A stretch of 50,089 bases of DNA from Lachnospiraceae bacterium. Lineage in GTDB: Bacteria; Bacillota; Clostridia; Lachnospirales; Lachnospiraceae. The stretch's first letter is position 1. The number at the start of each line of letters is the position of its first letter. Positions 1-50,089 of this stretch are shown here, one piece after another. The notes under the pieces are model-generated. The model did no database searches. It was not told where the DNA came from and was given only the letters and a program-made list of their open reading frames with translations. A program made the position numbers and the translations under genes. The DNA lies in contig JAFSCH010000024.1 in assembly GCA_017436865.1 (NCBI GenBank), positions 1-50,089 of the forward strand, written 5' to 3'.

Positions 1-244
1 AAGTTTTCCACAAAAAAATAAAATTGGATAACTATAACTATAGGATGTGGATAACTTTTGTGTTTTATCGCAAGTGCAAAACATATGTTTGGTTTTGCTG
101 AAAAGGCAGGCTATAGATAAATTTACCTTTCATTGCTGCTAAATGGAAAGTGTTTCTTGCGCTTTTGCCTAATTAATGGTACAATTTCTTATGATTGTAA
201 GGTAAAATCTTCAAGTTTTTTGAATGATTTGTAGGAGGTTTGGC

Positions 245-721
245 GTGAGTACATTTGCAAAAGTATTACTGATTATTTTAGTTGTTCTTGTTATTGCCCT
301 TGTTGCTTTATATTTTCTAGGGAAAAAAGCTCAGAAGAAGCAGGCTGCACAGCAGGCACAAATTGAAGCAGCAAAACAGACGGTTAACATGCTTATCATC
401 GATAAAAAGAAGATGAAACTAAAAGATTCCGGACTTCCGGCTGCTGTTCTGGAACAGACACCAAAGTACCTAAGAGGAGCGAAATTCCCTATTGTTAAGG
501 CAAAGGTTGGACCACAAGTTATGTCCTTAATTGCTGATGGCGCTATCTTTGACAGCATTCCTGTTAAGAAAGAAGTCAAAGCTACTGTAAGTGGTATCTA
601 TATCACAGATGTAAAGGGCTTAAGAGGTGGATTGAATCAGACTCCTGCCAAGAAAAAAGGAAAATTCAAGGCTTGGGTCGAAAAGATGCAGGAAAAAGCC
701 GGTGCAAAGCCATTAAAATAA
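245..721 (+). CDS. Membrane-anchored protein of unknown function
   Basis: I do not recognise this 158-residue protein. One strongly hydrophobic helix lies at about residues 4-26, followed by a Lys/Gln/Ala-rich, probably helical stretch, a more ordered middle part (about 60-130) and a basic Lys-rich tail. This suggests a single-pass protein with most of the chain in the cytosol. I chose the GTG at 245 because AGGAGG sits at 233-238, six bases upstream; an in-frame ATG at 224 has no comparable site. The gene stands alone, with a strong terminator directly behind it, and converges on the DUF1934 operon. Confidence 0.7.
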   Translation: MSTFAKVLLIILVVLVIALVALYFLGKKAQKKQAAQQAQIEAAKQTVNMLIIDKKKMKLKDSGLPAAVLEQTPKYLRGAKFPIVKAKVGPQVMSLIADGAIFDSIPVKKEVKATVSGIYITDVKGLRGGLNQTPAKKKGKFKAWVEKMQEKAGAKPLK

Positions 722-729
722 TCAACACA

Positions 730-765
730 AAAGTCGATGTCATTATTCTGACATCGACTTTTTTT
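730..765 (+). terminator. Rho-independent terminator after the first gene
   Basis: AAGTCGATGTCA pairs perfectly with TGACATCGACTT around a six-base loop and is followed by a T-run. It begins about ten bases after the upstream stop codon. Confidence 0.9.
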
Positions 766-776
766 GCACTTTATTC

Positions 777-900
777 GTAATTATTCAGTACCTTCATAAT
801 TACGATTCGCAAATCCATTGTAAATCAGCTTTGCTGATGGGATTTGCTCACTCCTGAATCATATTCTTACGGTCTCTTTCGACCTGTACTGAATAGTTAC
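777..900. repeat. Family A MITE-like repeat, copy 1
   Basis: The 124-bp element is bounded by the inverted repeats GTAATTATTCAGTAC and GTACTGAATAGTTAC, which pair with one G.T. Inside are a hairpin with CAAATCC/GGGATTTG and ATCAGC/GCTGAT helices and a shorter GGTC/GACC hairpin. Its right end lies two bases from the stop codon of the minus-strand DUF1934 gene, so it probably also forms the 3' end of that transcript. No transposase is encoded. Confidence 0.85.
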
Positions 901-902
901 CT

Positions 903-1343
903 TTATTCTTTTTTTGCACTAACCGTTACTGTAATCTGACAGTCCGCAATATATTGATAATTTGCCTCTAATCCATAATCAATATGTATTTTCAACTCTT
1001 GTTCGGTTTCTTCTACTACAATTTTTTCCGTATCTAGAGCTATCATAATATTCCCAAAAGGCGTTACATAACTTGTCATATTCTTTTTACCCTCAGTAAA
1101 AACCATCTGAGTATTGATAATTCCTTTTTTAGTAAGGGTAAATTCCTTATCACGTAACTTTATAACATTTTTTATCGGAGTTGCTTCCCCCTCCATAAGC
1201 TCTTCATACAGAATATAATGTGAGCCACTCCGAAAATAATATTCTCCCGGATAAATACTTTCAATTTTGTCCATTTCTTCATCATTCTGTGATTCTGCAT
1301 CAAATTGCAGTCCTTGTATCGCTATTAATACCTCTTTTGTCAT
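903..1343 (-). CDS. DUF1934 family beta-barrel protein (YwiB-like)
   Basis: This 146-residue protein has the length and strand-rich pattern of the DUF1934/YwiB family, small calycin-like barrels of unknown role. Visible family features are a GEYYFRSGSHYILYEE-type early strand, a central TLTKKG segment, TPFGNIMIAL, and a C-terminal IDYGLEANYQYIADCQITV strand pair. There is no signal peptide, so it is probably cytosolic. It is the last gene of the ispE-gntR operon, 12 bases after a small membrane protein. The family assignment is from recognition, and no function is implied. Confidence 0.75.
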   Translation of the reverse strand: MTKEVLIAIQGLQFDAESQNDEEMDKIESIYPGEYYFRSGSHYILYEELMEGEATPIKNVIKLRDKEFTLTKKGIINTQMVFTEGKKNMTSYVTPFGNIMIALDTEKIVVEETEQELKIHIDYGLEANYQYIADCQITVTVSAKKE

Positions 1344-1355
1344 ATCTGTCCCCTA

Positions 1356-1610
1356 CTATTCCAAGGAGCCTTGAATCCACTCCAGTATTTTACTCTTATA
1401 TACAATGACATTCTCATCCATCGGCACTTCTCCATATAATATATCTTCTAACAATGCCTGTGCTTCCTGTCTAGTTAGATCTTCTCCATTCTCATCTTTA
1501 ATGCAGCCCATACCACCCTCTACAAAGATTTCCGGACTTACCGCACCAATCCATAATAAGATTCCTGTCATTGCAAATAATGTTTTTATATATTCATATC
1601 TTCTTTTCAT
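1356..1610 (-). CDS. Small membrane or exported protein, unknown
   Basis: An 84-residue protein with a basic N-terminus (MKRRYEYIK) and one hydrophobic helix at about 9-24, then an acidic soluble part. It may be a signal-anchored extracytoplasmic peptide. The start is set by GGGAGG eight bases upstream. It sits between the GntR regulator (60-base gap) and the DUF1934 gene (12-base gap) on the same strand, so it is very likely cotranscribed. I know no family for it. Confidence 0.6.
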   Translation of the reverse strand: MKRRYEYIKTLFAMTGILLWIGAVSPEIFVEGGMGCIKDENGEDLTRQEAQALLEDILYGEVPMDENVIVYKSKILEWIQGSLE

Positions 1611-1670
1611 TATTCATACCTCCCATCTTATGGAAAGTATGTCCATAATAAAGCATAAATATACAATCTA

Positions 1671-2363
1671 TTATACTTTACTGTCTCTTTCAAGCTGAAG
1701 CTGACGGATAATCGCATCCTCTTGATTATCAATATGCTTACGAACTGCTTTTGCAGCCGATTCTTTATCTTTATGAAGAATACTCTGATACATGTCATTA
1801 TGCTCCTGAATCAGTCTCTCATGCTGCGAAGAATCCTTAATATATTCAAAGCGATAACGATACATCTGCTCCGCTAAATTATTAACCAACTGAATAAGGC
1901 GGTTATTTCTAGTTGATGCAACGATCAAATCATGTAATGCCACATCTGCTTCTGCTATCTCACGTGCATCTTTGGTCTTGGTTGCCTCTGCAAATTTTTC
2001 ACAAGCGTGATACAACTGCTGAAGTTCCTCTTGCGTCATACGGTCACAGGCAAGTTCGATAGCAAGTACATCCAATGCTCTCCTAACCTCTAACACATCC
2101 TTTAGACTCTTCCAAGTAATCTGCGCAACCTCTGCACCTCTTCTTGGAATCATAATAACAAGCCCTTCCAGTTCCAGCTTTCGAATTGCTTCTCTAATCG
2201 GAGTTCGACTAACACCGAGTTTGTTTGCAAGATGGATTTCCATCAAACGCTCTCCCGGCTTCATCTCTCCTGTTAAAATAGCCTGCCTCAATGTATTAAA
2301 TACCACATCTCTAAGTGGCAAATATTCATCTGCATTTACTTGAAAACTGTTTTCCATGCTCAT
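1671..2363 (-). CDS. GntR-family regulator with FCD effector domain
   Basis: A 230-residue transcription factor of the FadR/FCD branch of GntR. The N-terminal winged helix (about 15-80) shows the family signature PLRDVVFNTLRQAIL, LGVSRTPIREAIRKLELEGLV and a wing ending at RRGAEVA. The C-terminal helical FCD domain (about 90-220) carries D and H residues (DVALHDLIV, RKHIDNQE) that commonly bind a metal plus a carboxylate ligand. Its ATG overlaps the ispE stop codon by four bases, so the two are translationally coupled. A palindrome near the operon promoter may be its operator. The ligand is unknown. Confidence 0.88.
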   Translation of the reverse strand: MSMENSFQVNADEYLPLRDVVFNTLRQAILTGEMKPGERLMEIHLANKLGVSRTPIREAIRKLELEGLVIMIPRRGAEVAQITWKSLKDVLEVRRALDVLAIELACDRMTQEELQQLYHACEKFAEATKTKDAREIAEADVALHDLIVASTRNNRLIQLVNNLAEQMYRYRFEYIKDSSQHERLIQEHNDMYQSILHKDKESAAKAVRKHIDNQEDAIIRQLQLERDSKV

Positions 2364-3250
2364 GAATCGTATCCTTTCTTATCTTCATTATAAAACTCTG
2401 TTACCTGAATCTGTGCTGCCATCTTCGTACTTTCTAATGCCTTTGCAGCTTTCTCTGCTCTTTCTTTGCTGTCAAAAATACCAAAAACAGTTGGACCACT
2501 TCCACTCATCAATGCGTTAATCGCTCCCTGTTCCTTCATAAAAGTCTTAATCTCTTCAATCACAGGATACAGTTCTATCGTAACCGTTTCTAAAACATTG
2601 CCAAGACGGTCTGTAATTCCAGTAAGATTTTTCTCTTCTAGTGCCCCGATAATGCCATCTATATCTGGATGAGATGTAATCTCCTTAGCATCCAGTCTCT
2701 CATATACTTCCTTGGTCGATACCATCACTGGTGGCTTTGCTATTAACAAATAAGCTTTTGGTGGTGCCGGTAGACGTGAAAGTTTCTCTCCAATACCTTC
2801 CGCAAGCGCTGTTCCTCCCATAATACAAAATGGAATATCTGCACCAAGTCTTACTGCCAATTCCATAAGCTGTTCTTTGGTCTGTCCAAGTTCAAATAAC
2901 TCATTCATCGCCAGCATTGTTGTTGCTGCATCGGTGCTTCCGCCTGCCATCCCTGCTGCAACCGGAATATTCTTTTTAAGCGAGATTTCAATACCTTCCT
3001 TGATGGAATAATGCTCTTTCATAAGCTTTGCTGCTCTAAAAATAAGGTTATTTGTAATATCACCTAGCGTATCACTACTGTCAACAGATAAGATAATGTC
3101 AGGCTCTTTGCATTTCTTAAACTCCAAAACATCATATATATCTACCGTTTGCATCACCATCTTCACGAGATGATAGCCATTATCCAAACGACCACATATA
3201 TCAAGCCCTAGATTAATCTTTGCTCTTGCTTCACAGCGCATCTTATCCAT
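2360..3250 (-). CDS. ispE: 4-diphosphocytidyl-2-C-methyl-D-erythritol kinase
   Basis: IspE phosphorylates CDP-methylerythritol in the MEP isoprenoid pathway in the cytosol. The sequence shows the N-terminal RAKINLGLDICG motif, the GHMP-kinase ATP loop PVAAGMAGGSTDAA (about 90-105) and the C-terminal MSGSGPTVFGIF motif. At about 296 residues it is full length. Two starts are equally supported by AAGG motifs: GTG at 3256 and ATG at 3250; I list the ATG. It is the first gene of an operon with the GntR regulator, a common Clostridia arrangement. A good sigma-A promoter lies about 130 bases upstream. Confidence 0.95.
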   Translation of the reverse strand: MDKMRCEARAKINLGLDICGRLDNGYHLVKMVMQTVDIYDVLEFKKCKEPDIILSVDSSDTLGDITNNLIFRAAKLMKEHYSIKEGIEISLKKNIPVAAGMAGGSTDAATTMLAMNELFELGQTKEQLMELAVRLGADIPFCIMGGTALAEGIGEKLSRLPAPPKAYLLIAKPPVMVSTKEVYERLDAKEITSHPDIDGIIGALEEKNLTGITDRLGNVLETVTIELYPVIEEIKTFMKEQGAINALMSGSGPTVFGIFDSKERAEKAAKALESTKMAAQIQVTEFYNEDKKGYDS

Positions 3251-3349
3251 CTTCACTACCTTACCTTTCCAATACCTACAAACTCTACAAGTGCTATAGT
3301 ACCTTGCACAGTCATAAAGTTAGTATGAACGATACCTTTTCACACTAAC

Positions 3350-3359
3350 TTGTATACAA
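3350..3359. promoter_or_regulatory. Palindrome TTGTATACAA in ispE leader, possible GntR operator
   Basis: A perfect 10-bp palindrome with the GT...AC half-site layout typical of FadR-type GntR operators. It lies about 20 bases downstream of the predicted -10 box, where a bound repressor would block transcription of the operon encoding the GntR regulator. The assignment is inference. Confidence 0.35.
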
Positions 3360-3376
3360 AACATCGATTGTTCTAA

Positions 3377-3405
3377 ATTATATACAATCGTGGCTGTTTC
3401 GTCAA
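3377..3405 (-). promoter_or_regulatory. Sigma-A promoter of the ispE operon
   Basis: Read on the minus strand, TTGACG (3400-3405) and TATAAT (3377-3382) are separated by exactly 17 bases. A 7-bp inverted repeat CGATTGT/ACAATCG (3364-3390) spans the -10 box. The rest of the 311-base gap between ispE and the Uma2 gene shows nothing else I can name. Confidence 0.75.
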
Positions 3406-3561
3406 GGTGTATCATGTGTTATCTGAATGGCTCGAATACCGCATAGATACTGGTAAAATAGTAAGTTCTATGTTATTCTTTTTATATATCAAAAGATACG
3501 GATTTCTTTTGTATATATTGATATCTTTTTTATAAAACACTTAATGGAGAGGAGTGTTATT

Positions 3562-4104
3562 ATGCCATTACCACAGGAAAAAATATATACAACCGATGAT
3601 ATTTATGCTCTTCCGGATGGAGAAAGAGCCGAACTTATTGACGGAAACATCTACTATATGGCGCCACCAAGCAGAAAGCACCAAGATATTTCTGGTGAAC
3701 TCTTTGGAACAATTCGAGAATATATCAAATCAAACAACGGTTCATGTAAGCCTTATACTGCCCCTTTTGCTGTATTCTTAAATGAAGATGATAGAAACTA
3801 TGTAGAACCCGATATCAGTGTTATTTGTGATCCTAACAAGCTGAATGATAAAGGCTGTATTGGAGCTCCTGACTGGATTGTGGAAATTGTTTCACCAAGT
3901 AGCAGACGTATGGACTACACTACTAAGCTTTTCAAATATCGTACTGCTGGAGTTCGTGAATATTGGATTGTAGATTCGGATAAGAACAGAGTAACTGTTT
4001 ACACTTTTGATGACGATGATATGAACGAATACTCTTTTGCTGATGATATTCCAGTAAATATTTATCCGGGGTTCACCATTAATCTTTCAAAACTGAATCT
4101 ATAA
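3562..4104 (+). CDS. Uma2-family (DUF820) PD-(D/E)XK nuclease-like protein
   Basis: A 180-residue protein with the Uma2 core: an N-terminal EKIYTTDDIYALPDGERAEL segment, DGNIYYMAPPS, the acidic VEPDISVI motif (about 85-92), PDWIVEIVSPSS with its E (about 109-120) and the KYRTAGVREYWIVD strand. These match the PD-(D/E)XK catalytic arrangement, and the putative active residues appear intact. Biological role is unclear; many relatives are stand-alone. ATG 3562 is chosen for AGAGGAG seven bases upstream. The gene is isolated, with its own terminator, and is followed by a family A repeat, so it may have been acquired separately. Confidence 0.85.
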   Translation: MPLPQEKIYTTDDIYALPDGERAELIDGNIYYMAPPSRKHQDISGELFGTIREYIKSNNGSCKPYTAPFAVFLNEDDRNYVEPDISVICDPNKLNDKGCIGAPDWIVEIVSPSSRRMDYTTKLFKYRTAGVREYWIVDSDKNRVTVYTFDDDDMNEYSFADDIPVNIYPGFTINLSKLNL

Positions 4105-4110
4105 AACGAA

Positions 4111-4147
4111 AAGTCTGTTACCATTTACTTTTGTAGCAGACTTTTTT
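4111..4147 (+). terminator. Terminator of the Uma2 gene
   Basis: AAGTCTGTTAC and GTAGCAGACTT pair with one mismatch around an 11-base loop, followed by TTTTT, seven bases after the stop codon. Confidence 0.85.
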
Positions 4148-4225
4148 ATTTCTTTCACATTTTTTGAAAATGCTATAAACATTTCGTTTTGTCCTGTCGA
4201 TATATACGTTACAAGATACTCTATC

Positions 4226-4358
4226 GTAATTATTCAGTACCTTCATAATTACGATGCAAAAATCCTTTTAAGATCGCTTTCAGCGATGGGATTTTTGCTT
4301 TCTGTATCATTTTCTTACGGTCTCAGCAGTAAATGCTTCGACCTACCTGAATAGTTAC
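4226..4358. repeat. Family A MITE-like repeat, copy 2
   Basis: A 133-bp copy with ends GTAATTATTCAGTAC and CTGAATAGTTAC. Hairpin 1 has GCAAAAATCC/GGGATTTTTGC and ATCGCT/AGCGAT helices; hairpin 2 has GGTC/GACC and AGCA/TGCT around a GTAAA loop. It ends 46 bases before the next plus-strand start, so it would be in or near that gene's leader. Confidence 0.85.
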
Positions 4359-4404
4359 ATTCTATCAATTTAAAAAGAGTTTTGGATACCAAGGAGGGTT
4401 ACTT

Positions 4405-5112
4405 ATGAGTGTAAATGGAATTTACAGCAATAACATTAGCGATATGTACACATCTAACACTACCGCTAAAGAAAAAACCGAAAACGTTGACAAGACAGAC
4501 AAAACCGTTGATACAGAATCTGCTGAAAATACGCAGGAAGTCGTAAAGCAAGATGATACCGCAGCCGTTTATGACAAAACAAAGCTTAGCGAAGCTGACA
4601 GAAAAGCTATTGTTGCGCAACTCAAGGCTGATCAGGAAAAACGTCAGGCACAGCTTACTGACCTTGTTCAAAGCATGCTTTCCAAGCAGACTTCTGTATT
4701 TGGCCAAGCAACTGATATTTGGAAATTTCTTGCCAAAGGTGACTTTGAAGTAGATGAAGAAACGAAGAAAAAAGCACAGGAAGACATTTCTGAAGATGGC
4801 TATTGGGGCGTAAACCAAACCTCAGACCGTATTGTTTCCTTTGCAACTGCACTTGCTGGCAATGATGCGGATGCTTTAGAGAATATGAAAGAAGCGTTTA
4901 TCAAGGGCTATAAGCAGGCTGAAAAGCAGTGGGGTGGAGAACTTCCTGAAATATCAAAAAAGACTTATGACGCTGTTATGGAGAAATTTGACAAGCTGAC
5001 AAAGAAGAACGAAACTACTACAGAGGATACCTCCGATAAGACACCCGCAGATAAAACGAACAAAGAAGAAACCGTTACTACAACAGAAGACGGAACGGTT
5101 ATCGCAAAATAA
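4405..5112 (+). CDS. DUF5610-like protein, possibly flagella-associated
   Basis: A 235-residue protein with no signal peptide. The N-terminal 55 residues and the last 35 are Thr/Asp/Lys/Glu-rich and look disordered. The middle (about 58-200) is a helical domain with EDGYWGVNQTSDRIVSFA, AFIKGYKQAEKQWGG and ISKKTYDAVMEKFD, which I associate with DUF5610-type proteins of motile bacteria. The N-terminal MSVNGIYSNNIS resembles the start of secreted flagellar-type proteins. AAGGAGG lies eight bases upstream of the ATG. The flagellar link is inference; no flagellar operon is in the window. Confidence 0.65.
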   Translation: MSVNGIYSNNISDMYTSNTTAKEKTENVDKTDKTVDTESAENTQEVVKQDDTAAVYDKTKLSEADRKAIVAQLKADQEKRQAQLTDLVQSMLSKQTSVFGQATDIWKFLAKGDFEVDEETKKKAQEDISEDGYWGVNQTSDRIVSFATALAGNDADALENMKEAFIKGYKQAEKQWGGELPEISKKTYDAVMEKFDKLTKKNETTTEDTSDKTPADKTNKEETVTTTEDGTVIAK

Positions 5113-5127
5113 TATACGATACGAAAT

Positions 5128-5164
5128 AGAGAGATTGAGAGGCTTATGCCTACTCAATCTCTCC
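5128..5164. terminator. Bidirectional terminator, with SipL stop codon inside
   Basis: AGAGATTGAG pairs with CTCAATCTCT and AGGC with GCCT around a TTAT loop. It serves the convergent DUF5610-like and SipL-type genes, and the minus-strand TAG stop (5150-5152) falls within the hairpin. Confidence 0.8.
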
Positions 5165-6772
5165 TGCTTTTACAATGAGTAACTTATCTCCTGGCTTAAT
5201 CTCATCCGAAGTAAGTTGATTCATTTCCTTTATTTTTTCTACGCTCACATAATACTTCTTACCAATCTGCCATAAGGTATCACCTTTTTTCACAAAGTAA
5301 ACAGCAAATCCCGGAAGTTTTTCAAGCTTCTGACTGTCAAGCTCTCCTATTTCTATTTCTTCCAACATATCCTCTTGATTGATATCATATAAAGGCATAT
5401 GTATCTGAATCACTCCTCGCCATTCAATCTGATTACCATCCTTTAAAGAGGCATGAAGCTTTGTCAGTTGCGGTTTCAATGTATACCTTTGGTCCATAAC
5501 CTCTTTTTCTTGCCTCTGCATACCAAGCACCTGTCGTGTTAATTGAAATGGTACACTATCCTCTAAGACATGGAAGCCGCCTCCATCTTCATCCGACAAA
5601 TACAGTGTCCTTACTTGAATCGTTCCTTTCCATAAAATCTCATCCTCGCCTAAGCTACAATCTTCGATTTCCAGTCTTGCATCACTATGACAAAGCTGTA
5701 AAGGTCTTGGCTGCGCTTCCTCTAATCTCGTATTATGTATAAATTTTTCTTCTACATACATATCCTGTTGTAATTTTCTCATAATATTTTTTTGTGTAAT
5801 TGTTTCAACCTCACATGAAACACCATAGACATCTGCTATCACCTGTGTTTCTTCCTTGCAAAGTAGCTTCATTTCCAACTCTAATGCAAGTTCTACACCT
5901 ATCATTCTTGCTTCTCCATCCGCATCCTCACGAACAATAATCTCTTCATGACCAACATCATAGGAAACATCTGCTATCATACTCTCTCTACAGCTCTGAC
6001 ACTCCACATTACCGCTAAAAGGAATTGCTGTTTCAAACCAATTTATCTTCCCGCTCATCTCTTCAGTATAAACCAAAAACAAAGTCATTTCACCAGAAAC
6101 AGCAAGTTTTTCCTCTAACGGTTTAAAATCAACCTGTGTAACCTCTATACTTTTCCAAAGCAAAGAACCCACTGCTGGAAGCGCACTTCCTACCCTGCTT
6201 TCTTCGTGAATTCGTAGCAAATCTCTTTTGCATACAATGGTTTCTAAATATTCCTGTTGTTTTCTTCGATATTCCAGCTGTTCGCCTTCAATACTTGAAA
6301 TACCATTTTTTTCTGTCTGCACTCGAACGTCTGCAATTCCAGTACATACTTTGGTCTCTACCAATTCCTCTACACGAGGGGTTAAAGAAATAACTGCCTG
6401 AATACTAAGTTTTCTGGAGTTAATCATATTTACTCGCATATCCTCCAGCATACTTTCACATATTACCCGATCCTGACTCTCTACCCGCTCCATATAGATT
6501 TCTTCCATAAAGGGAACTTCTCCCTCCATGCCCGCCATACCGGATTCTTTTCCCTCCGCTTCATAAAGTACCTGAAACAAAAGTTTTCCTTTTACCCATA
6601 TTTTGTTCATACCGGTTTTGATTTCATCTATTTTGACTCTGCCACGTGTAAACACCAGTCTTCCAACATCCGGTCTAGAATCTGACACATTAATATCCTC
6701 TTCCAGCGGAATCTGGAGCATAGCCTTTGCCTTTATCTTATCCGTATAAATACTCTTTTTCATCAGCTCCAT
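5150..6772 (-). CDS. sipL: SPOCS-domain plus LysM protein, SipL-type spore protein
   Basis: A 540-residue protein made of repeated SPOCS (DUF3794) units followed by a C-terminal LysM module (about 495-538: VYFVKKGDTLWQIGKKYYVS...LTSDEIKPGDKLLIV). This order is that of clostridial SipL, which binds the spore coat ATPase SpoIVA on the forespore surface. SPOCS hallmarks include DVGRLVFTRGRVKIDE near the N-terminus and a second and third set at about 170-330 and 340-470. It has no signal peptide, as expected for mother-cell assembly. ATG 6772 follows GGGAGG by eight bases. That ribosome site lies inside a large stem-loop. Confidence 0.8.
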   Translation of the reverse strand: MELMKKSIYTDKIKAKAMLQIPLEEDINVSDSRPDVGRLVFTRGRVKIDEIKTGMNKIWVKGKLLFQVLYEAEGKESGMAGMEGEVPFMEEIYMERVESQDRVICESMLEDMRVNMINSRKLSIQAVISLTPRVEELVETKVCTGIADVRVQTEKNGISSIEGEQLEYRRKQQEYLETIVCKRDLLRIHEESRVGSALPAVGSLLWKSIEVTQVDFKPLEEKLAVSGEMTLFLVYTEEMSGKINWFETAIPFSGNVECQSCRESMIADVSYDVGHEEIIVREDADGEARMIGVELALELEMKLLCKEETQVIADVYGVSCEVETITQKNIMRKLQQDMYVEEKFIHNTRLEEAQPRPLQLCHSDARLEIEDCSLGEDEILWKGTIQVRTLYLSDEDGGGFHVLEDSVPFQLTRQVLGMQRQEKEVMDQRYTLKPQLTKLHASLKDGNQIEWRGVIQIHMPLYDINQEDMLEEIEIGELDSQKLEKLPGFAVYFVKKGDTLWQIGKKYYVSVEKIKEMNQLTSDEIKPGDKLLIVKAGEIE

Positions 6773-6776
6773 AAAA

Positions 6777-6842
6777 AAGACCTCCCGGAACAATTAGAAT
6801 GTTGTTTTGTTTCCTACTCCATTCTATTCCCGTAGAGGTCTT
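6777..6842 (-). promoter_or_regulatory. Stem-loop at the end of the pyr operon masking the sipL ribosome site
   Basis: On the minus strand AAGACCTC pairs with GAGGTCTT, inside which GGAA/TTCC and GAATG/CATTC continue the stem. The 3' arm contains the GGGAGG ribosome site of sipL and is followed by TTTTTT and the ATG. It can be read as a terminator for pyrD, as a translational switch for sipL, or both. Confidence 0.6.
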
Positions 6843-6883
6843 AATATACCACAATCCGTTCATGATTATGATACTAATTCATT

Positions 6884-7789
6884 CTATTTTACACAGCCAA
6901 TAATATCGCTTAAGTTTTCAATTGCATAACGATCCATATAGCTTTCGATTCCATCTACTACTTCCTTGGTTGTATATGGATTCACAAAATTCATCGCACC
7001 AACGGCAACACCAGTTGCTCCTGCCATCATGAATTCAATCGCATCCTCTGCATTTGCAATTCCACCCATACCAATAATCGGTAAGTTTACTGCATTAGCC
7101 ACCTGATATACCATTCTGACAGCTACCGGCTTAATCGCTGGACCAGAAAGTCCGCCTGTTTTATTCGCCAATGCAAAAGCTCTCTTATGAATATCAATCT
7201 TCATACCAGTAATGGTATTAATCAAAGATAACGCATCACTTCCACCTGCTTCTGCTGCTTTTGCCATCTCTGTAATATCCGTTACGTTTGGAGAAAGCTT
7301 CATAATAATTGGCTGTTTCGCCTTTGCTTTGATTTCCTTTGTTATCTCAAAAAGACTGTCAGGATTCTGTCCAAAAGCAATTCCACCATGCTTTACATTA
7401 GGACAGGAAACGTTGATTTCCAACATATCAACCGGCTGGTCTCCTAACTTTTCCACAACTTCAACGTAATCTGACGCTGTTCTTCCACATACATTAACAA
7501 TAATCTTGGTATCAAACTGTTTTAAAAATGGAATATCTCTTTCGATAAACACATCAATTCCCGGATTCTGTAAGCCAATCGCATTAAGCATTCCACCATA
7601 GGTTTCCTGTACTCTTGGAGTTGGATTTCCTTCCCATGGTACATTGGCAACACCTTTTGTCACGACGGCACCAAGACAATTCAAATCAACAAATTCAGAA
7701 TATTCCATACCAGAGCCAAAGGTTCCGGACGCTGTCATAACAGGATTTTTAAATTCTACACCAGCAATGGTAACTTTTGTATTTTTCAT
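6884..7789 (-). CDS. pyrD: Dihydroorotate dehydrogenase B, catalytic subunit
   Basis: PyrD oxidises dihydroorotate to orotate in de novo pyrimidine synthesis. At 301 residues it is the length of class 1B enzymes. Visible motifs are NPVMTASGTFGSG, NAIGLQNPGI, EINVSCPNVKHGG, where the Cys is the class 1 catalytic base, IIMKLSPNVTD, and the C-terminal FMN phosphate site IIGMGGIANAEDAIEFMMAGA. It needs the PyrK partner, encoded directly upstream; the pyrK stop and pyrD start share one base, indicating coupling. Confidence 0.96.
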   Translation of the reverse strand: MKNTKVTIAGVEFKNPVMTASGTFGSGMEYSEFVDLNCLGAVVTKGVANVPWEGNPTPRVQETYGGMLNAIGLQNPGIDVFIERDIPFLKQFDTKIIVNVCGRTASDYVEVVEKLGDQPVDMLEINVSCPNVKHGGIAFGQNPDSLFEITKEIKAKAKQPIIMKLSPNVTDITEMAKAAEAGGSDALSLINTITGMKIDIHKRAFALANKTGGLSGPAIKPVAVRMVYQVANAVNLPIIGMGGIANAEDAIEFMMAGATGVAVGAMNFVNPYTTKEVVDGIESYMDRYAIENLSDIIGCVK

Positions 7790-8574
7790 TAGATTTCCAC
7801 CTCACTTGCCAGATATACAGGACCATCGGTACAGATTCTTGCATTGTTTACATGAGAATGATGGTCTTTTTCTTTTGTCTTTACTACACAACCAAGACAT
7901 GCTCCTACACCACATGCCATACGCTCTTCTAAGGAAATGTATGCAGTAATGTTGTGTTCCTCCGCATATTTCTTAATTGCACGAAGCATTGGCATTGGAC
8001 CACATGCAAGGATAACATCTGCTTCTAAACCATTTTCCTCAATGGCGTTCATAACATTACCCTTTGTTCCGACACTTCCATCTTCTGTTGCAATATATAC
8101 ATTTCCATATTTTTCTAAATCTTTCTTCAGGAAAATGTCATCATTTCGGTATCCTACAATGATATTCGTCTCTGCACTCTTACCACACAGCTGTTTTGCT
8201 GTTTCTAACATAGGTGGAATACCAATTCCGCCTCCCATAAGGAATACGCGTTTTCCTGCCACTTCTTCGATTGGAAAACCATTTCCCAAGGTTCCTAAAA
8301 TATCTATTTTACTGCCTGCACGATATGCTGCAAATTCTGTCGTTCCTTTACCAACTACACGATAAACGATGCGAAGTCTGTTGTTTTCCTTGTCCACTTC
8401 ACAAATACTAATTGGTCGTGGAAGTAATGTAGACTTGTCCTGCGTATAGACACTGATAAACTGTCCCGGCTTTGCCTGTTTTGCAAGACCTGTCTCAATC
8501 CACATATCATAGATTCCTTCTGCAAGCAGTTCCTGTCTGAACACAACTGCAGTTTCTTTTCTCTTCTGATTCAC
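7789..8574 (-). CDS. pyrK: Dihydroorotate dehydrogenase B, electron transfer subunit
   Basis: PyrK passes electrons from PyrD to NAD+ through FAD and a [2Fe-2S] cluster. The 261-residue protein shows the FAD-binding LLPRPISI segment, the NAD-binding GGGIGIPPMLETAKQL loop, the ACGPMPML motif and, near the C-terminus, cluster cysteines in MACGVGACLGCVV plus a later ARICTDGPV. I choose GTG 8574 because AGGAGG lies six bases upstream; a longer in-frame reading runs into repeat DNA. The leader carries a hairpin of family B followed by a T-run. Confidence 0.95.
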   Translation of the reverse strand: MNQKRKETAVVFRQELLAEGIYDMWIETGLAKQAKPGQFISVYTQDKSTLLPRPISICEVDKENNRLRIVYRVVGKGTTEFAAYRAGSKIDILGTLGNGFPIEEVAGKRVFLMGGGIGIPPMLETAKQLCGKSAETNIIVGYRNDDIFLKKDLEKYGNVYIATEDGSVGTKGNVMNAIEENGLEADVILACGPMPMLRAIKKYAEEHNITAYISLEERMACGVGACLGCVVKTKEKDHHSHVNNARICTDGPVYLASEVEI

Positions 8575-8596
8575 GATATTCCTCCTATAATAAAAA

Positions 8597-8680
8597 AGTG
8601 ATTGCCCAGCGGCAATCACTCAAAGAATTTGCTCCGCAAATTCTTTATTAACTACCACTATGTTACAGCAATTTCCTAAT
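8597..8680 (-). repeat. Family B two-hairpin repeat, copy B1
   Basis: On the plus sequence, hairpin 1 is AGTGATTGCC/GGCAATCACT with a CAGC loop, and hairpin 2 is AAAGAATTTGC/GCAAATTCTTT with a three-base loop. The conserved tail CAGCAATTTCCTA follows. On the minus strand hairpin 1 is followed by TTTTTT, which makes it look like a terminator just upstream of pyrK. Confidence 0.8.
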
Positions 8681-8690
8681 ATTTGAAAAT

Positions 8691-8774
8691 AGTGCGTGCC
8701 AGCGCACGCACTTTGGCAAGAATTTCTCACGAAATTCTTGTCTAACTACCACTACGCTGCAGCAATTTCCTATT
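8691..8774 (-). repeat. Family B repeat, copy B2, in tandem with B1
   Basis: Hairpin 1 is AGTGCGTGC/GCACGCACT with the same CAGC loop; hairpin 2 is CAAGAATTTC/GAAATTCTTG. Both stems differ from copy B1 by compensated pairs while loop and tail are kept. The two copies fill most of the 293 bases between pyrC and pyrK. Confidence 0.85.
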
Positions 8775-8867
8775 ACTTGAAAAAGTACATATTTTTCCTA
8801 TATGTAATCTTAACATATAGGAAAAAACATGTACAGTTTCTTTCTTTTGTTTTCGTAGCCTCTTTCT

Positions 8868-10172
8868 TTATGACTGGGTATACACAATTTTACCATCCAC
8901 AATAGTATACTTCACAACACCCTTTAGGTTCATTTCGGTAAACGGAGAATTCGTTGACTTCGATTCATAATCTCCTACCGTCCACTCCTCATCAGAAGAG
9001 AAAATTACGATATCTGCTGGTTTTCCTTCTTCTATGGTTCCTGCATTTAAATGATACATTTTTGCAGGATTACAAGTCATTGGCGCTAAAAGCTCAGACA
9101 TGGAAAGCTCGCCGGTTTGAACCAGATTCGTAATTCCAAGAGACAATGCCGTCTCCAATCCAATAATTCCACTTGGCGCTTCTGTAATAGGCTTTGCCTT
9201 TTCTTCCGCACTATGAGGTGCATGATCAGTTGCAATAATATCAATTGTTCCGTCCTTTAATCCCTCAATAATCGCCCTTCTGTCAGCCTCTTCACGCAAT
9301 GGTGGATTCATCTTTGCCAGTGTTCCATGCTTAATTACAGCTTCTTCATTCATACTAAAGTGGTGTGGTGTTGCTTCTGCATGAATATTTCCCTTATCAG
9401 AACGTTTCTTTGCTTGTCTTACAAGCTCTACACCTTCCTTAGAACTAATATGCTGTACATTTAAAATAGCACCCGTTCTTAATGCTACTTCTAAATCTCT
9501 TTCAATCAAAGAAATCTCTGCTTCTCTTGGCGAACCACCAATACCATAATGCTCCGATGCCTTTCCCCTATTAATACCATTATTCGTAATCAGAGACGCA
9601 TCCTCTTCATGTAAGCTGACTGGAACTCCAAGCTCTGCTACTTTCTTCATTGCAGTCTCTAACAATTCCTCATCCATAATAGGAATCCCATCATCTGTAA
9701 ATCCAACTGCTCCCTTAGCTAAAAGCATATCCATATCAACCATTTCTTTTCCGCCAAGCCCCTTGGTGACAGCTGCACAGCTATGAACATGTAAATCCGT
9801 TTTTGCCCCTTTTTCCAATACATAAGTTAAGGTTTCCTCATTATCTACCGTTGGTTTTGTATTTGCCATCAGTACCACACTAGTAAATCCGCCCTTAAGC
9901 GCAGCTCTTGCTCCTGTCTCTATGTCTTCCTTGTATGTGAAGCCCGGATCACGGAAATGCACATGCACATCCACAAGTCCTGGTGCAACAATATATCCTT
10001 CCGCATCTATCGTCTGAATTTCATCCATTTTGCAATTTTTCACTTCATTTAACAATTCATTTATAGTTTTTGAGGTTATTTTTGAAACTTTTCCTTCATT
10101 AATCAGAATATTTACTCTTTCATCATATTTTGTCTCAGGATTTATCACCCTACCGTTTTTTATCCACAGCAT
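8868..10172 (-). CDS. pyrC: Dihydroorotase, class I
   Basis: PyrC closes carbamoyl-aspartate to dihydroorotate. The 434-residue protein has the class I metal site: VDVHVHFRDPG (HxH, about 60-68), KEDIETGARAAL, further histidines in VSLHEED and LNVQHISS, and ATDHAPHS with the catalytic Asp. The C-terminal NPAKMYHL and GKPADIVIF close the small domain. ATG 10172 is chosen for GAGGG seven bases upstream; the reading frame runs about 25 codons further without a site. It heads the pyrC-pyrK-pyrD series; other pyrimidine genes are not present here. Confidence 0.95.
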   Translation of the reverse strand: MLWIKNGRVINPETKYDERVNILINEGKVSKITSKTINELLNEVKNCKMDEIQTIDAEGYIVAPGLVDVHVHFRDPGFTYKEDIETGARAALKGGFTSVVLMANTKPTVDNEETLTYVLEKGAKTDLHVHSCAAVTKGLGGKEMVDMDMLLAKGAVGFTDDGIPIMDEELLETAMKKVAELGVPVSLHEEDASLITNNGINRGKASEHYGIGGSPREAEISLIERDLEVALRTGAILNVQHISSKEGVELVRQAKKRSDKGNIHAEATPHHFSMNEEAVIKHGTLAKMNPPLREEADRRAIIEGLKDGTIDIIATDHAPHSAEEKAKPITEAPSGIIGLETALSLGITNLVQTGELSMSELLAPMTCNPAKMYHLNAGTIEEGKPADIVIFSSDEEWTVGDYESKSTNSPFTEMNLKGVVKYTIVDGKIVYTQS

Positions 10173-10287
10173 ATTGATCCCTCTTTTGTAACTATTCCAT
10201 ATTTTCCTAGTTACTTTCTTTCTCTTATTCCTATTGCTACTGTTCACTCCATTCCAGCAGCATCTTCTCTTTAGTATATCCTATCTG

Positions 10288-10704
10288 CTAACGAAAATCT
10301 ACATCCTTATCCAATAGTTCTGTCTTTATTACAATATATGGATAGGTAATACCTTGCACAACCTGCTCATCTGCAGATGGTCCAAGCAGTGTCGTATTTA
10401 CTACAATATTATTCTCTGTTTCGTAGAGTTCATCAACAGAAATGCTAAATCCTCCTGTCTGTTGTTCTCCATATCCTATGGCAAGATATAAATCTTCTCC
10501 TAATGTATAACTAATTTGAAAAGAACTACTTTTTTTCTGTTCTATTACCTCCACCAATGCTTCCGGTTGCTCCTCTTCTGCTACAACGGTAAATTCCAAA
10601 TCTCGAAGCTTTGCATCCATCTTATCCTCGGTAGCACATCCACACATACTCATTATTACAAATAGAACAACTACCATTTTCTTCATCCACTTTGTTAAAC
10701 TCAT
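10288..10704 (-). CDS. Lipoprotein with PrcB C-terminal-like domain
   Basis: A 138-residue lipoprotein. A basic N-terminus and hydrophobic stretch (about 8-20) end in CGC, a plausible lipidation site. The C-terminal half has the PrcB_C pattern: a GYGEQQTGGFSISVDEL strand-turn followed by NNIVVNTTLLGPSADEQVVQG and YPYIVIKTE. In Treponema the PrcB domain regulates a surface protease, but many clostridial copies stand alone and their target is unknown. It lies upstream of pyrC on the same strand (115-base gap). Confidence 0.75.
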   Translation of the reverse strand: MSLTKWMKKMVVVLFVIMSMCGCATEDKMDAKLRDLEFTVVAEEEQPEALVEVIEQKKSSSFQISYTLGEDLYLAIGYGEQQTGGFSISVDELYETENNIVVNTTLLGPSADEQVVQGITYPYIVIKTELLDKDVDFR

Positions 10705-10829
10705 ATCTTCTCCTACCTTCTCTAACTACATTCTACTTTCTATGTTTATATCCTATTATAGAAAATACAAACTTATTCCATTCTGGTTGCTTTTATAAAA
10801 TAATTTCTATATAATTTATATAAGAATTA

Positions 10830-10961
10830 GTAACTATTCAGTAGGCATACGCATTCACTGCGTATGCCGTGAAAAATGTAAATTAAGCAAGCAAAAATCC
10901 CATTGCAAAGCAATTTAAGATGGATTTTTGCATTGTAATTATGAAGGTACTGAATAATTAC
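10830..10961. repeat. Family A MITE-like repeat, copy 3 (inverted)
   Basis: A 132-bp copy in the opposite orientation, with ends GTAACTATTCAG and CTGAATAATTAC. Its second hairpin is a perfect GGCATACGCA/TGCGTATGCC stem; the first has GCAAAAATCC/GGGATTTTTGC and ATTGC/GCAAT on the reverse complement. It lies 26 bases upstream of plsC, probably inside the leader. Confidence 0.85.
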
Positions 10962-10987
10962 ATGAATTATTTTTAAAGGAGTATCTT

Positions 10988-11722
10988 ATGATTCGATTCA
11001 TTTTAACCCTCACTTTTCTCGTATTATTCCTGATCTTAACCCTTCCGCTCAGAGGCATAGAGCATCTTATTGGTAAGTTCAATCCTGAATTACGAGATAA
11101 ATCTTCTCTCGCCATCGTTAAGTGGGCATTTCGTTGTTGTATCTTTACCGCTGGTACCAGAGTTGATTATATCGGTCTGGAAAATGTTCCAAAGGATATT
11201 CCTGTTATGTATGTTGGAAATCACAGAAGCTACTTTGACATCATCCTGACTTATCCAAAAGTTCCAAGATTAACAGGATATATTTCTAAAAAGGAGATGG
11301 AGAAAATTCCAATGCTTAGTGCATGGATGAAGCTACTTCATTGCCTTTTCCTTGATCGCGACAATATCAAAGAAGGCATGAAAACCATCTTATCAGCTAT
11401 CGAAAAGTTAAAAAATGGAATTTCTATTTGTATTTTCCCAGAAGGGACTAGAAACAAAGAACCTGATACCTTCCTTGAATTTCACGATGGTAGCTTTAAA
11501 ATAGCTTCAAAAGCTGGCGTTCCCATTGTTCCAATGACAATTAACAACAGCGCTGCTATCTTTGAAGATCACAGTCCGCGTATCAAAAAGGCACATGTCA
11601 TTATTGAGTACGGAAAGCCTGTTTATCTAAATGAGCTTCCCGATGAATACAAAAAGAAACCCGGTGCTTACTTCCAAAAGCTCATTAGTGATACTTATTT
11701 CAAGAATAAAGAACTTGTGTAA
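10988..11722 (+). CDS. plsC: 1-acyl-sn-glycerol-3-phosphate acyltransferase
   Basis: PlsC adds the second acyl chain to lysophosphatidate at the inner face of the membrane. The 244-residue protein has an N-terminal membrane helix (about 4-22), the catalytic NHRSYFD motif (NHxxxxD, about 77-83), FLDRDN, and the FPEGTRN substrate motif, followed by VPMTIN. All four family blocks are intact. GGAG lies just upstream of the ATG. It is a single gene, converging with murF across a shared terminator. Confidence 0.93.
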   Translation: MIRFILTLTFLVLFLILTLPLRGIEHLIGKFNPELRDKSSLAIVKWAFRCCIFTAGTRVDYIGLENVPKDIPVMYVGNHRSYFDIILTYPKVPRLTGYISKKEMEKIPMLSAWMKLLHCLFLDRDNIKEGMKTILSAIEKLKNGISICIFPEGTRNKEPDTFLEFHDGSFKIASKAGVPIVPMTINNSAAIFEDHSPRIKKAHVIIEYGKPVYLNELPDEYKKKPGAYFQKLISDTYFKNKELV

Positions 11723-11784
11723 TTTCATCGCAAATCTGTGTAAACTCCATCATTAGAAGCAGATATTTTTCTAATTGACAAATC

Positions 11785-11823
11785 AAAAACCAGAGTAATG
11801 TTTTTAGGCATGCTCTGGTTTTT
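11785..11823. terminator. Bidirectional terminator between plsC and murF
   Basis: AAAACCAGAG pairs with CTCTGGTTTT; ATG/CAT may extend the stem, and a T-run follows on the plus side with an A-run on the other. Confidence 0.8.
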
Positions 11824-11838
11824 TAATATCTTTGTTTT

Positions 11839-13224
11839 CTATTCTTTTTCAATAACACATAATATTTTATCAAGTAATTCCTCAAAATGCATTCCATGAG
11901 ATGCTTTCACTAATACAGAATCTCCAACCTGTAATAATCCACCAAGTTGCTCCAATAATGTAGCTTTATCCACAAAATGACATACCTTACTTGTGGAATC
12001 ATTCACAGATAGTGCACCTTCATATATATTCTTTGATAAATCTCCAACGCAGAGAATCATATCAATTCCTTTTTCTGCCGTATAAGCTCCCACCTCATAA
12101 TGCAGTTTCTTTTCGTTACTACCAAGTTCAAACATGTCACCTAATATAGCAACTGTTCTTGAATTAGCCATCGTCAATAAATCCACAGCCGCTTTCATGG
12201 AAACTGGATTTGCATTGTAGCAGTCATCAATAATCGTAACTTTTTCATTTCGAATAATATGACTTCTACCACCAACTGGTTCGACCGCTGCAATACCTTT
12301 CTGAATCTCCTCATCCGAAAGCCCAAGCATAGTAGCAACCGCTGTTGCTGCAAGTGCATTATATATCATGTGTTCACCAGGAAGTGGAATCTCCACAGTA
12401 AAACTTCTACCTTCTCTATGAATAACAACCTTGCTTCCAGCTAATCCCTGATTTTCACAATCTGACGCATAAATCGCATGTGTTTCATTTCTCCCAAAGA
12501 AAATCGGTGCATTTCCTTTTGCATTCTGAACAGTAATCAATTTATCATCATCTCCATTCAGACAAACACTTCCATCTGCTTTCATAAAATCAAAGATTTC
12601 TGTTTTGGCTTTCAGAATACCATCTCTTGTTCCAAGATTTTCCAAATGGCACTGTCCAATATTGGTAATTACACAAATATCGGGTTGCGCAATTTCACTA
12701 AGACGATGCATTTCTCCAAAGTCACTAATTCCCATCTCTAAAACAGCAACTTCTGTATCCTCTTGAATGCGAAGCACTGTAAGCGGAAGACCTACTTCAT
12801 TGTTAAAGTTTCCTTCTGTTTTAAGCACTTTATAATGACTTTCCAATACACTTGCAATAAACTCTTTGGTACTAGTCTTTCCTACACTACCTGTGATTCC
12901 AACTACTTTTATATCCAAATTCTCACGGTAAAACTTCGCAACATCTTTTAACGCTTGGAAGCTACTTTCTACTAAAATATAAGCTCCACTAGGATTCTGC
13001 GGTGCTTTCTCACAAATAACACATAACGCACCCTTTTCATAAACCTGCTCGATAAAGCTATGGCCATCCACACGTTCTCCAACCGTAGCCACAAAGAGAA
13101 AATCCTGCTCTACCTTTCTGGAATCCAGTACAACACCCTTTACTTCCTGATGCTCTTTTCCCTCTGCGCAAAACAGTTTTCCTCCTACAGCCTTTGCAAT
13201 ATTATGTAATGTCATGTTTTTCAT
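11839..13224 (-). CDS. murF: UDP-MurNAc-tripeptide--D-Ala-D-Ala ligase
   Basis: MurF attaches D-Ala-D-Ala to the peptidoglycan precursor. The 461-residue protein has the N-terminal substrate domain (DSRKVEQDFLFVATVGERVDGHSFI), the ATP loop GITGSVGKTSTKEF (about 109-122), EMGISDFGEMHRLS, the central TNIGQCHLENLGTRDGI, and DDCYNANPVSM. The ribosome site is weak; ATG 13215 three codons in is an alternative. It is the last gene of the GH9-like/ddl/murF operon, 37 bases after ddl, so ddl product and user are made together. Confidence 0.95.
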   Translation of the reverse strand: MKNMTLHNIAKAVGGKLFCAEGKEHQEVKGVVLDSRKVEQDFLFVATVGERVDGHSFIEQVYEKGALCVICEKAPQNPSGAYILVESSFQALKDVAKFYRENLDIKVVGITGSVGKTSTKEFIASVLESHYKVLKTEGNFNNEVGLPLTVLRIQEDTEVAVLEMGISDFGEMHRLSEIAQPDICVITNIGQCHLENLGTRDGILKAKTEIFDFMKADGSVCLNGDDDKLITVQNAKGNAPIFFGRNETHAIYASDCENQGLAGSKVVIHREGRSFTVEIPLPGEHMIYNALAATAVATMLGLSDEEIQKGIAAVEPVGGRSHIIRNEKVTIIDDCYNANPVSMKAAVDLLTMANSRTVAILGDMFELGSNEKKLHYEVGAYTAEKGIDMILCVGDLSKNIYEGALSVNDSTSKVCHFVDKATLLEQLGGLLQVGDSVLVKASHGMHFEELLDKILCVIEKE

Positions 13225-13232
13225 ATCTCAGA

Positions 13233-13261
13233 CCATACCTTTCACAATTACGATGAAAAAT
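13233..13261. repeat. Possible remnant of a family A repeat
   Basis: The stretch TACCTTTCACAATTACGATG resembles the inner left end of the full copies (TACCTTCATAATTACGATG) and is followed by AAAAATC as they are. Neither terminal inverted repeat is complete, so chance cannot be excluded. Confidence 0.3.
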
Positions 13262-14293
13262 CTAATTATATTTATTCATAGAAATCTCTATGATTTTCTC
13301 ACAAAGCCCTTCAAAATCAATGCCTATTACCGCAGCTTCCTGTGGTAACAGGGAAGTTGGAGTCATTCCCGGTAAAGTATTTGCCTCAAGGCAATAGAAA
13401 TTATAGTTACTATCCATACGGAAGTCGATTCTTGCATAAGTGCAAAGTCTTAACGCTTCATACACCTTCTCCGCGCTTTCCTGCATCGCAAATGTAACGT
13501 GCTCCGGTAATTCTGCCGGGCAAGTCTCAATGGCAGAACCAGCCTGATACTTGTTTTTATAATCATAGAAACCTACCTTTGGCGCAATTTCAATAATTGG
13601 TAATGCTTTTCCATCAATCACGCCTATTGAGAATTCTCTTCCTTCAATAAATTCTTCTATCAAAACTCTATCTTCAAAGGAAAATGCCTCTTCCAAAGCA
13701 TCTGTCAATTCTTTCGAATTGTTTGCTTTATAAACACCTACACTTGAACCACCACAATTAACTTTTACAATACAAGGAAAACTGCTCCAATTCACCTGCT
13801 CTCCCTTTACCAAAGTAATTCCCTTTGGTGTCGGTATATCATATTTTACAAAAAACTCCTTGGAAATGGCCTTATCCATAGCAAGTGCACTGGACAAATA
13901 ATTCGTACCTGTATATTTAATATTCAACAAATCAAACATAGCCTGAATCTTACCATCTTCACCATTCTGACCATGAAGTGCAAGAAAGACAATATCTGCC
14001 TGAGAACAGATATCAATAACGTGAGGTCCTATCGCACACTCCGGATTATCCTTTCTCATTGCCTTTACCTGACTAATGTCCGGATTCTGACTGCTAATAG
14101 CGCCTATTTTCTCACTCCAGTCTCTCTTAATAGAGAAAATATCGCTATAATTCTCTTCTTCATATCCTAGATAAACATCCAATAACACTACTTCGTGCCC
14201 TCTATTTACAAGTGCCTTATATATCATAGAACCTGTTACCAACGATACGTCACGTTCTGTACTGATTCCTCCTGCTAAAACTACAATTTTCAT
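13262..14293 (-). CDS. ddl: D-alanine--D-alanine ligase
   Basis: Ddl joins two D-alanines for cell-wall synthesis. The 343-residue protein starts with VVLAGGISTERDVSL, has ALHGQNGEDGKIQ, the ATP-grasp FPCIVKVNCGGSSVGV, the YDYKNKY loop typical of D-Ala-D-Ala enzymes and the C-terminal RIDFRMDSNYNFYCLEANTLPGMTPTSL metal and product site. The loop tyrosine argues against a vancomycin-type D-Ala-D-Lac ligase. GGTGGATAGGA precedes the ATG. It lies 20 bases after the GH9-like gene and 37 before murF. Confidence 0.95.
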   Translation of the reverse strand: MKIVVLAGGISTERDVSLVTGSMIYKALVNRGHEVVLLDVYLGYEEENYSDIFSIKRDWSEKIGAISSQNPDISQVKAMRKDNPECAIGPHVIDICSQADIVFLALHGQNGEDGKIQAMFDLLNIKYTGTNYLSSALAMDKAISKEFFVKYDIPTPKGITLVKGEQVNWSSFPCIVKVNCGGSSVGVYKANNSKELTDALEEAFSFEDRVLIEEFIEGREFSIGVIDGKALPIIEIAPKVGFYDYKNKYQAGSAIETCPAELPEHVTFAMQESAEKVYEALRLCTYARIDFRMDSNYNFYCLEANTLPGMTPTSLLPQEAAVIGIDFEGLCEKIIEISMNKYN

Positions 14294-14313
14294 TCCTATC
14301 CACCTTACCTTTC

Positions 14314-15693
14314 TTATTTTACATCATCTGCTGCCGTATTTAGCAAATCACTAAGACAGAATAACAGAATGCCATCCCATTCCATTGTTTTTCCTGACGT
14401 AATGTCCGAAGCAATCCATCCTCCTGCCTCATTCAAATACCGTCCTCCTGTCTCATTTCTTCCCAACAGATAATGTAATGTATTCTCTATAATCACTGCA
14501 TATTCATTACTTGGCGTAATATAATCCACAAAGCAAATGAGCAAAACCTTCTGTAGATTCTTCTCTATATCATTACTATAAATGAGATACGGATTTTCCT
14601 TTGTTTTACGACTTATCTCTTCCGTCTCATCAACAAGCTCTTGCATAATCTTCGTACATAAATCCCGATTCGTTCCCTTAATCGTATTTAAGTAAATTAC
14701 AGAACCATAAAAAGCAAATCTATCTTCTGTAATCCGCTTTTTTCTTGTTTCTAAATACTGTTCTATGGTTTTCTTATACTCCAAACTTCCATTTGTCTTA
14801 TAAAGCTGTGCAGATGCATAAAACTGTGCGGATGGATATTCCCTTGCCATATCGACATTTTTTTCCATCCAACGCCATGCATTTTTTGCAGCAGCGGTAA
14901 AATCCTTGGCAACATCCGCATCGTATTTACCAAAAGTCGCCGCACTCTGTGTCAATACGCCACAAAAAGCTGCTGTTGCCTCATAATCTCCAAACATGCT
15001 TCCATTTTTTTTATCTTGAAAGCTCATCAACCATTCTGCAAGCTCTAACAGCTTCGTGACCAAATTATTGTCCTTTTCAAAAAGACCACCATGACACTGC
15101 AAAGCCAGCATCATAGAATGCATACCAAAGCTCACATCACAAATATCAGCAGCTGTAACCTCTTCTGTAGCTGGTAACTCTGTCAACATGTTCTCAATCA
15201 AGCCCTGAAAAATCGGTTCATATACATTTTCTGATATTGTAAAACTATAAGATCTTCCTACCTGCCCCTGTTCTATGTAATAACTCCCTGGTTCCGTCAC
15301 ATCCGAAAAATCGCCTATTCCGATATTCACATACCGGGAATCCCCCTGTGTCTCACTACTCTGCACAATTCCAGTATAAACAACCTTCCAGTCACCTTCC
15401 CGAACCACGCGAAACTCACCTGATATATGATCTCCTATGAAAAGCACATACTTCTCTCTATCCGGCACATACCCATTGCGATCAACCATAGCTCTTACTA
15501 TACTCATTGGAAGTTCGAAGGTAATCTCCCCCGAAAGCATCGGTTGTTCCACTGCATATACCTCTTCTACCATCTTTTCCTTTGTATCTGACTCCTGAAT
15601 TACATCCGATTGCATCTGACTATTCTGCCCGCTCGCGCACCCAACCAAAAGAATCACCATTGTAAGCAAAAGACAGCCTACTTGTTTTCCCAT
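14314..15693 (-). CDS. GH9-like lipoprotein, catalytic site probably lost
   Basis: A 459-residue lipoprotein (signal ending LVGC at about 19). Residues 50-155 look like the Ig-like domain that precedes family 9 glycoside hydrolases: NGYVPDREKYVLF, VVYTGIV, IGDFSDVTEPGSYYIE. The rest is all-helical and ends in LHYLLGRNETGGRYLNEAGGW, resembling the GH9 C-terminal LLGxNP region. The DAGD nucleophile motif that should follow the Ig-like domain is not visible, so I infer a non-catalytic or redirected protein. It heads the ddl-murF operon, which suggests a cell-surface role. A family B repeat lies in its leader. Confidence 0.65.
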   Translation of the reverse strand: MGKQVGCLLLTMVILLVGCASGQNSQMQSDVIQESDTKEKMVEEVYAVEQPMLSGEITFELPMSIVRAMVDRNGYVPDREKYVLFIGDHISGEFRVVREGDWKVVYTGIVQSSETQGDSRYVNIGIGDFSDVTEPGSYYIEQGQVGRSYSFTISENVYEPIFQGLIENMLTELPATEEVTAADICDVSFGMHSMMLALQCHGGLFEKDNNLVTKLLELAEWLMSFQDKKNGSMFGDYEATAAFCGVLTQSAATFGKYDADVAKDFTAAAKNAWRWMEKNVDMAREYPSAQFYASAQLYKTNGSLEYKKTIEQYLETRKKRITEDRFAFYGSVIYLNTIKGTNRDLCTKIMQELVDETEEISRKTKENPYLIYSNDIEKNLQKVLLICFVDYITPSNEYAVIIENTLHYLLGRNETGGRYLNEAGGWIASDITSGKTMEWDGILLFCLSDLLNTAADDVK

Positions 15694-15721
15694 ATTTTCG
15701 TCCTCTTACCATGTTAAAAAT

Positions 15722-15806
15722 AGTGCGTGCCAGCGCACGCACTTTGGCAAGAATTTCTTACGAAATTCTTGTCTAACTGCCACTACGCTACAGCACTTTC
15801 CTATTA
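15722..15806 (-). repeat. Family B two-hairpin repeat, copy B3
   Basis: AGTGCGTGC/GCACGCACT with CAGC loop, then CAAGAATTTC/GAAATTCTTG and the tail CACTACGCTACAGCA. On the minus strand hairpin 1 is followed by ATTTTT and lies about 28 bases upstream of the GH9-like start. A further AGTACAAGC/GCTTGCACT-type hairpin at 15814-15838 looks like the start of another truncated unit. Confidence 0.85.
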
Positions 15807-15851
15807 CATAAAATAGTACAAGCTCAGTAGCTTGCACTAGCCGCTATCATC

Positions 15852-17048
15852 TCATTGTACACGCATTTTGTTTGCAAGTAAAGTCTTTGTATTCTCGTTT
15901 CGATAAACGATTTTTCCATCAATTACTGTCAACAAAGTATTCGTAAAAACTTCCATGGGATTACCATCAAAAATTGCAAAATCTGCATCCTTTCCCGCTT
16001 CAATACTTCCCATTCTGTCTGCCACACCGCAAATTCTTGCTGCATTTATAGTAATTGCACGAAGCCCCTCCTGCATAGGCAACCCGGCTTTTACACTTAA
16101 GCCTGCACAAAGTGGCAATGACTGAATAAGTGACACCGGATGATCCGTGGTAATCGCTACCAACACGCCTGCCTTGGCAAGAACACCAGCTGTTTTAAAT
16201 GCCATATTCTGTACTTCAATCTTATTACGACTGGCAAGGTCAGGTCCTACGATAGCCGGAAATCCTTCTGCTGCCAATTCCTCGGCAATCAGATGTCCCT
16301 CACTACAATGATCAAGCGTCATACACAGGTCAAATTCCTTTGCAATACGAATCGCAGTAAAAATATCATCCACACGATGCACATGTGCCTTTAAGGGTAT
16401 CTTTTTCTCCAACACAGGAACCCATGCCTCATAATGAAAATCTGGCTCAACTTGTCCTCTTTTCTTATAATATTGACACGCTTTGGTTAATTCCTGTCTT
16501 AAAAGCCCAGCAACCCCCATTCTAGTTACAGGTGAAATACCTATGTTATCATAATTCGTCTTTGGATTTTCTCCAAAGGCAACCTTCATCGCAGCCGGTG
16601 TCTTGACAATCAAATCATCGACTCGTCTACCGCTGGTTTTTACCACAGCAAACTGACCTCCTACAACATTCGCACTGCCTGGGCCAATCATGGCTGCTGT
16701 GATTCCAGCTCTTACTGCATCGTGAAAGGCTGCATCCATGGTATTGATTGCATCAATTGCCCGAAGCATTGGTGTAATCGGATGTACCATCTCATTACAA
16801 TCATCGCCCTCTTTTCCCTTTTTTTCTTCTGTAATTCCCATATGACAATGAGCTTCTATAAACCCGGGATACACATGCTGATGATTTACATCTATTCTTT
16901 CACAGTCTGCTGAGTCAGGCAGCGTAAGCTGCGAGGACACTTCCATAATCTTACCATCTTTGGCAAGAATACTCCCCGTAAAAGTGTCCTCGTTTGTATT
17001 GCTGCTTGCCCTCATAGGGTGAATGATTGCATTTTCAAGCAATAACAC
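15852..17048 (-). CDS. Metal-dependent amidohydrolase, imidazolonepropionase-like
   Basis: A 398-residue member of the amidohydrolase superfamily. It shows the first metal motif GFIEAHCHMG (HxH, about 61-70), a central histidine in KAHVHRVDD, LDHCSEGH and the catalytic Asp in ITTDHPVS, with GVADRMGSIEAGKDADFAIF at the C-terminus. The fold and metal residues are intact but the substrate cannot be told; cytosolic hydrolysis of a cyclic amide or a peptide-like compound is possible. GTG 17048 starts four bases after the upstream stop codon, with only a weak ribosome site, so it is probably translated by coupling. Confidence 0.8.
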   Translation of the reverse strand: MLLLENAIIHPMRASSNTNEDTFTGSILAKDGKIMEVSSQLTLPDSADCERIDVNHQHVYPGFIEAHCHMGITEEKKGKEGDDCNEMVHPITPMLRAIDAINTMDAAFHDAVRAGITAAMIGPGSANVVGGQFAVVKTSGRRVDDLIVKTPAAMKVAFGENPKTNYDNIGISPVTRMGVAGLLRQELTKACQYYKKRGQVEPDFHYEAWVPVLEKKIPLKAHVHRVDDIFTAIRIAKEFDLCMTLDHCSEGHLIAEELAAEGFPAIVGPDLASRNKIEVQNMAFKTAGVLAKAGVLVAITTDHPVSLIQSLPLCAGLSVKAGLPMQEGLRAITINAARICGVADRMGSIEAGKDADFAIFDGNPMEVFTNTLLTVIDGKIVYRNENTKTLLANKMRVQ

Positions 17049-17052
17049 TTGT

Positions 17053-17889
17053 TTACTCTACCATTTCCAAAGGATTCACGGGTTCTCCATCCTTTGTCAT
17101 CTTAAAATACACATTACTTCCTTCTACGGAATAAAAAATAGTTGGTGCTGCAACTTTTCCTACCACATCTCCTGCTTTAACCTGTTGTCCTTCCTCTAAT
17201 GTAATGTCTGTTAACTGTCCATAGGTCAATTCATAGCCATCTCCCAAGTCAAAGAGAATGGTATTACCAGTCTGTACATCATGGTAAATCTTCTTTACTG
17301 TTGCATCTGCAGCTGCTGTAATGGTATCGCCTTCTTTTGCAGCAATGACTACAGATGGATTGTAACGATATTGCTGCATAGTAGAAAAATAGATTGCTTT
17401 ATCCATACTATAATTTAACAACACTTCTCCTGCAATTGGCCACTGCAGGGTATCACCTTCTTGAAAAGACGGAGTCTGTGCAACAATCTTAGCTTCCTCT
17501 TCTACAGGTGCTTGTACTGCAATTTCTGCTTCTGGCTCTTGTGTAGTTTCGTCATCCTGCATAATAAGAGAGTATCTGTCATTTTCAACTTCTCCGGAAT
17601 TTACTTCCATATAATTAGGATCTACATCCATGTCATTATTCTCACTTAACTCTGCATAATCATCTCTTGTGAATCTCTCGTCTGCTACCAGATTATCTTC
17701 TGTTTTTGCCTTATTCTGTTGTTGCTCCAGCTGCGCAAAGTCTATTCGATTTTCCTCTGTTTTCGAGTTGTTTTGTGCTGCCATATATACCCCAGTCAGG
17801 GTAAGAGCTGATAATACAAAGGCGGATGCCGCAATAACGGACATCTTTTCCTTATTTAAACCTGAACGTTTTTGATTGCGTTTATTCAT
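17053..17889 (-). CDS. M23-fold membrane protein lacking zinc ligands (SpoIIQ-like)
   Basis: A 278-residue protein with one membrane helix (about 17-36), a long acidic linker (about 40-145) and a C-terminal lysostaphin/M23-like domain (about 150-275: LQWPIAGEVLLNYSMDK, IAAKEGDTITAAADATVKKIYHD, GQQVKAGDVVGKV). The usual HxxxD is replaced around YRYNPSVVI and the HxH strand reads LTYGQLTD, so zinc binding is unlikely. Catalytically dead M23 domains act as binding partners, as in Bacillus SpoIIQ. The likeness to SpoIIQ is an inference. The second ATG (17889) best fits GAGGTGATG. It is in an operon with the amidohydrolase. Confidence 0.75.
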   Translation of the reverse strand: MNKRNQKRSGLNKEKMSVIAASAFVLSALTLTGVYMAAQNNSKTEENRIDFAQLEQQQNKAKTEDNLVADERFTRDDYAELSENNDMDVDPNYMEVNSGEVENDRYSLIMQDDETTQEPEAEIAVQAPVEEEAKIVAQTPSFQEGDTLQWPIAGEVLLNYSMDKAIYFSTMQQYRYNPSVVIAAKEGDTITAAADATVKKIYHDVQTGNTILFDLGDGYELTYGQLTDITLEEGQQVKAGDVVGKVAAPTIFYSVEGSNVYFKMTKDGEPVNPLEMVE

Positions 17890-17976
17890 TCTCATCACCT
17901 CACTAGTAGCATTGCCTATCTCACAAAATCTATTCACTTTTGCAAGAAAAAACTAATTCGTTTTCTAAGAACAAAT

Positions 17977-18060
17977 AGTGCGTGCCAGCGCACGCACTTT
18001 GGCAAGAATTTCTTACGAAATTCTTGTCTAACTGCCACTACGCAACAGCAATTTCCTATC
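17977..18060 (-). repeat. Family B two-hairpin repeat, copy B4
   Basis: The two stems match copy B3 (AGTGCGTGC/GCACGCACT and CAAGAATTTC/GAAATTCTTG), followed by the tail with ACAGCAATTTCCTAT. It lies upstream of the M23-like gene in the same orientation as the other copies. Confidence 0.85.
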
Positions 18061-18067
18061 ACATAAA

Positions 18068-18108
18068 AAAGAGCAAAAGAATTTTTCTCATTCTTTCACT
18101 CTTTCTCT
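18068..18108 (-). terminator. Terminator of the acyltransferase gene
   Basis: On the minus strand AAAGAG and AAAGAAT pair with ATTCTTT and CTCTTT, followed by a T-run. Confidence 0.7.
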
Positions 18109-18136
18109 TCTTATATTATATTTACTTTACTTAAAA

Positions 18137-19885
18137 CTATTCATTACTTTCCTGATTACTACCAAATGATTCATTGTCGTTTTTCTTATTCATCATTTTC
18201 CCAATCATTTCAACAATTTTTTCAAATAAAACATTGCATACAATGACTACTGTATTATCATAGATTATTCCCATTGCAAGGCATACAAGGAATGTAACTA
18301 CAACGGTCGCTCCTATGCCACCAACACAGCCAAAACGCAATGCAGTAATATGAAGCTTGCCCTGTACAACTACAAACAACGCATACCAATGTATCAAAAT
18401 GATAGCATAACTATACTTGGAGCACATTCTGACAATAAGGTTACTCTTTCCCACAAATTTGTCCTGAAACTTTAAGAATATCGCATAAATCGCACAGGAT
18501 ACCAAGATTAAAGTAAGTGCATTGTTATATACATAATTCATCTTGGTAGAATCTAAAAATACCACTCCTATCGTAATCACAAGTGCTATCAGGCCAATAC
18601 CTATTATCTTATTATCGTGCTTACGGCATTTCTTTCGTGTTATGATATATCCAAGCAAAAATACACCTTCCCAACCGGAAAGAAAACTCATCGCTCCAAA
18701 ACTCATACCAAATAATGGAAGATACATTGTCAATGCATTTAATACTAAAATTACTGCTGCCAATGCAAATAACATCTTCGTACTCAGATTCTGTACCATA
18801 ACACGGAAAAATGGCGTTACAAAATACAACGCAATAATCGTATAAATAAGCCACAAATGTGGTCCTACATCTGGTGCACCAGTCATAATACGCTTAAACG
18901 CTGCCCCAATATTTTTCGGCGGCAACAGACTTACTTCCTTTCCTAATACCAATAACAGCATATAATAGGCAATCAGCGGAATAATAACCTTAGAAGCTCG
19001 TCTTAAATAAAAGACAGAAACCTTTTCTTCCTTTGTCGATGTTAAAAGCAAGTTACCGGAAAGCATAACATAAATCAAGTTACAGCATAAACCAATACTA
19101 AGTCCACATACCAAAATTAGTCTCTTCCAACTTGCATCTGCCAAGTCTACCATTGGCGAACAACAGTGCGCAAGAATAACAAGAACTGCTGCAAGGATTC
19201 TAAGATAATCCAAATGCACCTGTCTAGTAGCTGTTACCTCAGGTCCAAAAAACATATCTTTTGCATAAGCTTTTGCTGTCATTCCTTTTGCTTTTACACC
19301 ATGTGCCCAGAAAATCAAGCAAAATCCGATGATAATTGCAGGAAAATACATCATACAATTTTTTACGGTTCTACTAGATACAACAGGTGTAATCTTGGTT
19401 TCTTCGGTATATGCCAAAATACCATCTACTGTAAAGTCACCATCTATGTCGATCCTAAGATTCGTATACTCACCTAATGGAATTGGCAAAACACAATTTG
19501 TTCTTCCTTGCTCTATCTCTCCCTTTACAGAATGCTTCTCTGCATAACTTTCCCCAGCTTCCACATAAAAAATCTGCACCGGAATCGGTGTATTTTCTGG
19601 AAATGGCTTTGTTAAAGCTATCTCAATACCACCAATTGGTTGTTGCATTCCTATTCCTGACAAATAAAACTGCGAATCTTCTCCAATTACCGTAAAAGTT
19701 GTTGTACCTTCCTCATACTGTCCTTCTATTACCTCATATCCTAAACATCCTGCATAGGCTGTTTCTAATATATTATAAGCATTTCCTTGCGTTTCATAAA
19801 AATAATCAAGGTTTTGATAGAAGGTAATTCCTAATGCAACAATAATCGCTAACGTAAGAAGGATGTATTTTATGTGTTTTTTCAT
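18137..19885 (-). CDS. Membrane acyltransferase, family 3, with extracytoplasmic N-domain
   Basis: A 582-residue integral membrane protein. After a first helix (about 5-22) comes a roughly 150-residue strand-rich extracytoplasmic domain, then a second helix (about 175-195) and an acyltransferase-3 unit with around ten helices. The family start motif VHLDYLRILAAVLVILAHCCS (Arg and the helix-ending His) is clear at about 222-242. Such proteins transfer acetyl or other acyl groups to cell-surface glycans; the substrate is unknown. The tail is Asn/Asp/Lys-rich. It is transcribed alone or ahead of the M23-like gene, with a terminator in between. Confidence 0.8.
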   Translation of the reverse strand: MKKHIKYILLTLAIIVALGITFYQNLDYFYETQGNAYNILETAYAGCLGYEVIEGQYEEGTTTFTVIGEDSQFYLSGIGMQQPIGGIEIALTKPFPENTPIPVQIFYVEAGESYAEKHSVKGEIEQGRTNCVLPIPLGEYTNLRIDIDGDFTVDGILAYTEETKITPVVSSRTVKNCMMYFPAIIIGFCLIFWAHGVKAKGMTAKAYAKDMFFGPEVTATRQVHLDYLRILAAVLVILAHCCSPMVDLADASWKRLILVCGLSIGLCCNLIYVMLSGNLLLTSTKEEKVSVFYLRRASKVIIPLIAYYMLLLVLGKEVSLLPPKNIGAAFKRIMTGAPDVGPHLWLIYTIIALYFVTPFFRVMVQNLSTKMLFALAAVILVLNALTMYLPLFGMSFGAMSFLSGWEGVFLLGYIITRKKCRKHDNKIIGIGLIALVITIGVVFLDSTKMNYVYNNALTLILVSCAIYAIFLKFQDKFVGKSNLIVRMCSKYSYAIILIHWYALFVVVQGKLHITALRFGCVGGIGATVVVTFLVCLAMGIIYDNTVVIVCNVLFEKIVEMIGKMMNKKNDNESFGSNQESNE

Positions 19886-19931
19886 GTTGTTAATTCCCCC
19901 GTCTTTACAAATTCTTTTTCCAGCATTCTTA

Positions 19932-19986
19932 ATCTATGATTTTACGGTCTTAATAACAAGTGCTTCGACCTGCCAAAAATAGTTAC
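19932..19986. repeat. Truncated family A repeat (right half only)
   Basis: TTACGGTCT, TGCTTCGACCT and ATAGTTAC match the right-hand half of copies 1 and 2. The left terminal repeat and first hairpin are missing. Confidence 0.6.
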
Positions 19987-20031
19987 CAGCATTGACTATA
20001 ACTCTATTTCTTAACATACACAGTATATACA

Positions 20032-20070
20032 AAAATCCGCCAAATAGCAAAGACTACTGGCGGATTTTGA
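20032..20070 (-). terminator. Terminator of the orphan gene at 20.1-20.7 kb
   Basis: AAAATCCGCCA pairs with TGGCGGATTTT around a 15-base loop, followed on the minus strand by a short T-run, directly after the stop codon. Confidence 0.85.
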
Positions 20071-20071
20071 A

Positions 20072-20656
20072 TCATATTATGCACTTTTCATAGAAATAAT
20101 CAAACAGCTCCATCAATTTCAAACATTCCTGATACTGATCAAAACTTTCCTTCTCTAGATAGACATCTTTTACTGCATTAATCACATAATCCCAATCTAT
20201 CTTTTTACTACAAAAATCTTTATACTGTGTTATCTTCTGAAAAATCCCATGTACTGCCGCATTATGTGTATATCCTTTCAGCTGTTGGAAAGAGTTTGCA
20301 GCCTCGCCTTCATACAAATTTTTGTCATCCGCAAAACTACACAAGGCAAACATTTCAAGCATCGTTGCATGCTTAGGATTTACTTTTTTTATGTAAACCC
20401 GTTTGCTTATTGTATCTCCTTGGTAATACATCCCAATTCCTATGATAGGATTATCATCTGTTGAATATTTACTATACTGTGCATATAGCACATACGAAAT
20501 ATTTGATTTGCCATTGGCAATGTTGGTCATTCCCAGATATTCGCTTGTTTTCTCAAATGTATCATCCCCTGTTGTCACGAAGTATTTGGAAAGTCCACTC
20601 TGAATTTTCTGAAGAACAGAATGTACGTCCTTCTTATCTACAAGTGTTATAGACAT
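20072..20656 (-). CDS. Orphan cytosolic protein, unknown
   Basis: I do not recognise this 194-residue protein. It has no signal peptide or membrane helix. The N-terminal half mixes strands and helices (SYVLYAQYSKYSTDDNP, IGIGMYYQGDTISKRVYIKK); the C-terminal half is helical and aromatic-rich (DYVINAVKDVYLEKESFDQYQECLKLMELFDYFYEK). AGGAG lies upstream of the ATG. It borders the 1.1 kb non-coding block with the tandem hairpin array, with its start facing that block, so any promoter there would serve it. The composition resembles stand-alone accessory genes. Confidence 0.65.
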   Translation of the reverse strand: MSITLVDKKDVHSVLQKIQSGLSKYFVTTGDDTFEKTSEYLGMTNIANGKSNISYVLYAQYSKYSTDDNPIIGIGMYYQGDTISKRVYIKKVNPKHATMLEMFALCSFADDKNLYEGEAANSFQQLKGYTHNAAVHGIFQKITQYKDFCSKKIDWDYVINAVKDVYLEKESFDQYQECLKLMELFDYFYEKCII

Positions 20657-20841
20657 ATTGCTCTCCTATTTGCTATCCTTAGCTTTTTTACTTCGTGTCC
20701 ATACAAAATATATATCGGCTGATTTCGAAGTTTTCATTATAAATAAATGGGTAAATTCAAGTTTAGTGAGCCATGCACAGATGAGCCGAATTGGCTGCGG
20801 GAGCTTGCTCACAGGCACACATATTCGAGCGAGGCTATTTT
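20657..20841. other. Left part of the 1.1 kb gene-free block
   Basis: The stretch before the tandem array has no credible coding frame. It contains short inverted repeats such as AGCC/GGCT and GAGC/GCTC near 20780-20812, and must also hold the promoter of the minus-strand orphan gene. Confidence 0.4.
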
Positions 20842-21149
20842 CCCGACTGCTAGGACGTAATTCTTGTTCCGGTCGGGATGATTAACACTATTTACCCCGA
20901 CTGCTAGGACGCAATCCTTGTTCCGGTCGGGATGATTAACACTATTTACCCCGACTGCTAGGACGCAATCCTTGTTCCGGTGGGATGATTAACACTATTT
21001 ACCCCGACTGCTAGGACGCAATCCTTGTTCCGGTTGGGATGATTAACACTATTTACCCCGACTGCTAGGACGCAATCCTTGTTCCGGTCGGGATGATTAA
21101 TACTATTTACCCCGACCGATATAGCAAATGGTATACTTCGGTCGGGATA
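20842..21149. repeat. 54-bp tandem hairpin array, five units plus a variant unit
   Basis: Units begin with CCCGACTGCTAGGACG at 20842, 20896, 20950, 21003 and 21057. Spacing is 54 bases except 53 after the third, which has lost one C. Each unit ends its hairpin with GGTCGGG, so CCCGAC pairs with GTCGGG inside a unit, and the same GTCGGG can also pair with the next unit's CCCGAC. A sixth, variant hairpin at 21111-21146 has perfect CCCGACCG/CGGTCGGG arms but a different centre. There is no variable spacer, so it is not a CRISPR array. Confidence 0.95.
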
Positions 21150-21336
21150 ACTGCTAGTATTACAGTCCTTCAAGATACAAAACTTTATGAATTCATGGTA
21201 CAGTAGCCGACTTAGGCGGTATATGTTTCTATTTTTGGTCTAGAAATAGTTTTTCTCTCTGATACCCAATTTGCAATTGCCTAGAATTTATCAAGTTTTT
21301 TACTTAGTGAAGTGTAATAATTTACTAGGTTCTTAT

Positions 21337-21696
21337 TCACAACCTTGACTGCACTCCTTCAAAACTTGGAGCAAAGCGAATGAATGTGCTGAAAATGCTT
21401 TAGAGCGGTTTGTGCTATTTCCTTAATGGAACAAGGAGGCATGAAGTCCTGCTTGAAGAACTGTCTGAGCACTGCGTTAGCAGGGCGAGTTTGCGTGTTA
21501 GCAATGAGCCAAACAAGACTGCTTGCAGGCTTACTTGGCGAATGCCACGATAGTGCGCTTGCGCAACTATGCGGAGAGCAGGACTAATAAAGAATGCCGA
21601 ACGCTCCATTTAGGAAATACCAAACAAGCGGGTTTGCATTTGAGGCATATTCATTTGCTATACACAATGTCAAAAAAGGAGTGCTCACAACCTTGA
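21337..21696. ncRNA. Candidate structured RNA or fold-back element
   Basis: No coding frame is credible here, but collinear complementary segments nest one inside another: 21351-21359 with 21676-21684; 21379-21388 with 21646-21655; 21393-21398 with 21636-21641; 21408-21412 with 21621-21625; 21417-21430 with 21605-21618 (13 of 14 paired); 21438-21442 with 21594-21598; 21445-21452 with 21578-21585. A hairpin at 21550-21570 and a small CTGC/GCAG one lie in the centre. TCACAACCTTGA occurs at both ends (21337-21348 and 21685-21696). It may be a folded RNA or an inverted-repeat transposable element; transcription is unproven. Confidence 0.55.
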
Positions 21697-21723
21697 ATAC
21701 TACTCCACTAAACCTGAATTTAC

Positions 21724-21749
21724 AAAAAAGCTCCTCCCGGAGCTTTTTT
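21724..21749. terminator. Strong bidirectional terminator
   Basis: AAAAAAGCTCC pairs perfectly with GGAGCTTTTTT around a four-base loop. It ends the ushA-like gene on the minus strand and would also end any plus-strand transcript of the fold-back element. Confidence 0.9.
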
Positions 21750-21759
21750 CTGTATCGCA

Positions 21760-23394
21760 CTATTTAATTGTGATATTTCCTTTTGGTGTAGCATAATCAT
21801 CTCCAATCATGCCATTTAAAGAATTTACATAAGAGATAAGACCTTCTGCATCAACAACACCTGTATTTATCACCTTTGATGCCTTTGTAAATACATAATA
21901 GGTATCTCCACCATCTGCCATAAAGTTATTTACTGCAAGGTTATAGGTTGCATTCTTATCAAACTTCTTACCTCCTACTGTTTCAATGTTTACACGGCTA
22001 CCTGGATTAGCTGGCGCATAATAAGTAGAATCAGGATACTGTTCTCCCTGTTCATACGGAACCGATGTATCAAGCGTAAACTTAATACCAGAAACCTGTG
22101 GAAATCCTCCAAGTGCATCCGGACAAGCAGAACAAGAAGCCTCTAATGCTTCTAACAACTCTGCGCCAGATACTGTTACAATAGAAATGGTATTACCATA
22201 TGGAAATACAGTATATAAAGTATCCATAGAAATATCTCCCGCTTCAATCGTAGCTCTGATACCACCACCATTTTGTACTGCACCATCAATTGTCATATCA
22301 AGTCCATTTTCTGCAACGTATGTCTCAGCAGTATATTTATAAGCATCTGCTGAAAAATCACCAAGATTTGTCTCCTGTGTTCGAACACCCGGACTTCGCT
22401 GTCCATTAAGCTGATTCATTGTCGTTGCAAAAGTACCTGCATATGCTTCATCCACTACCTTATCAAAGCTTGCAACAAACTCGTCCATGGATGGACATCC
22501 ACCAACATGATACAAATCATTTACAAGCGTTGCCTTTGTATTCTTTCCATCATATACAACAACACCAATATTATTCAGATACTCACCTGTACTTACAATC
22601 TTTGTTCCATTATAATCCATACCTTCTGATAACTGTGTATGACTATGTCCATCCACAAACAAATCAATTCCATCTACTGTATTTAATACATCAAACGAAC
22701 GTTTTCCTTCACTCTCTGCATCCTGTCCAAGATGTCCAATACAAATAATATAATCACAATCCTGATCTTCCAAAAAGTCAACCTGTGCCTGCGCACAAGC
22801 ATACAATTCAGCACCATCAAGAAATGTAACGTCCTTTACATTTTTAGGGTTAGACTTTGTCTGTGTCTCTGGAGTATCAAGTCCAAACACACCAACCTTC
22901 ATATCATCAAAATAAAAGATTTCATTATCATCAAGATAAGGTAAACCCGTTTCCTTACTAATGATATTTGCATCCAAAATCGTGAAATTGGCTACATCTG
23001 TCATTGCTCTTAACGACTCTAAGCCAAAATCAAATTCATGATTACCAAGGGAAACTGCATCATAACCTGCTGCATTCATAAAATAGACAGAATTTAAACC
23101 TTTATAATAGTTTACAAGATTCGTTCCTTGCGAAAAATCACCTGCATCTAATAGCAATACATTTGCACCAAGCTTCTCATAATATCCCTTCAGTGCTGCT
23201 ACTGAAGACATACCCAAGCTCCCTTCCTCTGTATTCTTCTCAAAACGCCCATGCATATCATTGGTATGGATTACTACAAGTTTTCCTGACATATCTGCTG
23301 CTTCTACAATACTTACCGGAGTATATACCGATAATCCAAGTACCATTGCAAGACTTAATCCACCACCAATAAACTTATTCATTAATTTGTTCAT
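21760..23394 (-). CDS. Secreted 5'-nucleotidase / metallophosphatase, UshA-like
   Basis: A 544-residue exported enzyme with a signal peptide (about 1-34, ending VEAA). The N-terminal calcineurin-type phosphatase domain shows VVIHTNDMHGRF, LLLDAGDFSQGTN, SLGNHEFDFG, IGHLG and VDGHSHTQL, all metal-binding blocks intact. The C-terminal 5'-nucleotidase domain (about 330-540) has QNGGGIRATI, VFPYGNTISIVTVSG and MADGGDTYYVF. It probably dephosphorylates extracellular nucleotides. No sortase signal is present, so it is released or loosely held. ATG 23394 is chosen for AAGGAGG six bases upstream. It is a single-gene unit. Confidence 0.9.
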   Translation of the reverse strand: MNKLMNKFIGGGLSLAMVLGLSVYTPVSIVEAADMSGKLVVIHTNDMHGRFEKNTEEGSLGMSSVAALKGYYEKLGANVLLLDAGDFSQGTNLVNYYKGLNSVYFMNAAGYDAVSLGNHEFDFGLESLRAMTDVANFTILDANIISKETGLPYLDDNEIFYFDDMKVGVFGLDTPETQTKSNPKNVKDVTFLDGAELYACAQAQVDFLEDQDCDYIICIGHLGQDAESEGKRSFDVLNTVDGIDLFVDGHSHTQLSEGMDYNGTKIVSTGEYLNNIGVVVYDGKNTKATLVNDLYHVGGCPSMDEFVASFDKVVDEAYAGTFATTMNQLNGQRSPGVRTQETNLGDFSADAYKYTAETYVAENGLDMTIDGAVQNGGGIRATIEAGDISMDTLYTVFPYGNTISIVTVSGAELLEALEASCSACPDALGGFPQVSGIKFTLDTSVPYEQGEQYPDSTYYAPANPGSRVNIETVGGKKFDKNATYNLAVNNFMADGGDTYYVFTKASKVINTGVVDAEGLISYVNSLNGMIGDDYATPKGNITIK

Positions 23395-23581
23395 ATAGTG
23401 CCTCCTTCGCATTTTATAAATTGACATTACTTGCCTATCTATTCTGATAATCTTATGTTACGGTTAGCCAGTGATTATGTCAACCAATTTTATGTTCTTT
23501 ACTTATTTTTTACACAATTTAAAGTTGCACCAAAAAACGTCATTGCACGTTTTTCTTTGCTTGCAATGACGTTTTTCCTCT

Positions 23582-24970
<1,389 letters not shown>

Positions 24971-25048
24971 CTATTTTATCCAAAACGGAGGTAAGCTATT
25001 CGTTTCATTAATATTCTGTACCTTTATTCAATGTGAACGCCAACATAA

Positions 25049-26968
25049 TTACAATATATTATATTTTCCAACAAAAGCAAGAAATTCTTCCTCACTTACC
25101 GGTTTCGAATAATAATATCCCTGCAAGTAATCGCATCCTAAATCCGTAAGCACATTCTTTTGTTCCTCACTTTCAACACCTTCTGCTACAATTTTTCTTC
25201 TCACATCATGGAACATGGATATCAGATTTTTCAGTGTTATGTAATTATCACGATCATGGAATGCACTCCATACAATACTCTTATCCAACTTGATAACATC
25301 AACAGGATATTCCAAAACCCTAACAAGATTCGAGTAACCTGTTCCATAATCATCCAATGAAAATGTAAATCCTAGACTTTTAATCCTTGTAAGCTGTTTT
25401 TTCAATCGTTCCTCATCAAAATTGGTTGCTGTTTCTGTAATCTCAAGATTAATATGCTTTGCATCAACGCCATATTTATTCAAGTAATACTGTAGTTTCT
25501 CTGTCAATTTTTTATCCATACACTGCATAACTGACAGATTCATTTCTATAAACTCAAATCCCATATCCTCAAGGTTATGATCCCTTACAAACCGAAATAC
25601 ATTATCAATTACATATTCACTAATCTCCATAATCTTTCCGTTATTCTCGGATATTGGAATAAATTCTTCAGGAGAAACAAAGCCTAATACTCGGTCATTC
25701 AAACGAATCAATGCCTCTGCAGATATAATTTTATTTTTTTCTGTGGAAATAATTGGTTGATAAAAAATTCTAAACTCATTCTCTACTAGCGCACGTTCAA
25801 TTGCTTCTTCCACGCTTCTGTAACGATGCATCTTATCAATTCCAATATTGTCTCCCCGAATAATCTCTAATGGTTCACTACTACGATATCGCATATCATC
25901 ACATGCAGTAAAATATTTATAGAAATTTTGTTTATTAATTTTGCCGTTTTCCAAGTTCATAACAGCAATAAACAAATTCAAATGGACATTCACATTATTT
26001 AAATCAAAGGTAGATTCCACCCTCTCCCTTAACTGATTGAAAAATTTCTCTTCCGAAAAAATTTCCCTTTTATGAACAATAAGCACATATCGACCTACTC
26101 CTAAATAATACATAGCAGGAATTCTTACAAACTTTCTCATACACGTAGCCAATTCAGCAATTACTTCAAGTAAAGCGCTTTCATGCCAATTATCCATAAT
26201 ATATTCATAATTTTTTAGTTTAATCAAATAAACTGCCTTATTTCCACGCTTGCCAATCTCTGTTTCCACGTATTGTTCAAAAGCTTCACGATTCAGCAAG
26301 CCTGTCAGACTGTCCTTATAAAAATCTACTACGGTAGTAGTTAATGTCAAAATAAGTATATTGATAATTAATGTTGAATAATATAAGCTTTCATCCCTTG
26401 TTAGTAAGAAATGTGTTGACTGCATCGCTGCAAATACAGCTACTAACGTAACACTTCTACCAAAAATTTGTGGCAACAAGTGTCTTTTCAGCAAAGCATA
26501 TCCTGTTGCTCCTAATGCATAAATTGCCCGTACCAAAATCACAAATAAAACACACTTTTCTGTATGATATACTCCATCCTGCACATAAAACACCCAGTGT
26601 GTCCATGGAGATGTCAGTGCCAATAAACATGCCAATATCCCCGGGCTCAAAAATACTAAATGTTTCCACTTTTTATAGGTACCAAACGGACTAATCAAAC
26701 ACAACATAAAATATGCATAAAGTGTATATACCATTACTGTTAATGCAAAATGTACCGCTCTTTCAAACGAATACAAAGCATCGCTATAGCCCACAAAGCC
26801 CTCCACCATAGCAACATTTAGCAGTCTGTTAAAATACATAAGTAACCCTACGCACATACAGCCCTTAAGTACTTTTCTATAATATGCATCATCCTTTATA
26901 CTGACATGAAAAAACCAAAGACATATAAACAATATTGTGATAATCAGTAAATTATATGCTACTCTCAT
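25049..26968 (-). CDS. Membrane c-di-GMP phosphodiesterase, degenerate GGDEF plus EAL
   Basis: A 639-residue protein: about seven membrane helices (to about 215), a GGDEF-type domain (about 220-375) and an EAL domain (about 385-635). The cyclase signature reads GVGRY instead of GGDEF, so synthesis is unlikely. The EAL domain is complete: AEALIRL, EMNLSV, LEITET, LDDYGTGYSN, VIKLDKSIV, AEGVESEEQ and LQGYYYSKPV, so it should hydrolyse c-di-GMP. The GGDEF-like part may bind GTP. ATG 26968 is chosen over GTG 26977 because GGTGAT precedes it. It lies between gpmI and eno, separated from gpmI by a terminator. Confidence 0.88.
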   Translation of the reverse strand: MRVAYNLLIITILFICLWFFHVSIKDDAYYRKVLKGCMCVGLLMYFNRLLNVAMVEGFVGYSDALYSFERAVHFALTVMVYTLYAYFMLCLISPFGTYKKWKHLVFLSPGILACLLALTSPWTHWVFYVQDGVYHTEKCVLFVILVRAIYALGATGYALLKRHLLPQIFGRSVTLVAVFAAMQSTHFLLTRDESLYYSTLIINILILTLTTTVVDFYKDSLTGLLNREAFEQYVETEIGKRGNKAVYLIKLKNYEYIMDNWHESALLEVIAELATCMRKFVRIPAMYYLGVGRYVLIVHKREIFSEEKFFNQLRERVESTFDLNNVNVHLNLFIAVMNLENGKINKQNFYKYFTACDDMRYRSSEPLEIIRGDNIGIDKMHRYRSVEEAIERALVENEFRIFYQPIISTEKNKIISAEALIRLNDRVLGFVSPEEFIPISENNGKIMEISEYVIDNVFRFVRDHNLEDMGFEFIEMNLSVMQCMDKKLTEKLQYYLNKYGVDAKHINLEITETATNFDEERLKKQLTRIKSLGFTFSLDDYGTGYSNLVRVLEYPVDVIKLDKSIVWSAFHDRDNYITLKNLISMFHDVRRKIVAEGVESEEQKNVLTDLGCDYLQGYYYSKPVSEEEFLAFVGKYNIL

Positions 26969-27173
26969 ATGAATCACCGTCTCAACTCCTTATGATATCC
27001 ATTTAATACTACTTCGCATGTTCACACACACCTTGCATTATAAACTTAATATTATCCTTATTATATCATTGTTTTCTGTTTACTTTCAACTATCAGTTTT
27101 ATTACCAGTTTGTATTTGTTTTTTTAGGAAATAGTTTTCACATTTTAGTATGACAGGGGCTTTCCTAGATACC

Positions 27174-27222
27174 AAAAAAAGCTAAGTATAACATGCTTAC
27201 TACAGCAATATTATACTTAGCT
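27174..27222 (-). terminator. Terminator of gpmI
   Basis: AGCTAAGTATAA pairs perfectly with TTATACTTAGCT and is followed on the minus strand by a T-run. Confidence 0.88.
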
Positions 27223-27253
27223 CAATTTATACTATTGATTTTTCATCTTGTTC

Positions 27254-28801
27254 TTATTTCTTGATTAATAATGACTTTCCTGTCATTTCAACTGGCTGTG
27301 TCATTCCCATTGTCTCAATTAAAGTAGGAACGATATCTGCAAGACATCCACCTTCTCTTAAAGTATAATCCTTATCATAGTTTACTAAGATGAATGGAAC
27401 CTGATTTGTAGTATGTGCAGTAAATGGTGCGCCTGTCTCATAATCTACAAGCTGTTCTGCATTACCGTGGTCAGCACAGATAAACATAGTACCATCTACA
27501 GAAAGAACTGCCTCAACTGCCTTTCCTACACACTCATCAACAGCTTCTACAGCCTTGATTGCAGCGTCTTCTACACCTGTATGACCAACCATATCAGGGT
27601 TCGCAAAGTTAATAATAATTACATCATATTTTCCAGACTTGATTGCATCTGTTAACTTATCACAAACAGCATAAGCACTCATCTCTGGCTTAAGATCATA
27701 AGTAGCTACTTCCTTTGGAGAAGGAACAAGTACTCTGTCCTCATCCTTATTAGGCTCTTCTACACCACCATTGAAAAAGAATGTTACATGAGCATACTTC
27801 TCTGTTTCAGCGATTCTTGCCTGTGTCATATTGTTTGCTGCAAGCCATTCACCAAAAGTATTGGTTACTGCAATCTTATGGAATGCAACAGACTTATTAG
27901 GGATTGTTGGATCATATTCTGAGAAGCATACAAAAGTAACTTCTGGTCTCTTTCTATCAAATCCCTGGAATTCACTATCATTATCACAGAATGCTCTTGT
28001 AATTTCTCTTGCTCTATCAGGTCTGAAGTTAAAGAAGATAACAGAATCGCCATCCTTAATCGTAGCAATTGCCTGTCCGTTCTCTGTAACAACAGTTGGC
28101 ATTACGAATTCATCTGTCTTGTCATTGTCATAAGACTGTTGAATAGCTGCCGGACCAGATACTGCTGTCTCACCTTCGCCCTTTACCATTGCATTGTAAG
28201 CAAGTTGTACACGGTCATAGTTGTTATCTCTGTCCATTGCATAGTAACGTCCCATTACAGAAGCAATCTTACCTACACCGATTTCAGCCATCTTTGCTTC
28301 TAAATCTTCTGCAAATCCCTTACCGGATGCTGGAGGTGTATCACGTCCGTCTAAGAAGCAATGTACATATACCTTATCTAAGCCATTCTTCTTAGCAAGC
28401 TCTAATAATCCATATAAATGTGTGTTATGGCTATGAACACCACCATCAGATAATAAACCAAATAAATGAAGTGCGGAATCCTTCTCCTTACAGTTCTTTA
28501 CTGCTTCTAATAATGCAGGATTCTCAAAGAAAGTACCATCCTGAATCTCCTTTGTGATTCTGGTAAGTTCCTGATATACGATTCTTCCTGCACCCATGTT
28601 GAGATGCCCTACCTCTGAGTTACCCATCTGACCATCTGGAAGACCTACTGCCATACCACTTGCATTACCTTTAACAAATGGATATTCCTTCATCAACTTA
28701 TCCATAACAGGTGTCTTAGCTTCTGCTACAGCATTATGTTCTGTTTTTTCATTCAGTCCGTAACCATCAAGAATCATTAATACGGTGGTTTTCTTGCTCA
28801 T
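27254..28801 (-). CDS. gpmI: 2,3-bisphosphoglycerate-independent phosphoglycerate mutase
   Basis: GpmI interconverts 3- and 2-phosphoglycerate, the step before enolase. The 515-residue protein has MILDGYGLNEK with the metal Asp, the catalytic Ser motif GQMGNSEVGHLNMGAGR (about 57-73), HCFLDGRDTPP, GRYYAMDRD, FNFRPDRARE, NFANPDMVGHTG, and FICADHGNAEQ near the C-terminus. This is the complete alkaline-phosphatase-type metal set. A promoter with TTGCGG and TATACT 17 bases apart lies at 28900-28928. AAAGGAG precedes the ATG. Confidence 0.97.
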   Translation of the reverse strand: MSKKTTVLMILDGYGLNEKTEHNAVAEAKTPVMDKLMKEYPFVKGNASGMAVGLPDGQMGNSEVGHLNMGAGRIVYQELTRITKEIQDGTFFENPALLEAVKNCKEKDSALHLFGLLSDGGVHSHNTHLYGLLELAKKNGLDKVYVHCFLDGRDTPPASGKGFAEDLEAKMAEIGVGKIASVMGRYYAMDRDNNYDRVQLAYNAMVKGEGETAVSGPAAIQQSYDNDKTDEFVMPTVVTENGQAIATIKDGDSVIFFNFRPDRAREITRAFCDNDSEFQGFDRKRPEVTFVCFSEYDPTIPNKSVAFHKIAVTNTFGEWLAANNMTQARIAETEKYAHVTFFFNGGVEEPNKDEDRVLVPSPKEVATYDLKPEMSAYAVCDKLTDAIKSGKYDVIIINFANPDMVGHTGVEDAAIKAVEAVDECVGKAVEAVLSVDGTMFICADHGNAEQLVDYETGAPFTAHTTNQVPFILVNYDKDYTLREGGCLADIVPTLIETMGMTQPVEMTGKSLLIKK

Positions 28802-28899
28802 TTTTCATTCTCCTTTTCTATTAAAACAGTTTTTCATAAAAACTTTTTTTACATTTTTATGTAATATACGCTCAATAAGCATATATCACATACAGTATG

Positions 28900-28928
28900 A
28901 GTATAACTGTTTTTTGTGCAAACCGCAA
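28900..28928 (-). promoter_or_regulatory. Predicted promoter of gpmI
   Basis: Minus-strand TTGCGG (28923-28928) and TATACT (28900-28905) are spaced by 17 bases. An AAAACAGTT/AACTGTTTT inverted repeat (about 28825 and 28904) spans much of the leader. Confidence 0.55.
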
Positions 28929-28966
28929 TAAGGTTATTAGGTATTTTGTATCATTTTTCCAAGAAA

Positions 28967-29293
28967 CTAAATTTCATTATTTTTGTATTTTTCCCCCCAT
29001 AAAAACAAAGCATCTATTACAAGCTGCAAGCTTTTTCCTTTTGCAGTCAAAGAATATTCTACCTTAGGCGGTACAACCGGATATACCGTTCTATTAAGCA
29101 ATCCATCTTCTTCCATACTACGTAGGTTTTCTGTTAAAACTTTTTTTGATACATGTTCTATTGATTTTGTCAATTCTCCAAAACGCATCGTACCAAATCT
29201 CAAAAGATCTCTGATTATCAGCAACTTCCATTTACTTGATATAAGCGTTAATGTTATTTCTACCGGACATTCCGGTAACTTTTCTTTTTCCAT
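28967..29293 (-). CDS. HxlR-family winged-helix regulator
   Basis: A 108-residue regulator typical of HxlR: CPVEITLTLISSKWKLLIIRDLLRFGTMRFGELTKSI, where the helix-turn-helix begins, then VSKKVLTENLRSMEEDGLLNRTVYPVVPPKVEYSLT and a C-terminal dimerisation helix. A Cys at about residue 9, in the position common for thiol-sensing members, is visible. It is divergent from a flavin-binding gene, with a repeated GTTAC/GTAAC site between them, so it probably represses its own and its neighbour's transcription in response to a reactive compound. Confidence 0.9.
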   Translation of the reverse strand: MEKEKLPECPVEITLTLISSKWKLLIIRDLLRFGTMRFGELTKSIEHVSKKVLTENLRSMEEDGLLNRTVYPVVPPKVEYSLTAKGKSLQLVIDALFLWGEKYKNNEI

Positions 29294-29313
29294 ATGTTCT
29301 CCTTTTATTTATG

Positions 29314-29337
29314 GTTACTTTTTGTAACTAAGGTTAC
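29314..29337. promoter_or_regulatory. Candidate HxlR operator
   Basis: GTTAC (29314), GTAAC (29324) and GTTAC (29333) form a palindrome with a five-base centre plus a third half-site, 20-45 bases upstream of the HxlR start in the divergent gap. Confidence 0.5.
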
Positions 29338-29442
29338 TAAAAAGTGCCTACTTTACATTTGAAACCATAGCCCATATTATAGTCCTAGTATCACACTTGC
29401 GCAAGATGAACTGACATACATGAAATAAACGGAGGAAAAATA

Positions 29443-29847
29443 ATGGATTATATCAAAATATTAACAGAAAACCCTAACGGTGTGATGGCTACTAGAGATA
29501 ACGAAATGATAAAAACTCGTGTATTTCAATACTTATTTTCTGATGAAAACAAGGCTTATTTTTGCACAAGCTCACAAAAACCTGTTGCTTCGCAAATGAA
29601 ACAACACCCTTATGTTTCCTTTTGCACCAACTTGCAAAACTACTGTCCTGTTTTATCTATAAATGGAAAGGTTACTTTTACAGACGATGAAAATCTCAAG
29701 AAAAAAGCATTCACCGTAAACCCTTCTCTAAAACAAATATATGGTTCTGAGAAGAATCCTGTCTTCACCCTTTTGTATATAGACATAGAAGAAATTGAAA
29801 CTTTTAGTTATGATGAAGGTCCAAAAAAGATTACCTTATCAAAATAA
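29443..29847 (+). CDS. Pyridoxamine 5'-phosphate oxidase-like flavin protein
   Basis: A 134-residue split-barrel protein of the PNPOx-like family. It shows GVMATRDNEMIKTRVFQYLFSDENKAYFCTSSQKPVASQMKQHPYVSF-type strands, where the TR and Lys/Ser region normally binds FMN phosphate, and VNGKVTF-like INGKVTFTDD. Small members reduce or bind flavin, F420 or haem; a true vitamin B6 oxidase is unlikely at this length. GGAGG lies nine bases upstream of the ATG. The divergent HxlR regulator suggests stress-inducible expression. Confidence 0.8.
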   Translation: MDYIKILTENPNGVMATRDNEMIKTRVFQYLFSDENKAYFCTSSQKPVASQMKQHPYVSFCTNLQNYCPVLSINGKVTFTDDENLKKKAFTVNPSLKQIYGSEKNPVFTLLYIDIEEIETFSYDEGPKKITLSK

Positions 29848-29849
29848 TT

Positions 29850-29877
29850 ACTATGCCACAGCATTTTCCTATCATAC
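29850..29877. repeat. Truncated family B repeat (tail only), B5
   Basis: ACTATGCCACAGCATTTTCC resembles the conserved tail of family B (CACTACGCTACAGCAATTTCC), with both hairpins missing. It begins two bases after the upstream stop codon. Confidence 0.5.
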
Positions 29878-30011
29878 AAATGAAAATGGAGTATTGTCAC
29901 TTAAGACAATACTCCATTTTGTTGTATTTAAACTACTCACCATACAACCACCTTTATTCCAACGTTGTCACCAAAGCATTCCTTAGCTTTCTTGTCAACG
30001 TAAAGGTTTCA

Positions 30012-31049
30012 CTATCTCTTTGGTTCATCTTTTCCTTCTTTCTCCGTAATCTCCATAATTTCAGAGAACGCCTGTTCATGCATTTTTGATACCGCATCAG
30101 GATTTCTCTTCAACAATGCCCTTAATTTTATATATTCCTTATTTTTCATATTCAAAATATTACGCTTCTGACCCGAAATCATATTTCTTGCTTCTGCAAT
30201 TGCCTGCAATACTGCTTCATCCTTAACCGCAAGACCTTTCATCCACTCTGCATACGTTTCCGTTGCATCGCTTAAATAATGAAGCCTTTCTTCCTTGCGA
30301 GCCCTTGCACGTTCTAAATTAGCAAGAAATACTGTCTTGGTAACACTTTTTCGATTCTTATGTATTCCATATTTGTCATATAACTCTTTACCGGATACAA
30401 TAGCTGTATTTATCTTCTTTAAGCCAACCTCCGATTTCTCTTTTAGTTCTGTTCCATAAAACGCCTGAATTATTTCTATACGCTTCTGTATTCGTCGGAA
30501 TTCTACATTATTTTCCTCAAGACTTAACAGCATTTCCTTCAAATTCAACGCTTCTCTTATCGACTCAAACATATCAATCGATATCACTACAGTCAGAACA
30601 AAAGCTAAAAATTCCAATAAATTGTGATTCATACCAAGCACAAATCCTTCTATTGGTGTATGTCCATATAACGTGAGAATAACCGAAAACGCCCCCCAGG
30701 CCAAAGAAGATACTAAACATATATGGCCATTTATGTTAAAAGGCTTTCCCGTATAATCCCAATATCGAACATGAAATAGCTTTTCCATTGTTGCTCCGGT
30801 GCAATATTCCAATATTGTTGCACTAATCATCCCAAAGAAGAACACTGGAATCGCCTGCGTTCGAAATCGCAACGTACATATTAGAATCATAATCGCTCCA
30901 GAACCATATATAGGTAAAAATGGTCCTCGCATAAACCCGCGATTTATCCATTTTGCTTGCATTACACTAACATAACAAGTCTCCCATACCCATCCAATAA
31001 AACAATAAATATAAAAAAACAATAACCATTGTGAAAAAGAATAAATCAT
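30012..31049 (-). CDS. CmpB-like (putative ABC permease family) membrane protein
   Basis: A 345-residue protein whose first 180 residues hold about five membrane helices with the CmpB family pattern: FFYIYCFIGWVWETCYVSV, NRGFMRGPFLPIYGSGA, EYCTGATMEKLFHVRYWDYTGKPFNINGHICL. The remaining 165 residues are charged and helical, with coiled-coil character, probably cytosolic. The family is named as a putative ABC permease but no ATPase or binding protein is nearby, so transport is doubtful. It is a single gene between thiN and the convergent flavin protein. Confidence 0.8.
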   Translation of the reverse strand: MIYSFSQWLLFFYIYCFIGWVWETCYVSVMQAKWINRGFMRGPFLPIYGSGAIMILICTLRFRTQAIPVFFFGMISATILEYCTGATMEKLFHVRYWDYTGKPFNINGHICLVSSLAWGAFSVILTLYGHTPIEGFVLGMNHNLLEFLAFVLTVVISIDMFESIREALNLKEMLLSLEENNVEFRRIQKRIEIIQAFYGTELKEKSEVGLKKINTAIVSGKELYDKYGIHKNRKSVTKTVFLANLERARARKEERLHYLSDATETYAEWMKGLAVKDEAVLQAIAEARNMISGQKRNILNMKNKEYIKLRALLKRNPDAVSKMHEQAFSEIMEITEKEGKDEPKR

Positions 31050-31112
31050 AATCGCTCCTTGCTATGTGCTGTTATTTGTTATTTTCATGACATCCATATA
31101 CGCAGCAAATCA

Positions 31113-31754
31113 TCACATCACTTTTTCTCCATTTATTGCATGAATACACAGCAGTAGCATTCCATCTTTTACTTCTATCATACTCTCTTGTCCGATAAAT
31201 TCATTACTTATACCAATCGGAAATTCCATTTTCATTTCCGCATCCTGAATCGAATATTTCAGTCCATGTTCACTCACACCCTTGGCATCTCCTCCAAAGG
31301 CAAACACTGACAGTATTCCTTCCATTGTCGCCGGATAACATACTTTGTCATTACACAATAATTCGATTCTATCATTTATCCCATAAAGCACACCCTTGGC
31401 TCCATGTTTATGAAGATACAACAGACATTGTATATTTGCTATGGAGTGATCTATTCGTTCTCCGCCCAAAGCTCCATAAATGTAAAACTCTTTACACCCC
31501 GCAGCAAGACCTTCTTTCATCGCCGCAAGCATATCCGTATCATCCTTTTCTCTAGGAAGTTTTTTTATTTCCATTTCAGAACCAACATACTCCTGTTTTA
31601 TGGAATCCATATCTCCAATCAGCATATCCGGAATAATCTTGAGCTTTCTTAGGTACTCAAATCCTCCATCTGCTGCAATCAGGTAATCCGCTTTTTCATA
31701 TTTCCATGCTTTTTCATGAAATTCACCTGCTCCAACAATAATACATCTTTTCAT
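31113..31754 (-). CDS. thiN: Thiamine pyrophosphokinase
   Basis: ThiN transfers pyrophosphate from ATP to thiamine. From ATG 31754 it is 213 residues, the usual size. Motifs are IVGAGEF, YLIAADGGFEYLRKLKIIPDMLIGDMDSI, the DDTDMLAAMKEGL substrate loop, YGALGGERIDHSIANIQCL, and GILSVFAFGGDAKGVSEHGLKYSIQD in the C-terminal sandwich, closing with SNEFIG. A 25-codon N-terminal extension of the frame lacks similarity and a ribosome site. No TPP riboswitch is visible, as expected since this enzyme acts in salvage of free thiamine. Confidence 0.93.
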   Translation of the reverse strand: MKRCIIVGAGEFHEKAWKYEKADYLIAADGGFEYLRKLKIIPDMLIGDMDSIKQEYVGSEMEIKKLPREKDDTDMLAAMKEGLAAGCKEFYIYGALGGERIDHSIANIQCLLYLHKHGAKGVLYGINDRIELLCNDKVCYPATMEGILSVFAFGGDAKGVSEHGLKYSIQDAEMKMEFPIGISNEFIGQESMIEVKDGMLLLCIHAINGEKVM

Positions 31755-31871
31755 ATTCTGCCTAACCTCTTTTTCGCAAACCTTTAAATATTCGTAATTA
31801 CACACAATTAACACACAATTTCTGTACAATTACCAACACTTTAAGTCTAACACTCTATAGAAAAAATGTAA

Positions 31872-31921
31872 ATCACGGTCCTCTGATTCTCTTCTTATAA
31901 ATTATTCAGAGTGACCGTGAC
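31872..31921 (-). terminator. Terminator after the chemoreceptor gene
   Basis: TCACGGTC and CTCTGA pair with TCAGAG and GACCGTGA in one long stem; a T-run follows further along the minus strand. Confidence 0.75.
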
Positions 31922-31936
31922 TTTATCATGATGTTT

Positions 31937-33673
31937 TTAGAATTTTGTAAAAATAGCGGTTCCCTCCTGAAGAACACCTGCAATCTTTTCATTTACATCC
32001 ATACGATTACTAATCTTCTCCATATCCACAACGAGCATCTGCGTACTCTCTGCTGCTCCATTAACCCCTTCTGCACCTTCATCAATAGCATTTGTAATCG
32101 TATTAATAGATGAAGCAATTTCATCCATAGCCTTTTTCAGTGCATCGGTTTTTTCTGTAAATTCATCCATAACACCTTCAATATAGGTTGCATTTTCTCT
32201 ATACTGAATTCCACTTTCTACAAAATTAGCAAATTCAGGAAGAATAGATTCTCTCAAGTACTCTACCAAATTATTTGCATTGCCTGCTAAATTATGTACC
32301 GCTTGCGTTACAACTACGTTAATTTCCTGAATTCTATTTGCTGTATCACGACTCGAATCGGCTAACTGACGTATCTCATCTGCTACAACCGCAAAGCCTT
32401 TACCAGCTTCACCAGCTCTTGCCGCCTCAATGGAAGCATTTAATGCAAGAAGATTTGTCTGACTTGAAATACTAAGGATTTCATTCGTAAGACTATTAAC
32501 CTGATCTACACTCTTACTATCTTCAATTGCACGATTTAATACATCCAAAATCTCTTGTACCTTTGTACCTGTTTCCTGCATGGTTGCTTTTGCATCATTT
32601 TCCATCTTATCAGCGTTTTGCTTCATCCCTTTGGAATATTCATTCATACTGGTGGACTTATCTGCAATTTCTTCAACTTCGCCACGAACAGAATCCACAT
32701 TTCGGTTAATCACTCCTGTGGAATTGCCTACCTCTTGCATCGTAGCCGCAAGTTCTTCCGTTACAGCAGAAAGGTCTGCTGCACTATCGTTCGATGTACG
32801 CACACTTGTCTGCACTTCATCAACCACTACCCTCATTTCATTTGTGTTTTGAATAATCATCTTCAGGATATTCTGCAGCTTATCCATAAAAGTGTTAAAA
32901 CCATTTCCAAGCTCTGCTACCTCTCGAATAGATGCAATGCTGACACGCTTTGTCAAGTCACCTTCATTTCGATCAATATCAGAAATAATATTTCTAATTT
33001 GTTTGTTTGTTTGTGCAATCGGTTTAATTACATAAAACAATACTACAAACAATGAAACTCCTAGTGACATTACACTTATTAAAATAGTAATTGTGCTTGT
33101 CATTACTGATTGCCCATATACTTTTGCAAGTTGCGTTCTTGCTGCTGCAGCCGCCTCTGTTGCATTCTTACTAATCTGCTCTATCTGCTTCTGAATCTCA
33201 TTACTATATGTTGCAATCGCACCATTCGCCGAAGCATAAGCATCTGACTTTTGATGATTTGCACTATATGCCATCATATTGGCCATCTCATGCTTCATCC
33301 CAGCATAGTTGCTTTTAATTAATTCAAAAGCCGCCTTATCTGCTTCCAGTAAATAATTGTTTTCATAATCAACCAAATGACTCTCTAAAATCTTCTGACC
33401 TTCACGAATAGAATACACCATGGTTATCATAGTGTCCAAATCCATTGCAACAATATGAGCCAATCCCATATTATGTACTTCCTTTGTCTCTTTTTGAATT
33501 TCTGCAATCTTAGCAATACTGTTCATATAACCATCTGCAATTTCACTTGCATTTGCATTTACATTTTTAATATTTGAAATTGCAAGAAAACTAGAAACAG
33601 TACATACTATTCCAAGTATTACAACCGGAACCAGAATAACGGTAATAATACTTATTCGTCTCTTCTTTTCCAT
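31937..33673 (-). CDS. Methyl-accepting chemotaxis protein
   Basis: A 578-residue chemoreceptor. A first membrane helix (about 9-31), a 150-residue helical sensor resembling four-helix-bundle domains, a second helix (about 190-215), a HAMP domain (about 215-270) and a long cytoplasmic signalling coil follow in order. The tip is clear: [36 protein letters not shown] (about 410-445). There is no C-terminal CheR-tethering pentapeptide. AAGGAGG precedes the ATG. It starts 11 bases after the solute-binding gene, so the two are one operon; the binding protein may deliver its ligand to this receptor. Confidence 0.93.
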
Positions 33674-33684
33674 TTTTATCCTCC

Positions 33685-34968
33685 TTACTGTATTGTGGAA
33701 GCTGTAATTCCTGATACAAAATCATCCATGAGTTGTTGCAACGGTTTTCCTTCCGGATTGCCTGCTACAATAGTATCTGCAAATGTAAGACAAGATTCCC
33801 AATAAAGAGCACCAATTCTTTGCACCTTACCATATTTTCCCTGTTCAATTACTGCCGCAATTGCAGGTACCTTCCTCACTGCATCCGATGCGGCCGCCTT
33901 TATATTGGAAGGTCCCTGACTATTTTGTTCAAAACGAATTGTCTGATTCTGCTCATTCGTAAGCCATTCAGCAAGCTTATGTGCCCATGCAACCTGATCC
34001 GAATATGCATTTACTCCCATAAGCTTATACCCTGTAAAGGAAGACATCTGCACCTGCTGACCTGCACATGTATAGGTCGGTAGCTTACAAGCACCATAAT
34101 CCTCTCCCCAAACTTGTTTTATTTGTTCTGCACTCCATACACCACTAATTCCCGCTATAACGGTGCCTGACTTTACTCCTTCCACAAACTTCTCTTCAGA
34201 CTGTTCAACAAAGGAAGGATTGGAAGTAATCTTTAACAACGCTTCTGCAACATCCACTCCCTTAATAGTGCCTTCTGTCCTATTCCAATCGCAATAGTTC
34301 GTTACTCCATCTTCGTTTAGCCCAAGTTCCATACCGGTTCCTCCAAAAAAGGAATACAAATACCATCCTGAGCCAAAATCCATCGAAATTGCTTTTCCAT
34401 TTTCTTCTGCTACCGCTAAGATTCCATCTAACGTTTGTACATCTGTTTCTGTTAAATAATTCTTATCATAGTACAAGAAATAGCCATTATCTGCGGTATA
34501 TGGATACGCAAATAAGGTATCCTTATAGGTTGCAGCCGTTACTGCCTCTTCTACATTTTCATTTCTGATTTTATCAGGATTTGGTACCAAAGATAATGCT
34601 CCTGCTGCAATCATCGTAAACAGCTGGTCATCCGGTATGGTAAAAATATCAACTTCATTATGTATATCAGCTAATAAGCCCTCTTTTGTTTGTGCATCTG
34701 CCTGCGGTGCTAATTTAATATCAAACTCTGCCTGACCTGCATATTCCTGCTTAAACGTTTCAAACATTCCTTCTAGCATGTCGTAACTATTTTCCTCTGC
34801 CCAAACAGTCAGCTCCACCTTTCCGGATGGCAACTCTTGTCCCTGTGTTGTATCCACAACCTCTTCCTCTGCTGCATTTTCTTCTGTCAGCTGACTACTA
34901 CCACATCCTGATAAAGCCATTGTCAAAACAGATCCCGACAGCAATAATGCAATTAATTTCTTTTTCAC
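33685..34968 (-). CDS. Extracellular solute-binding lipoprotein, sugar-binding type
   Basis: A 427-residue lipoprotein (lipobox ALSGC at about 20) of the family 1 binding proteins. After a Thr/Glu-rich linker come [71 protein letters not shown] and [29 protein letters not shown], typical of sugar-binding folds. GTG 34968 follows AAGGAAGA; the earlier in-frame ATG lies before that site. No permease or ATPase gene is next to it; instead a chemoreceptor follows by 11 bases. A sensing role is therefore as likely as uptake. Confidence 0.88.
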
Positions 34969-35058
34969 ATCAATTCTTCCTTTCCTTATTATCATACGAC
35001 TGTATTTTTTGTCTATGCCTCTTCTTTTTTGCTTTTTTTCTGATTATTTGCTAATTAT

Positions 35059-35087
35059 ATTATATATTAACTGTTTATTTATTTCAA
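35059..35087 (-). promoter_or_regulatory. Sigma-A promoter of the binding protein-chemoreceptor operon
   Basis: Minus-strand TTGAAA (35082-35087) and TATAAT (35059-35064) are exactly 17 bases apart. Confidence 0.7.
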
Positions 35088-35163
35088 GAAAAATAACACA
35101 ATACAACAATCTGTTTCCAAAAAACAAGTAAGCTCAGCCCTTGCACGAAAGAATTTTCCTCTT

Positions 35164-35206
35164 ACAACAAAACGGATGCCTTATGATTTGGCATCCGTTT
35201 TGTTGT
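35164..35206 (-). terminator. Terminator of the AI-2E family gene
   Basis: A perfect 17-base inverted repeat, ACAACAAAACGGATGCC with its complement, around nine bases. It includes the stop codon of the minus-strand gene. Confidence 0.85.
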
Positions 35207-36419
35207 GACTATCATTTTCTTTATAATCTTTTTTCTTATTCCCTCTATTTCGATAATGATAATAAGGTTTCTTTTCCTTTTTCTGTTTTCTTGCATTTCT
35301 CTCATTTACCGTATCCCTCAGTAACGTATAGAAAGTTGAAATAAGCGGAATAAAGAACAGCATACCTGCCACTCCAAAAAGACTTCCACCAATACTTACG
35401 GCCATTAATACCCAAATAGAAGGAAGTCCAACCTTATTTCCTACTACTTTGGGATAAATAAGATTTCCTTCAATTTGCTGAATAACGAGAAACATAATAA
35501 CAAAAACAAGTGCCTGCATCGGATTATTTACTAATATCAGAAATGCTCCTACAAAACATCCTATAAAGGCACCAACAATCGGAATCAACGCAGTAAACGC
35601 TATGAGTACACCTACTAAAAGAGCATAAGGCATTCCAAAAATCGTCATTGCTATAAAAAACATGCTTCCTAAAATAACCGCCTCTGTACACTGTCCACTG
35701 ATAAAATTGGAAAAATTCCTATTTGCAATAGAAAATACCTTTAGGCAAAAACGTTCTGTTCGTTCTGAACAAAATGCGGAAATAATCCGCTTTCCCTGAT
35801 TACATAGAATCTCCTTCTGTCCCAAAATATAGATAGCAAAAATAAATCCAATAAACAGATTCATTGCTCCACCAATAATGCTACCGGCTACTGTTACTGT
35901 AGAAGAAACCACATTTGTCATACCGTTCTTCAGAAACTGGATCAGACTGTCCATCGCTAGCTTCCAATCAATTTCTATATTCTCCAACTCTGCTACATAG
36001 TTTTCCAGTTGTGGATACTTTGTACTAACCTCTTCCAGCTTTATAACTGCCTCTTCTGCAAACACTGGTATCTGCGTTCCAAGCTCTACCAATGTTTTTC
36101 CAAGCTGTGGTGCTACCGTCACAACTACTACATTTAGAATAAATACCACAAATAAGATACTTAGTATAATAGCGATTGGCCGTTTCAGCTTATCTCCTGT
36201 CTTACCTGTCCACTTGTTAAATATTCGGTTCTCAATAAAGCGTAATGGAATATTCAATATGAAAGCTATTACTCCTCCATATAAAAACGGTTTCATAAAT
36301 CCTACAAAGACGCCTATTGCACCAAACACTTCATCACTATAAATTAAAACAAGTACAATGAATGCAATATATAAAATCATCCTTCTGATTTGTTTCAATT
36401 TTTCTTTTTCAAATCCCAT
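35181..36419 (-). CDS. AI-2E family transporter (TqsA/PerM type)
   Basis: A 412-residue membrane protein of the AI-2E family. Two N-terminal helix pairs (about 12-55 and 70-95), a soluble helical segment (about 100-150), then further helices with LFIGFIFAIYILGQKE, SGQCTEAVILGSMFFIAMTIFGMPYALLVGVLIAFTALIPIVGAFIG and NLIYPKVVGNKVGLPSIWVLMAVSIGGSLFGVAGMLFFIP, the family core. Members include ion antiporters and putative autoinducer exporters, so the cargo is unknown. The tail is basic and disordered. GAGGG precedes the ATG. It is divergent from the first diguanylate cyclase. Confidence 0.88.
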   Translation of the reverse strand: MGFEKEKLKQIRRMILYIAFIVLVLIYSDEVFGAIGVFVGFMKPFLYGGVIAFILNIPLRFIENRIFNKWTGKTGDKLKRPIAIILSILFVVFILNVVVVTVAPQLGKTLVELGTQIPVFAEEAVIKLEEVSTKYPQLENYVAELENIEIDWKLAMDSLIQFLKNGMTNVVSSTVTVAGSIIGGAMNLFIGFIFAIYILGQKEILCNQGKRIISAFCSERTERFCLKVFSIANRNFSNFISGQCTEAVILGSMFFIAMTIFGMPYALLVGVLIAFTALIPIVGAFIGCFVGAFLILVNNPMQALVFVIMFLVIQQIEGNLIYPKVVGNKVGLPSIWVLMAVSIGGSLFGVAGMLFFIPLISTFYTLLRDTVNERNARKQKKEKKPYYHYRNRGNKKKDYKENDSHNKTDAKS

Positions 36420-36566
36420 GCTCGTTCCCTCTATTCATATCATAATGCAAATTTTTGTTTCTTCTATTTTATTCACTCTTTATGTTCAACGCAAGGGAAA
36501 TTTATATATTTCAAAAAAGAATTGTTATTTTTCGTTTTTTTGATAGAATGTCGCTCCGTTAAGTGG

Positions 36567-36593
36567 TATAATATTAAAAAGTGCGACACTTTT
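36567..36593 (+). promoter_or_regulatory. Promoter and palindrome of the first diguanylate cyclase
   Basis: TATAAT at 36567-36572 has a weak TAGAAT 17 bases upstream. A perfect AAAAGTG/CACTTTT palindrome (36577-36593) lies just after it and may be an operator. Confidence 0.45.
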
Positions 36594-36623
36594 AGTATTT
36601 GTGAAATATTAGGAGAATATTTT

Positions 36624-38222
36624 ATGAAAAAACTTTATACCATCACATATATCATTTCACTTTTATTTATATTCTTTTTTCTAATTTACATAGCCATTTT
36701 TAATGTACGCCACGATACAAGACCGTATATTTCTTCAAATGATATAACAATATGGACTGATTATCAGATTTATCAGGAGCACGGTGATATTCGTTTAGAA
36801 GGCGATATTTCAACTAATTTCGGCATCAATAATGTATTAACCTTTTACTCCATACATCAGGACATAATTGTTTATTGTGACAATCAGTTGATTTATGAAT
36901 ATCCCGTACTTAATAATAATCCATTTTCTGCCTCAGCCGGTTACAATTGGAATTTTGTTATTCTTCCTAAAGCTGACTGTCATCTTAGCATTTATATTTC
37001 ATCGCCATATAATGGATATGCCGAAAATCTTCCTATTTTTTATAGTAGCAGTATCCCTGCTAGCATATCACAGATTTTCAAAATCCATTTACTTCCTTTC
37101 CTAATCTGCTTTTTTATGCTCCTTATAGGAATATTCATGATAGCCTATTGGCTTTATATTCGTTTCCAAATGCCAATTGATGAGAATCTCCTTTTCCTGG
37201 GTATCTTCACCATTATCTTTTCCCTTTGGTCTGGAAACGAAAGCCAATTTACTACATTATTATTTAAAAGTAATTTAGCCTGCTCTTATTTATCATTTTT
37301 GACACTTATGTTACTCCCGTTTCAATTTTCATTATTTGTACGCTCTTATTACCAAGATACAAATAAGATATGGGATGTTTTCTGTACTATAAATATTGCA
37401 CAAATAGTACTCTGTATAGTACTTCAAATATTGAAAATTGTAGATTTACGTAACACCTTATGGACCACGCACATAATACTTATCCTGCTAATCATTACTG
37501 TGTTCTCTTCATCCATAAGACTACTAAAACAGCGCATCAATTCTACGAAAGTCAAAATGAACTTAATATGTATTTTTCTATGTATTATCACGTTAGGTAT
37601 TGACTTAGTAGCCTTTTATATAGGCGTACTAGATAGTAACAATTTCGGCCGCATCGGATTCCTTATTTACATAATTCTCCTTGGAATATCCTCTATCAAG
37701 GAATCCGCTGAATTAATGAAACTCGGCAAAAAAGCAAATGTCTACCAGCATCTTGCTTATACCGATCAAATGACAAAAACATCAAATCGCACTGCTTTTC
37801 ATCGCGATTTTGAAATTTTTTCTACTTCGCCAGACGACATTGCAATTATTGTTCTCGATCTTAATAATTTGAAGCAGATTAATGACTCCCTTGGACATGA
37901 TTATGGCGATAATTATATTATTAACTCAGCTAAGATTATTTCCGATACCTTTTCTCATGTTGGAAAATGCTACCGTGTTGGCGGTGATGAATTTGTCATA
38001 ATCATTGAAAACGCATCTCATTTTGATTTTTGCTATTACTTCAACATTATGGAATGGTGCATTAGTTCCTTTAACACTGAATCAAAAAATATTCCTATGC
38101 AAATTGCATACGGATATGCAATTTATGATACAAATACAGATTCCACCTTAAACGATACGTATCATAGAGCAGACAAAAATATGTATGAAAACAAAAAAGA
38201 AAAGAAAAAAGTTCGTTCCTAA
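36624..38222 (+). CDS. Membrane diguanylate cyclase, first of a tandem pair
   Basis: A 532-residue protein: membrane helix (about 7-26), an extracytoplasmic sensor of about 150 residues, seven or so membrane helices (about 185-360) and a C-terminal GGDEF domain (about 375-530). The active-site motif RVGGDEFVIII is intact at about 450, with DLNNLKQINDSLGHDYGD upstream and YHRADKNMYENKK at the end. No RxxD inhibition site precedes GGDEF. The layout is that of seven-helix receptors with an extracellular sensor. ATG 36624 follows AGGAG. The C-terminus KKEKKKVRS and terminator show what the second copy has lost. Confidence 0.9.
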   Translation: MKKLYTITYIISLLFIFFFLIYIAIFNVRHDTRPYISSNDITIWTDYQIYQEHGDIRLEGDISTNFGINNVLTFYSIHQDIIVYCDNQLIYEYPVLNNNPFSASAGYNWNFVILPKADCHLSIYISSPYNGYAENLPIFYSSSIPASISQIFKIHLLPFLICFFMLLIGIFMIAYWLYIRFQMPIDENLLFLGIFTIIFSLWSGNESQFTTLLFKSNLACSYLSFLTLMLLPFQFSLFVRSYYQDTNKIWDVFCTINIAQIVLCIVLQILKIVDLRNTLWTTHIILILLIITVFSSSIRLLKQRINSTKVKMNLICIFLCIITLGIDLVAFYIGVLDSNNFGRIGFLIYIILLGISSIKESAELMKLGKKANVYQHLAYTDQMTKTSNRTAFHRDFEIFSTSPDDIAIIVLDLNNLKQINDSLGHDYGDNYIINSAKIISDTFSHVGKCYRVGGDEFVIIIENASHFDFCYYFNIMEWCISSFNTESKNIPMQIAYGYAIYDTNTDSTLNDTYHRADKNMYENKKEKKKVRS

Positions 38223-38241
38223 AAATCAGGAACGAATTTTT
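38212..38241 (+). terminator. Terminator of the first diguanylate cyclase
   Basis: TTCGTTCC pairs with GGAACGAA, then TTTTT. The first arm overlaps the last codons. Confidence 0.85.
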
Positions 38242-38343
38242 ATTTGTCTTACTTTTTAATAGAAAATCTTACAAATAAGTGCTATAATAAATAGAACATG
38301 TAATATTCAATACAATTAAACATATTGGGAGATTACTTTTATA

Positions 38344-39966
38344 ATGAAAAAAATATATATTATAATATACACTATTCTATTCGTATGTTCTTTCGTGTTT
38401 TTAACTTACATAGGCATCTATGATTCTCAAAACAACACAAGAGCCTACGTTTCTTGTAATGATATTACTTTATGGGATGATTACCAGCTCCAACAAAAAA
38501 ATAATACAGCTATTTTAAAAGGCACTATTTCTTGCATCCCTAATATCAATAATGTGCTTGCTTTCTACTCTATCCATCAGAACATAATGGTTTATTGTGA
38601 TAACATACTAATATATGAATATCCTGTACACAACAACAATCCTTTTGCTACTACTCCAGGATATAATTGGAATTTTGTCACCCTTCCAAAAGCTGACTGC
38701 CATCTAACCATACATATTTCATCACCTTATGATGGCTATATAGAAAAGCTTCCTATTTTCTATTACGGTAGTTATCCTGCTGTCATAGGACAGATTATAG
38801 GAAAAAATATGCTTTCCTTCCTTTTCTGTGCACTTATCTTTTGCATCGGAATCGGCATGGTAGGTTATTGGTGCTATATTCGTTTCCAAATGCCAATTAA
38901 GTTAAATCTTCTTTACCTTGGTTTTTTTGCCATACTTTTATCTATCTGGTCCGGAAACGAAAGCCGTTTTACTACACTTTTACTAAAAAGTAACTTAATA
39001 TGCTCTTATATGGCATTCATATCCCTTATGCTATTACCTCTTCCGTTTGCTCTCTTTGTAAGAGCCTATTATGAAGATAAGAATAAAATATGGGACATTT
39101 TCTGCATTGTAAATGTAATTCAGGTTACACTAAGTTTATTTCTTCAGCTCTTTAAGGTAAGCGATTTACGTAATACTCTGTGGACAACCCATATAATGAT
39201 TATCACATTAATCATTATTGTTTTATCCACATCTGCAAGATTGCTAAAGCAACAACAAAATTCCGCCAATGTTAAAGTGCATCTTATGTGCATTACCATC
39301 TGTACCATCACGTTAGGTATCGATTTATTGGCTTTTTATATCGGAGTATGGGATAGCAACAGTTTTGGCCGCATGGGATTCCTTCTTTACATAATCATCC
39401 TCGGAATCTCCTCTGTCAAAGAATCTGCGACATTGATGAAGCTTGGTCGAAAAGCTAATGCCTATCAGCGCCTTGCCTATACCGATCAAATGACAAAAAT
39501 GTCTAACCGTACTGCTTTTCATCGAGACTTTGAGATTTTTATTACTTCACCAAATGACATTGGAATTATTCTTCTTGACCTTAACAATTTAAAACAAATT
39601 AATGACACTCTTGGTCACAATATCGGCGATGATTACATCATCAACTCTGCAAGGATTATCTCAAATACCTTTGCTCAAGTCGGAAAATGTTATCGTGTTG
39701 GTGGTGATGAATTTGTTGTAATTATTGAAAAAGCATCTCATTTCAATTTTGAATATTATTTCAGTCTTATGGAATGGTCTATCAACTCCTTTAATACAAG
39801 GCAGAAAGATATTCATATACAAATAGCATACGGCTATGCGATCTATGACCAAAATGTAGACAACAAATTGAATGATACCTATCACAGAGCCGACAAAAAT
39901 ATGTATCTCAATAAAAAAGTGTCTTCGACACTCTCAACTCCCCTGCCCCTCAATCATGAGGGGTAA
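38344..39966 (+). CDS. Membrane diguanylate cyclase, second of pair, end replaced by an IS
   Basis: A 540-residue paralogue, about two-thirds identical by eye to the first copy, with the same sensor, seven-helix region and intact RVGGDEFVVII. It matches until YHRADKNMYLNKK, after which 15 unrelated residues (VSSTLSTPLPLNHEG) come from the left end of the inserted element. The native end (KKEKKNIRS and stop) survives at 41308-41337 beyond the insertion. The GGDEF domain is otherwise complete, so the enzyme may still work. Its promoter shares TAAGTGCTATAATA with copy one (TAAGTGGTATAATA). Confidence 0.9.
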   Translation: MKKIYIIIYTILFVCSFVFLTYIGIYDSQNNTRAYVSCNDITLWDDYQLQQKNNTAILKGTISCIPNINNVLAFYSIHQNIMVYCDNILIYEYPVHNNNPFATTPGYNWNFVTLPKADCHLTIHISSPYDGYIEKLPIFYYGSYPAVIGQIIGKNMLSFLFCALIFCIGIGMVGYWCYIRFQMPIKLNLLYLGFFAILLSIWSGNESRFTTLLLKSNLICSYMAFISLMLLPLPFALFVRAYYEDKNKIWDIFCIVNVIQVTLSLFLQLFKVSDLRNTLWTTHIMIITLIIIVLSTSARLLKQQQNSANVKVHLMCITICTITLGIDLLAFYIGVWDSNSFGRMGFLLYIIILGISSVKESATLMKLGRKANAYQRLAYTDQMTKMSNRTAFHRDFEIFITSPNDIGIILLDLNNLKQINDTLGHNIGDDYIINSARIISNTFAQVGKCYRVGGDEFVVIIEKASHFNFEYYFSLMEWSINSFNTRQKDIHIQIAYGYAIYDQNVDNKLNDTYHRADKNMYLNKKVSSTLSTPLPLNHEG

Positions 39967-41307
39967 GGGGTTTTTCTTTGTGTTACTTTATTGTAAAATT
40001 CAACTATGAATATTTTACAATCAATTTTTACCGACTATTATGAACATATCCAATATACACTCCACCCTAGAAAAACAGAAATGGAGAACATTAATAAGAT
40101 GATTCACTGTGGTGATTATTCTTATGGTAATGCTTTATACGCTTGCCCTCACTGTGGCACTCTTAAATCAGTTGCTTTTCGATGTAAAAGCCGTTTCTGT
40201 ACCACTTGCGGTAACAAATACAATCAATTGCGTTCTTTTCACATGTCATGCAAACTCGTTTCCTGCGTTCATCGACACTGTGTTTTTACTATCCCTGAAG
40301 AACTGCGTCATTTTTTCCTTGATGATCGTTCTCTTCTTGGCTGTCTTTTTCACGCCGTCAGAGATGTTGTCCTTCGCATGTTTGCTAAGATGAATAAATC
40401 TGAAAACTTTACTCCTGGTTTCATTTGTGTTCTTCACACCTTCGGACGTGACCTCAAGTGGAATCCTCACATTCACGCCCTCATTTCCGAAGGTGCTGCT
40501 GGTAACATTACCCCTTGGCGACCTGTGAAACATTTCGATTATACTTTCTTACGAAATGCTTTCCGTAAAGTTTTACTTGATTTACTCTCAAAAAAACTTG
40601 GACCTTCTTTTAAAAAGACAAAAAACGAAATGTATTCAAAACACGCTGATGGTTTTTATGTCCGTGCAAAACCTAATTCCTGTACTCCTGATATCACTAT
40701 CAAATATATCAGTCGCTACCTTGGTCGACCTGTTATCGCTACCTCACGCATCGATAACTATGACGGTGAAAAAGTAACTTTTCACTACACCAGACACGAG
40801 GATGATAGAACAATTGAAGAATGTGTTCCTGCTTTAGATTTCATCAAACGTTTGATTGTTCATATCCCTGAGAAGCATTTTAAAATGCTTCGTTATTATG
40901 GTATTTATGCTAAACATCATAAACAGGAATCAAAACTTCGCAGATGTATTTCTTCTGAAAAGAAAGCCTTTTTACAACGTACCTTAGATTGGCGTAATTC
41001 CATTATTCTTTCTTTTGGATATGACCCTCTTTACTGTTCGAAATGTAAAACCTCTATGTTGGTTTTGGAGGTTTACTACAAAAAAACTGCACTATTTGAA
41101 CAATATCGAAAGGCCATGGGCTATGGATAATTCCATGCTCATAATAATTCTTTCTCTATAGTCAACTAGTGCAGTCCAAACCAAAAAAACAAAAAACTTC
41201 ATAATCAACGTCATGGCGAAGCCTATCTTCGCTCTTTTGTTATGCCATTTTTTATTTCATAACTATTATACACTATATTTTGACTTTTGAGAAATTTCCT
41301 AGAAATT
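39919..41307 (+). mobile_element. IS91-like insertion element of about 1.39 kb
   Basis: The element interrupts the last codons of the second cyclase. Its left end begins with GTGTC-TTC-GACAC and a CCCCT...AGGGG stem followed by TTTTT (39940-39975). The right end has GCGAAG/CTTCGC (about 41217-41232) and finally AATTTC-CTA-GAAATT at the junction. AAAAAA occurs on both sides, either a short duplication or part of the target. The GAAC or CAAG target typical of classical IS91 is not seen. Confidence 0.8.
40006..41130 (+). CDS. IS91-family HUH transposase
   Basis: A 374-residue transposase. An N-terminal zinc-binding part has CPHCG and, 12 residues on, CKSRFCTTCGNKYN (about 45-76). The HUH metal motif is in WNPHIHALISEG (about 150-161), and the catalytic-tyrosine region reads IKYISRYLGRP (about 232-242) with two Tyr four apart. 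This fits rolling-circle transposases of the IS91/IS801 type (Y2). The frame is full and undamaged. There is no clear ribosome site before the ATG, as often in insertion sequences. A further CSKCKTSM zinc pair is near the C-terminus. Confidence 0.9.
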   Translation: MNILQSIFTDYYEHIQYTLHPRKTEMENINKMIHCGDYSYGNALYACPHCGTLKSVAFRCKSRFCTTCGNKYNQLRSFHMSCKLVSCVHRHCVFTIPEELRHFFLDDRSLLGCLFHAVRDVVLRMFAKMNKSENFTPGFICVLHTFGRDLKWNPHIHALISEGAAGNITPWRPVKHFDYTFLRNAFRKVLLDLLSKKLGPSFKKTKNEMYSKHADGFYVRAKPNSCTPDITIKYISRYLGRPVIATSRIDNYDGEKVTFHYTRHEDDRTIEECVPALDFIKRLIVHIPEKHFKMLRYYGIYAKHHKQESKLRRCISSEKKAFLQRTLDWRNSIILSFGYDPLYCSKCKTSMLVLEVYYKKTALFEQYRKAMGYG

Positions 41308-41337
41308 AAAAAAGAGAAGAAAAATATCCGTTCCTAG
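41308..41337 (+). pseudogene. Severed 3' end of the second diguanylate cyclase
   Basis: In the frame of the cyclase these bases read KKEKKNIRS then TAG, the counterpart of KKEKKKVRS in the intact first copy, and lead straight into the matching terminator. This fixes the right boundary of the insertion. Confidence 0.85.
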
Positions 41338-41362
41338 TCTTTGGAACGGATATTTTCTTCTC
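41314..41362. terminator. Original cyclase terminator, also serving the FliD-like gene
   Basis: ATATCCGTTCC pairs with GGAACGGATAT, extended by GAGAAGAAAA and TTTTCTTCTC, making it usable from both sides. Confidence 0.85.
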
Positions 41363-41379
41363 TTCTATTATTTTCTTTT

Positions 41380-42177
41380 TTAGCCTAAAGCATTATACCA
41401 GCTTCCATTATTTCCATAATATGCACCACTTGCCCCATACTTATTATATAAAGTCTGTGTTCCATACATACGATTCATAACTTGAATCGTAGAGGCTGCA
41501 CTGTTCTCTATATCTTTTGCTTTGTCTGTCAGCTTATCTGCAATTCCATTACTCTTACAAAATGTGTCCTTCAAGCTTTTTAAATCTGCGCTTTCTAACG
41601 TCTTGGCTGTTACAGAAAGCGTTCCATCTTTATTTAGAGATACCCCCATCTTTTTTAGTTCATCCTCACTGTTACGCATAAGCTGCTTCAACTTACTTAA
41701 GAACGTTGTATTTACACTTCCACCAAGCTCATCAAGATTTCGATAAATAACATTATACTGCTCTACCAAATCTTTAACCCCGGAAATAATTTCCTTCTTT
41801 TGTTCTTCTTCGGTCTTTCCCTTCGTCTGCACTTCTGACTTGGTCGACGTTCCCGTAGTTGTTGTTTTCTCTGCCGTAGTATCTGCGTTTACAGTACTTT
41901 CTTCCTTCGTCGTAGCATCTACTTTTACTGTGTCTAACTTCAACAAAGCTTTTACCGTTTTCTGCATATCATCTGCAGCCTTCTGAACTTCTTCATATAA
42001 CGCAATTTGTTTCGTCTGCTTCGTATCACTTGTTTGATTTGTTCTTGATGAACGATTCAATCTCGACGATGTATTTCTTGCAGACCTATTACTTAAAACT
42101 TTACCACTTCTACTCCTTCTTGCATTTCGAATCATTCTTGCTCTTGCAAGAGAAGTTCTTGTTCCCCTAATCACCAT
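41380..42177 (-). CDS. FliD-like protein without a signal peptide
   Basis: A 265-residue protein. The first 45 residues are Arg/Ser-rich (MVIRGTRTSLARARMIRNARR), followed by a Thr/Glu/Lys-rich low-complexity linker (about 90-125). The C-terminal part resembles the C-terminal region of the flagellar cap protein FliD: VKDLVEQYNVIYRNLDELGG, FLSKLKQLMRNSEDELKKMGVSLNKDGTLSVTAKTLESADL and KDTFCKSNGIADKLTDKAKDIE. It is much shorter than FliD (normally over 400). It may be secreted by the flagellar export apparatus, but its job is unknown. Confidence 0.55.
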   Translation of the reverse strand: MVIRGTRTSLARARMIRNARRSRSGKVLSNRSARNTSSRLNRSSRTNQTSDTKQTKQIALYEEVQKAADDMQKTVKALLKLDTVKVDATTKEESTVNADTTAEKTTTTGTSTKSEVQTKGKTEEEQKKEIISGVKDLVEQYNVIYRNLDELGGSVNTTFLSKLKQLMRNSEDELKKMGVSLNKDGTLSVTAKTLESADLKSLKDTFCKSNGIADKLTDKAKDIENSAASTIQVMNRMYGTQTLYNKYGASGAYYGNNGSWYNALG

Positions 42178-42224
42178 ACTTATCTCTCCCCTTTTTCTAT
42201 TTCTTTATAAGCACTTAATGTCTT

Positions 42225-42270
42225 GTAACTGTTCCGTACCCTCGTAGTTCCATACATAAACAGTTACCTT
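42225..42270. repeat. Small palindromic element, possibly derived from family A
   Basis: GTAACTGTT and AACAGTTAC form perfect 9-bp ends, and the inner CGTACCCTCGTAGTTCC recalls AGTACCTTCATAATTAC of the full repeats. The central hairpins are missing. Confidence 0.35.
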
Positions 42271-42321
42271 TTTATCATTTATTATATCGGCAAGTATTAT
42301 GTAAAGTTAACCTTTTCTGTT

Positions 42322-43479
42322 TTATTCTTTGTATTTTTTCCAAAATTCACACAATGGTCTTACCAATTCTCTTAAATCAATGGGTTCTTCTACCTGCGCA
42401 TCCATACCTCCGGCAATCGGCGTTGCAATATTCTCATCGTATGTATCCACAATTAATGCAATAATTGGAATTAAGTATGCATCATTACGATCCAACTGAC
42501 GAATTCCATTGGTTATCTCAAATCCGTTCATTCCAGACATTCTTACATTAATGAGAATCACATCATAATAATAAGGCGTACTCTTCTGAAACAGTTCAAT
42601 AATTTTCTGTCCATTTTCAGCTACTTCAACCACCATTCCTGCATTCTCAAGACGCCTGCGTGTTTCAGCCTCATTCTCCGGATTCTCTTCGCAAAGAATT
42701 GCTCTTTTCCCTTTGAAAATTTCTAAATCCTCTTGTATTTCTACTTTCTCTTTGCAACTATCTTTACAAATTGGAAACGTTAGCTTTACCATAACGCTCG
42801 TTCCCTTATCCTCTTCAGACTCTATCTGTATCTCACCATGCATTAATTTTACAAGCTGACGCACAATGTACAGTCCCAACCCGGTACCATCTACTAGATT
42901 GGAAAGTTTATTTTTCTCTCGCATAAACGGTTCAAATACATGCTCAGCAAACTGCTTACTCATTCCTACGCCATTATCTTTTACTACAAAACAAGTCGTA
43001 ACTTCTTTCTTGGTAAGTTCTTTTGTATATGCCTCGAACACAATCTTGCTGCCTTCGTCCGAATACTGGGCTGCATTATCTAACAGTTGCCAAAAGAGCT
43101 GTACTAGCATTCCCTTATCCGTTTTTATGGTTACATCCGATGTTCTACTAAAATCAATTTCATAGGTAAGGTTTTTATCTTCACACATTGGCTGCAACAA
43201 ATATTCTATCTGTTTACAAAAATCGTCTCTTGAAAAAGGTTGTTTTTTTGGCTTTATTATTCCTTTTTCCATCTTCGTATATTCTAGTAAATCATTAATC
43301 TGACTTCCCATATGGCTAATAATACGTTGTGCGCTTCTTAAATTTCTCTCCATATCAATCAATTCTTCTGCCTCTGCCATTGGAAAGCTCACAAGTCCTT
43401 CCATTGTCTGTACAATGGCACGGTCCTTATCCATCTCTTCACTAGACAGTTCTTCCTCATTCTCCAGTGCTATAATCAT
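42322..43479 (-). CDS. Soluble hybrid histidine kinase without phosphoacceptors
   Basis: A 385-residue cytosolic protein. A helical stretch (about 15-75) resembles the second half of a HisKA domain (SAQRIISHMGSQINDLLEYTKMEKG) but the usual SHEIRTP His is missing. The ATPase domain (about 80-235) is complete: LLDNAAQYSDEG, VVKDNGVGMS, DGTGLGLYIV. The receiver-like domain (about 255-380) has ILINVRMSGMNG, with Asn where the phosphorylated Asp belongs, and EEPID in place of KPI. It may be a phosphorylation-independent ATP-binding regulator. AGAGG precedes the ATG; no membrane helix is present. Confidence 0.8.
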   Translation of the reverse strand: MIIALENEEELSSEEMDKDRAIVQTMEGLVSFPMAEAEELIDMERNLRSAQRIISHMGSQINDLLEYTKMEKGIIKPKKQPFSRDDFCKQIEYLLQPMCEDKNLTYEIDFSRTSDVTIKTDKGMLVQLFWQLLDNAAQYSDEGSKIVFEAYTKELTKKEVTTCFVVKDNGVGMSKQFAEHVFEPFMREKNKLSNLVDGTGLGLYIVRQLVKLMHGEIQIESEEDKGTSVMVKLTFPICKDSCKEKVEIQEDLEIFKGKRAILCEENPENEAETRRRLENAGMVVEVAENGQKIIELFQKSTPYYYDVILINVRMSGMNGFEITNGIRQLDRNDAYLIPIIALIVDTYDENIATPIAGGMDAQVEEPIDLRELVRPLCEFWKKYKE

Positions 43480-43678
43480 TTTCCTCTGTCCCTTCCTCTA
43501 TTTCTGTATATAATTCGCCAAAAACCTTACTGCAAATATCTTTAGAATATGCCTTTGAAAAAGCATTATATTACCTATTGTTCTAATCTGTCACTTACTA
43601 ATATTAGCACTTTCCCATACTTTTTCCATAGAAAAATATAGAACCAAGTTGCTTCTTTTTAACAGCATATTAGATTCC

Positions 43679-43724
43679 TTGTACATTACTTATCAAATAT
43701 GGTATAATTCTAAATCAGAATTAT
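43679..43724 (+). promoter_or_regulatory. Promoter and palindrome of trkA-trkH
   Basis: TTGTAC (43679-43684) and TATAAT (43703-43708) are 18 bases apart. ATAATTCT-AAATC-AGAATTAT (43704-43724) overlaps the -10 box and could be an operator or a leader hairpin. Confidence 0.55.
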
Positions 43725-43753
43725 GTAAATTACAATATAAAGGAGTTAAACTC

Positions 43754-45127
43754 ATGAATATCATCATTGCCGGCTGTGGCAAAGTTGGCTTTGCACTTGC
43801 CCAGCAATTAAATGACGAAAATCACAATATTACATTAATAGACACTTCTGCTGATCGTTTACAGCCTGCCTTGTCTGCTATGGACATTCAGGGAATTGTT
43901 GGAAATGCTACAAGCTTTCTTACCATGCAGGAGGCAGGTATAGAATCAGCAGATCTTTTTATTGCAGTTACCAGCGATGACGAAATTAATCTGCTCAGTT
44001 GTCTGATTGCCAAGAAATCAAGCAACTGTCAAACCATTGCCCGCGTACGCAATCCAGAATATTTTAAGGAAATTGCTTATTTGAAACAATGTATGGGTAT
44101 AGCCATGGTAATGAATCCTGAATTTGCTGCTGCAAAAGAAATTGCCCATTTGATTCAGGTACCTGATGCCATGGAAATTGATACCTTCGCCAAAGGTCGT
44201 ATCGATTTATTAAAGGTTGCCATCTCTGAAAATTCTCCCCTACACAATATGAAGGTTATTGAATTTTCAAGAAGGTTTGGAAAAAACATCCTTATTTGTA
44301 TTTTGGAGCATGATCATAAGGTCACCATTCCTAATGGTGAAACAGTCCTTCAAGCAGGTGATACGATTTCTGTCATTCTTCCAAAAGAAAAAATTAGCGC
44401 CTTTCATCAGGCTACAAAACTCTCCTCTATACGCGAGATTAAAGATGTTATTATCGTTGGTGGTGGAACCATCTCTTACTATTTGGCAAAACTACTATTA
44501 GAATCCGGTATACATGTAAAAATCGTGGAAAAGAATCGTGGACGATGTGATTTTCTCAGTATTGCTTTACCAAAAGCGACCATCATTCATGCCGATGCAA
44601 CAGACCATGATGTTATGTTGGAAGAAGGCCTTGCAAATACAGATGCCTTTGTTGCCTTAACAAATATAGATGAAGAAAATGTTTTTCTTTCTCTTTTTGC
44701 CAATAAAGTATCTTCAAAATGCAAGAAAATTACTAAGATGAATCGTTTGACTCTAAATGAAATTATTGAAGATTTGCCTGTTGGAAGCATTATCTCTCCA
44801 AAAAATATTACCGCAGAATACATTCTTCAATATGCGCGAAGTCACGATAATTCTCTCGGCAGTAACGTAGAAGCACTGTACCGTCTCATGGATAATCGTG
44901 TTGAAGCATTAGAATTCCACGTTGAAACCAAAAGTGCTGTTACAGACATTCCTTTAATGGAATTACAACTTAAAAATGAGCTCCTTATCTGCTGTATCGT
45001 CCGTAGCAATCAAATCATTACCCCTTCCGGTCGTGATACTATTCAAGTTGGCGATACTGTTGTTGTTGTTACTACTCATAAGGGACTTCGCGATATTTCA
45101 GATATTCTGAAAAATCCGGCTAGATAG
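43754..45127 (+). CDS. trkA: Trk potassium uptake regulator TrkA
   Basis: TrkA is the cytosolic nucleotide-binding subunit that gates TrkH. The 457-residue protein has two tandem halves, each an NAD-binding RCK domain plus a C-lobe: NIIIAGCGKVGFALAQQL with DTSADRLQ and GNATSFLTMQEAGIESADLFIAVTSDDEIN in the first, and DVIIVGGGTISYYLAKLL with HADATDHDVMLEEGL in the second (about 230-350). RCK C-lobes end the halves. ATG 43754 follows AAAGGAG; an upstream extension of the frame is not protein-like. It lies 17 bases before trkH. Confidence 0.95.
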   Translation: MNIIIAGCGKVGFALAQQLNDENHNITLIDTSADRLQPALSAMDIQGIVGNATSFLTMQEAGIESADLFIAVTSDDEINLLSCLIAKKSSNCQTIARVRNPEYFKEIAYLKQCMGIAMVMNPEFAAAKEIAHLIQVPDAMEIDTFAKGRIDLLKVAISENSPLHNMKVIEFSRRFGKNILICILEHDHKVTIPNGETVLQAGDTISVILPKEKISAFHQATKLSSIREIKDVIIVGGGTISYYLAKLLLESGIHVKIVEKNRGRCDFLSIALPKATIIHADATDHDVMLEEGLANTDAFVALTNIDEENVFLSLFANKVSSKCKKITKMNRLTLNEIIEDLPVGSIISPKNITAEYILQYARSHDNSLGSNVEALYRLMDNRVEALEFHVETKSAVTDIPLMELQLKNELLICCIVRSNQIITPSGRDTIQVGDTVVVVTTHKGLRDISDILKNPAR

Positions 45128-45144
45128 TTTTAAAGAGGTGAATT

Positions 45145-46587
45145 ATGAATTATCGTATGATTTGTTCTATTTTAGGACACGTTGTTATGCTTCAAAGCGT
45201 GTTAATGTTGCCTCCTTGTCTAGTTGGCTATCTCTATGGAGAAAACAAAAACGCTTTTATCTATCTTACAGTGGCTGCATTTTGTCTTTTACTTGGACTT
45301 GCTTTTCGTATAATTAAGCCAAAAAGCCGTACTTTTTATGCAAGAGAAGGTTTTGTTTGCGTATCTTTGAGCTGGATTATTATGAGTCTTATTGGTGCGC
45401 TCCCATTCTACCTTAGTGGTGAGATTCCAAGTTATCCGGACGCTTTATTTGAAATTATTTCCGGATTCACAACTACAGGTTCTAGTATTTTAACAGATAT
45501 AGAAGCTTTATCGCACTGCAATTTGTTCTGGCGAAGCTTCAGCCACTGGATTGGGGGAATGGGGGTATTAGTATTTATCCTTGCTATTTTGCCAATGGCC
45601 GGTGGATCCACAATGAATCTGATGAAAGCAGAAAGCCCTGGCCCTTCTGTCGGTAAGCTTGTTCCAAAAACACAACAGACAGCATTCTTGTTATATGCAA
45701 TTTATTTTGCTTTAACAATTGTTGAAACGATTCTTCTTTTAGCAGGCGGCATGCCATTATTTGATTCCATTTGTCATGCTTTTGGTACCGCTGGAACAGG
45801 TGGATTTGGTATAAAAAACAGTAGCATCGGTGGCTATTCTACTTATTTGCAGAATGTAATTACTATTTTTATGTTCTTATTTGGTGTTAATTTTACCTTT
45901 TACTATTATCTACTTATTCGAAAAGTTAAGAATGCTTTCAACTTAGAAGAAGTTCGTTGGTACTTTTACATTTATATGGTAGCTACATTATTAATCACTA
46001 TGAATCTTAGCATTGATGGAGCACCATTTTTCCATAGTATGCAACAGGCCGCCTTTCAGGTTGCTTCTATTATGACTACTACCGGATATGCTACTACTGA
46101 CTTTAACCTTTGGCCACAATTTTCTCGTACAATTATGGTCATATTGATGTTCATCGGTGCTTGTGCAGGTTCTACAGGTGGTGGAATAAAGGTCTCACGT
46201 ATTACTTTGTACTTAAAACAGGTTCGCAAAGAATTAAAACAACAGATTCATCCAAGACAAATTTGCATCACCAAAATGGATCATAAAGGGGTTGAACATA
46301 CTACGATTCGTTCTTGTAACGTCTTTTTAATGGCCTATGTTGTTGTTTTTGTAGGGTCATTACTGTTATTAAGTTTAAATGGTTTTGACTTTACTACAAA
46401 TTTCACAGCTATTGCTGCCACACTTAATAATATCGGTCCAGGACTTGATATGGTAGGACCTGCAGGAAACTTCTCTGAATTTTCTGTTTTCTCTAAGTTC
46501 ATTTTAATGTTCGATATGCTTGCCGGAAGACTTGAAATCATTCCTATGCTCATTATCTTCCATCCTGCTACCTGGAGAAAACAATAA
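45145..46587 (+). CDS. trkH: Trk potassium transporter membrane subunit TrkH
   Basis: TrkH forms the K+-conducting pore in the cytoplasmic membrane. The 480-residue protein has about ten hydrophobic spans and the four selectivity-type loops: SGFTTTGSSIL, AFGTAGTGGFGIKN, SIMTTTGYATTD and ATLNNIGPGLDMVGPAGNFS. SHWIGGMGVLVF and GACAGSTGGGIKVSRI are further family blocks. It forms an operon with trkA upstream. A strong terminator follows. Length and motifs are complete. Confidence 0.95.
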   Translation: MNYRMICSILGHVVMLQSVLMLPPCLVGYLYGENKNAFIYLTVAAFCLLLGLAFRIIKPKSRTFYAREGFVCVSLSWIIMSLIGALPFYLSGEIPSYPDALFEIISGFTTTGSSILTDIEALSHCNLFWRSFSHWIGGMGVLVFILAILPMAGGSTMNLMKAESPGPSVGKLVPKTQQTAFLLYAIYFALTIVETILLLAGGMPLFDSICHAFGTAGTGGFGIKNSSIGGYSTYLQNVITIFMFLFGVNFTFYYYLLIRKVKNAFNLEEVRWYFYIYMVATLLITMNLSIDGAPFFHSMQQAAFQVASIMTTTGYATTDFNLWPQFSRTIMVILMFIGACAGSTGGGIKVSRITLYLKQVRKELKQQIHPRQICITKMDHKGVEHTTIRSCNVFLMAYVVVFVGSLLLLSLNGFDFTTNFTAIAATLNNIGPGLDMVGPAGNFSEFSVFSKFILMFDMLAGRLEIIPMLIIFHPATWRKQ

Positions 46588-46600
46588 GATTTATAACACA

Positions 46601-46630
46601 AAAAATCGCACCCTTATCGGTGCGATTTTT
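46601..46630. terminator. Bidirectional terminator between trkH and the HAD gene
   Basis: AAAAATCGCACC and GGTGCGATTTTT pair perfectly around six bases, between convergent stop codons. Confidence 0.92.
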
Positions 46631-47287
46631 CTATTTGCAAAATAAGAAATCACTGACATCCTTTGGTGTTTCTGCAAACATGTCTGCTCCACATTCCTCT
46701 AAAAACTCTCTCTCTCGAAATCCCCATAACACGGAAATACAAGGAATTCCTGCATTTCTTGCCGTTGCTAAATCTACTTCTGAATCTCCAATATAAATTG
46801 CTGTTTCTTTCTCCATGTCAAGCTCTTGCAAAGCAGCAAACACGGTATCAGGAGCCGGCTTTCGCTGAACACCCTCCTTTTCTCCGATTGCTACCTGAAT
46901 ATAGTCCGCAAAATACATGCTGTTTAATTCCTTCACTGCAGAATCAATCTTGTTCGATACAATGCCCATCACATATCCTTGCTTCCTCAGCTCTTCCATT
47001 AACTCAAGAATACCTTTATACGGACCTGTCTTATCATTGCAGTGTTCTCCATAATATTCTTTGAATAGAGAAAATATCTCTTCAAAGCTTGGATTTTTTT
47101 CACCATCCGGCACTGCCTGAAGCATTAGTTTTCGCACACCATTTCCTACAAAGTTTCGAACCTCTTCTATGGTACGCAGTGGCATCTTATATGCTTCTAA
47201 TGCATAATTTACTGCATCAGTTAAATCTTCCAATGTATCTAGTAAGGTTCCATCCAAATCAAAAATTACTGTTTTATAACGACCCAT
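46631..47287 (-). CDS. HAD phosphatase, phosphoglycolate phosphatase-like
   Basis: A 218-residue HAD hydrolase of the Gph/PpaX type. The four motifs are present: VIFDLDGTLLDT (nucleophile Asp), GIVSNK (motif II), KPAPDTVF (Lys) and YIGDSEVDLATARNAG (acidic motif). A helical cap lies between (DAVNYALEAYKMPLRTIEEVRNFVGNG). Substrate may be phosphoglycolate or another small phosphate ester. The start is uncertain: ATGs at 47287 and 47296 and a longer frame from 47320 share one AAAGGA site. I list the one with the better spacing. Confidence 0.85.
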   Translation of the reverse strand: MGRYKTVIFDLDGTLLDTLEDLTDAVNYALEAYKMPLRTIEEVRNFVGNGVRKLMLQAVPDGEKNPSFEEIFSLFKEYYGEHCNDKTGPYKGILELMEELRKQGYVMGIVSNKIDSAVKELNSMYFADYIQVAIGEKEGVQRKPAPDTVFAALQELDMEKETAIYIGDSEVDLATARNAGIPCISVLWGFREREFLEECGADMFAETPKDVSDFLFCK

Positions 47288-47345
47288 TTTTGTCATAATC
47301 CTTTCCGCTGTCTTATTCAAATTCCATAACCATTCCTACACTATA

Positions 47346-48452
47346 TCATTTCAAATGTTCTTCATAAAATTCTAAAATGGTATTCATATATGGAATAAAG
47401 GTGGAATTATCCGTAAATAGAATACTATGTTTTGCATCTTCTACCACAATCAACTGTACATTTGATGCTTTTGTTGCAAATTCATTCTGACCATTCGGGC
47501 CTACTGTCGTATCCAGCTTTGCTTGGAAAAGTAAAGTATCTGTCGTATACTTCTCCGCATTCTCACGAATGGTCTTTGCCGCATCTACTGCTGCACTGAG
47601 CCATTTGTAATTTCCACCACTCATGCGATACCTCTCATCAGAGGCACCAAGATGCGACACATAATCATACCGTGCTTCACTAGTATAAGAACTATTTTCG
47701 AAATCATATTTTTCTACATAATCACTGCTTCCTATGGTATATTTTTCTTCTTTTCCTATCAAATTAGCTCCATTGGTAATCAACATTGCCATATGGTTCG
47801 GTATACCACTGAATTCAATTTCCATCATCGGCGATGTTAAAACTGCCGCATCAAAAGCAGTCTGATCTTCTTCCAAAAGAAGTGCTGTTATTCCACCGCC
47901 CATAGAATGAGCATACACAAAAAGTTTTTCATCTGACTTCATGGTTGTTCTGACTACATCACTTACAAAAATCTTTAAGTCATCTTTATATTCATCAAAG
48001 GATTCGATGGATACCTTGGAAAGATTTTCTACTGGGCGATACGAATAGCCATGTCCTCTGTGGTCTAATGCACTCACGGAATATCCACTTTTCACAAAAT
48101 AATACATTACCTCACGGAACTTATAGGTTGCATCTGTAAAGCCATGAACCACAACAATATGTCCTTTCGCTTCTTCCGACAGATATTGCTCATAATATAA
48201 CTCTTCTCCATCATACCCCTTAAAATATCCTGTTGTTTTACGCTCATTAAGATAAGGCTCAACAACATTCTTCATATTCTCTTCTAGATTATCTTCTTCC
48301 AGATAAAATTCACTATTTTCTATTTTCGTCTTATCCAAAATCATCGTATTTTCCGGCGCTGGAACCTTTTTTTCCGGCCAAAGAAGATAACCTCCAGTTG
48401 CCAATATCACAGCGCCAACACCAAGTAGTGCTCTCACTTTATTTTTCTTCAT
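47346..48452 (-). CDS. Membrane-anchored alpha/beta hydrolase, monoglyceride lipase-like
   Basis: A 368-residue serine hydrolase of the S33/lysophospholipase type. An N-terminal helix (about 7-23) anchors or exports it. The fold begins at about 75 (GYDGEELYYEQYL), with VVVHGFTDATYKF, SALDHRGHGYS, the nucleophile elbow AHSMGGG (about 192-198), LLFQAKLDTTV with the acid residue and DAKHSILF with the His. The triad is complete. A likely role is hydrolysis of lipids or small esters outside the cell. It is monocistronic, with a family A repeat upstream of its start. Confidence 0.85.
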   Translation of the reverse strand: MKKNKVRALLGVGAVILATGGYLLWPEKKVPAPENTMILDKTKIENSEFYLEEDNLEENMKNVVEPYLNERKTTGYFKGYDGEELYYEQYLSEEAKGHIVVVHGFTDATYKFREVMYYFVKSGYSVSALDHRGHGYSYRPVENLSKVSIESFDEYKDDLKIFVSDVVRTTMKSDEKLFVYAHSMGGGITALLLEEDQTAFDAAVLTSPMMEIEFSGIPNHMAMLITNGANLIGKEEKYTIGSSDYVEKYDFENSSYTSEARYDYVSHLGASDERYRMSGGNYKWLSAAVDAAKTIRENAEKYTTDTLLFQAKLDTTVGPNGQNEFATKASNVQLIVVEDAKHSILFTDNSTFIPYMNTILEFYEEHLK

Positions 48453-48495
48453 TTAAAACACCTCTATCTTTATCTGCTCGATATTTTATTTTCAT

Positions 48496-48628
48496 GTAAT
48501 TATTCAGTACCTTCATAATTACAAGCAAAAATCCATCCTAAATTTGCTTCACAAATGGATTTTTGCTTAATCATTCTACATTTTCTCACAGAATCCGCAG
48601 TAAATGCGTATTCCTACTGAATAGTTAC
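48496..48628. repeat. Family A MITE-like repeat, copy 4
   Basis: A 133-bp copy. Hairpin 1 has GCAAAAATCC/GGATTTTTGC and ATTTG/CAAAT; hairpin 2 has GAAT/ATTC and CGCA/TGCG around the GTAAA loop. It fills most of the 308-base gap between the hydrolase gene and the ABC operon. Confidence 0.85.
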
Positions 48629-48682
48629 CTTTTCATACAAAACTAATAACCAACTATTTTCCTTTCAATTAAACACAAAAAA

Positions 48683-48727
48683 CTTATCTATGAATATAAA
48701 ACAAAAAAATTCTAAATCATAGATAAG
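48683..48727 (-). terminator. Terminator of the ABC operon
   Basis: CTTATCTATGA and TCATAGATAAG pair perfectly, followed on the minus strand by TTTTTT. Confidence 0.85.
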
Positions 48728-48760
48728 ATTATTGTACCAATTATATACAAAATAGTAAAA

Positions 48761-49267
48761 TCATTTTTCCGACCAAATCAACAAGCCATTGCTTAACATA
48801 GGAATCACAAATGCAACAATACTAACATATACCACATTCATCCAACTTATTTTGTGAATAATGATTAATGAAAACAGCAGCTGTATCAACATACAAGCGA
48901 GAAATGACTTTTTCAACCACTGTAACAGCAATCGTATTCTCCATTTTTTTAATGCTTGTATATCTATTGGAAGATATTTTATCTTTTGACAAACCATTTG
49001 TGTATTTTGCTGTCCTTCTTTCACTAAACGATACGATGCAAGATAGAGAAGCGGTGCACAGAAACTTAACGTTCCTATGGAAGTCAGTAAAATCCATCTG
49101 TTTTCTTCCTCCCATAATAATTGAACAGGCAACATCAATAGCAATATCTGTATCATAAGAAAAATCCCTGCCACAATATCATTCGACTGCTTATCCCACT
49201 TTTTTATCCGGTAATATTCTTCAAAAAACTGCTCTATTTTCTGTTCCTGTTTAAGCTCTATCTGCAT
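48761..49267 (-). CDS. Membrane protein partner of the ABC ATPase
   Basis: A 168-residue protein with about four membrane helices (roughly 35-55, 60-80, 110-130, 138-158) and a short charged N-terminus. It is too short for a full permease and I see no known domain. ATG 49267, preceded by AGGAG, overlaps the end of the ABC ATPase gene by 17 bases, so the two are coupled. It may be the membrane half of a small YtrA-type regulated transporter or only an accessory subunit. Confidence 0.7.
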   Translation of the reverse strand: MQIELKQEQKIEQFFEEYYRIKKWDKQSNDIVAGIFLMIQILLLMLPVQLLWEEENRWILLTSIGTLSFCAPLLYLASYRLVKEGQQNTQMVCQKIKYLPIDIQALKKWRIRLLLQWLKKSFLACMLIQLLFSLIIIHKISWMNVVYVSIVAFVIPMLSNGLLIWSEK

Positions 49268-49937
49268 ATTTCTCTCCTGCCTCACAAAACTGAATCAGAC
49301 TTCCCTGCTCCATGATTCCGATAAAGTCCATTTTCCTATCTATTTCTTCCTGTATGTGACTTGTCATGATTACAGAAGCTTCTTCTGTAGCAATAATCTC
49401 CTGTAATATCTTAAAAAAGTCAATGCGAAATACCGGATCCATTCCAGCTGTTGCTTCATCTAACAGATACAATACCGGATGATGAGCCGCTGCAAATGCC
49501 ATCTGAAACTTCATACGTTCTCCTCTGGAAAGCTTTCCTACCATCTTACCTAATGTCAGTCCCATTTTTTTCAACATATTCCGAAAGCACTCACCATCCC
49601 AATTATCATACAACTGCCCTAATATTGCTTCATTTTGTCCGATTGTCATATCTTCTAAAAAATGATTTTCTTCCGAAACAAATCCTACTTTATTCCGCAT
49701 ATTGACATGATTGATTCGAATATCCTCTCCCTGAATCCGAATCGCTCCCTGATATCTTTGCTGAGGATTCATAATATAATCAATTAACGTAGTCTTACCG
49801 GCTCCATTCTCTCCCGCAAGCCCCATAATATAGCCTGCTTCCAGTGAAAAGCTTATATCTTGTAAGCAAAAATTCTCCCTTTGTTTTTTCCACCGCTGCT
49901 TCTTTATCCCTGTCACGTGTTCAAATTCCAGTAACAT
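49251..49937 (-). CDS. ABC transporter ATP-binding protein
   Basis: A 228-residue ATPase. Walker A is GENGAGKTT (about 40-48), the signature LSRGERMKFQMA (about 136-147), Walker B LYLLDEATAGMDP (about 154-166) and the H-loop MTSHIQEE (about 190-197). The Q-loop region reads VGFVSEENHF, with Glu where Gln is usual, as in several export-type ATPases with GntR control. It lies between a partial GntR gene and a small membrane protein in a YtrA-like operon; a family A remnant is in the upstream gap. Confidence 0.92.
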   Translation of the reverse strand: MLLEFEHVTGIKKQRWKKQRENFCLQDISFSLEAGYIMGLAGENGAGKTTLIDYIMNPQQRYQGAIRIQGEDIRINHVNMRNKVGFVSEENHFLEDMTIGQNEAILGQLYDNWDGECFRNMLKKMGLTLGKMVGKLSRGERMKFQMAFAAAHHPVLYLLDEATAGMDPVFRIDFFKILQEIIATEEASVIMTSHIQEEIDRKMDFIGIMEQGSLIQFCEAGEKYADRA

Positions 49938-49951
49938 TTCTATGCCCTTTC

Positions 49952-49978
49952 GTAATTATTCAGTACCTTCCTAATTAC
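49952..49978. repeat. Solo left end of a family A repeat
   Basis: GTAATTATTCAGTACCTTCC then TAATTAC, the left arm alone. It is itself a palindrome (GTAATTA/TAATTAC). It lies between the GntR stop and the ATPase start. Confidence 0.7.
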
Positions 49979-50006
49979 GCCCTTTCTTATATGTATCATG
50001 TCTATT

Positions 50007-50089
50007 TTATCTGTTGTTCTCATAAAGAGCTTCTACCATTTCCAAAATCTCTTCTTTGGATAATCCTGCACTCTTTGCCCCCATCATCC
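50007..50089 (-). CDS. C-terminal end of a GntR (YtrA-type) regulator, partial
   Basis: Only the last 26 or so codons are in the window. They read GAKSAGLSKEEILEMVEAL then YENNR and stop. The AGLSKEEILEMV pattern is that of short YtrA-subfamily GntR proteins after their winged helix. Its position just ahead of an ABC ATPase and small membrane protein supports this. The start lies beyond the window. Confidence 0.65.
   Translation of the reverse strand, partial: MMGAKSAGLSKEEILEMVEALYENNR

Follow-up and report, generated by a model that had tools for sequence, protein, structure and literature searches.

Transposons are as a rule recognized by their conserved ends, the middle being variable, and conserved ends are likewise typical of MITEs. 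Among the smaller elements, the Correia/NEMIS MITEs are short, non-coding, inverted-repeat elements located between genes, and the BOX elements of pneumococcus are mosaics in which end modules enclose a tandemly repeated middle one; they are not known to contain a conserved-tip hairpin core. Nested palindromes, or double-hairpin elements, occur in fungal and algal mitochondria. REPINs are miniature, non-autonomous mobile hairpin DNAs that are extragenic, present in many copies, and keep their palindromes through sequence changes (PMC3116915, PMC2817692), and the REP palindromes carry a GT(A/G)G head (PMC2817692).

The fold-back considered here lies in a window of 50,089 nucleotides (the whole stretch of DNA analysed) from a Lachnospiraceae draft genome of 4.2 Mb in 169 contigs, with a completeness of 99.7 and a contamination of 7.7, and is probably a non-autonomous, non-coding fold-back transposable element, one of a large set of hairpins, present in many gut Lachnospiraceae and some other bacteria, most of which have a conserved tip in common while their stems vary freely. 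It resembles REPINs in being a non-autonomous, extragenic, multi-copy hairpin whose palindrome is kept through changes; it differs in having 200-300 nt, a conserved tip, and a free stem, in the 8-10-bp target duplications of one genus, and in that the Y1 transposases of its own genome are not flanked by family sequence, as those of a REPIN/RAYT system would be. With the Correia/NEMIS elements it shares the short, intergenic, inverted-repeat form, here with target-site duplications in relatives, but its stem is copy-specific and its centre conserved, which is the reverse of the usual MITE. Compared by layout only, BOX elements are alike in their mosaic of end modules with a tandem middle, whereas the conserved-tip hairpin core belongs to the present element. 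The likeness to mitochondrial double-hairpin elements is that of a hairpin inserted in a hairpin; the present element, however, is bacterial and far longer, and has a shared tip and target-site duplications.

At the window locus, a first-pass annotation had described a large nested fold-back in a gene-free block, and RNA folding bears this out: nested pairs are recovered from about 21340 to 21695 on both strands, the helix that joins 21417-21430 to 21605-21618 is present in the minimum-energy structure, and the plus strand folds at -147.8 kcal/mol, where shuffled sequences average -107.4 (z -6.88, reached by 0 of 100), and the minus strand gives z -5.92. The perfect terminator placed just beyond it was also found (Table 1). 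The 12-bp TCACAACCTTGA said to stand at both ends is present in exact copies at 21337-21348 and 21685-21696, but its proposed role as a mark of insertion did not hold: since diverged versions lie inside the elements of other copies, with homology continuing past them, these repeats are not an insertion footprint, and a target duplication is ruled out for a repeat that is internal to arm X. The statement that no coding frame is plausible stands with the qualification that a 64-aa reading frame lies inside (21415-21609), which is taken to be spurious. Because a pair of 17-bp inverted repeats brackets the fold-back, the element is larger than the range first reported and forms a mosaic, whose parts are collected in Table 1. 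Rfam returned no match at gathering score in the window, with two weak sub-threshold matches near the fold-back, and none at gathering score at 18 loci, most of which carry tip hairpins.

Table 1. Parts of the mosaic element and adjoining features in the window (CM, covariance model)
Feature	Position	Strand	Basis or remark
Whole mosaic element, 971 bp	20752-21722		Bounded by 17-bp inverted repeats TAAATTCARGTTTAGTG
Left terminal inverted repeat TAAATTCAAGTTTAGTG	20752-20768	+	Repeat search, letters checked
Multi-hairpin end-module fragment GAGCCATGC...	20769-20841	+	By eye; fuller version in other copies (L106, L107)
Tandem array of 53-54-bp units	20842-21121	+	Repeat search; homologous stretch in C3, C78
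Outer arm X, left side	21337-21400	+	P1 homology with other outer arms begins at 21401
P1 core hairpin	21401-21630	- (tip-sense)	17-copy alignment, covariation, CM match 21402-21633 (-)
Conserved tip AAACTCGC-CCTGCTAACGCAGT-GCTCAGACA	21462-21492	-	Pattern survey, letters checked
Module E, 78-bp, REP-like	21496-21573	+	Present in 3 of the 17 aligned P1 copies
Outer arm X, right side, and short link to terminal repeat	21631-21705	+	Locus comparison
Right terminal inverted repeat TAAATTCAGGTTTAGTG	21706-21722	-	Repeat search, letters checked
Perfect terminator hairpin	21724-21749		Sequence and 11-bp fold; 3′ end of neighbouring gene, outside element
Neighbouring gene, presumably a 5′-nucleotidase (read from sequence)	21760-23427	-	Terminator 21724-21749 at its 3′ end

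The tandem array comprises five units, each with a CCCGAC...GTCGGG hairpin recognized by eye, and similar arrays occur in other mosaic copies. The end module GAGCCATGC...GCATGGCTC, which adjoins the terminal repeat, contains several internal hairpins and looks cloverleaf-like by eye; it was seen at L107 1366-1660, L106 ~1585-1725, and L095 ~1555-1690, and has no Rfam match at these three loci. Repeated GGACATA...ATGTCC words make up another module adjoining the fold-back, in the right flanks of L003, L018, and L002. Among seven loci compared with Rfam, a TwoAYGGAY RNA (100 bits) was matched at L097 1699-1865, minus strand, in genome G010; it stands close to a family end module and is considered unrelated to the hairpin.

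The homologue search proposed in the first-pass annotation revealed a dispersed, multi-copy sequence, with 35 matches to the fold-back in its own genome, some of them parts of one copy. The mosaic end sequence, with up to two mismatches, has 40 matches there against 3 for a backward control, and 28 of the 40 lie no more than 600 bp from a contig end, so the mosaic repeats evidently break the assembly. Two 59-bp solo hairpins are built of mosaic ends alone. The mosaic was matched in 12 of 38 genomes of the genus, its own included (E <= 0.001). The phage and plasmid collections searched with the window element gave no match, and the viral contigs none to a 19-base P1 pattern; a longer tip pattern was found in one viral contig (L325).

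The core hairpin, P1, could be aligned in 17 full copies, three of which, the window copy among them, contain module E. In the 14 E-less copies, RNAalifold predicted 38 pairs, and 15 of these have changes on both sides, against a mean of 6.9 in shuffles, none of 500 of which reached that number in a control that leaves the relatedness of the copies in place; slid controls gave 0 to 3. Paired cells amount to 96.8% (90.7% in shuffles), and further pair types number 22, no more than shuffles give. Compensatory change, which the first-pass annotation had proposed to look for, is thus observed in P1.

P1 sits in different outer arms, X and Y, with the same two breakpoints: in copies with other outer arms (e.g., L018, L019, L063, L093, and L143) it starts at 21401 (query position 65) and ends at 21628-21630 (query 292-294), and in the fold each breakpoint lies close to the base that pairs with the other (21402 pairs with 21635, and 21408 with 21629). 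The swap of outer arms is not always paired, as one copy (C22, L003) combines arm X and arm Y on opposite sides. Between locus L123 of the MAG RGIG2054 (JAFQQI010000068.1, positions 1-1349) and the own-genome contig C87, the flanks are identical at 1159 of 1180 positions (98%) up to the element end, and inside the element arm X stands against arm Y; L123 may have been transferred or misbinned, since RGIG2054 is otherwise distant from the own genome (67% in an enolase-like region). Downstream of the same neighbouring gene as in the window, the related MAG RGIG3133 (L160) has another family member with different inner arms right after the terminator, and SUG387 (L161) has neither the end sequence nor the tip within the stretch examined. 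From these comparisons it follows that modules have been exchanged at fixed sites, or that sites have been refilled; exchange at a fixed site is seen near the own genome.

Module E adjoins the tip, with TGCG before it (21492-21495) and TGCG as its own end (21570-21573), and in E-less P1 copies the sequence runs straight through this site. The fold-back was matched in 17 of 397 family genomes, 14 of them through the E region only and three (G000, which is the own genome, G180, and G101) through P1; the E-like loci read, among L144-L159, have no P1 alongside. Several genomes have P1 lacking E, and E is also found where there is no P1; insertion of E into P1 is therefore the simpler reading, an E-less state produced by deletion between the TGCG words being possible. 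Module E is itself a REP-like hairpin, GCAATGAGCCAA...TTTGGCGAATGCC, which is present in many Lachnospiraceae genera and is often accompanied by a second hairpin. The impression that part of the centre recalls intergenic sequence of other Lachnospiraceae was right, both for module E in the family genomes and for the tip in the survey described below.

Judged by sequence comparison, P1 belongs to a much larger set of mostly intergenic hairpins of 200-300 nt. A covariance model (CM) built from the 14 E-less copies matched the own genome 17 times at E <= 0.01 (one match being the reverse-strand counterpart of another) and recovered B-type hairpins of that genome that were absent from training. 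Under strict filters, with seven candidates scored per genome, it matched 14 of 397 family genomes, and a deeper search at E <= 0.1 matched 10 of 13 chosen genomes, with 58, 38, and 32 matches in G052, G376, and G101, respectively, a few of which are both-strand matches of one place. The majority of the distant copies read have unrelated stems and the same tip, AAACTCGC-(mini-hairpin)-GCTCARACA, in either orientation. None of the 32 CM matches in G101 is matched by the tip pattern, and the loci checked there lack the tip; since the G101 copies, together with L193, have the P1 layout with another tip, the tip can be exchanged with no loss of the bulged stem. About 30 copies of this form occur in G101 (L186, L198, L205, and L217).

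Of 397 family genomes, 55, representing 52 of the 334 genera, contain the tip pattern when no mismatch is allowed, with 337 matches against 5 for the backward control and up to 61 per genome. Among the distinct tips at the family loci that were fetched, a selection weighted towards copy-rich genomes, 62 of 70 are flanked by long complementary arms (median extent 118 nt); random positions in these loci gave 52 of 2000. Of these 62 tip hairpins, 7 lie mostly inside an ORF of at least 120 aa, against 952 of 1240 random placements. In a phylum sample, 27 of 398 genomes (three of them of the own family) gave 153 matches against 6 for the backward control; some of these matches are due to chance, because only 8 of 19 distinct tips there pass the hairpin-arm test. 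Some matches there have no hairpin arms; those at L315-L317 look like conserved coding sequence. A second site, CTAA[AG], precedes the tip by 30-75 nt in 64 of 103 distinct hairpins; 33 of the 103 also have TTA[AG]G after the tip, a combination for which shuffles predict 0.6. The second site is missing from the hairpins of G228, G318, and G355. Both tests cover tips at least 150 nt from a locus end, and the second-site test covers those with arms. In its simplest form, CAAACTCGCTTCGCTCAAAC, the tip is a mirror repeat that reads the same backwards (e.g., L246 1501-1520, minus strand). Beyond the phylum, the tip recurs together with a CTAAATG site between two genes of the Ilyobacter polytropus plasmid NC_014633.1 (Fusobacteriota). 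The plasmid was matched at four places at E <= 0.001; at the one that was read, the hairpin was judged by eye because its best arm alignment did not start beside the tip. An unverified phage contig from human faeces, MT837089.1 (L327), carries a tip hairpin at about 1470-1695 with arms of about 90 nt, which stands shortly after an apparent stop codon. Matches of 21 bases in plasmids of Listeria and Fusobacterium (E 3) were taken as chance.

The stems are best followed in the genus g47 (genomes G397 and G083). In the distal stems of 17 copies, 1009 of 1029 aligned positions are Watson-Crick (98%), with 4 G.T and 13 A.C, and the two arms within a copy are 95% identical on average and 87% at the lowest, gaps counted. 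Between copies, identity is 66% for the same distal arm and 91% for the tip-proximal domain, the middle 46 nt are 61% identical, against 56% in shuffles, and arms are more than 80% alike in only 6 of 136 pairs of copies. Nearly every copy therefore has its own self-complementary stem, as the arms match within and not between copies. This bears on the alternative, likewise raised by the first-pass annotation, of a structured RNA: a long hairpin, perhaps an RNase III substrate or a regulator, that is kept by selection on pairing and whose dispersion is secondary. Such an RNA would account for the compensatory changes with conserved internal loops, and on the tip-sense strand across all groups G.T exceeds A.C by 348 to 249, a tally that leans towards RNA, although its cells share ancestry and hence are not independent, include the conserved domain, and come from arms scoring at least 22. 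In RNA stems, however, more wobbles would be expected than the distal stems of g47 contain, and this lack suggests that the arms are corrected or copied as DNA and not selected as an RNA; the target-site duplications of g47 and the lack of an Rfam family also speak against the RNA, which we regard as improbable. The transposon half of the first-pass proposal is largely borne out by a dispersed, multi-copy hairpin whose distant relatives have target-site duplications, and RNA selection as the main cause is hard to square with the scarcity of wobble in g47.

Movement itself can be read from the ends of the hairpins. In g47, most copies read end in GTWACNGTTCA, and in 9 of 17 the arm ends are flanked by direct repeats of 8-10 bp, which partner-swapped controls show in 6 of 300 cases; imperfect repeats are visible by eye at some of the remainder. 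Together with the copy-specific stems, these duplications show that the hairpins transposed in this genus. The same test, applied to arms scoring at least 25, away from locus ends, and after removal of 8 duplicate loci, found such repeats in 2 of 10 copies in G228 and in 0 of 33 in all other groups tested. Read by eye, the window element (at most a TA) and the complete own-genome copies have no 8-9-bp duplication.

A second alternative is that the hairpin is a MITE of a known insertion sequence family and shares its ends. The element is short, non-coding, dispersed, and multi-copy, as a MITE is, terminal inverted repeats are present in the window element and in the g47 hairpins, and 8-10-bp duplications accompany the latter; the TA ends of the window element may be taken as IS630/Tc1-mariner-like and the 8-bp duplication in g47 as IS66-like. 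The hairpin end sequences, however, differ between genera, and the GTWACNGTTCA ends are absent from all 8 g47 IS66 loci read (of 10 found), 6 of which have GTAAGCG, GTAAG being what we take to mark IS66; IS66 was accordingly rejected as the mover in g47. The own genome has four Y1_Tnp matches with no significant family match in the flanks examined, and IS200-type Y1 transposases were set aside as movers there. A search of the Y1 family in this draft genome likewise showed no transposase with TAAATTCARGTTTAG ends, and at the loci read no autonomous element sharing the hairpin ends was found. Taken together, derivation from a known family is unlikely.

Pure Russian-doll growth, in which unrelated palindromes are inserted into the centres of others and the tip has no conserved function, would explain why module E sits in P1 and P1 in arms X and Y, and also, by eye, P1 with Y-like arms within the tip of a B-type hairpin in SUG387, but it is very unlikely, because nesting alone is insufficient where g47 has full-length hairpins that carry the conserved tip but contain no nested module, because it does not predict the one tip, in 52 of 334 family genera, or the layout (by eye) that P1 and B have in common, and because the empty hairpin in L035 is also explicable as a deletion between short direct repeats.

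For the fold-back transposable element that we favour, the following steps can be proposed. A host or transposon protein would recognize the tip and the nearby bulges and move the hairpin, and the arms would be kept complementary at the DNA level by template switching, hairpin repair, or copying via a one-armed intermediate. In the own genome, the hairpin now forms part of larger mosaics, bounded by TAAATTCARGTTTAG, that exchange modules from copy to copy. Several findings weigh against this reading: no 8-9-bp duplication at the window element or the own-genome copies read, clear duplications in one genus only, the other tip of the G101 copies, the unpaired outer arms of C22, no autonomous partner at the loci read, the excess of G.T over A.C across all groups, and the 8 of 19 phylum tips that pass the arm test. 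More speculatively, and with clear reservation, the family might represent a new class of element that moves as a hairpin, its tip recognized by a protein, with a one-armed snap-back intermediate and arms that template each other; if true, this would explain the near-perfect, copy-specific stems, the conservation of the centre and not of the ends, and the spread over the phylum and the Fusobacteriota.

No description of the motif or of such Lachnospiraceae hairpins was found in the (mainly open) literature searched, nor a name in Rfam, so far as this widespread family is concerned. The mosaics break assemblies and, since they show covariation, could be taken for RNA genes. In this family it is the middle, the tip, that is conserved, and the stems drift between copies and remain self-complementary within each. 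If it moves as a hairpin, the family would provide a natural model of how a hairpin templates its own copying and how its arms are corrected.
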